From an uncultured Bacilli bacterium (GTDB taxonomy: Bacteria > Bacillota_I > Bacilli_A > RF39 > UBA660), in the NCBI GenBank assembly GCA_944372455.1, contig CALVZF010000008.1, forward strand, positions 1-43,618: a stretch of DNA of 43,618 nucleotides. The letters run 5' to 3'. Positions 1 to 43,618 of the stretch are shown piece by piece. The stretch's first letter is position 1. Each line of letters starts with the position of its first letter. The notes under the pieces were generated by a model, which saw nothing but the letters and a program-made list of their open reading frames with translations, made no database searches and was not told where the DNA came from. The translations under genes were made by a program, and so were the position numbers.

Positions 1-130
1 ATCATATTACCCCCCCCGGTCAATATTTTTCTATCAACAGAAGGTTACTTTACATTTTAGTGTTTTCCAACACTTTATATTTTATACTCAACTATCAGTA
101 TACATCCCTATTATTTATATTATCATACCA

Positions 131-158
131 AAATAAAAAAAACAATCCAAATTGTTTT
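131..158 (-). terminator. Intrinsic terminator of the ABC-F gene
   Basis: Read on the minus strand, an 8-bp stem (AAAACAAT / ATTGTTTT, loop TTGG) is followed by a T-rich tract just after the ABC-F stop codon. The stem is AT-rich but perfectly paired. Confidence 0.75.
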
Positions 159-164
159 GAATTG

Positions 165-1766
165 TTATCTAACTTTTTCTTCATTTTTATACTCTATATA
201 TTCATCGTAATTCATTTTTTTATCAATTATTTTTCCATCTATAGTAAATTCTATTATTCTATTTGAAACTGTATTTAATAATTCGTGGTCATAAGATGAA
301 AATAAAATAGTGTAAGGAAATTCTTTCATTCCATTATTAAGTGCAGTTATAGATTCAATATCTAAATGATTTGTAGGCTCATCCATTATTAAAACATTTG
401 CTTTATTTAACATGGTTTTAGAAAACATTAAACGTACTTTTTCTCCTCCGGATAGTACATTAACTTTTTTTAAAGCTTCCTCACCGCTAAATAACATTCT
501 TCCTAAAAAGCCTCTAAGAAATGTTTCGGTTTTATCTGAAGAATAATCCCTTAGCCAATCAACTAAGGTTTTATCATTGTTGAAATAATTATCGTGATTT
601 TTTGGAAAATAAGAAATGGAAACCGTATTGCCTATTTTAATAGTTCCACTATCCGGAGTTAATTCTCCTGTAAGAATTTTAAAAAGAGTAGTTTTTGCTA
701 ATTCATTTTGTCCTACAAAAGCAATTTTATCAGTATTTTCAACCGTAAGGTTAAGATTATGAATAATTTCTTTTCCATCAATTGATTTTGAAATTTGTTT
801 TAAAGTGATTACCTCTTTTCCTAGAGGTCTATCATAATCAAAATGTATGTATGGATATTTTCTACTTGAAGCTTTAATTTCTTCCAAATTAATTTTTTCT
901 AAAGCTTTTTTTCTAGAAGTAGCTTGTTTAGACTTGGAAGCATTCGCACTAAATCTTCTTATAAAATCCTGTAATTCTTTTATTTTAGCTTCTTTTTTCT
1001 TATTAGATTCTTTCATTTGCTTTAAAATTAATTGACTTGATTCATACCAAAAATCATAGTTACCTACAAACATTGTTATTTTTTCATAATCAATATCAAC
1101 CATATTTGTACATATTTTATTTAAAAAGTGTCTATCGTGAGAAACAACTAATATTGTATTTTCAAAATTAATTAAAAATTCTTCTAACCACATTTTGGCT
1201 TCTATATCAAGTCCATTAGTAGGTTCATCTAATAATAAAATATCTGGATCTCCAAAAAGTGCTTGGGCAAGTAAAACTTTAACTTTATCAGTATCTTTTA
1301 AATCCTTCATCATTTTATCTTGTAAAGAAATATCTATTCCAAGTCCTGATAAAAGAATTGCTGCATCACTTTCTGCTTGCCAACCATTCATATTGGCGAA
1401 TTCACTTTCTAACTCTCCAGCTCTAATACCATCTGCATCACTAAAGTTTTCTTTCATGTATAAAGCTTCTTTTTCTTTCATAATATCATACATTTTTTTA
1501 TTTCCCATTATTACAGTTTCAATAACTGGATAATTATCATACTCATTATGATTTTGTTTTAATACTGAAATTCTTTCATTTTTACCAACTATTATTTCTC
1601 CTTTAGTAGAATCTATTTCTCCACTAATAATTTTTAAAAATGTAGATTTACCTGCTCCATTGGCTCCTATTATTCCGTAACAATTGCCTTTTTCAAATTT
1701 CAAGTTTACATTTTCAAATAAAACTCTTTTGCCATATCTTAATTCTAAATTATTAACTACAAGCAT
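165..1766 (-). CDS. ABC-F family ATPase (YkpA/YbiT-like), 533 aa
   Basis: A soluble protein with two ABC ATPase domains joined by a charged linker and no membrane segments, as in ABC-F translation factors that act at the ribosomal E site. Domain 1 has Walker A GANGAGKST and Walker B LLLDEPTNGLD with switch SHDRH, but its signature position reads LKDTDK instead of LSGGQ. Domain 2 has a typical LSGGEK signature and LIMDEPTNHLD, but its Walker A is altered (GQNELAKTT). Such changes may be normal in the YkpA-type subfamily, which I recall only in part. The start is placed at MLVVNN because AGAGG lies 8 nt upstream; the 13 codons before it add nothing family-like. It has its own promoter and terminator. 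The family is clear; antibiotic resistance versus a housekeeping role cannot be told. Confidence 0.93.
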   Translation of the reverse strand: MLVVNNLELRYGKRVLFENVNLKFEKGNCYGIIGANGAGKSTFLKIISGEIDSTKGEIIVGKNERISVLKQNHNEYDNYPVIETVIMGNKKMYDIMKEKEALYMKENFSDADGIRAGELESEFANMNGWQAESDAAILLSGLGIDISLQDKMMKDLKDTDKVKVLLAQALFGDPDILLLDEPTNGLDIEAKMWLEEFLINFENTILVVSHDRHFLNKICTNMVDIDYEKITMFVGNYDFWYESSQLILKQMKESNKKKEAKIKELQDFIRRFSANASKSKQATSRKKALEKINLEEIKASSRKYPYIHFDYDRPLGKEVITLKQISKSIDGKEIIHNLNLTVENTDKIAFVGQNELAKTTLFKILTGELTPDSGTIKIGNTVSISYFPKNHDNYFNNDKTLVDWLRDYSSDKTETFLRGFLGRMLFSGEEALKKVNVLSGGEKVRLMFSKTMLNKANVLIMDEPTNHLDIESITALNNGMKEFPYTILFSSYDHELLNTVSNRIIEFTIDGKIIDKKMNYDEYIEYKNEEKVR

Positions 1767-1794
1767 GTTATTACCTCTTTTTCTCTTGCAACAA

Positions 1795-1803
1795 TTATAA
1801 CAC
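1795..1803 (-). promoter_or_regulatory. Extended -10 promoter for the ABC-F gene
   Basis: The minus strand reads TGTTATAAT, a perfect extended -10 element, about 29 bases before the start codon. No good -35 is present; the -35 region is occupied by the palindrome at 1808-1826. Confidence 0.6.
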
Positions 1804-1807
1804 AAAA

Positions 1808-1826
1808 GAAGACCAAATTGGTCTTC
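1808..1826. repeat. 19-bp palindrome GAAGACCAA-A-TTGGTCTTC
   Basis: A perfect inverted repeat covering the -35 region of the ABC-F promoter. On the minus strand it is followed by TTTTGTG, so it could be a weak terminator for transcripts arriving from upstream. Its place also suits an operator. The sequence cannot decide between the two. Confidence 0.5.
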
Positions 1827-2357
1827 TAATATATATAAACGCTAAAAACGTTAGCGTACTACATAATATTTTATGGGTTAAATTTATATATGTTACAGGA
1901 ATTTGACGACAAAATTTATAAAATTATTTATAATTTGCAATTACATTTTTAATATACCAATATTTTATTAATTATATTCATCTAACAATAATAAAAATGT
2001 ATTTCTGATAATTGTGTCATCTCATGAATTTATTTACCATTAGTGATATGGTTACAAATTTTTACTCTTGCTCCACAAAATAAGTATCTGTGGAACAAGA
2101 GTAAGTTAATGTTATTTTTTTCTTTTATACCATAAGGATTTATTATTAAATTTTTATAATAATAAAATATAATTGTTTATCTTTATTCTTTATATTTTTA
2201 AATCATCATTATTTAATTCATTATTAACTTTAAATCCCATACCAATTAAATATTTTTGAATAAAAACTTATCTAATTTAATAATATTTATGAATAAATAC
2301 TTAATTTTAATCCACAATTAACTCTCAAATATATTAAAGCATGTTATTTTAATTTTT
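1827..2357. other. Gene-free stretch with hairpins between ABC-F and comEC
   Basis: No ORF with a plausible ribosome binding site and family-like sequence is visible here. The stretch holds a 7-bp hairpin (ACGCTAA / TTAGCGT, 1839-1857), a long hairpin at 2061-2105 and AT-rich filler. A 25-codon open frame without a start (2190-2267, minus) looks like either decay of a gene or chance. Confidence 0.6.
2061..2105 (-). other. Long hairpin, 16-17 bp stem, 11-nt loop
   Basis: Arms ACTCTTGCTCCACA (2064-2077) and TGTGGAACAAGAGT (2089-2102) pair over 14 positions, and flanking T/A bases extend the stem. The single C/A mismatch on the plus strand becomes a G-U pair on the minus strand, which favours a minus-strand RNA. 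The following bases (AAAAATTTG) are not a clean T tract, so it is not a classic terminator. It lies about 250 nt beyond the comEC stop. Confidence 0.5.
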
Positions 2358-4385
2358 CTATGGTGCATATGTTTTAATTTTTAAATCTTGCTGTTCAATT
2401 TTGAATATAATACTTCCATTTATATCAGTTCTGTATATTTTGCTATTTTTTAAAATTTCTAATACTTCTTTATTTGGATGTCCATATATATTATTTTTAT
2501 TTACTGATATAATTGAATATTTAGCATTTATTTTATCTACAAAATACTCACCAGTACTTGTTTTACTTCCATGATGTCCTATTTTTAAAATATCTATCTC
2601 ATTTAAATTATATTTTTCTATCAAATCTTTTTCTTTTTCTATTCCAGCATCTCCCATAAATAGAAATTTATAACTATTAAGGTTTACGTAAATTACATTT
2701 GAATTATCATTTTCGTTGTCATATTCTTTTGTATTTAAAAAGTATAATTTATATTTATCAATATTTAATTCCTTTATATCTTTGTAATAAGGAATTTTTT
2801 TCTTTTTTAAAACTTTTATAAGTTTTAACTCTAATTCATTATAATTTCCCTTATTAAATATAACTTGTTTAACTTTAAAATTATTAACTAAGTGTACTGC
2901 TTCTCCTATATGATCATAGTCACCATGTGTAGTAATTAAGTAATCTATTTTCTTAACCCCAATTGATTTTAAATATAAAGGTATATTACTTTTATAGTTT
3001 TGATTTTGAAAAATAGTTCCACCAGTATCAATAAGAATATTAGCTTTATTATGAGGGAGTGATATTAGAATACTTTCGCCCTTTACATCTAAAATTATTA
3101 CAGAACCATTTAAATTAAAAAATGAAATATTATTGTGAATTATTAAACAAATTAAAAATATAATTAAACTTTTATAATTAAGTTTTAAAATCTGTCTAAT
3201 GAGTAAATAATATAAAAATATAACTATTATATTGGGTCTAGCTAACGTAAAATTTAAATAAGTAATATCTTTCAAAAACAAAGATAATTTTTCCATTAAA
3301 CTTAAAAGAAAATATAAAATTGGATCCAGAAATGAAAAAATAAAGGTTAAAAAGCTTAATGGAAAAATTACAATCGTTATAAATGGAACAAAAATTAGAT
3401 TTATTACAATACTTAATAGATTAATATTAAAAAAATTATATATATTAATTGGTAGACTAGCTAAAAATGAAATAGTACTGATCAATATTACTTTAGTTAG
3501 TTTATTATTACATTTTTTAATTAAATGTTGATTTTGAATTAAGAAAAAAGTAATTGTAAATGAATATTGAAATCCTAAATCGTATATGTAGTAAGGATTT
3601 AAAAAAATCATTATAAAAAAAGTTACAGAAAGGATACTAAAATTATCGTATTTTAATTTTAAAATATCTTTAACTTGAATTAAAATAAAAAATAAAATAG
3701 CTCTAATTATTGAAGGAGAAATATCTAGAATAACAGCATAAAATAACAATACAACTATAGAAAAAACTTTAATTAGTGGCTTTGTAAGTTTTAATTTGTT
3801 AAAAATGAAAAAAAGAATAGTAGTAATTAAAGATACATGCATCCCAGAAAGTGCGAATAAATGCGTGACGCCATTACTTTGGTATGATTCTTTAACATTC
3901 TTGTCTATTGATGAATCATTACCCAAAATAAAGGTTTTAAGGTAAGTAGAACTTTGCATTTTATTACATCTATTAATTATTTTATTTTTTATAATTGTAA
4001 AAAAATTATTACTACTTTTTATTTTATCTATCTTATCTATTTTTAATATCCAATATATTTTTTTATTATTTAAATAATTTTTATAATTAAACAAATTAGG
4101 AATAGTGTTATTATTGGGTTTTGATAATTTACCACTAACTGTTATTGTATCTCCGATTTGTAAATTTATTTTTTCTTTATCTAAATAATATATACCTAAT
4201 ACTTTTTCTGGTCCTTTTAATAATATTGTTAACTTGCTATCTTTTAAATCAATATTTTCAACTATAAAATTAAAATGTTGTTCTCTACCACTATAAACTG
4301 AAATGTTAGGTTCTAAATTAGTAAAAGTAAGTGAATAGATTATGCCAATTAAAATTAATAATTTAAAAAAATAATTTGATTTCAT
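2358..4385 (-). CDS. comEC: ComEC/Rec2 DNA-uptake channel protein, 675 aa
   Basis: Forms the membrane channel that takes up single-stranded DNA during natural transformation. The order is: N-terminal membrane anchor and small OB-like (DUF4131-type) region in about residues 1-110; competence domain with many hydrophobic segments, starting with FALSGMHVSLI; then a C-terminal metallo-beta-lactamase-like domain with THGDYDHIG, FLFMGDAG and KIGHHGSKTST, which retains the metal-binding His/Asp pattern. Its length is slightly below the usual 700-780 residues, but all three parts are present. The start ATG overlaps the comEA stop (ATGA), so the two are translationally coupled. The reading frame is intact, which implies a functional uptake channel. 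Confidence 0.95.
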   Translation of the reverse strand: MKSNYFFKLLILIGIIYSLTFTNLEPNISVYSGREQHFNFIVENIDLKDSKLTILLKGPEKVLGIYYLDKEKINLQIGDTITVSGKLSKPNNNTIPNLFNYKNYLNNKKIYWILKIDKIDKIKSSNNFFTIIKNKIINRCNKMQSSTYLKTFILGNDSSIDKNVKESYQSNGVTHLFALSGMHVSLITTILFFIFNKLKLTKPLIKVFSIVVLLFYAVILDISPSIIRAILFFILIQVKDILKLKYDNFSILSVTFFIMIFLNPYYIYDLGFQYSFTITFFLIQNQHLIKKCNNKLTKVILISTISFLASLPINIYNFFNINLLSIVINLIFVPFITIVIFPLSFLTFIFSFLDPILYFLLSLMEKLSLFLKDITYLNFTLARPNIIVIFLYYLLIRQILKLNYKSLIIFLICLIIHNNISFFNLNGSVIILDVKGESILISLPHNKANILIDTGGTIFQNQNYKSNIPLYLKSIGVKKIDYLITTHGDYDHIGEAVHLVNNFKVKQVIFNKGNYNELELKLIKVLKKKKIPYYKDIKELNIDKYKLYFLNTKEYDNENDNSNVIYVNLNSYKFLFMGDAGIEKEKDLIEKYNLNEIDILKIGHHGSKTSTGEYFVDKINAKYSIISVNKNNIYGHPNKEVLEILKNSKIYRTDINGSIIFKIEQQDLKIKTYAP

Positions 4386-5068
4386 ACTGTGATTAGATCT
4401 TTTAATTTATCAAATGTGGAGTCTCCAATACCATTTATATTTTTTAATTCTTCAATAGTCTTAAATCCGTTATTTTGTTCTCTATATTCAATTATTTTTC
4501 TAGCTTTATCTTCTCCTATTCCAGGAAGAGTAACTAGTATATCTAAAGTTGCAGTATTTAAATTTATTTTGTTGGTTGTAGGTGTAGTTATGGAGGTATC
4601 GGTTTTATCTTCAGGTAAAGCTATGTATGCATCATTTTTAATATCATTACAAATTATTTCTTTATTAACGGTAACTTTATTTTCTTCCTTTAATTTTTTA
4701 ATTTCTGACTTACTATTTATATAAATTACCATCTCATCAGTTATTTTTTTACTTAAATTAACACAAGTAGTATCTGCATTTTTAGTAAGACCTCCTGCTA
4801 AAACTATTACATCATTTACTATTGAATTTTTAACTATATTATAAACTCCAGGATTTACAATTTCACCTTTTATATCAACATAAAAGGTAGTTTGTTCATC
4901 ATTGTCTTCTTCTTTATCTATAATTTCTTCATCCTCTTTTATTTCTTTAACAATTTTGGTATTACTTTCTTTTTTATTAATGAATATGCAAAATAAAACT
5001 ATAGAAACTACTAATACTATTATTAAACTTAGTATTATTTGCTTTTTATAGTTAAAAATTTCTTCCAT
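4382..5068 (-). CDS. comEA: ComEA competence DNA receptor, 228 aa
   Basis: A membrane-anchored receptor that binds double-stranded DNA outside the cell and passes it to ComEC. There is one N-terminal transmembrane segment (about residues 10-30), an acidic/Lys-rich stretch, an SLBB-type domain (FYVDIKGEIVNPGVYNI through the Lys-rich linker), a Thr/Pro linker, and a C-terminal double helix-hairpin-helix (INLNTATLDILVTLPGIGE ... ELKNINGIGDSTFDKLK), the family hallmark. A strong AAAGGAGG sits 10 nt before the ATG. It overlaps comEC by four bases. The next genes upstream on the same strand are a small membrane peptide and dusB. Confidence 0.95.
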   Translation of the reverse strand: MEEIFNYKKQIILSLIIVLVVSIVLFCIFINKKESNTKIVKEIKEDEEIIDKEEDNDEQTTFYVDIKGEIVNPGVYNIVKNSIVNDVIVLAGGLTKNADTTCVNLSKKITDEMVIYINSKSEIKKLKEENKVTVNKEIICNDIKNDAYIALPEDKTDTSITTPTTNKINLNTATLDILVTLPGIGEDKARKIIEYREQNNGFKTIEELKNINGIGDSTFDKLKDLITV

Positions 5069-5119
5069 AAAAAAATAACCTCCTTTAATTACTATATCGA
5101 GATTATTTTTAATAATTCT

Positions 5120-5263
5120 TTAATTAGTTTTCTTTTTCTTATACAAAATAGTAGTAATTATTCCCCCAATTACTAATGCGGAAATAATTGAAACTCCTAT
5201 TTTTACTGGTAAATTATTTTTATCTTTACAATCTTTTTGTATACATTTTCTATTTTTATTCAT
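5120..5263 (-). CDS. Small single-pass membrane peptide, 47 aa
   Basis: This unrecognised small ORF has a good ribosome binding site (AAGAAGG, 7 nt before ATG). The peptide has two cysteines near the N terminus (C7 and C12, in KCIQKDCK), one hydrophobic segment in about residues 18-41 (GVSIISALVIGGIITTIL) and a Lys-rich tail (YKKKKTN), so it should sit in the membrane with the tail inside. It begins 22 nt after the dusB stop and ends 51 nt before comEA, so it is probably co-transcribed with one or both. The function is unknown; a chance ORF is possible but less likely given the start signals and membrane pattern. Confidence 0.6.
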   Translation of the reverse strand: MNKNRKCIQKDCKDKNNLPVKIGVSIISALVIGGIITTILYKKKKTN

Positions 5264-5285
5264 GTTTTTTCCTTCTTTCTATTAA

Positions 5286-6260
5286 TTAAAGAGTTTTCAT
5301 ATAGTTTTCTAAAATAGTTATTATTTCTTCTTTTTTATTTAATTTAAATATTTGTTTTTTTATTTCTAAATTATTTGGAAGTCCTTTTATATAATAACAA
5401 ATATTACTTCTCATTTCTAATATTGCTTTTTTTTCTATTTCTGTTTCTAAGAGTAAATTAAAATGTTTTAAAGCCATTTCTACTCTTTCCTTATTGGTAG
5501 GTTTTGGAATAATTTTATTATGTTCTATATATTCATAAATTTCATTAAATATCCAAGGATTACCAAGTGCGGCACGTCCAATCATTACTGCATCACAATG
5601 AGTTTCATTAAGCATTTTTTTGGCATCATAAATAGTTTTAATATCTCCATTTCCGATTACTGGAATTTTTACCTTTTCTTTTACTTGTTTAATAATATCC
5701 CAGTTTGAAATTCCACTATATCCTTGGGCTCTTGTTCTTGGATGGACTGTAATGGCACTTGCTCCTGCTTTTTCTATCATTAAAGCTACTTCAACTGCAT
5801 TTATATGTTTATCATCCCAACCACTTCTTATTTTTACAGTGATTGGAGTATGGGTATTATCTACTACTGCTTTTATTATTTCATATACTTTTTTTGGATC
5901 TTTTAATAGTGCAGACCCTGCTTGGCTTCTAATAGCTACTTTAGGAACTGGACACCCCATATTAATATCTATAATATCAGGTTTCATAACTTCTTCAATA
6001 TATTTAGCCGCATATACAAAACTTTCCTTATCAGAACCAAAAATTTGTTGTGCGATAGGTCTTTCTTCATCAGTCATATATAATAACGAATTAGTTTTTT
6101 TATCGTGATAAAAAATTCCTTTATCACTTACCATCTCTGCATATAATAATCCACAATTAAAACTTTTAGCAATCCTTCTATATGCACTATTTGAATAACC
6201 AGCCATTGGCGCTAGAACAACTCTATTTTTTATTTGGACATTTCCTATTTTAAAACCCAT
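5286..6260 (-). CDS. dusB: tRNA-dihydrouridine synthase (DusB type), 324 aa
   Basis: An FMN-dependent enzyme that reduces uridine to dihydrouridine in tRNA D-loops. The TIM-barrel motifs are present: VVLAPMAGYSNSAYRR near the N terminus, AEMVSDKG, QQIFGS, and INMGCPVPKV with the catalytic Cys at residue 103, then ITVKIRSGWD, ITVHPRTRAQGYSG, VIGNGDI and VMIGRAALGNPW for FMN binding. The start at MGFKIGN is chosen because AGGTG lies 6 nt upstream; three in-frame codons before it begin with GTG inside that Shine-Dalgarno site. In B. subtilis a dus gene lies in other operons, so the link to comEA here is only by position. A well-formed promoter precedes it. Confidence 0.94.
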   Translation of the reverse strand: MGFKIGNVQIKNRVVLAPMAGYSNSAYRRIAKSFNCGLLYAEMVSDKGIFYHDKKTNSLLYMTDEERPIAQQIFGSDKESFVYAAKYIEEVMKPDIIDINMGCPVPKVAIRSQAGSALLKDPKKVYEIIKAVVDNTHTPITVKIRSGWDDKHINAVEVALMIEKAGASAITVHPRTRAQGYSGISNWDIIKQVKEKVKIPVIGNGDIKTIYDAKKMLNETHCDAVMIGRAALGNPWIFNEIYEYIEHNKIIPKPTNKERVEMALKHFNLLLETEIEKKAILEMRSNICYYIKGLPNNLEIKKQIFKLNKKEEIITILENYMKTL

Positions 6261-6277
6261 AAATTTCACCTATAGAA

Positions 6278-6306
6278 AGTATAACAAAAACCTTACTATT
6301 TATCAA
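6278..6306 (-). promoter_or_regulatory. SigA-type promoter for dusB
   Basis: The minus strand shows TTGATA (-35), a 17-nt spacer and TATACT with a TG extension (TGTTATACT). It lies directly upstream of dusB, with a leader of about ten bases before the Shine-Dalgarno. Confidence 0.75.
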
Positions 6307-6308
6307 AT

Positions 6309-6638
6309 TTATTTTTCTTCGTTTACTACTTGTGCTAAGGCACCAAAAGAAAGATCCATAGCCTTCTTAAAATATTTCTCTATTTTTTTAGAAACTGACA
6401 GTCCTACATTTGAAACAGTATTCCCATAATCTTTTTTAGTATTACCTACATAATCTTTTAAATCTATTTTTTTACCTGCTTTAACATCAGATTCAAATTC
6501 TTTTATTTGTTCTTTAGTAAGAGCTACTTTTTTGTATTCTTGATATTCATAATATCCATTAGCCTGTGATATAAATAAAGCAATAAATACAACAAATAAA
6601 AAAATCATAACATTTCTAAAAATTTTACTAGCTTTCAT
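6309..6638 (-). CDS. Small membrane protein after spoIIP, possibly YqxA-like, 109 aa
   Basis: There is one N-terminal membrane segment (about residues 8-26, rich in F, V, I) ending in QANGYYEYQEY, then a charged region and an amphipathic C-terminal helix. In B. subtilis spoIIP is followed by yqxA, a roughly 110-residue protein with an N-terminal hydrophobic segment. Position, size and the QAN motif fit, but I could not align the rest, so the name is tentative. The start is the ATG with AAGGA 8 nt upstream. It overlaps the spoIIP end by 11 bases, so the two are co-transcribed and probably expressed in the mother cell. Confidence 0.75.
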   Translation of the reverse strand: MKASKIFRNVMIFLFVVFIALFISQANGYYEYQEYKKVALTKEQIKEFESDVKAGKKIDLKDYVGNTKKDYGNTVSNVGLSVSKKIEKYFKKAMDLSFGALAQVVNEEK

Positions 6639-7647
6639 TTTTATCATTCCTTATATATTTTACTAATACATCTGATAAAACATCTACGCTATTTTTAACC
6701 TCCTCTATTGTATTTTCAAATCCCCCTACTTCTATTAATAATAAATTATTACTAATATCTTGATTATAAACTCCATTTACACTTTTTCCTTGTTTTTGTA
6801 ATATTCCTTTACTGATTCCTTTAACCTCACTATTTAACATTGTATCTAATTCTTTAGCAAATTTCATATTTTCTGTATAGTTAGGATTTTCTAGTCCAAT
6901 AACAAAATAAAATCTTGCATAACTTTTTTCTCCTACTTTAATTGTAGTTTTATCTTTAGAAACTGAATCTCTATGTATATCTAAAAAATATTTCAAACTT
7001 TTATTTTTACTTTTAGCATCATTTATAAGCATTCTGGTAACTTTATAAGCAGAACTTCCACTAAAGTTATTTGCTTTTAAAATTTCTGTCACATTAGTTT
7101 CTTCAACAATGCTTTTTATATTATTTTTATTTAAATTTTCTCTTATCATGTATGAAGTCATCATAACATTTGGTTTAATATTATATACTTCTAAATTATC
7201 CATACTATAATTTTCTAATTGATGAGAATTATAAATATATACAATTGGATCTTTAATTTCTTGTGGATTGGGATCTTCCACATATTGTGAAACTTTCTCA
7301 AGTTCTTCGATATTATCATAGTTATCTTGGTGTTCATTATCTATTTTGACAACGTTTGAAGCAATATTAGAATTAAGTGCAGTAACGGGATGTGTAATAT
7401 CAATATTTGAAAATAGTTTTACAATATCATTAATTAATTGACTAGAATTATATTGTTTTTTTGTTATATTATTTGAAGAATTTAAAAGTGTTTTAATAAA
7501 TGTTTCATTATCTATTGTAATTTTTTTATTTTTTAAATATGAAAATGTTAAATTTGAAAAAAGATATATGCATAATATTAAAATAAATATTTTAAGTATT
7601 TTTAATTTTCTTTTATTTAATTTTTTACTTTTAAATCTTTTTTTCAT
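6628..7647 (-). CDS. spoIIP: Stage II sporulation protein P, 339 aa
   Basis: A cell-wall amidase and endopeptidase that works with SpoIID and SpoIIM to thin septal peptidoglycan during engulfment. It has an N-terminal membrane anchor (about residues 15-40), a variable linker, then the SpoIIP domain with VYIYNSHQLENY, a conserved Thr/Val-Glu region (IVEETNVTEIL), SAYKVTRMLI, FLDIHRDSV, FYFVIGLENPNYTEN, GISKGILQKQG and GVYNQDISNNLLLIEVGG. The zinc-ligand His/Glu positions of the family appear kept. The start is the ATG preceded by AAAGGA at 9 nt. It is divergent from the Tyr/Pro-rich gene, with a SigE-like -10 just upstream. It is diagnostic of endospore formation. Confidence 0.93.
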   Translation of the reverse strand: MKKRFKSKKLNKRKLKILKIFILILCIYLFSNLTFSYLKNKKITIDNETFIKTLLNSSNNITKKQYNSSQLINDIVKLFSNIDITHPVTALNSNIASNVVKIDNEHQDNYDNIEELEKVSQYVEDPNPQEIKDPIVYIYNSHQLENYSMDNLEVYNIKPNVMMTSYMIRENLNKNNIKSIVEETNVTEILKANNFSGSSAYKVTRMLINDAKSKNKSLKYFLDIHRDSVSKDKTTIKVGEKSYARFYFVIGLENPNYTENMKFAKELDTMLNSEVKGISKGILQKQGKSVNGVYNQDISNNLLLIEVGGFENTIEEVKNSVDVLSDVLVKYIRNDKNES

Positions 7648-7666
7648 AATCACCATTCCTTTATTA

Positions 7667-7674
7667 ATTATATG
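7667..7674 (-). promoter_or_regulatory. Candidate SigE-type -10 for spoIIP
   Basis: The minus strand reads CATATAAT, close to the SigE -10 consensus (CATAnAAT); it also contains TATAAT. The -35 is poor, and the predicted transcript start would fall close to the ribosome binding site, so this is weak support. Confidence 0.35.
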
Positions 7675-7726
7675 GCAATTATATATTACTAAATCTAGTT
7701 TTTTTGTCGCTTTAAATCCACTTTAA

Positions 7727-7735
7727 CATAAAATA
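7727..7735 (+). promoter_or_regulatory. Candidate SigK/SigE-type -10 for the Tyr/Pro-rich gene
   Basis: CATAAAATA matches the CATAnnnTA -10 of mother-cell sigma factors exactly. No clear -35 is visible, and the leader would be very short (Shine-Dalgarno starts at 7741). Confidence 0.35.
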
Positions 7736-7753
7736 CTATGAGGGGTGAATATT

Positions 7754-7996
7754 ATGTACGAAGAAATTCAAGGATCATATCCAAATTATTGGTATACTAC
7801 TACTGATAGTTCATCTTATAATCCTTATAGTTATGAATATCAAAGTAATGACGATAGAAACTTTTTATTTCCGTTCGTATTAGGAGGAATAACAGGGGGA
7901 CTTTTAGCTCCAACTTTTTATAGACCTTATCCATATTATAGACCGTATTATCCATATCAACCGTATCCACCATATCCATATTACAGAAGATGGTAA
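7754..7996 (+). CDS. Tyr/Pro-rich protein, possible spore-envelope component, 80 aa
   Basis: I do not recognise a family. The N-terminal half is rich in Tyr, Ser and Asn; a short Gly-rich hydrophobic segment follows (FLFPFVLGGITGGLLAP), then a tail of Tyr, Pro and Arg repeats (YRPYPYYRPYYPYQPYPPY). Low-complexity Tyr/Pro-rich small proteins are common in spore coats, and the gene is divergent from spoIIP with a mother-cell-like -10, so a spore-envelope role is inferred. The start is the ATG 6 nt after AGGGGTG. It is closed by a strong hairpin terminator at 8004-8039. It could equally be a general surface or membrane-associated protein. Confidence 0.75.
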   Translation: MYEEIQGSYPNYWYTTTDSSSYNPYSYEYQSNDDRNFLFPFVLGGITGGLLAPTFYRPYPYYRPYYPYQPYPPYPYYRRW

Positions 7997-8003
7997 TCAA
8001 ACA

Positions 8004-8039
8004 AAAAACCAAGTATTAAAATTTTGATACTTGGTTTTT
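8004..8039. terminator. Bidirectional terminator
   Basis: A long stem (AAAAACCAAGTAT / ATACTTGGTTTTT) with A and T tracts on both sides sits between the convergent Tyr/Pro-rich gene and the RnfD-like gene. Confidence 0.85.
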
Positions 8040-8044
8040 ATAAA

Positions 8045-8824
8045 TTATATTCCCTTTTTAAGTGCTAAATAATATGAATAATTTTTATCAACATATATGA
8101 ATATTAGACTAATTAAAATAATTGATATATAAAAATAGAAAATTGGAAGAAAAATTGCTACAACTCCTAAAATTAAACCATATAATATTTGAATAAAAGC
8201 ATTATTTGGAGTAAGTTTAAAACTTGCAATAATATAGATAGAATTGAATATTAAAAACATAAAGTTAGTTCCAAAATCTTGCTTTAAAAACCCTCCAATA
8301 GTAACTAGTAAAATAAAAGCAAGCGCTATTCTAAATTTAAAGGATTTATTTATAATCAGTACTAATATTGTGATTATAGAAATAATTATAAAAATATACA
8401 AATTAAAATTACTTAATATTATTGATTTATTAAATATATCTAAAAATCCAAAACTTATAATACCTATAACAATTGGATAATTTAGAAATTTAATATATTT
8501 TCTTATAATTGATATTAAAATATTTATAAGGAAAATAAATAAATATGAAATATTTTCTGGGATAATGAATGAAACAATTAAAATATAAATAATATCGTCC
8601 ATATAATTTTCAATTTTAATTTTATTTCCTTTGATGTAATCTATAAAAATAGAAGTTAAAAGACTAGAAACTAATATTATTATAAATAACAAAAGATTAT
8701 TAATTAGATTAGAAGAGATCTTATATATTACAAATGGAATTAAAGTTATTAAAAGGGTAAGTTCAATATTAAATTTATTGTTTTTAGAGTGTAAAAATGG
8801 ACCTTGTTTTAAAATAAAATTCAT
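8045..8824 (-). CDS. RnfD/NqrB-like membrane subunit, shortened, 259 aa
   Basis: A very hydrophobic protein with about eight to nine membrane segments. The N terminus (QGPFLHSKNN) matches the SP-x-x-H start of RnfD, and the stretch FKLTPNNAFIQILYGLILG matches the family DPVT ... IFG segment near the C terminus. It is shorter than usual (about 310-350 residues). The extracytoplasmic loop carrying the SGAT-type threonine that takes covalent FMN in RnfD is missing, and DPVT is altered. So it belongs to the family but may not carry flavin. The start is the ATG 5 nt after GGTG; it follows rnfC by one base. No RnfG, E, A or B is present nearby. Confidence 0.78.
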   Translation of the reverse strand: MNFILKQGPFLHSKNNKFNIELTLLITLIPFVIYKISSNLINNLLLFIIILVSSLLTSIFIDYIKGNKIKIENYMDDIIYILIVSFIIPENISYLFIFLINILISIIRKYIKFLNYPIVIGIISFGFLDIFNKSIILSNFNLYIFIIISIITILVLIINKSFKFRIALAFILLVTIGGFLKQDFGTNFMFLIFNSIYIIASFKLTPNNAFIQILYGLILGVVAIFLPIFYFYISIILISLIFIYVDKNYSYYLALKKGI

Positions 8825-8825
8825 T

Positions 8826-10091
8826 TTAATCACCACCCACTCTTATAGACTCTATTACTTCCTCTTTTAAATTAATATTAGAAGGACAAATATACGAACA
8901 TAATCCACATTTAATACACTTTTCAGGCTTTAATTTTTTAAGTTTAGAAGGATTTTTCTTGTTTTTCATTATTTCTATTGGAGAAATTCTTACTGGACAA
9001 ATATTTACACATTTACCACAGTTAATACAGTCTTCTATTTTGCATTTTACATCTTTTAAAAAGACTATTCCAAATACTTGTTTAGTAACTGCGACATTAT
9101 CAGTTTCTAAAGTTTTACCAATCATTGGACCATTTACAACTAATAATCCCTTTTTAAATTTATATCCTCCAATTTGTTTTATAATTTCACTAATTAAAAC
9201 TCCTTCTTTTACTAATACATTTTGCGGTTTTTTAATACCTTCTCCACTAATTGTCATAATTCTTTCAGTAATTGGTTTTTGATATTTCAAAACTTTATAT
9301 ATATCATAAATAGTAGAAATGTTATTTACGAGAATTCCTTTTTCAATTGGATTAGTTTTAATATTAATATTAAATAAAGCTTTGATAAGAGACTTCTCGT
9401 ATCCAATTGGATAAATATCTTTAACAGTTTTAACTTTAATTTTAGTATATGAACCCATATATTCTTTTAAATCTGATATTGCTTTTTGATTATAATTTTT
9501 AAGTACAATAATTGCTTCTTCAATTTTAAATATCTCAATTAGAGCATCAATTGCTTCTAAAATTTCACTAGTATAGGAATTTAGAACGGAAAAATCAGCA
9601 GTCATATATGGTTCTCCTTCTACTGCGTTGATAATTAATTTTTTTATTTTTAAATCCATCCCATATTTAAAATAAGTTGGAAATCCCGTACCACTCATTC
9701 CAATTACTCCACAATTTTTTAATAGGGTAATTACTTCTTCTTTAGTATAATTATTAATTTTTTTCTTAGCACCTTTTTTTGCTTTTTCTCGTTCTTTAAA
9801 ATCATTTTCTATTATAATTGTATCAACTAAAGTATTATCAATAAATATTCTTTTTTCTATTCCCCTTATAAATCCACTAACACTACTATATACTCCTAAA
9901 TCATATTTATCATTTGAAGTAGCAAGTTTTTCTCCTTTGTATACATAATTTCCAATCTTGCCTAGAAATTTACATTTTTTGTTATTGTAAGTTACTAAAG
10001 GAATATACACGTAATCAGGCATTTCAATTTTATTAATACTTTTATTTAAAGAAATATTTTTATTATTAATAATTTTTGTACCTCTAACCAT
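8826..10091 (-). CDS. RnfC-like iron-sulfur/flavin subunit, 421 aa
   Basis: RnfC receives electrons in Rnf ion-pumping complexes. Seen in order: an N-terminal barrel-sandwich region (IPLVTYNNKKCKFLGKIGNYVYKGEKL ending in SVSGFI), the Rossmann-like NADH/FMN domain with GVIGMSGTGFPTYFK and INAVEGEPYMTAD (the family usually has NxAECEPY, so the Cys is Gly here), an SLBB segment (LVKEGVLISEIIKQIGGY), and two 4Fe-4S motifs (CINCGKCVNICP and CIKCGLCSYICP). The length fits RnfC. AGGAGGG lies 6 nt before the ATG. The gene is paired only with the RnfD-like gene, so the partner complex, or a role outside Rnf, is unknown. Confidence 0.88.
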   Translation of the reverse strand: MVRGTKIINNKNISLNKSINKIEMPDYVYIPLVTYNNKKCKFLGKIGNYVYKGEKLATSNDKYDLGVYSSVSGFIRGIEKRIFIDNTLVDTIIIENDFKEREKAKKGAKKKINNYTKEEVITLLKNCGVIGMSGTGFPTYFKYGMDLKIKKLIINAVEGEPYMTADFSVLNSYTSEILEAIDALIEIFKIEEAIIVLKNYNQKAISDLKEYMGSYTKIKVKTVKDIYPIGYEKSLIKALFNINIKTNPIEKGILVNNISTIYDIYKVLKYQKPITERIMTISGEGIKKPQNVLVKEGVLISEIIKQIGGYKFKKGLLVVNGPMIGKTLETDNVAVTKQVFGIVFLKDVKCKIEDCINCGKCVNICPVRISPIEIMKNKKNPSKLKKLKPEKCIKCGLCSYICPSNINLKEEVIESIRVGGD

Positions 10092-10113
10092 AAATATCCC
10101 TCCTAATAAACTA

Positions 10114-10119
10114 ATTATA
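10114..10119 (-). promoter_or_regulatory. -10 element for the rnfC-rnfD pair
   Basis: TATAAT on the minus strand, 22 bases before the start codon of the RnfC-like gene. The -35 is poor. Confidence 0.45.
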
Positions 10120-10129
10120 ACCTTTTTAA

Positions 10130-10176
10130 TTAAAAAATAAAAGAGATTTCAAAAATTTATATTAATGAATCTCTTT
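10130..10176 (-). terminator. Terminator of yqeG-yqeH
   Basis: On the minus strand AAAGAGATTCA pairs with TGAAATCTCTTT (one bulged base) and is followed by a T-rich tract. It begins inside the last codons of yqeH. Confidence 0.7.
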
Positions 10177-11176
10177 CAATCACACTTACACCTTTTGGAG
10201 CGTAAACATTTATAATTGCAGGTTTTACTATTTTTATATGACCTAGTCCATTTATTACTATATCTTTATTTCCCGATAAATCAAATTTATATTGTTCATT
10301 ATCTTTATATTTTTCTTTATGTGTATTTATGTTTACTTGATTTACTTTAATTTTATTAGATGTATATACTGTAAAACTATTTTTTTCACCCTTTACATAC
10401 TCTATACGCGCTAAATTATCTAATTCTATTGCTTTATTAATTTTTAATTGAAATGTAACTGGGTTAATTTCTTTCTTAGGAGTTATGGCTTTTAAGGTTT
10501 TTAAATCTATAAAATTAATAATACTAGTTTCATCAATTAATCCAGGGGTATCTATTAAAGTTAATTTATCATCTAAAACTGCTTTAATTTGATTTAAAGT
10601 AGTAGCTGGCATTAAACTAGTTGTAATATTACTTTCTTTTCCAGAATAATTTTTAACTAATTTATTTACTAAAGTAGATTTACCCGCATTAGTACATCCT
10701 ACAAGATAAACTTTTTCACTTTTTTGATATTTATCAATTTTTTCTTTTAATTCATCAAATCCTTGATTATTTATTGAACTAATAATAACTATATCCTTTA
10801 AATTATCATGTACAAATAATTTTTTAATATAAGTTTTTAATTTTTCATCATTGATAGATTTTGGCATTATATCACGTTTAGTAATAACTAAAATTATATC
10901 ATTAGATAAATAGTTATTAATTATATTAATATTATCTGAAAGTGTAAATAAATCTACAACGTATAATACTAATTCATTAGTGTTATTGACACTTTTAACT
11001 ATGTCAATAAAATCATCTTTTTTTCTTTTAAAATCATAATATTCGCCGTAATACTTCATTCTAAAACATCTTTTACAGATAGTCGCACTATCGTAATTTT
11101 TTTCTTCAATGTATCCTGCTTCATCTTTATCAGTAAATTGCATTATACTTCCGCAGCCTAAACATTTTTTAGTCAT
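10157..11176 (-). CDS. yqeH: YqeH circularly permuted GTPase, 339 aa
   Basis: A GTPase needed for 30S ribosomal subunit assembly. There is an N-terminal zinc finger (Cys 5, 8, 34, 37) followed by a permuted G domain: the G4 motif TKRD (99-102) comes before the G1 P-loop GCTNAGKST (160-168) and G3 DTPG (209-212). This order is diagnostic of the YqeH/YlqF group, and the zinc finger identifies YqeH. The C-terminal region resembles the family RNA/peptide-sensing domain. The start is placed at MTKKCLGCG (AAAGAGG 8 nt upstream), which overlaps the yqeG stop by 8 bases, matching the conserved yqeG-yqeH pair. Confidence 0.94.
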   Translation of the reverse strand: MTKKCLGCGSIMQFTDKDEAGYIEEKNYDSATICKRCFRMKYYGEYYDFKRKKDDFIDIVKSVNNTNELVLYVVDLFTLSDNINIINNYLSNDIILVITKRDIMPKSINDEKLKTYIKKLFVHDNLKDIVIISSINNQGFDELKEKIDKYQKSEKVYLVGCTNAGKSTLVNKLVKNYSGKESNITTSLMPATTLNQIKAVLDDKLTLIDTPGLIDETSIINFIDLKTLKAITPKKEINPVTFQLKINKAIELDNLARIEYVKGEKNSFTVYTSNKIKVNQVNINTHKEKYKDNEQYKFDLSGNKDIVINGLGHIKIVKPAIINVYAPKGVSVIERDSLI

Positions 11177-11690
11177 AGTATTTACCTCTTTCAAATAATC
11201 CACGTTTATGTAATTTTTTTTCTACTATCTTTTCTAATTTTCTATTTACCTTAGTAACAGTAATATCATTCTTACTTATTGGATTAACTAAAACGGTAGT
11301 AATACCTATTCTATTTCCACCAAATACATCAGTTAATAGTTGATCACCAATGATTGCAGTTTCACTTAAATCATACTTATATTCTTTTAAAATTTTTAAA
11401 AATTTAGTTTTAGAAGGTTTTAAAGATGAAGCACTACAATCAACTACTAATTCTTCTTTAAAAGGAGTTAATCTTTTTTTATTGCTATTAGAAATTATTA
11501 TTATTTTAAAATCTAGTTCTTTTAAATTATCAAATAAATCTCTAACTTTTTTATCTGGTTTTTTAATATTTGGGGGAACAATTGTATTATCTAAGTCAAA
11601 TAATAGACATTTAATTCCGTCGTTTTTAAGTTTTCTATAATCTATATCGTATATACTCTTATAATATCTATCTGGTAAAAATATATCCAT
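11169..11690 (-). CDS. yqeG: YqeG HAD-family phosphatase, 173 aa
   Basis: A HAD-superfamily, III A-type phosphatase. Motif I is LLFDLDNTIVPP, motif II is IIIISNSNKKR, the Lys of motif III lies in SSLKPSKTKFL, and motif IV is AIIGDQLLTDVFGGNR. All catalytic positions are present. The length matches B. subtilis YqeG, whose substrate is uncertain (phosphatidylglycerophosphate phosphatase activity has been discussed for relatives). AGGAGGA lies 5-6 nt before the ATG. It is followed, with overlap, by yqeH, and preceded by a -10 element and the deacetylase terminator. Confidence 0.92.
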   Translation of the reverse strand: MDIFLPDRYYKSIYDIDYRKLKNDGIKCLLFDLDNTIVPPNIKKPDKKVRDLFDNLKELDFKIIIISNSNKKRLTPFKEELVVDCSASSLKPSKTKFLKILKEYKYDLSETAIIGDQLLTDVFGGNRIGITTVLVNPISKNDITVTKVNRKLEKIVEKKLHKRGLFERGKYYD

Positions 11691-11716
11691 ACTTCTTCCT
11701 CCTGCTCATACATACA

Positions 11717-11722
11717 ATTATA
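11717..11722 (-). promoter_or_regulatory. -10 element for yqeG-yqeH
   Basis: TATAAT on the minus strand, 26 bases before the yqeG start codon and just after the upstream terminator. The -35 is not convincing. Confidence 0.45.
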
Positions 11723-11748
11723 CTAGAATTTTTAAGTTTTGAATATAG

Positions 11749-11773
11749 AAAAAAAGATATTTATGAAATATCT
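11749..11773 (-). terminator. Terminator of the polysaccharide deacetylase gene
   Basis: On the minus strand AGATATTT-CAT-AAATATCT is followed by a run of T. The stem overlaps the stop codon region of the deacetylase gene. Confidence 0.8.
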
Positions 11774-13181
11774 AATTGTTAATTTTATGAACTACTTGTG
11801 GAGTATTATTATCAATTCTTCCAAATTTGTATCCAGCATTTTTTAAAGCTCTAATTATATCTTTTAAAGCATTAAGAGTATATGTTTTGTCGGCAGCATC
11901 ATGCATTAATACGATATTAGTTTTATTAGGACTAACTCCTTTGATAACATTATTATATATTGTAGAACTATTTTTAGTTTCCCCTGCATCCCCACTACTT
12001 ATATTCCAATCAAAATATCTAAATCCTTTTTCGGTAACTTGTCTTGAAAGAGTACTCATAATTCCTTTATTAAAATTACTTACCGTGTTAGAACTACCAC
12101 CTGGAAATCTTATAATATTAGGTTCATAACCAGTTATACTTTTAACTTTATTTCTAATTTTATATAAATCATCAAAATATGCATTTGGTGAAGAATATAT
12201 AGATTTATAATTGTGAGAATAAGAGTGAAGTGCGATAGTATGACCTTCATCATAAGCTCTTTTAATAATATAATTTAATGAATCACTTTTCCCTATTACA
12301 AAAAAAGTCGCTTTTACATTTTCTTCTTTTAAAATATCCAATATTTTAGGAGTTAATGTACTTGGACCATCATCAAAGGTTAAATATACCATTGAGGAAG
12401 TAAAAGTTGTTTTTGGAGGTTGGATTTTATTTTTAACTGTTACTTTTCTAATTTCAGTTATTTCATTACCACTACTATCTTTCACCGTATACTTAATTTC
12501 GTATGTTCCTACTTTGTTTTGATTTACAGTTCCAGAAACTACTACATTTTTTGTTAAATCTCCATCACAATTATCACTAGCGCTATATCCCGGTTCAGAA
12601 TAAGAATTACCTATAGTAATATTTATTGAGCTACTCCCCTTTAAAATTATTTCCGGTTTAGTAATATCTTTTTTTCTTATTTTTCTTTCTTTAATAGTTA
12701 CATTATTAGATGAATCTGTTACTTTATATTTAATTATATTATCACTTTTTTCAATTTTAACTTTACTAGTTAAATCTCCATCATAGTTATCCAATGCTTT
12801 GTATCCTAATTCTTCATATTCTTTATTAGGACACACATAAACTTCTTCATCACCTTCTAAAATAATTTCTGGAAATGTTTTATCAACTACATTGACAGTT
12901 CTAGTTTTAACTATATTAAAAAACAAATAATTAGTTTTATAAAATAACTTATAAGTACCAATTTTTTTAGTATTAACTTTGTCATTAGTTTTTAAAATTT
13001 TAGTTTTACCTAATATTGCTTTAGAAGTAGCGTTTTTTTCTATATATTTTTCATTTAAGTTTAAAGTAATATTTTCTTTACCATTAATTTTAATTTTAGG
13101 AAATGTTACAAAAACCGTGACCGTTAATAGTACAATTATTAAACTTATAATTGACAAAATAATTACTGATTTTTTACTCAT
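11772..13181 (-). CDS. Membrane-anchored polysaccharide deacetylase with Ig-like repeats, 469 aa
   Basis: A cell-surface NodB-type deacetylase, probably acting on peptidoglycan or a related glycan. An N-terminal signal anchor (about residues 5-28) is followed by one divergent and two clear Ig-like repeats of the DUF5011 type (YEELGYKALDNYDGDLTSKV and YSEPGYSASDNCDGDLTKNV), then the NodB domain: YLTFDDGPS with the catalytic Asp pair, HSYSH zinc ligands, RFPGGSS, FDWNISSGD and IVLMHD. All five motifs are intact, so it should be active. The multi-Ig stalk would hold the catalytic domain away from the membrane. It is divergent from sigK. Cortex formation (PdaA-like) or vegetative wall modification (PgdA-like) are both possible. 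Confidence 0.9.
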   Translation of the reverse strand: MSKKSVIILSIISLIIVLLTVTVFVTFPKIKINGKENITLNLNEKYIEKNATSKAILGKTKILKTNDKVNTKKIGTYKLFYKTNYLFFNIVKTRTVNVVDKTFPEIILEGDEEVYVCPNKEYEELGYKALDNYDGDLTSKVKIEKSDNIIKYKVTDSSNNVTIKERKIRKKDITKPEIILKGSSSINITIGNSYSEPGYSASDNCDGDLTKNVVVSGTVNQNKVGTYEIKYTVKDSSGNEITEIRKVTVKNKIQPPKTTFTSSMVYLTFDDGPSTLTPKILDILKEENVKATFFVIGKSDSLNYIIKRAYDEGHTIALHSYSHNYKSIYSSPNAYFDDLYKIRNKVKSITGYEPNIIRFPGGSSNTVSNFNKGIMSTLSRQVTEKGFRYFDWNISSGDAGETKNSSTIYNNVIKGVSPNKTNIVLMHDAADKTYTLNALKDIIRALKNAGYKFGRIDNNTPQVVHKINN

Positions 13182-13204
13182 TTTACATCTTACTCCTATT
13201 TTTT

Positions 13205-13213
13205 ATTATAACA
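13205..13213 (-). promoter_or_regulatory. Extended -10 promoter for the deacetylase gene
   Basis: The minus strand reads TGTTATAAT. The only TTGACA upstream is 8 nt away, too close to be its -35, so an extended -10 promoter is the simplest reading. Confidence 0.55.
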
Positions 13214-13266
13214 TATTTTGTCAAAAAAAAAATTAATAAAAATATAATTAATTAGGATGTGATGTA

Positions 13267-13965
13267 ATGTTATTTAATCTACTTATTTCATTTATAAAAG
13301 AAGCTTATTTATTTACAGGTTCTTACAGTAATAATGTATTTCCAGATCCATTATCTAAAGAAGATGAAGAAGAATGTTTAAGACAAATGAAAATGGGGAA
13401 TAAGAAGGCAAGAAATAAGTTAATTGAACATAATTTAAGATTAGTCGCTCATATTGTTAAGAAGTTTGAAAGCAAAAATAATGATAATGATGATTTAATT
13501 AGTATTGGAACTATTGGTTTAATCAAGGGTATTGATACTTATAAAGATAAACACGGTACTAGAATAACAACTTATTGTGCGAGATGTATTGAAAATGAAA
13601 TTTTAATGTATTTTAGAAGTAATAAGAAAAATGATAAAAATATTAGTATTAATGAAAGTATTGGTTATGATAAAGATGGTAATGAAATTACTTTTATTGA
13701 TATTTTAAAAACCCCTAATCCAGATTTTATAGATGATATATATATTAAGGATAATATTAAATTATTACAACGATATATGAGTAATTTAACTGAAAGAGAA
13801 AAATTAATAATTGCTAAAAGATATGGATTATTGGGAAGTGATGAAATGACACAAAAAGAAATAGCTTCTGAACTTAAAATATCTAGAAGTTATGTTTCTA
13901 GAATAGAAAAAAGAGCACTTACTAAAATGCTTAGAGAATTTATTAAAAATAAAAGTATTGAGTAA
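13267..13965 (+). CDS. sigK: Sporulation sigma factor SigK (pro-protein), 232 aa
   Basis: The late mother-cell RNA polymerase sigma factor. It closely follows B. subtilis pro-SigK: a hydrophobic pro-sequence (residues 1-20 or so) ending near SYSNNVFPDPL, region 2 with ARNKLIEHNLRLVAHIVKKFE, DLISIGTIGLIKGIDTY and TYCARCIENEILM, and region 4 with LTEREKLIIAKRYGL and EIASELKISRSYVSRIEKRA. The pro-sequence suggests activation by an intramembrane protease of the SpoIVFB type. The frame is complete, with no intervening skin-like element. A Shine-Dalgarno-like AGGATGTG precedes the ATG. It is one of few plus-strand genes here and ends at a strong bidirectional terminator. Confidence 0.96.
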   Translation: MLFNLLISFIKEAYLFTGSYSNNVFPDPLSKEDEEECLRQMKMGNKKARNKLIEHNLRLVAHIVKKFESKNNDNDDLISIGTIGLIKGIDTYKDKHGTRITTYCARCIENEILMYFRSNKKNDKNISINESIGYDKDGNEITFIDILKTPNPDFIDDIYIKDNIKLLQRYMSNLTEREKLIIAKRYGLLGSDEMTQKEIASELKISRSYVSRIEKRALTKMLREFIKNKSIE

Positions 13966-13967
13966 AC

Positions 13968-13997
13968 AAAAAGAAATTAGGCGTCTAATTTCTTTTT
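13968..13997. terminator. Bidirectional terminator between sigK and dnaJ
   Basis: A perfect 13-bp stem (AAAAAGAAATTAG / CTAATTTCTTTTT, loop GCGT) with A and T tracts. It serves the convergent sigK (plus) and dnaJ (minus) genes. Confidence 0.9.
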
Positions 13998-14001
13998 AAA
14001 T

Positions 14002-15123
14002 TTATCTATTCTTCTTTAAAAAATCATTATATTTTTTAAATTCAATATTATTATCTAAATCAGTTTTAGTTAAACTTTCAAACAATTTTTTTTGCTCTCT
14101 ATTTAACTTATTTGGAATAATAACTTTAAGAGTAATATACATATCTCCCTTTCTTCTTGAGGAAGTATTTTCTACTCCTTTACCTTTTAATCTATGTTTA
14201 TCGCCATTTTGACTACCTGCTGGAATCACTAAGTTAATATTTCCATATAAAGTTGGCACTTCTTTTTTGCAGCCTAAAACTGCATCAGTTATTGAAATAG
14301 GAAGTTCTAAATAAATATCATCTTCATCACGTTTAAAGATTTGATGGGGTTCAACACTAAATTCTATATAAATATCTCCATTAGGTCCACCGTTAGTACC
14401 TGCTTCACCTTTTCCAGACATTCTAAGTTGATTTCCAGTATCAACCCCTGCCGGAATTTTAACTTCATATTCTTTATTTTTTCTAATTGAACCTTTTCCA
14501 CGACAGTTACTGCATACTTCTTTATAAATTATCCCATTTCCATGGCATTTTGGACAAGTACTTTTAGTTATAAAAGCTCCAAGAATAGTTCTTTGTTGTT
14601 CTTCAATAGTACCACTACCATGACATTTGTCACAAGTAACTTCACCCTTACCACCTTTACCGTGACATTCATCACAAGTATCCATTAGATCAATTTTTAT
14701 AGTTTTAGTTGTACCATAAACTGCTTCTTCAAAAGATAGTTTCATTCCAATTACTCTATCACGTCCCCTAGAAGCACGATTTTGACGCTTGCTGCCTCCA
14801 AAATTGAAACCAAAACCACTACCGAAAATATCTCCAAAAATGTCACTAAAATCAAAATCACTAAAGTCAAAGCCACCACTAAATCCTCCTTGACCACCAT
14901 TTTGAAATGCCTGATGACCAAATTGATCATATTGTTTTCTTTTTTGAGGATCAGATAAAACCGCATAAGCTTCTTGGGCTTCTTTAAATTTTTCTTCAGC
15001 ATCGGCTTCTTTACATACATCTGGATGATATTTTTTAGCTAATCTTCTAAAAGCGCTTTTTATTTCAGCATCAGATGCAGTTTTTTCTACACCCAATACC
15101 TCATAATAATCTCTTTTATTCAT
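14002..15123 (-). CDS. dnaJ: Chaperone DnaJ (Hsp40), 373 aa
   Basis: The co-chaperone that delivers substrates to DnaK and stimulates its ATPase. It has a J domain with HPD at residues 33-35, a Gly/Phe-rich region (about 72-112), a zinc-binding domain with four CxxCxGxG-type repeats (151-212; the last is CSNCRGKG), and C-terminal substrate-binding domains. The full type I architecture is intact. AAGGAGG lies 8 nt before the ATG. It follows pepF by 13 bases and is the last gene of the hrcA operon. Confidence 0.97.
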
Positions 15124-15136
15124 GCTGTTTACCTCC

Positions 15137-16933
15137 TTATTTATTGTCTAATAACTTTTCATATAAATCCATTTGTTTATTAAAAAATCTAATTCCATTT
15201 TCATATACTTCTTGAGATTCTATATCAATATCTAAAATTTTATAAACCTCAATAGGTTTTAAATCGCTACCTGCTTTTAAAAATTTATAATATTTTTCTA
15301 AGATTCCAGGTTCATTATTAATTATTTTATCTGCTAAAATGGAAGCTACTGATACACTTATTGCGTAACTAAATAAGTAAAATTCCATATAATAATGACT
15401 TCTTGTCACCCACATTAAACTACTATATTTATCTAATTTAACTGTATTGCCACAGTATTGTTTTAATAATTTATAGGCACTTTTATTTAAAAAATCTGCA
15501 GTAATAGTTCCGTTATTCATTACTTTCTCATACATTTGTAATTCAAGTTGTCCTTCCATTACTGCTCCAAAAAAGTTACTTTGGTAAACTTTGATTACAT
15601 TTTCAAGACCAATTAGTTTTTCATTAGTAGAATGACCAGTTTTCATCATATAATTAGCAAGCAAAAACTCATTAGTTAATGAAGCTACTTCTGCAATAAT
15701 ACTAGGATTACCTCTATACCATAGCTCATTATTTTCATTAATAAATTGATGATGAACATTATGCCCTGCTTCATGTGCGATAGTTGAAATACCATCAAAA
15801 TTTCCTTTATAGTTTAATAATATCTTAGAATCTTTATCATAGGTAGAATAACTATATCCTCCACCACATTTACCTTTATATTGACAATAATCTATATAAT
15901 GGTTATCAAATACTTTATTTAACTTTTCTACATAATGAGACCCTAATACTTGTAAAGCTTCTTTAACAATTTTGTTAGCTTCTTCAATTGTATATTCTTT
16001 TTCTAACTTATTCCATTTCATTACAGTATCATAAGAATTAAGTGTTTTAAGATTTAAAACTTTTTTCATTAATTTATAGAATCTTTTATTAACTTCTAAA
16101 TTTTTAGTACAAGCTTCTTGTAACGAATCATATACTTTATGGGTTAAATAAGTATTTGAAATTTTCTCACTAAATGGAGAATCATATTTACGTATTTTTG
16201 AAAGTGTAACATTATTTTTAACATAGTTATTTAGTAAAGCACTTTCAGTTCCTTGGTAAGTTTTTAAAGTTTTACTAAATTTATTATATGCATTTCTTCT
16301 TACTTTTTTATCTTCATCTTGTTTAAGTTTTCTAAAGTTATTGGCAGCTATTTCAATTGTTTTGCCATCACTAGTAGTTATTTTTCCATAATTATGTTCT
16401 GAATTTATTAGTGAAGAAGCAATTTTTTCATAACTATCATAATTTTCTGTTAACATTGAGATTAATTTTTCTTCATTTTCACTTAGTATATGTTTTTTTT
16501 CTTTATATATATCTTCTAAAATTATTTTATATTTATCTAAATTAGAATTAGTTTTAAATAAATCTTTAAATTGTTGTTCATCTAATTTAAGAATTTCTGG
16601 GTAGAAAAAAGCAATAACTGTATTATATTTGGTATATAAAGAACTTACTTTTTCAAACATTTCAATATATAGCGCATTATCTAATTCAACATCGTGTTTT
16701 AAGTAACTATAAACATATAAATTTAAAATACTACTACTAACTTTAAAGTATTTTTCTAAAAATTCTTCTAATAATAAAGAGTTTTCTAATTTTCCCTTAT
16801 AACTTTCTAATTCATTTATTTTTATTTTAAGATTATCAAACTCTTTATTCCATTCTTCATCATTTTTAAAAAAATCGCTTAAATCCCATTGGTATTTTTT
16901 TGGAACTTCATTTCTAGATTTATATTCTTTCAT
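15137..16933 (-). CDS. pepF: Oligoendopeptidase F (M3B), 598 aa
   Basis: A zinc metallopeptidase of the M3B family that cleaves short peptides in the cytoplasm. The family zinc motif [11 protein letters not shown] is present with a downstream Glu in [17 protein letters not shown], and the C-terminal [10 protein letters not shown] segment is typical. The length (about 600) is standard. The ATG is chosen, but an in-frame TTG one codon earlier has a better distance to AAAGG (9 versus 12 nt), so the start is uncertain by one residue. It sits between dnaK and dnaJ on the same strand, which is an unusual addition to the heat-shock operon. A hairpin without a T tract lies just upstream. Confidence 0.94.
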
Positions 16934-16972
16934 CAATTATAATAACCTTTCTAAAATCCTTATATATAAACT

Positions 16973-17001
16973 GGAGCAATGCCCAATAAGGACATTGCTT
17001 C
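16973..17001 (-). other. Hairpin between dnaK and pepF
   Basis: GGAGCAATGCCC and GGACATTGCTTC pair over about 12 positions with G-U pairs and a 5-nt loop. No T tract follows, so partial termination or mRNA processing between dnaK and pepF is more likely than full termination. Confidence 0.5.
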
Positions 17002-17012
17002 AATTTGATTAA

Positions 17013-19434
<2,422 letters not shown>

Positions 19435-19446
19435 TAGTGCCCTCCT

Positions 19447-20433
19447 TTATTTTTCAATATTAGAATTTAAATATTCCAATAAACTAACAACTTTATCATA
19501 TTCCATTCTTTTTGGACCTACAATAGCAATTGTTCCTTCTTCTCCATCAATATTGTATTTAGTTTTAATTATTGTCACATCTTCATCTAAATTATTTTCA
19601 CTTCCAATATAAATATGTATTCCATCTTCTTGTTCTTCAATTGAATTAATAATTTTCTTATCTTCAAACTTATTTATTAAGTTTTTAATTTTTTCTGCAT
19701 CATTAAATTCAGGTTGTTTAAGTATATTGGTTTTTCCAACAAATTGCATATTTTTCTTTGCAAAGTCAGTGAAAACATTATAAAATGCATTGTATAAAGC
19801 TTCATGTTGCTTAACATACTTAGAAATAATTGGTTTTATTTCAAACTCTAACTTTTCACTTACTTCATCTATTGGAGTATCTACTAACATTTTATTGATA
19901 AGATCAGTTGTTTTTTTAATTTCATCAATAGATATACTAGATTCAATGTTTAAAGTTTTATGTTCAACATGTCCTTTATCGGTAATTACTATTGCAACTA
20001 TATTGTTACTTTCTAATGGTAACACTTCTACTTGTTTTAATTTGTTTTCTTTTGAAGCACTACCAAGAATTACTGATGTATAGTTAGTCATCTCAGAAAT
20101 TATTTCCAAACTTTTACTTATAGCATCACTAATTTGTAATGAATTGTTATGAAATATTGTTTGTAATTTTAAAACTTCTTCTCCGGTCATATTTTTAGGC
20201 TTCATAAGATTATCTACATAATATCTATAACCTTTTTCACTAGGTACTCTTCCTGAAGAAATATGAGTTTTTTCTAAGTAACCTAAATTTTCTAAATAAG
20301 ACATTTCATTTCTTATAGTAGCACTTGAACAATCTAGTTGTTCACATAATTTAGAAGAACCAACAGGTTTAGCATCTTTTATGTATTCTTCAACTATAAG
20401 TTTTAAAATGTTTGCTTCTCTTTCTCCTAACAT
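19447..20433 (-). CDS. hrcA: Heat-inducible transcription repressor HrcA, 328 aa
   Basis: The repressor that binds CIRCE operators and is kept active by GroEL. It has an N-terminal winged helix (REANILKLIVEEYIKDAKPVGS ... LDCSSATIRNEMSYLENLGYLEKTHISSGRVPSEKGYRYYVD, shown in parts), then a GAF-like dimerisation region and the conserved C-terminal segment with GEEGTIAIVGPKRMEYDKVVSLLEYL. The start at MLGEREA has GAGGTG 5 nt upstream; an earlier in-frame ATG lies inside the promoter-proximal CIRCE and lacks a ribosome binding site. It is the first gene of the operon, so it is autoregulated. Confidence 0.96.
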   Translation of the reverse strand: MLGEREANILKLIVEEYIKDAKPVGSSKLCEQLDCSSATIRNEMSYLENLGYLEKTHISSGRVPSEKGYRYYVDNLMKPKNMTGEEVLKLQTIFHNNSLQISDAISKSLEIISEMTNYTSVILGSASKENKLKQVEVLPLESNNIVAIVITDKGHVEHKTLNIESSISIDEIKKTTDLINKMLVDTPIDEVSEKLEFEIKPIISKYVKQHEALYNAFYNVFTDFAKKNMQFVGKTNILKQPEFNDAEKIKNLINKFEDKKIINSIEEQEDGIHIYIGSENNLDEDVTIIKTKYNIDGEEGTIAIVGPKRMEYDKVVSLLEYLNSNIEK

Positions 20434-20443
20434 TCCATCACCT

Positions 20444-20470
20444 CTAGCACTCTTCATCTTTGAGTGACAA
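20444..20470. promoter_or_regulatory. CIRCE operator 2 (proximal to hrcA)
   Basis: Plus strand CTAGCACTC, 9-nt spacer, GAGTGACAA; this is close to TTAGCACTC-N9-GAGTGCTAA. It lies between the -10 element and the hrcA ribosome binding site, so bound HrcA would block the start region. Confidence 0.88.
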
Positions 20471-20474
20471 CTAC

Positions 20475-20503
20475 ATTATAATACTATGCTTTAGCAATGT
20501 CAA
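20475..20503 (-). promoter_or_regulatory. SigA promoter of the hrcA operon
   Basis: TTGACA, 17-nt spacer, TATAAT on the minus strand: a perfect consensus promoter. The -35 lies inside CIRCE operator 1. Confidence 0.92.
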
Positions 20504-20517
20504 TATATGAGTGCTAA
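20491..20517. promoter_or_regulatory. CIRCE operator 1 (over the -35)
   Basis: Minus strand TTAGCACTC, 9-nt spacer, CATTGCTAA: one perfect arm and one arm with two changes. It overlaps the -35 element of the hrcA promoter. Confidence 0.82.
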
Positions 20518-20522
20518 AAAAT

Positions 20523-20562
20523 AAAAAAATTTATATCTAGAAATTTTGATATAAATTTTTTT
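20523..20562 (-). terminator. Terminator after trhP2
   Basis: A perfect 15-bp AT-rich stem (AAAAAAATTTATATC / GATATAAATTTTTTT) followed by further T-rich sequence. It separates the trhP2 operon from hrcA. Confidence 0.88.
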
Positions 20563-20569
20563 ATTATAA

Positions 20570-21763
20570 TTATAAATATTTCACTCTCATAATATCATAT
20601 TTATTAACTTTAAAATCGCAGTTTATTTTTACAATCTGCCTTGGATGACGTGCAACATTTAGCTTACTATTATCTTCATCTAAAATTTGTTCTACTTTAA
20701 AAGTTATAGTATCTGTTTTAGGTCCAAATATCTCTATTTCATCTCCAACACTAAAATAATTTCTTTGTTCAATAGTTGCCATTTTTTTATCCGTATCGTA
20801 ATCCAGTACTATTCCTAAAAAATCTTGATTTGATAACTCTTGTCTTCCTAAATAGTATTGTTCTTCTACTCCAGGCTTTTTATCAAAAAATTGTGGAACA
20901 TTATCCCTGTTTGCAACTCTATTCAAAACTTTAATATAATTATTATCAAACTCTTTTTTATTTAAATAATCATCTATACATCTTCTATAAGTATTTACTA
21001 CAGTAGCAATATAGTATATTGATCTCATTCTACCTTCTATTTTTAAAGATTTAACTTTTAAATCAATTAAATCAGGAATAAACTTTATCATTGATAAATC
21101 TTTAGAACACATAGTAAATTTTACATCGTCAATAATTTCATTTTTATCACTATCAAATAAATCAAAATTCCATCTACAAATTTGGGAACATCCTCCCCTA
21201 TTAGAATCTCTATCAGTCATATAATTTGATAAAACACATCTACCAGATAATCCTACACACATCGCACCATGAATAAATACTTCAGTATCCATATGTGTTT
21301 TTTCAATAATATCTTTAATATTTTCTTTATTAGTTTCTCTAGCTAAAACAATTCTTTTAACCCCTAGATTTTGATAAAATTTTGCTGCTTCATAATTCAT
21401 ACAAGAAGCTTGAGTAGATAAGTGAATTTCTATTTCAGGGCAGATTTTTTTAATATACATAATACATCCTAAATCAGAAACTATTAGTGCATCTACTCCT
21501 ATATTAGATAATTTTAAAATATATTCTTTTAGTCCATTAAAGTTTTTATTATGAAAAATAATATTTACTGTAACATACACTTTTTTATTTAAATTATGAG
21601 CATATTCTACAGCTTCTTTTATTTCATCAATACTAAAATTAGTAGCATTAGCTCTTAGACTAAAATCTCTTCCACCAATATATACTGCATCTGCTCCATA
21701 CATTAATGCCCATTTAAGTCTTTCTAAATCTCCAGCAGGCGCTAATAACTCTATATTACTCAT
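20570..21763 (-). CDS. trhP2: U32 family tRNA hydroxylation protein TrhP2 (YrrO), 397 aa
   Basis: A U32 peptidase-family protein of the YrrO type, which acts with TrhP1 in hydroxylating wobble U34 of tRNA (ho5U), a prephenate-dependent pathway. It starts with IELLAPAGDLERLKWALMYGADAVYIGG, then has LIVSDLGCIMYI and STQASCMNY, and the U32 signature EVFIHGAMCVGLSGRCVLSNYM with conserved cysteines, plus RGGCSQICRW. The C-terminal beta domain is present (YLGRQELSNQDFLGIVL). The start overlaps the trhP1 stop by 8 bases. In B. subtilis yrrM-yrrN-yrrO are adjacent; here trmR is separated from this pair by the pilin block. Confidence 0.92.
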   Translation of the reverse strand: MSNIELLAPAGDLERLKWALMYGADAVYIGGRDFSLRANATNFSIDEIKEAVEYAHNLNKKVYVTVNIIFHNKNFNGLKEYILKLSNIGVDALIVSDLGCIMYIKKICPEIEIHLSTQASCMNYEAAKFYQNLGVKRIVLARETNKENIKDIIEKTHMDTEVFIHGAMCVGLSGRCVLSNYMTDRDSNRGGCSQICRWNFDLFDSDKNEIIDDVKFTMCSKDLSMIKFIPDLIDLKVKSLKIEGRMRSIYYIATVVNTYRRCIDDYLNKKEFDNNYIKVLNRVANRDNVPQFFDKKPGVEEQYYLGRQELSNQDFLGIVLDYDTDKKMATIEQRNYFSVGDEIEIFGPKTDTITFKVEQILDEDNSKLNVARHPRQIVKINCDFKVNKYDIMRVKYL

Positions 21764-22631
21764 TTACATCACTCTTTACTTTATAAATAGTTTCTTTATC
21801 TAAAAAACCTCTATATGAATTATTTAATTTATTAGACAAAATTTGTAATTTCTCATCACTTAAATTATCTTGGCTTGCCAAATCTAAAGCTTCTTTGAAT
21901 GTATTAACTACTAACTCTATATTGTCAATCATATAAGAATTTATAACTAAATAATCAATACTATTTTTAACACAAATATTTATACTATCTATAGCGTTTA
22001 AAATATTTCCGTTTACTATATGACTTCCATTATCATTTTCATAGATTGGATACAAAGTATCTTTATTTTTAATATAGTACGTTTTATTTTTTTTATCTTT
22101 ATTTATATAATTTAAATAATTAGATAACAAATTTCTGTTAGAACTAAAAATGTCATACATTCCATAATTAATCATAAATATTTTAGAATCAGTATTATTC
22201 TTAATTTCTATTATTTCATTTAAAGTAATATCAGGAGAAACTATAGCGCTTTTAACTCCTAATTTATTCCATTCATTAATAGTTATATAATTAGTAGTTG
22301 CATGAATATTTCCCCATATTAAATTAAGATTTAGTTTTAATCTATTATTTAATTGAAAAATAGAGATATCATCAAAAATAATTCCTGAAATATTTAATTT
22401 ACTTAATTCAATTAAAATATTACTAATTTTATCTAATTCATCATTATGTATTAATTTATTAAGGGATAAAAATATATTTTTATTTTCATATTTTTCTAAT
22501 ATTTCTTTTAACTCTTCTAAGTTTATTTCTAAAATATTTAATGAGTTAAAGTTTTTAAGTCCGATTATATAATTTTCTAGTTCTAAATTTAATTCATTTA
22601 GTTTATTTACCATTAGACAAAGTTTACTCAT
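21756..22631 (-). CDS. trhP1: U32-like protein TrhP1 (YrrN), divergent, 291 aa
   Basis: Assigned by position directly before trhP2 and by a U32-like pattern: an N-terminal barrel start, IWGNIHATTNYITINEWNKLG, IVSPDITLNEIIEI, MINYGMYDIFSSNR, then LYPIYENDNGSHIVNGNIL and IDYLVINSYMIDN, which match the second half of YrrN-type proteins. The cysteine-rich U32 signature is not evident, as in other YrrN proteins. It is more divergent than its neighbours. AGGAAGTG lies 5 nt before the ATG. It starts 11 bases after the last pilin gene, so it is likely transcribed together with the pilin block. Confidence 0.8.
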   Translation of the reverse strand: MSKLCLMVNKLNELNLELENYIIGLKNFNSLNILEINLEELKEILEKYENKNIFLSLNKLIHNDELDKISNILIELSKLNISGIIFDDISIFQLNNRLKLNLNLIWGNIHATTNYITINEWNKLGVKSAIVSPDITLNEIIEIKNNTDSKIFMINYGMYDIFSSNRNLLSNYLNYINKDKKNKTYYIKNKDTLYPIYENDNGSHIVNGNILNAIDSINICVKNSIDYLVINSYMIDNIELVVNTFKEALDLASQDNLSDEKLQILSNKLNNSYRGFLDKETIYKVKSDVNE

Positions 22632-22642
22632 GAAAACACTTC

Positions 22643-23149
22643 CTATACGTTTATATCAGTTATTTCTTCATTAATATCATTTACTGAATATATTTCAATG
22701 TTATGTTGTTCATTATTATAAGATAAAGGGATAGTAAGTTTCAAGATTTTTGTATCATTATCAGTAATTATTTTTACTTTTGGTTTATCAAGTTTTATTT
22801 CAAGATCATTTGCCACTGTTTTATCTCCATTATAAGATATATATTTTTCACCACTAGACACTACTAATTTTTTAGTTTCACCAGTATTTATATCGTAAGT
22901 TATTTCTAAATTTTGATTACTAGAATTCCATACTATATTTTTAATATTATATTTATAAAAATCTGGAGCAATTTTTTTATAAACAAGTGATTTAAACTTA
23001 TAAATTTCGTTATTGGCATATACTTGTGACATTTTCTTATTTAAAGAAACTACTATAGAAAACATATTAATTATTACTATAGAAGCAAGTGCAAAACTAA
23101 TTAATAATTCATATAACATATAACCTTTTTTATTTAAAATTTTTTTCAT
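22643..23149 (-). CDS. Prepilin-like protein F (minor pseudopilin), 168 aa
   Basis: It begins with a short basic leader and KKGYMLYELLISFALASIVIINMFSIVV: a class III-type signal with Gly at the cleavage site, Glu at +5 and a hydrophobic helix. The body is small and mostly beta (ITYDINTGETKKLVVSSGEKYISYNG). This fits a minor pseudopilin of a type IV pilus or ComG-like machine. GGTGGGAG precedes the ATG, which overlaps the stop of the previous pilin gene (ATGA). It is last of six prepilin-like genes. The specific subunit type is not identifiable. Confidence 0.85.
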   Translation of the reverse strand: MKKILNKKGYMLYELLISFALASIVIINMFSIVVSLNKKMSQVYANNEIYKFKSLVYKKIAPDFYKYNIKNIVWNSSNQNLEITYDINTGETKKLVVSSGEKYISYNGDKTVANDLEIKLDKPKVKIITDNDTKILKLTIPLSYNNEQHNIEIYSVNDINEEITDINV

Positions 23150-23628
23150 AATTCTCCCACCAAATCAATATATGCAAAATAATATTTGTCATTTCTTTTA
23201 AATTCAGCAATTAAGGTTCCAACTGAATCTTCATTAGTTTCAAAATCTTGCCAATTTAAGTAGTCTTTAAATTCTTCGTCAATACTAGTTTGATTTAATA
23301 ATTCTTTTTCTTTTGTAGGAATGGTTACAAAAATTTTATTTATACTTAATTCATTTAAAATTACAGCTGGAATAAAGGTTTCATCCAATACCATTAAATT
23401 TTCTTCATTTAAACTGTAAGTAATATCTCTTAAATAATTATTATTAATAATATAATTTTTTACAGTATTAAGTTTATATAAATCATCAATAACATTATAT
23501 CTTTCTTTACTTTCATAGTTTTTTATTGTTGATGAAGTAAAGGTATAAATACTTATTGAGAAAACAGCAATTACTGAAATTGCAACTATAGTTTCTACCA
23601 TCATAAATCCTTTATTATTTATTTTCAC
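23146..23628 (-). CDS. Prepilin-like protein E (GTG start), 160 aa
   Basis: NNKGFMMVETIVAISVIAVFSISIYTFTSS is a standard prepilin signal: basic leader, G/F cleavage site, Glu at +5 and a hydrophobic helix. The C-terminal part is short and soluble, with no recognised domain. The GTG start is chosen because GAGGTG lies 6 nt upstream; the ATG codons in frame are inside the signal and would destroy it. It couples to the next gene by a 4-base overlap and follows the large pilin D by 14 bases. Confidence 0.83.
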   Translation of the reverse strand: MKINNKGFMMVETIVAISVIAVFSISIYTFTSSTIKNYESKERYNVIDDLYKLNTVKNYIINNNYLRDITYSLNEENLMVLDETFIPAVILNELSINKIFVTIPTKEKELLNQTSIDEEFKDYLNWQDFETNEDSVGTLIAEFKRNDKYYFAYIDLVGEL

Positions 23629-23642
23629 ACGTTTCACCTCAC

Positions 23643-25472
23643 TTAAGGAATTAACACCGCTCTAAATCCGGAAGAAAAACTATTAGATCCATCTGTTGGA
23701 TTGCCTGTTAAAAAGATTCCAAATTGTTTAGAAACTGTGGTACCAGAATTACATGAACCTCCTCTTCTAAAAAATGGATAATCTTTAACGAAATAGTAAT
23801 ACGGATAATCGCCATACCATTTTTGTGTCTCATAGATGGCATCTCCTAATATTGTATTATCTTTTGTGACAGATGCTGTAAGAGATTTATAATTAATTTC
23901 ATATAAATCATAATATTTTAAATTTGGAAAATCATACCCTTCCGTATATTCTTCATATACCTCTCCATTCCAAAATGTATTTCCGTTAAATCCAGAATTG
24001 TTATACTTATTTCCTGAAGAATTATTTGTATTTAGCATAACAGTTTGTTCAATTCCTACCATGTCATATACTCCATATATTGTTCCTGTGGAACTTGCAC
24101 CAGTTCCTTTTAATAGTTCTTTTTGAGTGCCACCTGATGAAATTAAATTACCATCATAGGTATAAGAGCCATTTTCAATGCAAGTTATGCCTTCATCTCC
24201 GAAAGTTCCTGCACTTCTTCCTGTATATTTTTTATAACTATTGTTAAGGTAAACTTCTTTGTTTGCTCCTGTAAAGTTACTATTTCCCATTTTTCCATAT
24301 TTACTTTGACTTAAGTATGCGATTGCTCCCCATTCAATATTTTTCATTGAGTGAGTATCTACTTTGTTATTTAATCCATAAGTATCATTTCCAGAAAAAG
24401 TAACAGTACCTCCATTTTTAGCTAATGTTCCTCCTGCGAATTTTAGTGCCGTTTGAAATTGGGTTGCAATATTTTGTTTGCTTAGTATAGTAATATCAGG
24501 TTTAATTAAAGGAGTACTTGTGGTTCCACCAGTAATAAATTTACCTACCCAAAATCCAGTTAATTCTTTATCCCAGCCAGATTGATCATAAGGAGTTTCC
24601 TTATATACTTTACTTCCATCTCTAAATGCTGGATGTGTATAGTATGCTTCTTGTGCTACCCCATCATAATTTATATTAGCTCCTGTGTTTCTTGTATGGG
24701 TTTCAAATACTATATCTATTTCTGGAGGACTAGCTATTTCTACATTACTTCCAACGTTACTTGGTATTTTATATTTAAATCTTGGAATCCATACCCACAT
24801 TGTATTTATATCCTCCATTTTTATTTCGGTTAAAGCTTCTGCATTTTTATAAGTTTCTCTAGAAGATTTAGTTACAGTAACCGCATTAGCCCACCATTGA
24901 TTATCGTAATCATACCATTTTTCTGTATCACTAGCTTTTAACCATTTACCAGTTGCTTCATCATAAATTACTGGAAACATACCATCTGCTAATACTGGAA
25001 TATTCGCGCCACTATTATCTTTATATTTATCTTCGTTTTCTTGATTATAATTTTCTTCTTCTTTAATTTGTTCTTCAGTTAAACACATTGATAAATAATC
25101 TTTATTTTCTATATACAAGTAAGAAAAAATTCCTTCTGAATTTTTTTTTACTGCAATTCCACTTTCAGGATCAAATTCTTTTTTTGTGATTGGATTTTTA
25201 GGAATTTCATCTATAAAATTAAAGTTAAGTAAATCTTTTAGAGTTATTTTGTAACAAGTTTCTTTATCAATTATATTATTTACTAATGGTTTATGGTCAT
25301 TGACATATAATTTAGCATTTGCAATAAATTGATCTAGATAACTTTGGTATTGTTCTTTAGAATTTTTTCTAGTAAGACTCAAAATAGAAGTAGTAGCAAT
25401 GGTAACAATTAAAAGCATTATAGCAATACTAGCTAAAACTTCTATTAATGTAAATCCATTTTTATTTTTCAT
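23643..25472 (-). CDS. Very long prepilin-like protein D with FGE/C-type-lectin-like C-terminal part, 609 aa
   Basis: Residues 1-35 are a canonical prepilin signal (MKNKNGFTLIEVLASIAIML). Residues to about 125 form a pilin-like stem that is paralogous to pilin A. The remaining 450 or so residues are shared with protein C and contain MWVWIPRFKY, LTGFWVGKF, VDTHSMKNIEWGAIAYLSQS, KGTGASSTGTIYGVYDMVG, and a final RRGGSCN ... GFRAVLIP. The last two match the YDMxGN and RGGSWN ... GFR pattern of formylglycine-generating-enzyme-like (C-type lectin fold) domains. So this is probably a pilus-displayed binding domain, not an enzyme. GAGGTG lies 6 nt before the ATG. Ordinary pseudopilins are 100-250 residues. 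Confidence 0.88.
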   Translation of the reverse strand: MKNKNGFTLIEVLASIAIMLLIVTIATTSILSLTRKNSKEQYQSYLDQFIANAKLYVNDHKPLVNNIIDKETCYKITLKDLLNFNFIDEIPKNPITKKEFDPESGIAVKKNSEGIFSYLYIENKDYLSMCLTEEQIKEEENYNQENEDKYKDNSGANIPVLADGMFPVIYDEATGKWLKASDTEKWYDYDNQWWANAVTVTKSSRETYKNAEALTEIKMEDINTMWVWIPRFKYKIPSNVGSNVEIASPPEIDIVFETHTRNTGANINYDGVAQEAYYTHPAFRDGSKVYKETPYDQSGWDKELTGFWVGKFITGGTTSTPLIKPDITILSKQNIATQFQTALKFAGGTLAKNGGTVTFSGNDTYGLNNKVDTHSMKNIEWGAIAYLSQSKYGKMGNSNFTGANKEVYLNNSYKKYTGRSAGTFGDEGITCIENGSYTYDGNLISSGGTQKELLKGTGASSTGTIYGVYDMVGIEQTVMLNTNNSSGNKYNNSGFNGNTFWNGEVYEEYTEGYDFPNLKYYDLYEINYKSLTASVTKDNTILGDAIYETQKWYGDYPYYYFVKDYPFFRRGGSCNSGTTVSKQFGIFLTGNPTDGSNSFSSGFRAVLIP

Positions 25473-25482
25473 TTTTATCACC

Positions 25483-27246
25483 TCAATTATTAACTAGTAC
25501 AACTCTTAAATATGCAAAACTTGATACTGAATTTTTAAAGCTATAATTCAATGGATGTCCTGATCTATGTAAATAATAACCCATATCTCTAGGAGACTGA
25601 CGTGTAGAAATAATTTGAGCGTCAAATGATTCCCAAGTGGCATCTCCATATTTTTTATTATCAACATAATAATTATTATTATTTCTACTATCGTAAATAT
25701 ATTCATCGTAATATTTTTTATCCGGATAAGGATTACTCACAGAACCACTCCATGTCGGAATATCAATAGTTTCATATAGTTTACTTTTATATGCTATCAT
25801 TACTAAAGGACCACTTGATGTACTGTTAAATAAATCATAAACTCCATAAATGTTACTTGTTGAACTTGCACCAGTTCCTTTACCTAACTCTCCGGATGTA
25901 TAACAATTAGTAGCATATGTTGTGTTATTACATTTATATCCATTGTAACCATAATTACCATACTGAAAATTATCGCTTTCCCCCCCGCTACTCCTACCAG
26001 TTATGTGGGTAGTTTTACTATTATTAGTATAGATCTCTTCTAAATTAAATTTTTTGTTACCTTTAAACCCATAATCAGAATATGCTAAATATATTACTGC
26101 TCCCCATTCAGTGTTTTTAATTAAATGAGTATCTACACTTGTTGTAAATCCATAAACGTTTTGATCAGCTGTCATATTGTGTGCAGCATTAAAGTAGGTC
26201 TGAACAAAATTAGTACTATTTAGTGTATTAGGATTATTTGAAGTTATGGCTTCACAATCTGGTCTTATTAAAAAATTATTTATAGTGTGAGTGGTATTAT
26301 CATCATAAAAACCAGCATCAAATTTACTCATCCAAAAACCAGCTAATTCTTTATCTCCAAAGGTAAATGCTTCATTAATAACAAAAGAAGAATTTGTAGG
26401 ATTAGTTTGTTCTTTGTTTATAAATCTAATATCAAATTTTCCTAAGTTATCTTTACTTTCTCCACCTAAATATTTATACGCATTCTTTCTATATTCATAT
26501 CTTGGAATCCAGACCCACATACTGTTCATCATTTTCACATTAATTTTTTCTCCAAGCTTTTCTTTTTTCAGTTGTCCATATTCATCAAACCAATTATCAC
26601 GATATTCCTCTTTAACAGTAACTGCATTAGCCCATTGTTGCTTAGAATAGTTGTACCATCTTTTGGTAGTAGTTGCTATCCAAGTGTTTTCTTCTTCACT
26701 ATATACAACAGGAATCATGTAATCTCCTAACTCAGGATTATTTGCATTACTAGTATCATCTGGTACAATTGGAATATTAGGATCATTTAATAATATATTA
26801 TTAGTACTACCTTCATTAAGATCTTCATAGTATTCATCATCATTTTGTTTAAATTGCACAGTTTTACAATTTAAATCTTTTTCAGTATATTCATATTTGT
26901 AACTATTACCAGATTTTGATACTTTAATAACATAGTCATCTAGAACAACTTCTTTTTTGGTACTAGGATCTATGATCGGATTATCAATTAATCCTACTTC
27001 TATTAATTCATCTAAAGTAACACAAAGATTACCATTTTCAACGGCATCTATTGAAGTATCACTAAGTTCTTTATCTTCAACATATATTTGAGCACTATTT
27101 TCAAGGGAAGTTGCTAATTGAGTACTTATTTTATTTTTATTTTTGCTTAATATTGCACTTAATGATGGAAAAATAACAGCTGAGATTAATAATAATAATG
27201 CAATTACCGATAATAACTCTACGAGAGTAAATCCTTTTTTATTCAT
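25483..27246 (-). CDS. Very long prepilin-like protein C with FGE/C-type-lectin-like C-terminal part, 587 aa
   Basis: The prepilin signal is MNKKGFTLVELLSVIALLLL. A stem of about 130 residues is followed by a long C-terminal region that parallels protein D block by block: KRWYNYSKQQWANAVTV, MNSMWVWIPRYEY, LAGFWMSKF, VDTHLIKNTEWGAVIYLAYS, KGTGASSTSNIYGVYDLFN. Its last 45 residues have lost the RGGSWN motif and end in LRVVLVNN. Between shared blocks the two proteins differ strongly in loops, as expected of a diversified binding surface. The start has AGGTG 6 nt upstream, overlapping the previous stop codon (TAG). Confidence 0.87.
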   Translation of the reverse strand: MNKKGFTLVELLSVIALLLLISAVIFPSLSAILSKNKNKISTQLATSLENSAQIYVEDKELSDTSIDAVENGNLCVTLDELIEVGLIDNPIIDPSTKKEVVLDDYVIKVSKSGNSYKYEYTEKDLNCKTVQFKQNDDEYYEDLNEGSTNNILLNDPNIPIVPDDTSNANNPELGDYMIPVVYSEEENTWIATTTKRWYNYSKQQWANAVTVKEEYRDNWFDEYGQLKKEKLGEKINVKMMNSMWVWIPRYEYRKNAYKYLGGESKDNLGKFDIRFINKEQTNPTNSSFVINEAFTFGDKELAGFWMSKFDAGFYDDNTTHTINNFLIRPDCEAITSNNPNTLNSTNFVQTYFNAAHNMTADQNVYGFTTSVDTHLIKNTEWGAVIYLAYSDYGFKGNKKFNLEEIYTNNSKTTHITGRSSGGESDNFQYGNYGYNGYKCNNTTYATNCYTSGELGKGTGASSTSNIYGVYDLFNSTSSGPLVMIAYKSKLYETIDIPTWSGSVSNPYPDKKYYDEYIYDSRNNNNYYVDNKKYGDATWESFDAQIISTRQSPRDMGYYLHRSGHPLNYSFKNSVSSFAYLRVVLVNN

Positions 27247-27255
27247 TTTTATCAC

Positions 27256-28677
27256 CTATTCAGTTATTCCATTAATATTCAAAATTTTATTTTTAGCATC
27301 GTTAATAGCATTATCAATATTATTAGTGTCATAATAAGTAGGAGCTACTTTAAATGAATTATCCATTGTTTTTTTCAGTACTTCTTGTTTTTCTTCTTCA
27401 ATTTGAGGATCTATGTATACATAAATTAATGGTACATATTCATTTAGTGGACTATCAATTGATGTATTAAAATTAAAATTATATGTATCATCACCAGTAG
27501 TATTTGTTTTATTAATTTCTATGTAAGCAAAATAATATTTGTCTTTGTAATTATTTTGTTTTGGAGTTGGATTAAAATTTAAATTGATTTCTTTGTTTGA
27601 ATCATTAACTTTATATTTCCAAATAATAGAATAATCGTCATAATGACTGGTAATAAGTGTCCCTATTTTTCCATCAGCTGACTTAAATAATATATCATTT
27701 TCACAGTATACACTTGCACGTCCAGAATCTGTTACCCATCCTTTAGATTTAAACACGTCAATTAAATTGCTTCTCGTAAGACCATTGTTTGCTAATTCTT
27801 CGCTGCTAATCATTGCACAATTTTCTGGTTCACCATCATTTTTACAAGCATAATTACTTATATAACCTTCTTCACTTTGAAGTGTTGGCTGATTTTGAAA
27901 ATAACTGTAATATTCATTATGAGTTGTACAGCTTCCTTTTTGGTTATTTTTATTTGAATATGTTGCTATATCTCTATCTGTAAGATTATATGATCCGTCA
28001 TCATCTATCTTATAAGTTTCTACTTCTATATTACCACAGCAGGTACCTGTACAATAGCGGTCAGCATTTGTAAATATATCTGATGTCCACTGTCTATATG
28101 TAATTACTTTGAACGTGTTATCACTAGTAAATTTTAAACCAGCATAGTGATTTGAATAAAATCTTCCAACCTCTTTATCTAAATTAACATCATATATTGT
28201 AAAAAAATAATAATATGGAGATTCTTTAAAAGTTTGCTTAAAAACAAGATACTGATTATGATTAGCATAATAATCATTAACAGTAGTAGCAACTATATTA
28301 ACTTTTTTATAATCATAAGTTTCACTATATGTAGAATCACTTGAAAACATATTTATATTGGATTCAAGTGTAGATTCATTGTTTTGCTCTTTTAGTGCTT
28401 CTTCTATTTCGTGATCTAGATTTTCAATTTTTTCTCTATAAGTATCAGTATTATCGTTATCTGTGTATATAGTACTATACAAAAATATTTTTTCTGTGAA
28501 AGGATTTTCATAATTATCAATTTCATTAATGGTATTACTCGCACTCTTTGAAATATAATTATAACTGTTTTTTCCACTAATTAAAAAATATAATATATAA
28601 AATACCATCAAAATCATTACTATAACTAAAGCATACAAAGTACTAGAAATTATAAAACCATTTTTTTCTTTCTTCAT
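27256..28677 (-). CDS. Prepilin-like protein B, Cys-rich, lacking Glu5, 473 aa
   Basis: The N terminus (MKKEKNGFIISSTLYALVIV) has the basic leader, the G/F junction and the hydrophobic helix of a prepilin, but Ser replaces Glu at +5. That feature is typical of tip-located GspK-type subunits. The 420-residue extracytoplasmic part has several Cys pairs (RYCTGTCCGN, GSCTTH, NYACKNDGEPENCAM, VYCEND) and no domain I recognise. AGGTG precedes the ATG. It lies between pilin A and large pilin C with small gaps. Size, position and the missing Glu suggest, but do not prove, a tip initiator role. Confidence 0.78.
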   Translation of the reverse strand: MKKEKNGFIISSTLYALVIVMILMVFYILYFLISGKNSYNYISKSASNTINEIDNYENPFTEKIFLYSTIYTDNDNTDTYREKIENLDHEIEEALKEQNNESTLESNINMFSSDSTYSETYDYKKVNIVATTVNDYYANHNQYLVFKQTFKESPYYYFFTIYDVNLDKEVGRFYSNHYAGLKFTSDNTFKVITYRQWTSDIFTNADRYCTGTCCGNIEVETYKIDDDGSYNLTDRDIATYSNKNNQKGSCTTHNEYYSYFQNQPTLQSEEGYISNYACKNDGEPENCAMISSEELANNGLTRSNLIDVFKSKGWVTDSGRASVYCENDILFKSADGKIGTLITSHYDDYSIIWKYKVNDSNKEINLNFNPTPKQNNYKDKYYFAYIEINKTNTTGDDTYNFNFNTSIDSPLNEYVPLIYVYIDPQIEEEKQEVLKKTMDNSFKVAPTYYDTNNIDNAINDAKNKILNINGITE

Positions 28678-28700
28678 ATTAATCACCTATATATTATTAT

Positions 28701-29078
28701 TTATGATAAATTTTCTATATACTGATATTCTAAATTTTCATTTACTCTAGTGATTTTGACACCACTATTAGAACTAAACTTTTCATTGGTATTAGGATTT
28801 ATAGGAATATCATCTAAGTAATTTCCATCATATAACATTTTTAATGAAATATTATAATATCCGGTAGTGTTTATATTTTCAATTACAAGGTTTTTATTAT
28901 CTTTGGTATAATTTTTAGCTTCTGCAACAAATTGATTTATGTATTCATTATATTGTTTATTGGTATTCTTATTTTTAATACTTAGAATTGACGTAGTAAC
29001 AAGTGTAGTTATTATTAACATTATAGTAATAGTTGCTAAAAGTTCTATTAGAGTAAAGCCATTTTTGCTTATTTTCAT
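28701..29078 (-). CDS. Prepilin-like protein A, 125 aa
   Basis: KNGFTLIELLATITIMLIIT is a textbook prepilin signal (Gly cleavage site, Phe +1, Glu +5). The rest aligns with the stem of protein D: YINQFVAEAKNY against YLDQFIANAKLY, LDDIPINPNTNEKF against IDEIPKNPITKKEF, and an ending YQYIENLS against YLYIENKDYLS. It stops just where protein D continues into its display region. It may therefore be the major or a filler subunit. The start has GGTGGGA 5 nt upstream; 13 earlier in-frame codons have no ribosome binding site. It is first in the pilin block, behind its own -10 element. Confidence 0.87.
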   Translation of the reverse strand: MKISKNGFTLIELLATITIMLIITTLVTTSILSIKNKNTNKQYNEYINQFVAEAKNYTKDNKNLVIENINTTGYYNISLKMLYDGNYLDDIPINPNTNEKFSSNSGVKITRVNENLEYQYIENLS

Positions 29079-29107
29079 AATTATCCCACCGTTTCTACTA
29101 TATATAT

Positions 29108-29116
29108 AGTATAACA
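29108..29116 (-). promoter_or_regulatory. Extended -10 promoter for the pilin block
   Basis: TGTTATACT on the minus strand, 30 bases before the pilin A start and 17 bases past the trmR stop. A weak AT-rich hairpin with a T-rich tail (around 29117-29150) spans the trmR end. The pilin block may thus be transcribed separately from trmR. Confidence 0.55.
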
Positions 29117-29133
29117 TAAAATAAAAAGAATAA

Positions 29134-29715
29134 CTATATCTTTTTAGATATACTTATTCCGTCTCCTACATCATAAAAGGATGTTTTAAATTCTTTATTT
29201 TCTTTTAAAAAAATGATATATTTTTTTATTTTATTTACTAATTGAATAGTATTTTTATTTTTAGTGTTCTCAATATGTTCAACTAAACCATGAAATTTTA
29301 GATTATCAGATATGATTACTCCATTTGGATTTAAATTATTTTTAAATTTTTCAAAAAATTTAATATATTGTGCCTTAGCAGCATCTATAAAAATCATATC
29401 GTATTTTCTTTTATCTTCATATACAAAGGCATCTATATTATGTATTTCTATTCTATTTTCTAAGTTTAAAGTTTTAATGTTTTTAATAGCTTCATCATAT
29501 CTTAAAACATCTCTTTCAATAGTAGTTACCTTAATATCATTACAAATTAGAGCCATTTTAATTGCTGAATAACCAATCGCACTACCTATTTCTAAAATAT
29601 TTTTAATTTGATTATTTTTAATATAATTATTAATAAAATTTATTCCTTCTTTTTGGATTATTGGTATATTATTTTCTTTTGCATACTTTTCAATTATCTT
29701 TATTTGATCTACCAT
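29134..29715 (-). CDS. trmR: tRNA 5-hydroxyuridine methyltransferase TrmR (YrrM), 193 aa
   Basis: A SAM-dependent O-methyltransferase of the class I fold. It has IKNILEIGSAIGYSAIKMA (SAM motif I), VTTIERD, IEIHNIDAF, YDMIFIDAAKAQYIKFFEKF and GVIISDNLKFHG, as in YrrM. TrmR methylates 5-hydroxyuridine at tRNA position 34 to 5-methoxyuridine, the step after TrhP1/TrhP2. The start is ambiguous: an ATG at 29724 is 2 nt from AAAGGA, whereas the one used is 11 nt from it. It overlaps the mltG stop by 7 bases, as in the conserved yrrL-yrrM pair. Confidence 0.9.
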   Translation of the reverse strand: MVDQIKIIEKYAKENNIPIIQKEGINFINNYIKNNQIKNILEIGSAIGYSAIKMALICNDIKVTTIERDVLRYDEAIKNIKTLNLENRIEIHNIDAFVYEDKRKYDMIFIDAAKAQYIKFFEKFKNNLNPNGVIISDNLKFHGLVEHIENTKNKNTIQLVNKIKKYIIFLKENKEFKTSFYDVGDGISISKKI

Positions 29716-30788
29716 GTAAACCATAATCCTTTATCTTTTAATTCTTGAATTTTATTATCATGTTCAGTTTGAGTTTTAGTAAAATATACATCTCTATTTT
29801 TATCCGCCACAAAATATAAATAGTCATTATCATTAGGGTAAATTGCAGCTTCTATTGCATCTTTACTAGGATTAGATACTGGTCCGACTGGAAGTTTTCC
29901 TTTCATATTTGGACCTCTTGTATTGTAAGCATTATAAGTATTTATTTCTTTAGTGGTTAAATCTCTTTCACTCATATCTACTTTAAATGCATAATAAGTA
30001 GTTACATCACTACCTATATTCATATTTTTAGCTATTCTATTTTGGAAAACACCTATAATATTTTTTCTATCATCTTGATCTATTCCTTCTAATTCTGCAA
30101 TAGAAGCAAGGGTCATTAGTTCATGTATACTATATTTACTGTTTTCAATATCTTTTTTATATTTACTAAGTCTCATGTCTGTTTCGTCAAGCATTTTGCT
30201 TACAATATCTTGGATACTTACTTTTTTATCTTCAAAAGTATAGGTATTTGGATATAAGTAACCTTCTAATGGATAGTAAATATTCGGATTTATAATTTCT
30301 TCATCTAAAAACCAATATTTTTCAATTAAAGTTTCTATATATTCTTCATCAGTCATAGCTTTTAAAAATTCGTCTTTAGTATTATCTGTGTTTTCTTCAA
30401 TTACAGAAGCTATTTGTCTAATATTTAATCCTTCTTTAAAAAGTACAGTAATGGCATTAGGATTAACTGTGTCCCCTTTCCTAATTTTATTTACTATTTC
30501 TTCCAAATTCATATTTTGCTTTAATTCAAAGTATCCACCTTTTAAATCTTTTATATCATTTAATTTTAGATATACTTTAAATATTATTTCACTTCTAATT
30601 AATTTTTTTTCTTTTAAAATTTGGGAAATTTCAGAAGAAGTATTGCCTTCTTTTATTTCAACTAAAATTACTTTATCATTTTTACTATCAACACTACCAA
30701 TTCCATATTTATATAAAAGACTTAGAGAAATTATTAAAGTTAGAAAAAATGCAACCAATAACAATGCTATATTTCTTAATTTTCTCAT
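29709..30788 (-). CDS. mltG: Endolytic transglycosylase MltG (YrrL), 359 aa
   Basis: Cuts nascent peptidoglycan strands at the membrane surface. There is one N-terminal membrane segment (about residues 8-28), a LysM-like region (VEIKEGNTSSEISQIL, then GGYFELKQNMNLEEIVNKI), and the YceG domain with EGYLYPNTYTF, LMTLASIAELEG holding the catalytic Glu, VFQNRIAKNMNIGSDVTTYYA and NTYNAYNTRGP ... GPVSNPSKDAIEAA. The length fits. The ATG has no evident Shine-Dalgarno, and a terminator-like hairpin lies just upstream, so expression may be attenuated relative to yrzB. Confidence 0.94.
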   Translation of the reverse strand: MRKLRNIALLLVAFFLTLIISLSLLYKYGIGSVDSKNDKVILVEIKEGNTSSEISQILKEKKLIRSEIIFKVYLKLNDIKDLKGGYFELKQNMNLEEIVNKIRKGDTVNPNAITVLFKEGLNIRQIASVIEENTDNTKDEFLKAMTDEEYIETLIEKYWFLDEEIINPNIYYPLEGYLYPNTYTFEDKKVSIQDIVSKMLDETDMRLSKYKKDIENSKYSIHELMTLASIAELEGIDQDDRKNIIGVFQNRIAKNMNIGSDVTTYYAFKVDMSERDLTTKEINTYNAYNTRGPNMKGKLPVGPVSNPSKDAIEAAIYPNDNDYLYFVADKNRDVYFTKTQTEHDNKIQELKDKGLWFTW

Positions 30789-30802
30789 GTACTACAAATA
30801 TA

Positions 30803-30823
30803 AAAACGAGAATTACTCGTTTT
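30803..30823 (-). terminator. Hairpin/attenuator between yrzB and mltG
   Basis: On the minus strand AAAACGAG-TAATT-CTCGTTTT is followed by T and AT-rich sequence. The loop contains the yrzB stop codon TAA. It can act as a weak intrinsic terminator before mltG. Confidence 0.6.
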
Positions 30824-31109
30824 CCCCTTCTTCTTTATCTTTCTTATTTTCATCTTGTAGTGTTTCTAAAATATTTTCAATAATATTCCATTCTTTTTCA
30901 GTTTCAATTGGATCTAATTTAGTAGTTTTACAACTTGGATCATATATTGAAGCATATACTTTGATATTTCCTATTTCATCTTTGCTGTTATCAGTGTATA
31001 CTATATAATTTTTCTTAGTTTCTTCAGATTCAAAAGTAAATAAAATTTCACATTCTATTTCTTTGCCTTCATCATTTATTACTACAAACTTATTATTTTG
31101 TTCTTCCAT
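30813..31109 (-). CDS. yrzB: DUF1292 family protein YrzB, 98 aa
   Basis: A small acidic protein with the DUF1292 core: FVVINDEGKEIECEILFTFE, then NYIVYTDNS, KVYASIYDP and a C-terminal acidic helix (EWNIIENILETL). It is found in Bacillota between ruvX and mltG, exactly the arrangement here; its function is unknown. AAAGGAG lies about 7 nt before the ATG. It begins one base after the ruvX stop. Confidence 0.9.
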   Translation of the reverse strand: MEEQNNKFVVINDEGKEIECEILFTFESEETKKNYIVYTDNSKDEIGNIKVYASIYDPSCKTTKLDPIETEKEWNIIENILETLQDENKKDKEEGENE

Positions 31110-31110
31110 T

Positions 31111-31542
31111 CTAATTCTCCTTTTCTTTATTTGCGCTATCTAAAAATGACTGTAATATGACTTGCGCAGCCATCTTATCAATAACTTGTTTTCTTTTTTT
31201 TCTACTTACATTATTACTAATTAAAAATTTTTCTTGTGAAACGGTAGATAATCTTTCATCTTGCATAATTACTTCCAAGTTTAATTCTTTTTCTAACATT
31301 TCTTTAAAATCAAGTGTTTTTAAAGCTCTTTCTCCGATAGTATTGTTCATATTTTTAGGTAATCCAAGTACTATTTTTTGGATTTGTTCTTCTATTATTA
31401 ATCCTTTTAGTTTTTCTATTGTTGCCTTATAATTTTTATCATCTATTGTAAAAACTTCATAAGGAAGCGCAATAATTCCATTATTATCACTTATCGCAAT
31501 ACCTAAAGTTTTAGTTCCTAAATCTAAACCTATATATTTCAT
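31111..31542 (-). CDS. ruvX: Putative pre-16S rRNA nuclease RuvX/YqgF (YrrK), 143 aa
   Basis: An RNase H-like fold protein linked to 16S rRNA 5' end processing. It has [16 protein letters not shown] at the N terminus with the catalytic Asp, [33 protein letters not shown] with acidic residues of the active site, and [15 protein letters not shown] near the C terminus. The length is standard. The start overlaps the ireB stop (ATGA). It is part of the conserved ireB-ruvX-yrzB set. Confidence 0.95.
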
Positions 31543-31793
31543 TTGTCTTTATTCATATAATTACGAACCATCATTTCTATTATTTTGGTTCTATCCAATT
31601 TCATAATTTTATTTCTAGCTTCTTTATGGCTTGAAATATATCCTGGATCTCCACTCATTAAATAGCCTACTAGTTGATTTATTGGATTGTATCCTCTTTC
31701 TAAAAGCGCATCGTAAACCTCGTTTAATGTCACATCTACTACTGCTTCATTTATTTCTTCTACATCAAATAAATGTGTTGTTTCAGAACTCAT
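31539..31793 (-). CDS. ireB: IreB family regulatory protein (YrzL, DUF965), 84 aa
   Basis: A small protein of the IreB family; in Enterococcus it is phosphorylated by the Ser/Thr kinase IreK on N-terminal threonines and affects cephalosporin resistance. The core [38 protein letters not shown] is highly conserved, and the N terminus has Thr residues (SSETTHLF). The start at MSSETT has GGTG 5 nt upstream; an in-frame TTG six codons earlier is less likely. It is usually preceded by alaS; here dnaE lies upstream instead. A good promoter sits between them. Confidence 0.94.
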
Positions 31794-31815
31794 ATCTTCA
31801 CCATCTTTCAAATAT

Positions 31816-31844
31816 ATTTTATCATTTATAAAAATTTATTACAA
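31816..31844 (-). promoter_or_regulatory. SigA promoter for ireB-ruvX-yrzB
   Basis: TTGTAA (-35), 17-nt spacer, TAAAAT with TG extension (TGATAAAAT) on the minus strand, between the dnaE stop and ireB. Confidence 0.7.
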
Positions 31845-31863
31845 CCTAATTAGCCTTATATTT

Positions 31864-34800
31864 TTACAAAATAGTAATTTGATCCGCAATTATTTGTATC
31901 TTGTCATTTCTGTTATCTACTCTACCTTTTATGTTTAATATAGTGTTACAAGGAATCTCTTTATAAAGTTCATATACATTAGGAAATAAAGTTAAATCAA
32001 TAGTATTATATTCATCTTCGCACTTGTAAAAAGCCATCTTATCTTTCTTTTTTGTTTCTATTTCTTTTTTGGAAATTAGTATTAAATTAATATCAATATT
32101 TTTATTTATATATTTAGATAAATTACTAATTTTTAAACTATTTTCTTTATTATATTTATCTAGTGGGTGAATAGAAAGATAAAAACCGTAAACATTACGT
32201 TCATTTTTTATAAGTTCTTCATCATTATATTCTTCAAATTGTTCTATTTCTGGTTTATCTACTAATGATTCATCTAAATCTTTAACTAATTCAGCATAAT
32301 TTATAATTAAATCTAAATTATTTAAAAGGGTTTTAGTATTTAAATTAAATGATTTAAAGCAACCTGCAACTATTAAAGTCTCAATTACTTTTTTATTTAT
32401 AGTTTGACTATAAGTCCTTTTGACAAAATTAATAAAATCATTAAAACTCCCTTTTTCTCTTTCTTTTAAAATTTCGTTGGTTACTAATCCTCCAATATTT
32501 TTTATAATTGATAATGGACAAACTATTCCTTCTTTTGTAGCAACATATTTATTTGTTGAAAGATTTATATCTGGAGTTAGAATTTTTATTTTATTTAATT
32601 TAGCTTCTAACAGATAGTCTTTAGTTTTAATTTCACTACCAATTACACTATTAAGTAAGTTTGCGATAAAATATTTAGGATAATGTGCTTTTAAATATGC
32701 CATTTGATAAGAAATCATAGAATATGCTACTGAATGTGATTTGTTAAATCCATAATTTGCAAATTTTAAAATTAATTCATATACTTTAGTAGCTTCTTCT
32801 AAAGTATAACCTTTTTCTATGCTTTGATTAATAAATTTTTCTTTTTCCTTTTCTAATATTTCATATTTCTTTTTAGACATTGCTCGTCTTAATATATCTG
32901 CTTCTCCTAAACTATATCCTGCCATAACATTAGCGATTTGCATGATTTGTTCTTGGTAAATCATAATTCCATAAGTAGGTTTTAAAATTTCTTCTAGGCT
33001 ATCATTAATATAATCAATCTTTTCCTTCCCTTGTTTTCTTTTAATATAATGCGGAATATTATCCATTGGTCCTGGTCTAAAAAGCGCAATAGCAGCTACT
33101 ATATCGTTAAATGAATTAACTTTTAATTGTTTTAAAAAACTTTTCATTCCAGAAGATTCAAATTGAAAAATTCCTTCCGTATTAACTGAATAAAATATAT
33201 AAAGAGTTTTTTTATCAGCTAAATCTAAATTATTTAAATCTAACTTAATATTTTCATTTTTTTCTATTTCAGTTTTAACATCACTTATAATAGTTAAATT
33301 TTTAAGTCCTAAAAAATCCATTTTTAATAATCCTAAATCTTCAAGATATTCCATTGTATATCCAGTAAGATAATTGTCATTATTTTTAACTAAGGGAATA
33401 ATAGTATCAAGTGGTTTTTCTGACATGACAATTCCTGCCGCATGAATGCTTGTATGTCTTCTTAATCCTTCTAAATTACTAGAAATTTCATAAAGCTTTT
33501 TTAAATCGTTAGTAGAATTAATTAAATTTTTAAAATTATTATTACTTTCATAAACTTCTTTTAAAGTTTTTTTATCTTCTAATAATTTAACTACTCTATC
33601 AATTAATTTTGTAGGTAAATCTAATACACGTGAAACATCTCTTATAACTTGTTTTGCACCTAGTGTGCCATAAGTGATAATATTTGCTACATTTTTAATT
33701 CCATATTTTTTAATACAATATTTAACTACTTCATCACGTCTATCATATTGAAAATCTGTATCTATATCTGGCATTGTTACACGTTCTGGATTAAGAAAAC
33801 GCTCAAATAATAGATTATATTTTATAGGATCAATATCAGTTATTCCTAGACAGTATGATACTAAACTTCCTGCCGCACTTCCTCTACCTGGTCCTACTAA
33901 AATATTATTTTTTTTAGCAAACTTAATAAAGTCGTAAACTACTAAAAAGTAATTACAAAATCCCATATTTTTTATTATATTTAATTCATAAGTTAATCTT
34001 TCAATATATATTTTTTTATCATCACTATTAATTCTTTTTTTAAGTCCTAATTTACAAAGCTTTGATAAATATTCATATTCGTCATTTTCTTTTCTGTATT
34101 TAGGAAGTAATGGTTTATTTTGCTTTTCAAATTTTACATTACACATTTCATTTATTTTATACATATTGGAAAAATCTTGAGTTACTTTTTTTACTTCTTC
34201 TAAATTTAATAAATGATGATTTAAAAATTTGTAGGTAATTCCATCACTTTCTTTTTTTCCATCACGTATAAGATAGGCATAATTTAAATATTTACCCTCT
34301 TTCTCTTCTAAAAATAAAACTTCATTAATGAATACTGTATTTTTAAGATTCATTAAATCATTAGCTTCTTGTTTATTTGAATATCCAATAAATATAATTT
34401 TAAAAATTTTTTTAAGATCTTTATAAATTGAAGAACTTAAGTAAGGTACTACACATATCAAATTTTCTTTATATTTTAATAAATCTTTTCCAGTTACTAT
34501 TCTTTCAGATTGAATAGTTGATAATTTAATTAAATTTTCATAACCTAAATTATTCATTGCATATAAAAGTATTTTTTTTTCGTTTTCTTTCTTATCTTTT
34601 AATAAAATTTCTAATCCAATTATTGGTTTTATATTATTTTTAATACATTCCGTGTAAAACTCCATTACATAGGACATATTAAAATCTGTAATTGCTACTG
34701 AAGTGATATTATATTCCTTACATTTTTTAATAAGCTTTTTTATAGTAACTAAACTAGATAGAAGTGAGTAATTACTTTTTACTTGTAATGGGATGTACAT
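31864..34800 (-). CDS. dnaE: DNA polymerase III subunit alpha DnaE, 978 aa
   Basis: The replicative DnaE-type polymerase used in low-GC Gram-positives together with PolC. The PHP domain (about 1-200) has lost metal ligands: QVKSNYS replaces HxHxxxS and TDFN replaces TDHG. The polymerase core is intact: GPGRGSAAGSLVSYCLGI (303-320), MPDIDTDF (343-350) with catalytic Asp345/347, then FRPGPMDNIPHYIKRKQG and YGFNKSHSVAYSMISYQMAY. The C terminus has an OB-like domain and no tau-binding tail. It is shorter than the common 1,100 residues, as is usual for Bacilli DnaE lacking extra parts. TTAGGAGTG precedes the ATG. It has its own -10 element and stands alone. Confidence 0.96.
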   Translation of the reverse strand: MYIPLQVKSNYSLLSSLVTIKKLIKKCKEYNITSVAITDFNMSYVMEFYTECIKNNIKPIIGLEILLKDKKENEKKILLYAMNNLGYENLIKLSTIQSERIVTGKDLLKYKENLICVVPYLSSSIYKDLKKIFKIIFIGYSNKQEANDLMNLKNTVFINEVLFLEEKEGKYLNYAYLIRDGKKESDGITYKFLNHHLLNLEEVKKVTQDFSNMYKINEMCNVKFEKQNKPLLPKYRKENDEYEYLSKLCKLGLKKRINSDDKKIYIERLTYELNIIKNMGFCNYFLVVYDFIKFAKKNNILVGPGRGSAAGSLVSYCLGITDIDPIKYNLLFERFLNPERVTMPDIDTDFQYDRRDEVVKYCIKKYGIKNVANIITYGTLGAKQVIRDVSRVLDLPTKLIDRVVKLLEDKKTLKEVYESNNNFKNLINSTNDLKKLYEISSNLEGLRRHTSIHAAGIVMSEKPLDTIIPLVKNNDNYLTGYTMEYLEDLGLLKMDFLGLKNLTIISDVKTEIEKNENIKLDLNNLDLADKKTLYIFYSVNTEGIFQFESSGMKSFLKQLKVNSFNDIVAAIALFRPGPMDNIPHYIKRKQGKEKIDYINDSLEEILKPTYGIMIYQEQIMQIANVMAGYSLGEADILRRAMSKKKYEILEKEKEKFINQSIEKGYTLEEATKVYELILKFANYGFNKSHSVAYSMISYQMAYLKAHYPKYFIANLLNSVIGSEIKTKDYLLEAKLNKIKILTPDINLSTNKYVATKEGIVCPLSIIKNIGGLVTNEILKEREKGSFNDFINFVKRTYSQTINKKVIETLIVAGCFKSFNLNTKTLLNNLDLIINYAELVKDLDESLVDKPEIEQFEEYNDEELIKNERNVYGFYLSIHPLDKYNKENSLKISNLSKYINKNIDINLILISKKEIETKKKDKMAFYKCEDEYNTIDLTLFPNVYELYKEIPCNTILNIKGRVDNRNDKIQIIADQITIL

Positions 34801-34825
34801 ATTATCACTCCTAACTTATAAAAAT

Positions 34826-34831
34826 ATTATA
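34826..34831 (-). promoter_or_regulatory. -10 element for dnaE
   Basis: TATAAT on the minus strand, 26 bases before the dnaE start; the -35 (TTTCTA at 17 nt) is weak. Confidence 0.4.
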
Positions 34832-34883
34832 CAATATATATTTGATTTTAGAAATGGTTAGACAATAATTTTTCAATAATGAT

Positions 34884-34914
34884 AAAAAATTCTAGAAAAA
34901 ACTAGAATTTTTTT
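34884..34914 (-). terminator. Terminator after the 163-aa gene
   Basis: A 12-bp stem (AAAAAATTCTAG / CTAGAATTTTTT) with flanking A/T tracts, directly after the stop codon of the unknown gene at 34919. Confidence 0.85.
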
Positions 34915-34918
34915 AGAA

Positions 34919-35410
34919 TTATATTTTTTTGCTTTTAATTTTTACTTTTGGTTCAAATGAATATTCTGGATACATTAATTTTTCTTTTAAAAGTGGATAT
35001 CCACTTTCTTGTGCAATACTTTTTAAGATACTATATCCTTCATATTTAATTGGTAAATGAGAATAATTTTTTTTTAAAAAGTCACTATTTTTCCAAAGAA
35101 AAAAATCATATATTTTTTTAATGTTTTTATCATCAACTACTTTATCAAAGTTAAAAAATTCTAATAATGACTTAAGTTCAATTACATCATGTATACTTAT
35201 TTGTTGATTCATATTTATTTTATAATGTGGTGAATTAAATAATAAGTCATTAGCTCTATTTTCTTCATTCAAAGAAAATAGAATTTTTCTTTTTGAAGCT
35301 TTATTATGAAGTATAGAATCAGAATTTACAATTCCTGCAAATACATTATTTCTATATATTTTTTTAATTTTGAAAATGCTGTCTGTTTCAAATTCATTTA
35401 ATATAATCAT
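34919..35410 (-). CDS. Hypothetical protein, 163 aa
   Basis: I do not recognise this protein. It is soluble, Lys/Asn/Phe-rich, with no signal peptide and no membrane segment. It opens with MIILNEFETDSIFKIKKIYRN, has a central predicted helical part (ISIHDVIELKSLLEFFNFDKV), a HLPIKYEGYSILKSIAQESGYPLL stretch, and a basic tail (KVKIKSKKI). AAGGTGG lies 4 nt before the ATG, and a -10 element and a strong terminator frame it, so it is a real single-gene transcription unit. It is divergent from tRNA-Ser. The basic tail could bind nucleic acid, but that is only a guess. Confidence 0.8.
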   Translation of the reverse strand: MIILNEFETDSIFKIKKIYRNNVFAGIVNSDSILHNKASKRKILFSLNEENRANDLLFNSPHYKINMNQQISIHDVIELKSLLEFFNFDKVVDDKNIKKIYDFFLWKNSDFLKKNYSHLPIKYEGYSILKSIAQESGYPLLKEKLMYPEYSFEPKVKIKSKKI

Positions 35411-35430
35411 AAAACCACCTTCTAAATATA

Positions 35431-35436
35431 ATTATA
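35431..35436 (-). promoter_or_regulatory. -10 element for the 163-aa gene
   Basis: TATAAT on the minus strand, 21 bases before the start codon; no clear -35. Confidence 0.4.
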
Positions 35437-35488
35437 CATAATTATTATTAAAAAAACTACTTTAATTAAAAAAAAATTAAATTTATAA

Positions 35489-35517
35489 TTGATATTATTA
35501 AATAGTTATGATAAAAT
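35489..35517 (+). promoter_or_regulatory. Promoter of tRNA-Ser
   Basis: TTGATA, 17-nt spacer, TAAAAT with a TG extension (TGATAAAAT), ending 12 bases before the mature tRNA 5' end. Confidence 0.75.
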
Positions 35518-35529
35518 ATTAAGTAACTT

Positions 35530-35620
35530 GGAGAAGTACTCAAGAGGCTGAAGAGGCGCCCCTGCTAAGGGTGTAGACTGGGAAACTGGTGCGAGGGTTC
35601 AAATCCCTCCTTCTCCGCCA
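35530..35620 (+). tRNA. tRNA-Ser (GCU anticodon)
   Basis: A 91-nt cloverleaf with encoded CCA. The acceptor stem GGAGAAG pairs with CTTCTCC; the anticodon stem CGCCC/GGGTG carries loop CTGCTAA, giving anticodon GCT (35564-35566) for AGC/AGU codons. A long variable arm (class II) and the T arm with GGTTCAAATCC are present. It is a single gene with its own promoter and terminator. Confidence 0.97.
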
Positions 35621-35630
35621 TAATGAATTA

Positions 35631-35663
35631 AAAATAGTCTTTACATAATGTAAAGGCTATTTT
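35631..35663. terminator. Bidirectional terminator after tRNA-Ser and the 57-aa ORF
   Basis: AATAGTCTTTACAT pairs with ATGTAAAGGCTATT (one G-U) and T-rich tracts lie on both sides. It serves tRNA-Ser (plus) and the convergent small ORF (minus). Confidence 0.8.
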
Positions 35664-35666
35664 ATT

Positions 35667-35840
35667 TTAGAAATACATAACTGCATAATTATAATTAATA
35701 TTAAATTTAGTAAGATTATTTTTAATATAGAATGCTTTTTTATAATCATCATCTACACATAAAATTATATCTTTACATCTAGTTTTAAATTTTTTTTGAA
35801 AACATTTTAATTGATAGTCCTCTAATTTTCTACACTTCAT
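35667..35840 (-). CDS. Small hypothetical protein, 57 aa
   Basis: I recognise no family. The peptide starts MKCRKLEDYQLKCFQKKFKT, has four cysteines (residues 3, 13, 22, 28), an acidic DDD patch (30-32) and an aromatic, Asn-rich C terminus (NINYNYAVMYF). Support for a real gene: GAGGGG 8 nt before the ATG, a -10-like TATAAA upstream, and a shared terminator just after the stop. Its Shine-Dalgarno is part of a CCCC-GAGA-GGGG hairpin, and two Spo0A-box-like repeats lie upstream, so its expression may be regulated. Confidence 0.6.
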   Translation of the reverse strand: MKCRKLEDYQLKCFQKKFKTRCKDIILCVDDDYKKAFYIKNNLTKFNINYNYAVMYF

Positions 35841-35848
35841 AATATTTT

Positions 35849-35860
35849 CCCCTCTCGGGG
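35849..35860 (-). promoter_or_regulatory. Hairpin sequestering the ribosome binding site of the 57-aa ORF
   Basis: Minus strand CCCC-GAGA-GGGG: four G-C pairs closed by a GNRA tetraloop. The GGGG arm is the Shine-Dalgarno core, so the fold would hide it. G-C-only stems are rare in this AT-rich sequence. Confidence 0.5.
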
Positions 35861-35880
35861 TATGTATTTTATACTATTCA

Positions 35881-35900
35881 TTTGTCAAATTTTGTCGTTT
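35881..35900 (+). promoter_or_regulatory. Tandem Spo0A-box-like repeats
   Basis: TTTGTCAAAT followed directly by TTTGTCGTTT: two 10-bp direct repeats resembling the 0A box (TTTGTCRAA). The first matches fully, the second in seven of nine. They lie 40-60 bases upstream of the 57-aa ORF. Confidence 0.35.
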
Positions 35901-35912
35901 TATGTAAATTTA

Positions 35913-35966
35913 TTAAAAAAATGAACTCCCTATTGAGTAAAAACTCAGTCAACTAGGAAGTTCATT
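35913..35966 (-). terminator. Terminator of glyS
   Basis: A 13-bp outer stem (AATGAACTTCCTA / TAGGGAGTTCATT) with an inner CTGAGT/ACTCA pairing, followed on the minus strand by seven T. Confidence 0.88.
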
Positions 35967-35998
35967 ATTATTATATGAATATTTTAAAAGAATATACA

Positions 35999-37375
35999 CT
36001 AAAAATTTAATTTTTCTTCAATATAATTTTTAAGTTCTGAAACTTTTACTATTTCTTGTTTCATTGTATCTCTATTTCTTATAGTAACTGTATCATTATT
36101 TAATGTTTCATCATCTATTGTAATACAAAATGGAGTTCCAATAACATCTTGTCTCCTATATCTTTTACCTATTGAACCTGTTTCATCATATCCTATCATG
36201 AAATATTTAGATAAATTAGTATATATTTCATTAGCTCTGGTAGAATGATATTTTTTAGCTAATGGTAAAATTGTAGCTTTATAAGGTGCAAGTGCGGGAT
36301 GTAAATGTAATACTTCTCTAGTTTCATTTTCTAATTGTTCTTCTTCATAAGCATTACATAAAAATGATAATACACATCTATCCACTCCTAAACTAGGTTC
36401 TATTACATAAGGAATATATTTTTCATTAGTTTCAGGGTCAAGATATTCCATGCTTTGTTTAGAATATTCTTGGTGTTTAGATAAGTCATAATTTGTTCTA
36501 CTAGCTATTCCCCATAGTTCGCCCCATCCAAATGGGAATTTAAATTCAAAATCTGTAGTTGCATTACTATAGAAACTAAGTTCTTCTTTAGAATGATCTC
36601 TAAGTCTTAACTTTTCTTCTTTAATTCCTAAATCTAGTAACCATTTTTTACAATAATTTTTATAGTAATTAAACCATTCTAATTCTGTTCCAGGTTTACA
36701 GAAAAATTCAAGTTCCATTTGTTCAAATTCTCTAACTCTAAAGATAAAATTTCCTGGAGTAATTTCATTTCTAAAACTTTTACCTATTTGGGCAATTCCA
36801 AATGGAATTTTTAATCTCATACTTCTTTGAACGTTTAAGAAATTAGTAAAAATTCCTTGAGCAGTTTCAGGTCTTAAATAAATTGTATTTTTAGCATCTT
36901 CTGTTACTCCTTGAAAAGTTTTAAACATTAAATTGAATTGTCTGATATCAGTATAATCTAATTTACCACAATTAGGACATTTAATTTTGTGTTCTTTAAT
37001 ATAATCCATTAACTTTTCGTTGGACCATCCTCCTGCTTCTATATGTCCGTTAGAATAATCTTCAATTAGTTTATCTGCTCTATGTCTAGTTTTACAACTT
37101 TTACAATCAATCAATGGATCGCTAAAAGTAGAAATATGTCCACTTGCTTCCCAAACCTTAGTATTCATCAAAATTGCACTATCTAATCCTACATTATATG
37201 GATTTTCCTGAATAAATCTTTTAAACCAGGCATTTTTAATATTGTTTTTAAATAACACACCTAGTGGGCCATAATCAAAAGTATTTGATAATCCACCATA
37301 AATTTCACTACCTTGGTAAATAAAACCATATTGTTTACACAAATTAACTATTTTTTCCATTGAAACTTCTTTCAT
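35999..37375 (-). CDS. glyS: Glycyl-tRNA synthetase (single-chain, dimeric type), 458 aa
   Basis: A class II aminoacyl-tRNA synthetase that charges tRNA-Gly. It has the family start [34 protein letters not shown], a zinc-type insertion with Cys pairs ([13 protein letters not shown] and IKCPNCGK), motif 2 ([25 protein letters not shown]), motif 3 ([15 protein letters not shown]) and a C-terminal anticodon-binding domain ([36 protein letters not shown] in part). The first ATG overlaps the previous stop by one base; an ATG five codons on (MEKIV) is an alternative. It is transcribed with the 284-aa gene behind a T-box leader, so both should respond to uncharged tRNA. Confidence 0.95.
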
Positions 37376-38229
37376 TAATAACTTCTTCCCTTCTTTTCTA
37401 GTTTTTTAGTTATAAGATCATTTCTTACATTTTCTAAAAAATAATCTATATTATCTATAAATTTTTTATTTTCAAAAATTATACTTTTGTTATTTGAAAA
37501 ATTTATTATACCGTGCTCATTTGTAAAATCTACTGAATCTAAATTATTAAAATTATCATTATAAAAATCTCTTATAATTTTGAAAAAAGAAATATCTTCA
37601 CCGACTATTTTATAAAATTGATTAGGAGCATTTTCAGGAATTGATAAAATTAAGTCTTTTTCTTTTCTCTTTGGTAAATTTTTTAATTCCCATTCTAACA
37701 TATATAAAGATTTTTTAATAATGATTTTTCTAATATCAGTACTGTTTATATTATATAATTTTTTTAAATCATTATCAATTTTAATTCTAAGAATATTAAA
37801 AAAATAATCTAGGCTTGTATCATAAATTTCATTATATAAAAATAACTTAATACTTTGACTTTTTGAACGAATATTTAATATATAAGGAGTCATTTGACAT
37901 CCGTTAATATATTCGTAGCTTGGCATTTGAATAGTAACAAAACTAATATCCTTTAAACTTGATAAATACATACAGAGTATAGCTGTGAAAACAGTTTGTT
38001 GAGATTTATCTTGGGTTTCTTCTAGTATTAATTGTTCAATTTTATAATATTGATTTTCTAGTTTTTCTATATGTTTAACATGTTCATTATAATATGAGAT
38101 ATCTAAATATTGATTAAATTTCATATCATTAAAATTAGTATAACCATAATCAATATCATAACCTAGTTCCATATTTACTACCTTAGAAAAGTATCTTTTG
38201 GTTGGACTATATAATTTTCTATCTTTCAT
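37375..38229 (-). CDS. Hypothetical protein co-transcribed with glyS, 284 aa
   Basis: I do not recognise this protein. It looks soluble and alpha/beta: a first part rich in Tyr and Asp ([20 protein letters not shown]), a helical part ([21 protein letters not shown]), a hydrophobic central beta region ([29 protein letters not shown]), and a Lys-rich end ([14 protein letters not shown]). AAAGGAG lies 9 nt before the ATG. It is the first gene after the T-box leader and overlaps glyS by one base, so it is co-regulated with glycine-tRNA charging. The position suggests a role related to tRNA or glycine, but nothing in the sequence confirms it. Confidence 0.82.
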
Positions 38230-38250
38230 TTGTTTTTTCTCCTTTAATTA

Positions 38251-38382
38251 AAAAAAGTTTAAAATAAGTATAGAGACGAAAATAATTCCGCGGTTCCACT
38301 CTACTTATTCTAAACGAATCTCTTATCTGAAAGTGCTAAAGGGTTCCAATCCTTATCATCGCATCAATAAATATAAAATATG
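38251..38382 (-). ncRNA. T-box riboswitch leader (compact) upstream of the 284-aa gene and glyS
   Basis: The minus strand has AGAGTGGAACCGCGGAA (38286-38302), matching the T-box core (AGGGTGGnACCGCG). It can pair in an antiterminator, or its upstream arm CTCTACTTATT region (38299-38309) can pair with AAAATAAGTATAGAG (38261-38275) as a terminator followed by seven T (38251-38257). Only about 80 nt separate the likely transcript start from the T-box, which leaves room for a short stem I. GGA triplets occur there, but I could not fix the specifier loop. Confidence 0.85.
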
Positions 38383-38388
38383 TATCTT

Positions 38389-38417
38389 ATTATATTAATA
38401 AACGTTTTTCTAGTCAA
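38389..38417 (-). promoter_or_regulatory. SigA promoter of the T-box/glyS operon
   Basis: TTGACT, 17-nt spacer, TATAAT on the minus strand, between the recO stop and the T-box leader. Confidence 0.85.
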
Positions 38418-38431
38418 TACTTTTACATATT

Positions 38432-39178
38432 TTATTTTACTTTTTGTAATTTTTCTAAATCTTTAATAAAACTTTTACTTTTTAAATATAGTCCTGTATA
38501 TCTATCATAATATTCACTAATAAACATATCTATTTCTCTTTTTGATTCTTTACTAATATCTAATTTACTAATTTTAGAAATATCTACATAATAAAACATT
38601 CTAATTAACTTAATAGTTTTATCGCTTACAATATATTCATTTTGTCTACAATTGGAACAAAGATATCCACCTCTATCACCCGAAATAGTGATTATATTGG
38701 TTTTATTACCACAAGTAGCACAACTATCTATTATAGGTTTAACTCCTAAATATTCTAACATTTTAAGTTCTAAGATATTAGTAATTACTTGAGGATCGTA
38801 TCCTTCTTCTATTTTTAAAATACTTGCTATTAAAATATCATAAATATTTTCGTTATATTCATGTTTCATTACTTGTTTTACTAATTCTAATATATAACAA
38901 GCAAAACTAATTTTTGTAATATCAGTTTTAATATTTTTAAGATTATCAATTATATCTATACCTGTTAAATTTGATAATCCTTTGTCATTATAATATATTT
39001 GGAATTTAGCATAAGTTAGTTTACTTGCTCCTGCTCTAAGCTTACTTTTTAACTTAGCTGCTCCCTTAGCCATAACTCCTATTACTCCATATTCTCTTGT
39101 TATAATATTTAAAATTTTACTTGATTCAGAATATGGAAGTTCAGTTATAACAATTCCAGTAACATCTTTAATTTCCAT
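38432..39178 (-). CDS. recO: DNA repair protein RecO, 248 aa
   Basis: A recombination mediator that loads RecA with RecF/RecR. The N-terminal OB fold has VTGIVITELPYSESSKILNIITREYG and IGVMAKGAAKLKSKL; the helical core follows, and the zinc motif is CATCGNK ... GGYLCSNC. The length is standard. The start at MEIKDVTG matches RecO proteins; the ribosome binding site is weak (AGGAAAAG is far upstream), so translation may depend on the upstream yqzL, which ends 20 bases before. Confidence 0.94.
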   Translation of the reverse strand: MEIKDVTGIVITELPYSESSKILNIITREYGVIGVMAKGAAKLKSKLRAGASKLTYAKFQIYYNDKGLSNLTGIDIIDNLKNIKTDITKISFACYILELVKQVMKHEYNENIYDILIASILKIEEGYDPQVITNILELKMLEYLGVKPIIDSCATCGNKTNIITISGDRGGYLCSNCRQNEYIVSDKTIKLIRMFYYVDISKISKLDISKESKREIDMFISEYYDRYTGLYLKSKSFIKDLEKLQKVK

Positions 39179-39198
39179 ATAATAAATCACATCTTTTC

Positions 39199-39285
39199 CT
39201 AATTATTTTCAAACTTTTTATAAGCTATATAATATTCTATTTTTCCCGTTTTACAAAATAATTCCCATGCTAGTTCTTTTTGCAT
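39199..39285 (-). CDS. yqzL: YqzL-like micropeptide, 28 aa
   Basis: A 28-residue ORF between era and recO, the same place as yqzL (47 residues) in B. subtilis. It reads MQKELAWELFCKTGKIEYYI then AYKKFENN. The W-x-x-F-x-x-TG-x-I-x-x-Y pattern matches the YqzL start, so it is a shortened member. GAGGTG lies 6 nt before the ATG. Its function is unknown; conserved position and strong start signals support translation. Confidence 0.8.
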   Translation of the reverse strand: MQKELAWELFCKTGKIEYYIAYKKFENN

Positions 39286-39326
39286 GTAACTCACCTCATT
39301 AATATATTGGGTGAAAAAATTATTTT

Positions 39327-40211
39327 TTATTCATATTCTTTAAAACCAAATTCTTGTAAATATTTTTCTTTATCTCTCCAATTTTTAATGCTTTTTACAT
39401 ATAGTTCTAAATATACTTTTTTACCTAAATATTTTTCAATATCAAATCTAGATCTACTACCAATTTCTTTTAACATAGCACCATTTTTTCCAATTATTAT
39501 TTTTTTTAAATTATCTCTATCTACTATTATGCAAACCTTTATATCTACAATATTTTTTTTATAGTCCATTGCTTCTACTACACAATTTACAGAATGAGGA
39601 ACTTCTTCATTTGTAAGTTCTAATACTTTTTCTCTTACGTATTCTGCAATTATAAAAGAAGGTTTTACATTAGTAATAATTTCATTATCATAATATTTAA
39701 TTTCATCAGTTAAATATTTTTTTAAAACTTCTATAAGAGTGTCTACATTTTTATTTTTTAAACTAGATAGTGGCACAATTTCACTAAAATCATATAAATC
39801 TTTATATTCTTCTATCTTTCTTAAAATTTCTTCATTACTAATTTTATCTATTTTATTAATCACTAAAATTACTTTTTTATTAGTTTGCTTTAATCTTTCA
39901 ATAACAAACTTATCTCCAGTACCTAAACTTTTGGTAGCGTCTACCATTAAAATTATGACATCTACATCATCCATCATAACGTAAGATTGTTTATTTAAAT
40001 ATTTACCTAATTTGTATTTTGGTTTATGTATACCTGGAGTATCAATAAACACTATTTGTGTATCACTATCATTATATATTCCTTGAATAATATTTCTAGT
40101 AGTTTGAGCTTTATTAGAGGTAATCGCAATTTTTTTACCAATAATACTATTTAAAAGTGTGGATTTACCTACATTTGGCCTTCCTATTATGCTAACAAAT
40201 CCACTTTTCAT
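39327..40211 (-). CDS. era: GTPase Era, 294 aa
   Basis: An essential GTPase that binds 16S rRNA 3' end in 30S assembly. G1 is GRPNVGKST (10-18), G2 lies in KAQTTRN, G3 is DTPG (57-60), G4 is NKID (119-122) and the C-terminal KH domain has IIGKNGAMLKEIGSRSR. All motifs are intact. It overlaps the cdd stop by four bases, with GAGGATC upstream serving as ribosome binding site. Confidence 0.97.
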   Translation of the reverse strand: MKSGFVSIIGRPNVGKSTLLNSIIGKKIAITSNKAQTTRNIIQGIYNDSDTQIVFIDTPGIHKPKYKLGKYLNKQSYVMMDDVDVIILMVDATKSLGTGDKFVIERLKQTNKKVILVINKIDKISNEEILRKIEEYKDLYDFSEIVPLSSLKNKNVDTLIEVLKKYLTDEIKYYDNEIITNVKPSFIIAEYVREKVLELTNEEVPHSVNCVVEAMDYKKNIVDIKVCIIVDRDNLKKIIIGKNGAMLKEIGSRSRFDIEKYLGKKVYLELYVKSIKNWRDKEKYLQEFGFKEYE

Positions 40212-40594
40212 AATAGATCCTCATTATTAAATGAATATGTACATAAATCACTTACTTTTAATATTTTATAATCCCCATTTTTATTATAACAAACTACTTC
40301 CATATCATCTTTAAAAAATTCCACAAAAACTTGTCTACATTGATGACACGGAAAAGAAATTTTATCACTATTTACAATTAAGTATAATCTTTCAAAACTG
40401 TGTTTTTTATATCCATTACTTATCGCATTAACAATTGCACTTCTTTCACTGCAAATAGAAGCGCTATAACTAGCATTTTCTACATTTACTCCATTAAATT
40501 CTTTTCCATCTTTAGTAACTAATATAGAAGCTACTTTAAATCCTGAGTAAGGAGCATAAGAATTGTTTAATAATTGTTTTAATTTTTCAAACAT
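40208..40594 (-). CDS. cdd: Cytidine deaminase, 128 aa
   Basis: Zinc-dependent deamination of cytidine to uridine in pyrimidine salvage. The zinc ligands and catalytic Glu are in VENASYSASICSERSAI (Cys, Glu) and FPCHQCRQV (two Cys). The YAPYSGFKVA start is typical of the tetrameric form. The ATG 5 nt after AAGGTG is preferred over the TTG before it. Conserved place between dgkA and era. Confidence 0.95.
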   Translation of the reverse strand: MFEKLKQLLNNSYAPYSGFKVASILVTKDGKEFNGVNVENASYSASICSERSAIVNAISNGYKKHSFERLYLIVNSDKISFPCHQCRQVFVEFFKDDMEVVCYNKNGDYKILKVSDLCTYSFNNEDLL

Positions 40595-40609
40595 CAAAGC
40601 ACCTTCTAT

Positions 40610-41011
40610 CTATAAAAAGATTCCTATAATTTTGGGAACAAAAATGATTAAGCCTCCAATTAAAGCTACCGCACAAAGACATAATACCGCACCAGCGGCT
40701 GCATCCTTAGCGATTTTTGCCAGTGGATGTTTTTCTGGTGAAACTAAATCTACTAAAGCTTCAATAGAAGTATTAATAAGTTCTGAACAAAATACTAGTC
40801 CAATTATTATCAAAATAAAAAGCCATTCAACTATTGATATTCTAAAAATTAAACCAAAAATAATAGCGATTACTGCAGTACAAATATGAACAATTAAGTT
40901 TTGTTCATTTTTTAAAGTATATATAAATCCTTCAGCTGCGTATTTAAAACTTTTTATTAATCTTTTAAAACTTCTTTGTTTTTTTCTATTTTTTAGTAAG
41001 TCCAAATTCAT
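40610..41011 (-). CDS. dgkA: Undecaprenol/diacylglycerol kinase family (DgkA), 133 aa
   Basis: A small membrane kinase; Gram-positive members mostly phosphorylate undecaprenol for wall precursor recycling. It has three membrane helices and the family motif CSELINTSIEALVDLVSPEKHPLAKIAKDAAAGAV with the catalytic Glu and metal-binding residues. The length matches. AGGAGG lies 9 nt before the ATG. It overlaps the ybeY end by 26 bases. Confidence 0.93.
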   Translation of the reverse strand: MNLDLLKNRKKQRSFKRLIKSFKYAAEGFIYTLKNEQNLIVHICTAVIAIIFGLIFRISIVEWLFILIIIGLVFCSELINTSIEALVDLVSPEKHPLAKIAKDAAAGAVLCLCAVALIGGLIIFVPKIIGIFL

Positions 41012-41432
41012 TTAAAATTTCCTCCTGACGTGTAAACATTACTTTTTCCTCTTCTTCTTTTATATGATCATATCCTAGTAAATGTAATAATCCGTGTATA
41101 CTTAAAAATCCTAGTTCTCTTAATAATGAATGTCCATAATCTACTGCCTGACTTTTTGCTTTATCAATTGAAATATAAATATCTCCAAGCAATCTATATG
41201 GTAGAGTAATATCTTTATAATCTTCTAGTGCGAAACTAATAACATCAGTTTCACGATCTATATTTCTATACTCTTTATTTATTTGTTTGATTCTTTCATT
41301 ATTAACAATAATTATATTAAATTCCACATTATCTAGTTTTTCTTTTTTTAAAGCAAAATCTATAAGTTCGTTAATTTTTTTTAATTCAACTATTTTTTCA
41401 TCTGTTTCATTAATTATTTCAAATGTATTCAT
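40986..41432 (-). CDS. ybeY: Endoribonuclease YbeY, 148 aa
   Basis: A metal-dependent RNase in 16S rRNA maturation and ribosome quality control. The zinc motif is IHGLLHLLGYDH, with the conserved RETDVISFAL and LLGDIYISIDKA segments. The start is the ATG right after AAGGAGTGTTT. It is coupled with dgkA downstream and follows the VanZ-like gene by 9 bases. Confidence 0.96.
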   Translation of the reverse strand: MNTFEIINETDEKIVELKKINELIDFALKKEKLDNVEFNIIIVNNERIKQINKEYRNIDRETDVISFALEDYKDITLPYRLLGDIYISIDKAKSQAVDYGHSLLRELGFLSIHGLLHLLGYDHIKEEEEKVMFTRQEEILNEFGLTKK

Positions 41433-41441
41433 AAACACTCC

Positions 41442-42041
41442 TTAAACTACTATATGATATATTTTTAATAGATATAAACTAAAACCTATTACAATTAAAA
41501 TACTAATTAAATTTAAAAACCAAGTCTTCTTGGTAAAACTTGGTAAATGTTTACCAAATTTATACAGTAAAAAACCTATAATTCCCCCAATTACATTTAA
41601 TATTATATCATCTACATCAAAAGTTCTTCCAATATTTAATTGGGTAAATTCAATAGTAAGTGATGATAATAAAATTGTAATAAATGAAAAATAATTTTTT
41701 TTAGCTTTAATATAATAAGCACAGTAAAAACCTAAAGGAACAAATAATAAGATATTTCCAAGCACATTTTTAATGAAGAGTCTGCTACCAAAACTATATC
41801 TAAACATTTCTTTAAAGGGAGTAAAATTAGAAGTGCCATAATTAACATCTTGAAAAGTAACTAAATAAAAAAGTGAAAGTATATAAATAATAAAACTTAA
41901 ATTTACTAACTCTTCATACAGTTTAAATTTTTTCTTATTTGATATTAAATAAAAAATTCTTAATTGAGATAAAATAGTTAAAACTATTACCATCATAGGC
42001 CAAATATAAGAAAAAATATCTGTTATTGTATTCTTAATCAT
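41442..42041 (-). CDS. VanZ-like membrane protein, 199 aa
   Basis: It has five or so hydrophobic segments and the VanZ family signature: NFTPFKEMFRY, NVLGNILLFVPLGFY, and SLTIEFTQLNIGRTFDVDDIILNVIGGIIGFLLYK. VanZ-like proteins affect teicoplanin tolerance and surface-glycan traits in some Gram-positives; most chromosomal members have no known role. It overlaps yqfD by four bases (ATGA) and precedes ybeY, in the place where phoH and pgpH lie in B. subtilis. AAGGAAG precedes the ATG. Confidence 0.88.
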   Translation of the reverse strand: MIKNTITDIFSYIWPMMVIVLTILSQLRIFYLISNKKKFKLYEELVNLSFIIYILSLFYLVTFQDVNYGTSNFTPFKEMFRYSFGSRLFIKNVLGNILLFVPLGFYCAYYIKAKKNYFSFITILLSSLTIEFTQLNIGRTFDVDDIILNVIGGIIGFLLYKFGKHLPSFTKKTWFLNLISILIVIGFSLYLLKIYHIVV

Positions 42042-43240
42042 TCTTCTTCCTTCTTATCCTCTATTTCGCTTTCAATAATTTCAGACGCTTTACCAATATT
42101 TTCGTAAACACTAAAAAATATCTCTGCTACTATTTTACTATCTTTTTGATAAAAAGACAAATCTTTTTCTTTAATAATATATTCATCTTTATCAAGTTTG
42201 GATTCAATTTTTCTTCTTGCTTCTTTTTTTGCAGCAATTAGTCCTTCTTCTAAAATAAGTACATCATCTGTAACTTCTATTTCTTCTTTTTTAGTTTTGA
42301 CAAATTGAATAGGTAATAAACTACTCTTTAATAAAATTGTTTCTTTATCTTTTGAATGTTTATATTTATTAAAATCAAACAAACTAATTTTTTTATTAAA
42401 TAATTTTAATTCTAAAACATCTTTACTTTTTCCAGTACTAACTTCTTTTTTATAAATTAGAGGATATTCTAAATCTACTGTATACCATACTTCTGCATAA
42501 ACCTTACCTTCCGCACTTACTGTATTTAAAAGTTTTTCACCATAAGTATCCATTATTTCTCCAGAAATAACTACATCTCCTTTTTTCACATAATCATTAG
42601 TATTTCTAACTATAACTCCTTGTTTAGCTTCTACTTTTTTAATTATTCCAGATCTAGTGGCTACTATATTTTGTTTAGGATAAGTCTTAGCTTCACTATT
42701 TAATTTTCTTTCTTCTACCTTTACTAAAACTTTAGTTCCTACATTTTCTATACTCATCCATTCAATTTGATCTTTATTATTTTTTAAAATTTGATCAGTA
42801 ATTCTATTTAACTCTTTAAAACTTTTTTTAAAAGAATATTTTCTAATATTATATTTATCTAGTTCATTAATTATTAAATTTCGTAAATCTTGTTTAGAAT
42901 GAATTACTTGTACCTCAAAAGTAATATTTGAAAGAAATAAAATTATAAAGTATCCTACAATTAAAAAAATAAGTAAAAAACGATTTTTATATAAATAATT
43001 TTTAAATTTAATTATTCCATTATAACCAAGATCATCCATTTCATATATTGATTTAAGTTTTAATACTTTATCGTGATCTATCAAATTTATAGTAATAATT
43101 ATCGTATTTCTATCTATTCTACTAAGATTTAATATTTCAATTTGATTTTTGTATAATCTTTTTATAAATCTATCTATGTTTTTACCATGTATTTTTACTT
43201 TTACTGTATTCTTAAATCTATCTAAGATAATATTTTTCAT
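42038..43240 (-). CDS. yqfD: Sporulation protein YqfD, 400 aa
   Basis: A membrane protein of the YqfD family, expressed in the mother cell under SigE in B. subtilis. There is a cytoplasmic N-terminal ferredoxin-like region (VKVKIHGKNIDRFIKRLYKN), one membrane segment (about residues 88-108, FLLIFLIVGYFIILFLSNITF), then a long extracytoplasmic part with IEWMSIENVGTKVLVKVEER and VATRSGIIKKVEAKQGVIV, typical of the family, and an acidic C terminus. AGGTG lies 6 nt before the ATG. It starts 5 bases after the yqfC stop. Confidence 0.93.
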   Translation of the reverse strand: MKNIILDRFKNTVKVKIHGKNIDRFIKRLYKNQIEILNLSRIDRNTIIITINLIDHDKVLKLKSIYEMDDLGYNGIIKFKNYLYKNRFLLIFLIVGYFIILFLSNITFEVQVIHSKQDLRNLIINELDKYNIRKYSFKKSFKELNRITDQILKNNKDQIEWMSIENVGTKVLVKVEERKLNSEAKTYPKQNIVATRSGIIKKVEAKQGVIVRNTNDYVKKGDVVISGEIMDTYGEKLLNTVSAEGKVYAEVWYTVDLEYPLIYKKEVSTGKSKDVLELKLFNKKISLFDFNKYKHSKDKETILLKSSLLPIQFVKTKKEEIEVTDDVLILEEGLIAAKKEARRKIESKLDKDEYIIKEKDLSFYQKDSKIVAEIFFSVYENIGKASEIIESEIEDKKEEE

Positions 43241-43245
43241 TCTTT

Positions 43246-43485
43246 TCACCTAAATTCTACTGTTTCAAATTCTCCACTTATTAAAAGTTCATCTTTTGTT
43301 AGTTTCTTTATAGATATATTTTTACCATTCAAAGTAATAATTTTGTCTTTTAAAGAAAGAATAAATTTATTTGAATCAAAAGATTTAATTTCTGTATAAT
43401 AAGAAATATAAATTTTATTGTTAAAAACTATTATTCTTGGGTTATCATCATTTATATATTCTTTTAAATCTTTAAATATTTTCAT
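43246..43485 (-). CDS. yqfC: Sporulation protein YqfC, 79 aa
   Basis: A small YabP/YqfC family protein found in spore formers, next to yqfD. It shows the family pattern of short beta strands: PRIIVFNNKIYISYYTEIKSF, ILSLKDKIITLNGKNISIKKL and ELLISGEF. AGGTG lies 5 nt before the ATG. It is transcribed with yqfD. No clear mother-cell promoter is visible between it and the terminator at 43521-43547. Confidence 0.9.
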   Translation of the reverse strand: MKIFKDLKEYINDDNPRIIVFNNKIYISYYTEIKSFDSNKFILSLKDKIITLNGKNISIKKLTKDELLISGEFETVEFR

Positions 43486-43520
43486 GGTATCACCTATATA
43501 ATTTTATTTATAAGCCACAA

Positions 43521-43547
43521 AAAAAAGACTAAATGTTAGTCTTTTTT
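43521..43547. terminator. Strong terminator upstream of yqfC
   Basis: GACTAA / TTAGTC stem flanked by six A and six T, with a 3-nt loop; works in either direction. On the minus strand it follows a promoter at 43579-43606 by about 30 bases, so a very short transcript could end here. Confidence 0.8.
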
Positions 43548-43578
43548 AATTGTAATCTCAACCGCACCAGTTAATACA

Positions 43579-43606
43579 ATTTTAACAAATAAAAAATATT
43601 AGTCAA
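43579..43606 (-). promoter_or_regulatory. Promoter at the right edge
   Basis: TTGACT, 16-nt spacer, TAAAAT with TG extension (TGTTAAAAT) on the minus strand. Transcription from it would meet the terminator at 43521-43547 after about 50 bases. Confidence 0.5.
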
Positions 43607-43618
43607 TTTTTTTCTTTT

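Follow-up and report, generated by a model that had tools for sequence, protein, structure and literature searches.

Why should a row of pilin-like genes stand inside a locus for the modification of tRNA position U34? The question is raised by a 43,618-nucleotide stretch of DNA from an uncultured Bacilli bacterium, analysed here as a whole and referred to below as the window. A program-made list of its open reading frames (ORFs) contains six consecutive minus-strand ORFs at 22643-29117, and the intergenic gaps met on going from trmR through the block to yrrN measure 16, 14, 0, 1, 5, -4 and 11 nt. The tight packing of the six genes, and the 11 bases that separate the last of them from the next U32 gene, are thus as the original prediction described them. 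Internal ATG codons are the likely starts of the first four genes, and the coordinates given for these in the following list run from those codons.

29134-29724, minus strand: trmR-like O-methyltransferase, the upstream flank (Methyltransf_3, 76.5 bits; cut-off, 22)
28701-29078, minus strand: pA, headless prepilin of 125 aa (ORF start in the list, 29117)
27256-28677, minus strand: pB, large prepilin-like protein with a unique head
25483-27246, minus strand: pC, modular pilin in which an N-terminal pilin module is joined to a head weakly resembling formylglycine-generating enzyme (FGE)/C-type-lectin domains
23643-25472, minus strand: pD, modular pilin whose head is of the pC kind, as judged from alignments
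23146-23637, minus strand: pE, putative I-like minor pilin
22643-23149, minus strand: pF, putative J-like minor pilin
21756-22631, minus strand: yrrN-like U32 protein (Peptidase_U32, 88.8 bits)
20570-21763, minus strand: yrrO-like U32 protein with U32_C (Peptidase_U32, 271.9 bits; U32_C, 106.5 bits)

The flanking genes are of the predicted kinds, with a methyltransferase upstream and two U32 proteins downstream, but the names of the latter had been exchanged: in the excerpted text of Sakai et al. 2019 (PMC6599085), TrhP1 denotes yrrO, the U32 protein that carries the C-terminal motif, and TrhP2 denotes yrrN, which lacks the motif. Prepilin signals had been claimed for all six block proteins, and a class III prepilin motif followed by a hydrophobic helix can indeed be read in each, but only three pass the Pfam N_methyl cut-off of 21.2 bits (pA, 22.0; pC, 24.5; pD, 29.8). 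pE falls below it at 12.6 bits, and the Pfam search of the block gave no N_methyl match for pB or pF. After its lysines pB begins GFIISS, a prepilin-like start from which Glu5 is absent, as it also is from a 62-aa gene on contig C22 of the genome and from genes of 77 and 519 aa in G044, a genome of the same genus.

The block is best read as a minor-pilin/tip-adhesin operon. Relying on its gene content, the machinery present in the genome, the sites of pE and pF orthologues, the empty insertion site and the conserved promoter sequence, we consider it likely that this operon serves the bacterium's own type IV pilus and was relocated into the yrrN leader; the subunit roles, the tip location, ligand binding and transcription are what we infer. 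I-like pE, J-like pF and the Glu5-less pB, as a K-like cap, would form an initiating tip complex, while pC and pD would bear their large heads on pilin stalks. PilD would cleave the prepilins, PilB and PilC would push the tip complex outward, and the heads may be offered for binding to host glycans or proteins, or to those of other bacteria in the gut. This lineage would have gathered or moved the set into the yrrN leader, so that it parts the trhP genes from their old promoter, and the link to tRNA modification would then be positional, the neighbourhood looking accidental.

No pilus ATPase, platform protein or peptidase is encoded in the window, as the original prediction stated, but a search of the same genome finds PilB on contig 27 and PilC and PilD on contig 2. 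The suggestion of a new pilus type gives way to that of a set of minor pilins and tip adhesins that would work with PilB, PilC and PilD from other parts of the genome. In a second genome of the same genus (G044), the pE orthologue adjoins PilB (35%, 9e-15) and the pF orthologue sits between leuS and PilC-PilD. The corresponding sites of the present genome, between leuS and PilC and between PilB and a 320-aa gene, have flanks orthologous to those in G044 and lack pE and pF, which ties the block to that machine. Further pF homologues adjoin a head-protein fragment and a membrane gene that neighbours PilB (in G023) and follow clpC (in G098). With the N-terminal helix left out, the window pF matches the G044 copy with a Z of 11.3 versus 6.2 for the genome's own type-1 J, and pE matches its G044 copy at 7.5 versus 3.5 for its own type-1 counterpart. 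Trees likewise group pE and pF with the machine-side copies, with moderate support (82/84 for pE; 73/77 for the fork that holds the window pF).

The genome has a second tip operon, in the order head-pilin-I-J-K, on contig C22, with orthologues in G044, G023 and G163. pE is homologous to the gene that precedes J in the C22 and G044 operons. Matches to profile A4 in 183 of 193 genomes were rejected as a measure of J-subunit prevalence because many of them cover only the N-terminal helix common to prepilins. pF, which has no N_methyl match, draws support from its single-sequence model (pLDDT, 66), with a long helix and nine strands, and from the structural matches of that model. With VIA-align the first of these are to EpsJ and to an XcpGHIJK chain, the top solved match being the pseudopilin EpsJ (2ret_B) at a Z of 6.9, whereas the tool advises caution for any Z under 8; sequence identity in the structural matches is only 8 to 9%, and plain Foldseek with the same model gave no match at an E value of 0.001 or less. 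The N-terminal segment of pB is shared with four other genomes among the 98 family genomes searched, in which a homologue of the pB head was not found. A full-length Z of 36 (23 without the N-terminal helix) relates pA to pD, and on that alignment pA is a headless copy of the pD stalk.

The heads of pC and pD, of about 440 aa, are common to both, and 17 genes of the genome contain such a head. In 3 of these genes there is a prepilin start with Glu5; the others have different anchors or are truncated at contig ends. A regular-expression search overlooked one copy, on contig C21, that is visible in other results. Short colinear motifs (FW..KFE, NTEWGA, YGVYDM and RGG..GFR), which we take to resemble those of FGE, and weak matches to PF03781 (FGE-sulfatase) in 4 of 19 head members (best E value, 0.0042; below the Pfam cut-off where shown) make the head weakly similar to FGE/C-type-lectin domains, and the fold is putative. 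pC and pD themselves have no PF03781 match in Pfam, and the AlphaFold model of pD (pLDDT, 33) failed as a fold prediction. We would expect no catalytic role for the head. Variable proteins of diversity-generating retroelements also belong to the FGE-sulfatase/C-type-lectin-fold class, but the genome (94.65% complete) contains no PF00078 (reverse transcriptase) match, and we rejected the head as a retroelement target. A phage or plasmid source was rejected as well, with zero matches in viral contigs, phages and plasmids, and a search for a known structure gave top profile matches with E values of 0.6 to 1, too weak to use. A run of seven Gs lies on the coding strand of pC at 25986-25980.

Such an operon resembles known systems. 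The GspH-I-J-K/XcpUVWX pseudopilus tip shares with it an I-like, a J-like and a Glu5-less K-like subunit in one operon; unlike that tip, the present set has headed pilins added. To our knowledge, a secretin is not to be expected in this lineage. Modular pilins and HIJK-type tips are already known, as the excerpts of PMC8179133 and PMC9934059 describe, and according to these the PilA-PilB-PilC proteins of Streptococcus sanguinis likewise form a monoderm minor-pilin operon in which small stalks carry bulky non-pilin heads and one subunit lacks Glu5. The S. sanguinis heads are vWA and ConA-like lectin domains, whereas here there are two FGE/C-type-lectin-like heads and a unique one; the present genome further differs in a separate J-like subunit, unlinked machinery and a second tip operon. 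We found no literature on such pilins in this lineage and none on prepilins with this head, the comparison leaving aside the 264 architectures in the supplement of PMC8179133.

More tentatively, and with the odds against it, one PilB-PilC-PilD machine might use interchangeable tips (those of the window and of C22), with the 17 head genes on stalks or other anchors, several of them behind promoters with a G-run between the -35 and -10 elements. Such an arrangement would give a genome of 1.15 Mb a set of adhesins that can be switched, its tip genes moving between housekeeping intergenic sites across species. If the block is indeed a tip-adhesin operon, uncultured gut Bacilli with small genomes devote considerable resources to modular type IV pilins and, since domain databases do not recognise the heads, the adhesion repertoire of such Bacilli has been overlooked. 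The dispersed, relocating tip genes would also offer a natural comparison between machine-bound minor pilins (pE and pF) and exchangeable heads.

How the block came to lie beside the trhP pair can be judged from relatives. We compared 40 of the listed trhP loci, picked by match rank and contig size. The neighbourhood count began with 45 loci (44 and, in addition, L139), L054 and L057 representing a single contig, and the 17 without trmR and yrrN on one strand were dropped; among the other 28, the two genes are adjacent in 23 and split by other genes in 5. The trmR-yrrN site is empty in the close relatives L053 and L058. Insertion of the block into a tRNA U34 locus, as originally proposed, is thus upheld. 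Two candidate promoters lie in and before the block.

29108-29116, minus strand: extended -10 element (TGTTATACT), read as the inherited yrrN-yrrO promoter from its match to the L053 leader
22715-22744, minus strand: candidate promoter TTGAAA-18-TATAAT inside pF (11 of 12 consensus matches, about 84 nt before yrrN)

The first had been taken for the block's own promoter. The element is present, but it is most likely the old promoter of the trhP pair and not of the block's making, because 24 of 27 bases in its region are identical in the trmR-yrrN leader of the empty-site relative L053. That match scores 39, compared with a mean of 17.2 and a maximum of 35 in 1,000 shuffles; the L058 leader is barely above shuffles (21 versus a mean of 17.3; SD, 3.1), so that the match is clear only to L053. 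Lying between that promoter and the trhP genes, the block is probably transcribed from it; a gene block that has come to separate a conserved tRNA-modification pair from its promoter need not, it seems, share a function with that pair. The site inside pF, defined by consensus only, is of a type expected about 0.013 times per 150 nt in Markov shuffles, and a promoter scan found 67 sites versus 80.6 expected, so that single consensus sites mean little; if active, it would uncouple yrrN from the block.

The window also encodes two competence proteins that the original prediction did not mention, at 2358-5068, which might point to a second use of the pilus.

4382-5068, minus strand: ComEA (TIGR00426, 66.7 bits; cut-off, 53.1)
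2358-4385, minus strand: ComEC (TIGR00361, 249.6 bits; cut-off, 190)

It is conceivable, if unlikely, that the block encodes minor pilins of a DNA-uptake pilus diverged from ComGC-GG, with accessory heads and a main role in transformation together with ComEA and ComEC. A diverged competence pseudopilus had been offered originally, and the presence of comEA-comEC in the same window, and of ComEC in 10 of 10 genomes tested, speaks for it, as do weak ComGD/ComGE/ComGF matches of pA, pC, pD and pE, ComGC as the top match of two major pilins, and the fact that no separate PilT was recognised among four T2SSE places in the genome. However, the curated ComG cut-offs are missed by the pilins, the ATPase (273.8 of 300) and the platform protein (148.2 of 240), and GspE/PilB and GspF models outscore the ComG models. 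In contrast to the ComG pilus (ComGA-GG), this genome has dispersed pilus genes with no comG operon, several major pilins and headed pilins, and large heads suit adhesion better than competence.

In place of a relocated minor-pilin/tip-adhesin operon, the block could be a foreign island gained by transfer. All relatives examined lack the block at this site, and the pB head stands alone among the family genomes, but GC content matches (0.205 to 0.296 in the block versus 0.187 to 0.312 in the flanks), no integrase or transposase ORF occurs in the block, and homologues of pE and pF stand at pilus-machine loci within the genus and the family, all of which makes transfer improbable.

Least probable of all is that pilin and tRNA U34 genes are cotranscribed because adhesion and decoding capacity are coregulated: the 11-nt gap before yrrN, the shared upstream promoter, a modular pilin directly after yrrO in L053 and L058 and two pilins directly before yrrN in L064 favor it, but pilin and head genes make up only 9 of 755 genes in the relatives' neighbourhoods, about the genome-wide rate, pF itself may contain a promoter, and the pilin genes at unrelated sites in relatives (pF homologues in three of them), together with the five split loci, are the outcome that the original prediction had named as refuting its proposed coupling of pilus expression to tRNA hydroxylation and make conserved coupling unlikely. 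Position alone may still lead to cotranscription. Pilins adjoin the trhP pair in the window, L053, L058 and L064, slightly more often than expected, and three of these are close relatives.

Six minus-strand open reading frames, lettered pA to pF from the first transcribed to the last, fill positions 22643-29117 of the window, confirming the original prediction of a six-gene block between a trmR-like gene and two U32 genes:

29134-29724, trmR-like methyltransferase, upstream flank
22643-29117, minus strand, the six prepilin-type genes pA to pF
21756-22631, U32 protein, downstream flank
20570-21763, second U32 protein, downstream flank

From trmR through the block to yrrN, the intergenic gaps are 16, 14, 0, 1, 5, -4, and 11 nt, and the base composition of the block is like that of its flanks. 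The Pfam N_methyl cut-off was passed by pA, pC, and pD, with pE falling under it; pB and pF had no Pfam N_methyl match, yet each has a KNGF/KKGY start followed by a hydrophobic stretch. The excerpted text of Sakai et al. (PMC6599085) gives the name TrhP1 to the yrrO product, which has the U32 C-terminal domain, and TrhP2 to the yrrN product, so the names first given to the two genes must be swapped. The source genome (1.146 Mb in 49 contigs, the window being contig 8) is 94.65% complete and may belong to the order RF39. Its named relatives carrying yrrO are metagenome assemblies labeled “Bacilli bacterium” or “Firmicutes bacterium”; one comes from goat rectum. This reduced genome also encodes a SpoIIP-family protein (window 6628-7656).

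We counted trmR-yrrN adjacency in the relative loci where the two genes share a strand. Of these 28 loci, 23 had them adjacent (gap of -26 to 67) and 5 had them 1.3-7.2 kb apart, with other genes between. Among the 23 adjacent loci, TGGTATAAT lies within the gap in L053 and L058 only. The window leader, taken to span the trmR stop to the -10 inclusive, matched that of L053 at 24/27 bases (score of 39; 1,000 shuffles gave a mean of 17.2 and a maximum of 35), and the RBS-ATG region was also similar by eye; against L058 the score of 21 was not clearly over the shuffles (17.3). The simplest reading of these sequences is that the block entered just behind the trhP leader, such that the leader's promoter now lies ahead of pA and yrrN has a new ribosome-binding site. 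Thus, the extended -10 element ascribed to the block is present but appears to belong to the trhP leader. A candidate promoter matching the consensus at 11/12 positions inside pF, ~84 nt before yrrN (0.013 expected per 150 nt), may serve yrrN.

It had been proposed that pilus expression and tRNA hydroxylation may be coupled. Modular head-pilins directly follow yrrO in L053 and L058, two pilins directly precede yrrN in L064, and L093 has a 642-amino-acid prepilin on the opposite strand between trmR and yrrN. By a strict motif, pilin or head genes made up 9/755 genes across 44 neighborhood loci, about the rate predicted from the 5 to 34 N_methyl places per genome, and these loci gave no evidence of conserved coupling. 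The location of the block looks accidental, which weakens the proposal; the dispersed repertoire of pilus tips prompts another claim, which is testable.

The source genome has a GspE/PilB-class ATPase on contig 27 (NCBIfam GspE, 485.7 bits; PilB, 463.9 bits; ComGA, 273.8 bits, under the cut-off of 300), and contig 2 carries, adjoining a Tad-type cluster, a platform protein of the GspF/PilC class together with a prepilin peptidase. Two further T2SSE places, on contigs 2 and 6, lie within Tad-like clusters, as judged from neighboring genes, and no PilT was identified among the T2SSE places; the contig 6 cluster (L114, 2305-7290) has its own ATPase. N_methyl places in this genome numbered 10 over the cut-off and 12 at E <= 10; in 11 relatives the count at E <= 1 ranged from 5 to 34. 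Very large prepilin-type proteins occur in relatives' ~1-Mb genomes; in one of these, G026, several of the 31 prepilin matches lie in frames 900-1637 amino acids long.

The model of pF alone (pLDDT 66) shows nine strands in addition to a long helix. VIA-align matched it, at scores below the tool's caution level, to EpsJ of the EpsI-EpsJ complex (row 1; Z 6.9, rmsd 3.5, 117 residues), an XcpGHIJK model chain (row 2; Z 6.5, rmsd 4.9, 148 residues), a Thermus type-IV-like pilin (row 3; Z 5.4, rmsd 4.3, 121 residues), and Streptococcus sanguinis PilB (row 6; Z 4.5); Foldseek alone returned nothing at E <= 0.001. A second tip operon, on contig 22 (L042, 4440-7564) beside mraZ/rsmH, has I and J genes paralogous to pE and pF; the operon encodes, in order, a head-pilin (616 amino acids), I (214), J (176), and a short K (62). 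Orthologous operons occur at other sites in G044, a genome of the same genus (between trpS and rnhB, named by reading), G023 (before der), and G163.

In G044, the best pE homologue (35%, 9e-15) lies between PilB and a 321-amino-acid membrane protein, and the best pF homologue (32%, 1e-20) lies between leuS and PilC-PilD. The flanks are orthologous in the two genomes (PilB, 80%; the 320/321-amino-acid protein, 77%; leuS, 52%; PilC, 66%), and pE and pF are missing from the corresponding PilB and leuS/PilC places of the source genome, where the gaps are 111 and 28 nt. The G023 pF homologue also adjoins this membrane gene, and ahead of it the contig ends in a fragment of a head protein; that of G098 sits after clpC. 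With the helix excluded, window pF aligned with these copies at Z 11.3 (G044), 11.7, and 7.6, versus 6.2 with the contig 22 J, and pE with the G044 copy at 7.5, versus 3.5 with the contig 22 I. Trees gave the same grouping, moderately supported at 82/84 in the case of pE and at 73/77 for the fork that contains pF. Because the orthologues of pE and pF stand at the machine loci of G044, are missing there in the source genome, and are closer to the block's genes, the block brings together at the trhP site the I-like and J-like subunits kept at machine loci in the sister species. Mobility is not general to pilins: the source genome and G044 both have one pilin gene adjoining cdsA and another flanked by an rsmD-like and an nfo-like gene.

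pA is the stalk of pD minus the head (local alignment Z 36 at full length, 23 without the helix). The head, of ~440 amino acids, is common to pC and pD, and with pC as query it was matched at many places in the source genome, where reading through the contigs gave 17 family genes. Three (pC, pD, and the 616-amino-acid contig 22 protein) have a Glu5 prepilin start; others have signal- or anchor-type N termini, several with dockerin-like inserts. The head weakly resembles FGE-sulfatase domains in sequence (4/19 members; best E, 0.0042); in the contig 27 copy, residues 285-310 match profile positions 174-199, the YGVYDM..G region. Motifs of this kind occur, in the same sequence along the protein, in FGE and in C-type-lectin-fold variable proteins. 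The AlphaFold model of pD had a pLDDT of 33. Nine of the 17 genes are cut by contig ends (contigs 13, 27, 31, 39, 21, 17, 36, 37, and 20), with the breaks within or close to a 5' module that they share; it is therefore probable that the assembly collapsed the N-terminal modules, and the family may have more than 17 members. A G7 run on the pC coding strand (25980-25986; the window is 24% GC) is a possible frame-slippage site. Only the N-terminal segment of pB is common to four other genomes (5/98 searched, its own included), and in one of the four, G044, the head family is fused to a pB-type N terminus. Like the K subunits described in the excerpted PMC9934059, pB-type starts lack Glu5.

As far as the excerpts of PMC8179133 and PMC9934059 describe them, systems with modular pilins and HIJK-type tip complexes share the design of the block, which differs in its heads, its separate J-like subunit, and its unlinked machinery; the source genome differs in having two tip operons. 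Since comEC and comEA are adjacent in the window (2358-5068), a DNA-uptake role for the block is possible; ComEC was found in 10/10 family genomes tested.

A recurrent promoter-like element, TTGACC-G(6-8)-(T)AATATG[AG]TAT, with a G run between the -35 and extended -10, precedes surface head-family genes, one prepilin gene, and a few others. From their sequence, these elements are candidate slipped-strand phase-variable promoters:

window, 23, minus strand, contig start: element
L038, 5836 and 13350: element
L042 (contig 22), 131: element
L043, 4179: element
L045, 50-75 and 3207: element
L046, 8180: element
L048, 99: element
L114 (contig 6), 10794: element
L131 (G044), 342: G7 run alone, before a head gene

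Follow-up and report, generated by a model that had tools for sequence, protein, structure and literature searches.

Type IV pilin-like proteins with C-type-lectin heads of probable retroelement-diversified ancestry in an uncultured Bacilli bacterium

Two adjacent genes of an uncultured Bacilli bacterium, coding for proteins C and D, probably represent type IV pilin-like proteins that display large heads with the formylglycine-generating enzyme (FGE) subtype of the C-type-lectin fold; the heads would descend from targets of diversity-generating retroelements (DGRs) and are no longer DGR-driven here. The genes lie in the window, the whole 43,618-nucleotide stretch of DNA that was analyzed, and the nearest public relatives found for it are uncultured Bacilli from rabbit-gut-type metagenomes. 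The DGR ancestry rests on homology, since no reverse transcriptase (RT), template repeat, or Avd was found in the window's own genome.

Stems, heads, and the pilin island

The two proteins are organized as follows.

23643-25481, minus strand: open reading frame of D, 612 aa from GTG
25005-25481, minus strand: type IV prepilin stem of D, residues 1 to 159, with the methylation motif GFTLIE (PF07963, 29.8 bits; TIGR02532, 25.3 bits)
23646-25004, minus strand: predicted FGE-subtype C-type-lectin head of D, residues 160 to 612 (AlphaFold2 model, Foldseek match to TaqVP, family alignment A1)
23646-23777, minus strand: C-terminal counterpart of a DGR variable repeat in D, residues ~569 to 612, PFFRRGGSCN...GFRAVLIP (alignment with relatives' template and variable repeats; entropy/adenine rho 0.65)
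25483-27255, minus strand: open reading frame of C, 590 aa from GTG
26743-27255, minus strand: type IV prepilin stem of C, residues 1 to 171 (PF07963, 24.5 bits; TIGR02532, 21.1 bits)
25486-26742, minus strand: head of C, of D's family, residues 172 to 590, with a degenerate C-terminal variable-repeat equivalent (identity to D, AlphaFold2 core, Foldseek match to TaqVP)

A preliminary description of this DNA had proposed prepilin stems on both proteins, and this is borne out by profile searches, in which C and D exceed the curated cut-offs for the prepilin N-methylation signal (21.2 bits for PF07963 and 16.3 bits for TIGR02532), an N-terminal leader with a GFxxxE motif. A head of ~430 residues is joined to each stem, and the two proteins share 32% identity over their full length (594 aligned columns, E 1e-51). 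The sequence blocks quoted in that description (WVWIPR, GFW, VDTH..K..EWGA, GTGASST..IYGVYD, and in D RGGSCN...GFRAVL) are present in the reading frames, with the correction that the RGG/FR tail motif is gone from C, which ends in HRSGHP...YLRVVLVNN. The blocks are invariant or nearly so across 27 relatives, which together with the alignment of C to D places them far above chance, and divergent loops separate them, as had been proposed.

The head of D is predicted to be an FGE-type C-type-lectin fold, in agreement with what had been proposed from the sequence blocks. An AlphaFold2 model built from the 27-sequence family alignment has pLDDT values of 80 to 95 over most of the head, and a Foldseek search of the PDB returned TaqVP (5vf4) as the top match (E 4e-6, probability 1.0), followed by weak matches to the MTD tropism determinant and to FGE and EgtB enzymes. 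The model of C has a confident core, with residues 544 to 580 below pLDDT 50 and the final ~45 residues at low confidence, and its match to TaqVP (E 8.5e-3, probability 0.93) is suggestive only that the fold is shared. Sequence searches of Pfam, NCBIfam, and the PDB with C and D gave, for the heads, only matches that belong to the stem or to chance.

The same models bear on whether the heads are pilus-tethered enzymes of the FGE/EgtB kind, acting as oxidases. The fold class is common to the head and FGE, FGE and EgtB are among the weak Foldseek matches, and two paralogs have weak, below-cut-off matches to PF03781. FGE catalysis requires a cysteine pair, whereas no cysteine occurs among the invariant or nearly invariant columns of the 27-sequence alignment, so that catalysis of this kind is unlikely and an FGE-type identity for the heads was rejected. 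The strongest structural match, TaqVP, is moreover a binding protein, and hypermutation of the final codons in relatives (see below) fits binding and not catalysis; we therefore regard an oxidase function as highly improbable.

C and D belong to a six-gene pilin island, the other four members of which are listed here.

28701-29117, minus strand: headless prepilin, 138 aa, the closest relative of D's stem (PF07963, 22.0 bits)
27256-28686, minus strand: 476-aa protein with a ComGG/PilX-like N-terminal segment (GFIISSTLYALV...), its stem resembling a head-bearing stem in a genome of the same genus, G044
23146-23637, minus strand: minor-pilin-like protein, 163 aa, with a ComGE/ComGF-like N terminus, below cut-off
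22643-23149, minus strand: minor-pilin-like protein, 168 aa, with weak prepilin matches only and a 4-base overlap with the 163-aa reading frame

The stem of D is 49% identical to the headless pilin over 120 aa (E 4e-29), as expected from the addition of a head to a duplicated pilin, and the stem of the 476-aa protein shares 53% identity over 30 aa with a head-module gene of G044 (L100, 6372-7931). The island is missing at this point in G044, in which the coordinates place the methyltransferase and U32-peptidase genes that border it here only ~80 bp apart, and a different head-bearing gene lies in the same neighborhood, between U32a and hrcA. We note that the hrcA-to-ruvX region (20570-31542 of the window; L100 in G044) is thus a turnover site, with the island here and another head gene in G044. 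The window also codes for a SpoIIP-like protein (6628-7656; PF07454, 175 bits), in a genome of 1.15 Mb.

Functions for pilus assembly are encoded elsewhere in the genome, including a prepilin peptidase (PF01478) on contig C2 and T2SSE assembly ATPases (PF00437) on contigs C27, C2, and C6; Tad-like genes and a GspF/PilC-like 584-aa protein, as read from their sequences, adjoin the peptidase. The peptidase would cleave the stems of C and D, and the ATPases would drive their packing into a pilus, leaving the head exposed off the cell. Its bulk suggests a location most likely at or near the pilus tip.

DGR cassettes and the head family in relatives

A sample of 193 genomes from the order contains 73 with the head, which all belong to one family; by genus, the head is found in 42 of 83. 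The richest genomes, G004 and G021, have as many as 30 scored matches. In many relatives the head is the target of a DGR cassette; downstream of its gene come the template repeat, an RT of ~350 residues, and, as usual components, a MutS_I-domain protein and Avd (NF033474, 80.4 bits against a cut-off of 80). Comparison of the template repeat with the variable repeat, formed by the final ~45 head codons, places 256 of 266 mismatches in 17 cassettes on template adenines (19/19 in G061; 16/16 twice in G059; 15/15 and 21/24 in G065; 9/9 in G021; 15/15 in G123; 14/14 in G161; 18/18 in G179; 11/12 in G180; 22/24 in G079; 11/12 in G131; 11/11 in G122; 23/26 in G215; 10/10 in G067; and 13/13 in G037 and 12/12 in G014, both of these pairs joining sequences at contig ends). 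A contig of G153 is the same as that of G061, and the two were counted once. The targeted heads belong to the C and D family along their entire length (profile scores of up to 580 bits), and the targets in G123 (L224) and G161 (L226) are prepilin-stemmed, with the architecture of C and D. The preliminary description had suggested that ends of this type are DGR targets, and for the relatives this holds, both in the adenine-directed mismatches and in the two prepilin-stemmed genes; it does not extend to the window's genome, in which there is neither RT nor Avd.

Members of the strong RT clade (matches with E below 1e-100) occur in 25 of the 193 genomes. Of these 25, 24 have the head, against 73 in the whole sample of 193 (Fisher P 8e-11, a value that is only indicative because the genomes are not independent). 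The clade is not seen in 49 of the 73 head-bearing genomes, and among module-rich relatives or locus genomes, 16 of 23 have an RT.

In G021, G061, and G065, most of the distant paralogs lack a clean template match, and we do not count them as current DGR targets. In G021, against a background of ordinary drift, 287 of 588 mismatches in the paralogs away from the cassette fall at template adenines (21% of template positions), and one paralog is near-clean, with mismatches at 14 A, 1 T, and 1 G. This enrichment away from the cassette suggests that written heads have been copied elsewhere.

Several other loci were seen in these genomes. A prepilin-stemmed head beside an RT in G064 (L143) was left out of the cassette count because no template repeat was found on its contig or by genome-wide DNA search; its variable-repeat pairs differ at third positions too. 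The same genome carries two further DGRs with prepilin-type targets, one with a DUF6273-headed pilin (L145:3672-4826; variable/template mismatches at 17 A and 3 T) and one with a 263-aa pilin without a known head domain (L144:5170-5961; 20 A and 1 C), and DGR use on type IV pilins thus extends beyond the FGE-like head. A decaying DGR in G026 (L191, contig C13), with a truncated RT and damaged Avd and MutS_I-like genes, adjoins head genes, one of which is prepilin-stemmed, and may represent a step on the way to the condition seen in the window's genome. An RT match in G133 (C2:307-1278) is interrupted in frame by seven TAG codons and by no other stop codon and may derive from a TAG-recoded phage.

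The head repertoire of the window's genome

The 1.15-Mb genome of the window has 17 head copies and one end-fragment at a contig end, distributed over three kinds of stem. Three heads are prepilin-stemmed (C, D, and C22:5714-7564), two are on another membrane stem (a copy on contig C1, and C27:10390-12177), and the remainder with a readable N terminus have a TasA-like look, a label given on N-terminal appearance, with no TasA match in Pfam. The head of D is 57% and 56% identical to the heads on non-pilin stems on contigs C1 and C27 and ~40% identical to that of its neighbor C, which indicates exchange of stems.

Many of the TasA-like copies have a dockerin type I domain nested in the head between WAN and IPRYKY (e.g., L052:4244-6289, L058:9886-11895, and L055:1-1830), and of the copies tested from this genome, three have the dockerin-like insertion above the Pfam cut-off. 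A single cohesin-domain protein is encoded (C16:13456-14838), and a cohesin-dockerin link between it and these heads is possible. Contigs C13, C17, C20, C21, C27, C31, C36, C37, C39, and C16 stop within the 5' region that head genes share, and because the assembly breaks within near-identical stems, the stems at these points are unreadable. A pattern search of IMG/VR found no relatives with the patterns used, and a viral origin of the heads is not backed.

Searches of this genome (G000) with RVT_1 and with a family-specific profile of 13 RT sequences gave no RT matches, NF033474 gave no Avd match, and no template repeat was found for the variable-repeat equivalents of D and C; the same-genus genome G044 likewise has no match to the family RT profile. 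The earlier remark that no DGR is seen holds for RT, template repeat, and Avd alike, in an assembly that is 94.65% complete. With all three tested and not found, a strict definition excludes D and C from the current DGR variable proteins, although they belong to the same protein family as those of the relatives.

An incomplete assembly would leave room for RT, Avd, and template repeat on the missing sequence, from which they could act in trans on C and D as active targets, and the frequency of RT among module-rich relatives or locus genomes lends this some weight. However, for all 18 copies the assembly runs past the 3' end by 5 to 48 kb, over the interval where the relatives carry the cassette, and neither RT nor Avd is there, so that their absence beside the copies is not simply a gap. 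G044 also lacks an RT, and the C-terminal codons of the 18 copies differ at rates of 0.45, 0.44, and 0.52 at codon positions 1, 2, and 3, as in ordinary divergence and unlike the cognate variable repeats of the relatives. Variation at all three positions implies that these codons are not currently DGR-written; active targeting in trans is therefore quite unlikely, and the current hypervariation proposed earlier for the ends of C and D is unsupported here.

A possible trace of former targeting lies in the amino acid entropy of the C-terminal region among the copies, which correlates with the adenine content of the relatives' templates (Spearman 0.65, P 7e-6). This could reflect former targeting, or the placement of template adenines where the fold tolerates change. 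An alternative explanation is an ordinary family of gut adhesins that was never DGR-diversified in this lineage and resembles DGR variable proteins only through a shared fold; in its favor are a genus with no DGR and the many head-bearing genomes without the strong RT clade. Against this, the DGR-targeted heads are of the same family over their full length, with clean template/variable pairs, and the variability in the window's genome falls at template-adenine positions. We consider this explanation unlikely, if less so than targeting in trans, and favor DGR ancestry.

A repertoire like Neisseria pilE/pilS, with gene conversion from silent copies rewriting the expressed heads, could account for the many paralogs with near-identical blocks, the many contigs that break in the shared stem, and a codon identity that is well over expectation in some blocks and uneven along the gene. 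Despite this unevenness, a GENECONV-like permutation test of silent sites in 12 paralogs did not reach significance (maximum, P 0.85; sum, P 0.08), and we do not claim gene conversion among the paralogs. No stemless silent cassettes were seen, and the copies in G044 each have their own stem and a full open reading frame; such a system is quite unlikely here.

The reading that we prefer is thus of pilin-like proteins with heads of DGR ancestry, in which the C-terminal region of D would form the ligand-binding face, as in DGR variable proteins of this fold. In relatives this region is rewritten by the DGR, and in the window's genome it would be fixed, the lineage having once had or borrowed a DGR and then lost it; we infer this loss in preference to a DGR never having been present. 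The fixed repertoire would now diversify only as copies are duplicated, stems are exchanged, and ordinary mutations accrue. For C, whose tail is degenerate, binding by the C-terminal face may have been lost.

Comparable systems and implications

TaqVP, a DGR variable protein of a Thermus aquaticus prophage, has its variable region at the extreme C terminus (residues 341 to 381; PDB 5vf4; PMC6328139). It is the top Foldseek match of both D and C and has in common with them the FGE-subtype C-type-lectin fold and a C-terminal variable region; it is phage-borne and single-domain with a DGR of its own, whereas D and C are fusions to prepilin stems in a genome with no DGR. In cyanobacteria, remote variable proteins and paralogs have been described in which C-type-lectin modules are dispersed within the genome, some no longer near an RT, and the authors suggest that the machinery is removed once an optimal variant is selected (PMC7517822). 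Intragenomic dispersal and copies away from the RT are shared features, but the cyanobacterial modules are mostly with cytosolic kinase or peptidase domains, in contrast to the surface-fiber stems and tens of copies in ~1.2-Mb genomes seen here.

Pilins have also been associated with DGRs. The tip pilins of Bacteroides type V pili are diversified by DGRs (reviewed in PMC12632263), and the parallel is a pilus-tip binding domain under DGR diversification in gut bacteria, with the tip placement here being a putative one; those are lipoprotein pili of Bacteroidales, whereas the present stems are type IV prepilins and TasA-like proteins of a Bacilli family. DUF1566 DGR targets, as cited in PMC6642488, are noted with putative pilin parts, which similarly ties a C-type-lectin fold to putative pilin structures; the head family described here differs in having no Pfam match, and its prepilin status and template/variable pairs were tested directly. 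A large survey of DGR targets includes membrane-anchored, adhesion-type cellular targets, and the word pilin is absent from it (PMC8144416). Our literature search, with most subscription papers lying outside it, found no paper that combines these features for this lineage, and the apparent novelty seems to lie in the combination of an unnamed head family, prepilin and TasA-like stems, tens of copies in ~1.2-Mb genomes, and lineages without a mutator.

C and D likely serve in attachment within the gut, to variable targets such as glycans, other cells, or the host surface. More tentatively, and as something we hold to be possible rather than probable, a single surface-fiber gene may receive DGR-written heads and duplication may move the finished heads to other stems (prepilin, TasA-like, and anchors), building an archive of tens of frozen specificities, with some lineages, such as that of the window, dropping the machine and relying on the archive. 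The adenine-enriched paralogs of G021 and the one near-clean copy among them support such an archive.

Through these observations, hypermutation by DGRs is linked to display on type IV pilins in a family of Bacilli with reduced genomes, in which tens of kilobases per genome can be devoted to one head family. The defined boundaries between head and stem are usable for binding screens, and the lineages with an active DGR, with a decaying one (G026), and with none (the window's genome) offer a natural comparison for the fate of hypervariable proteins after loss of the mutator.
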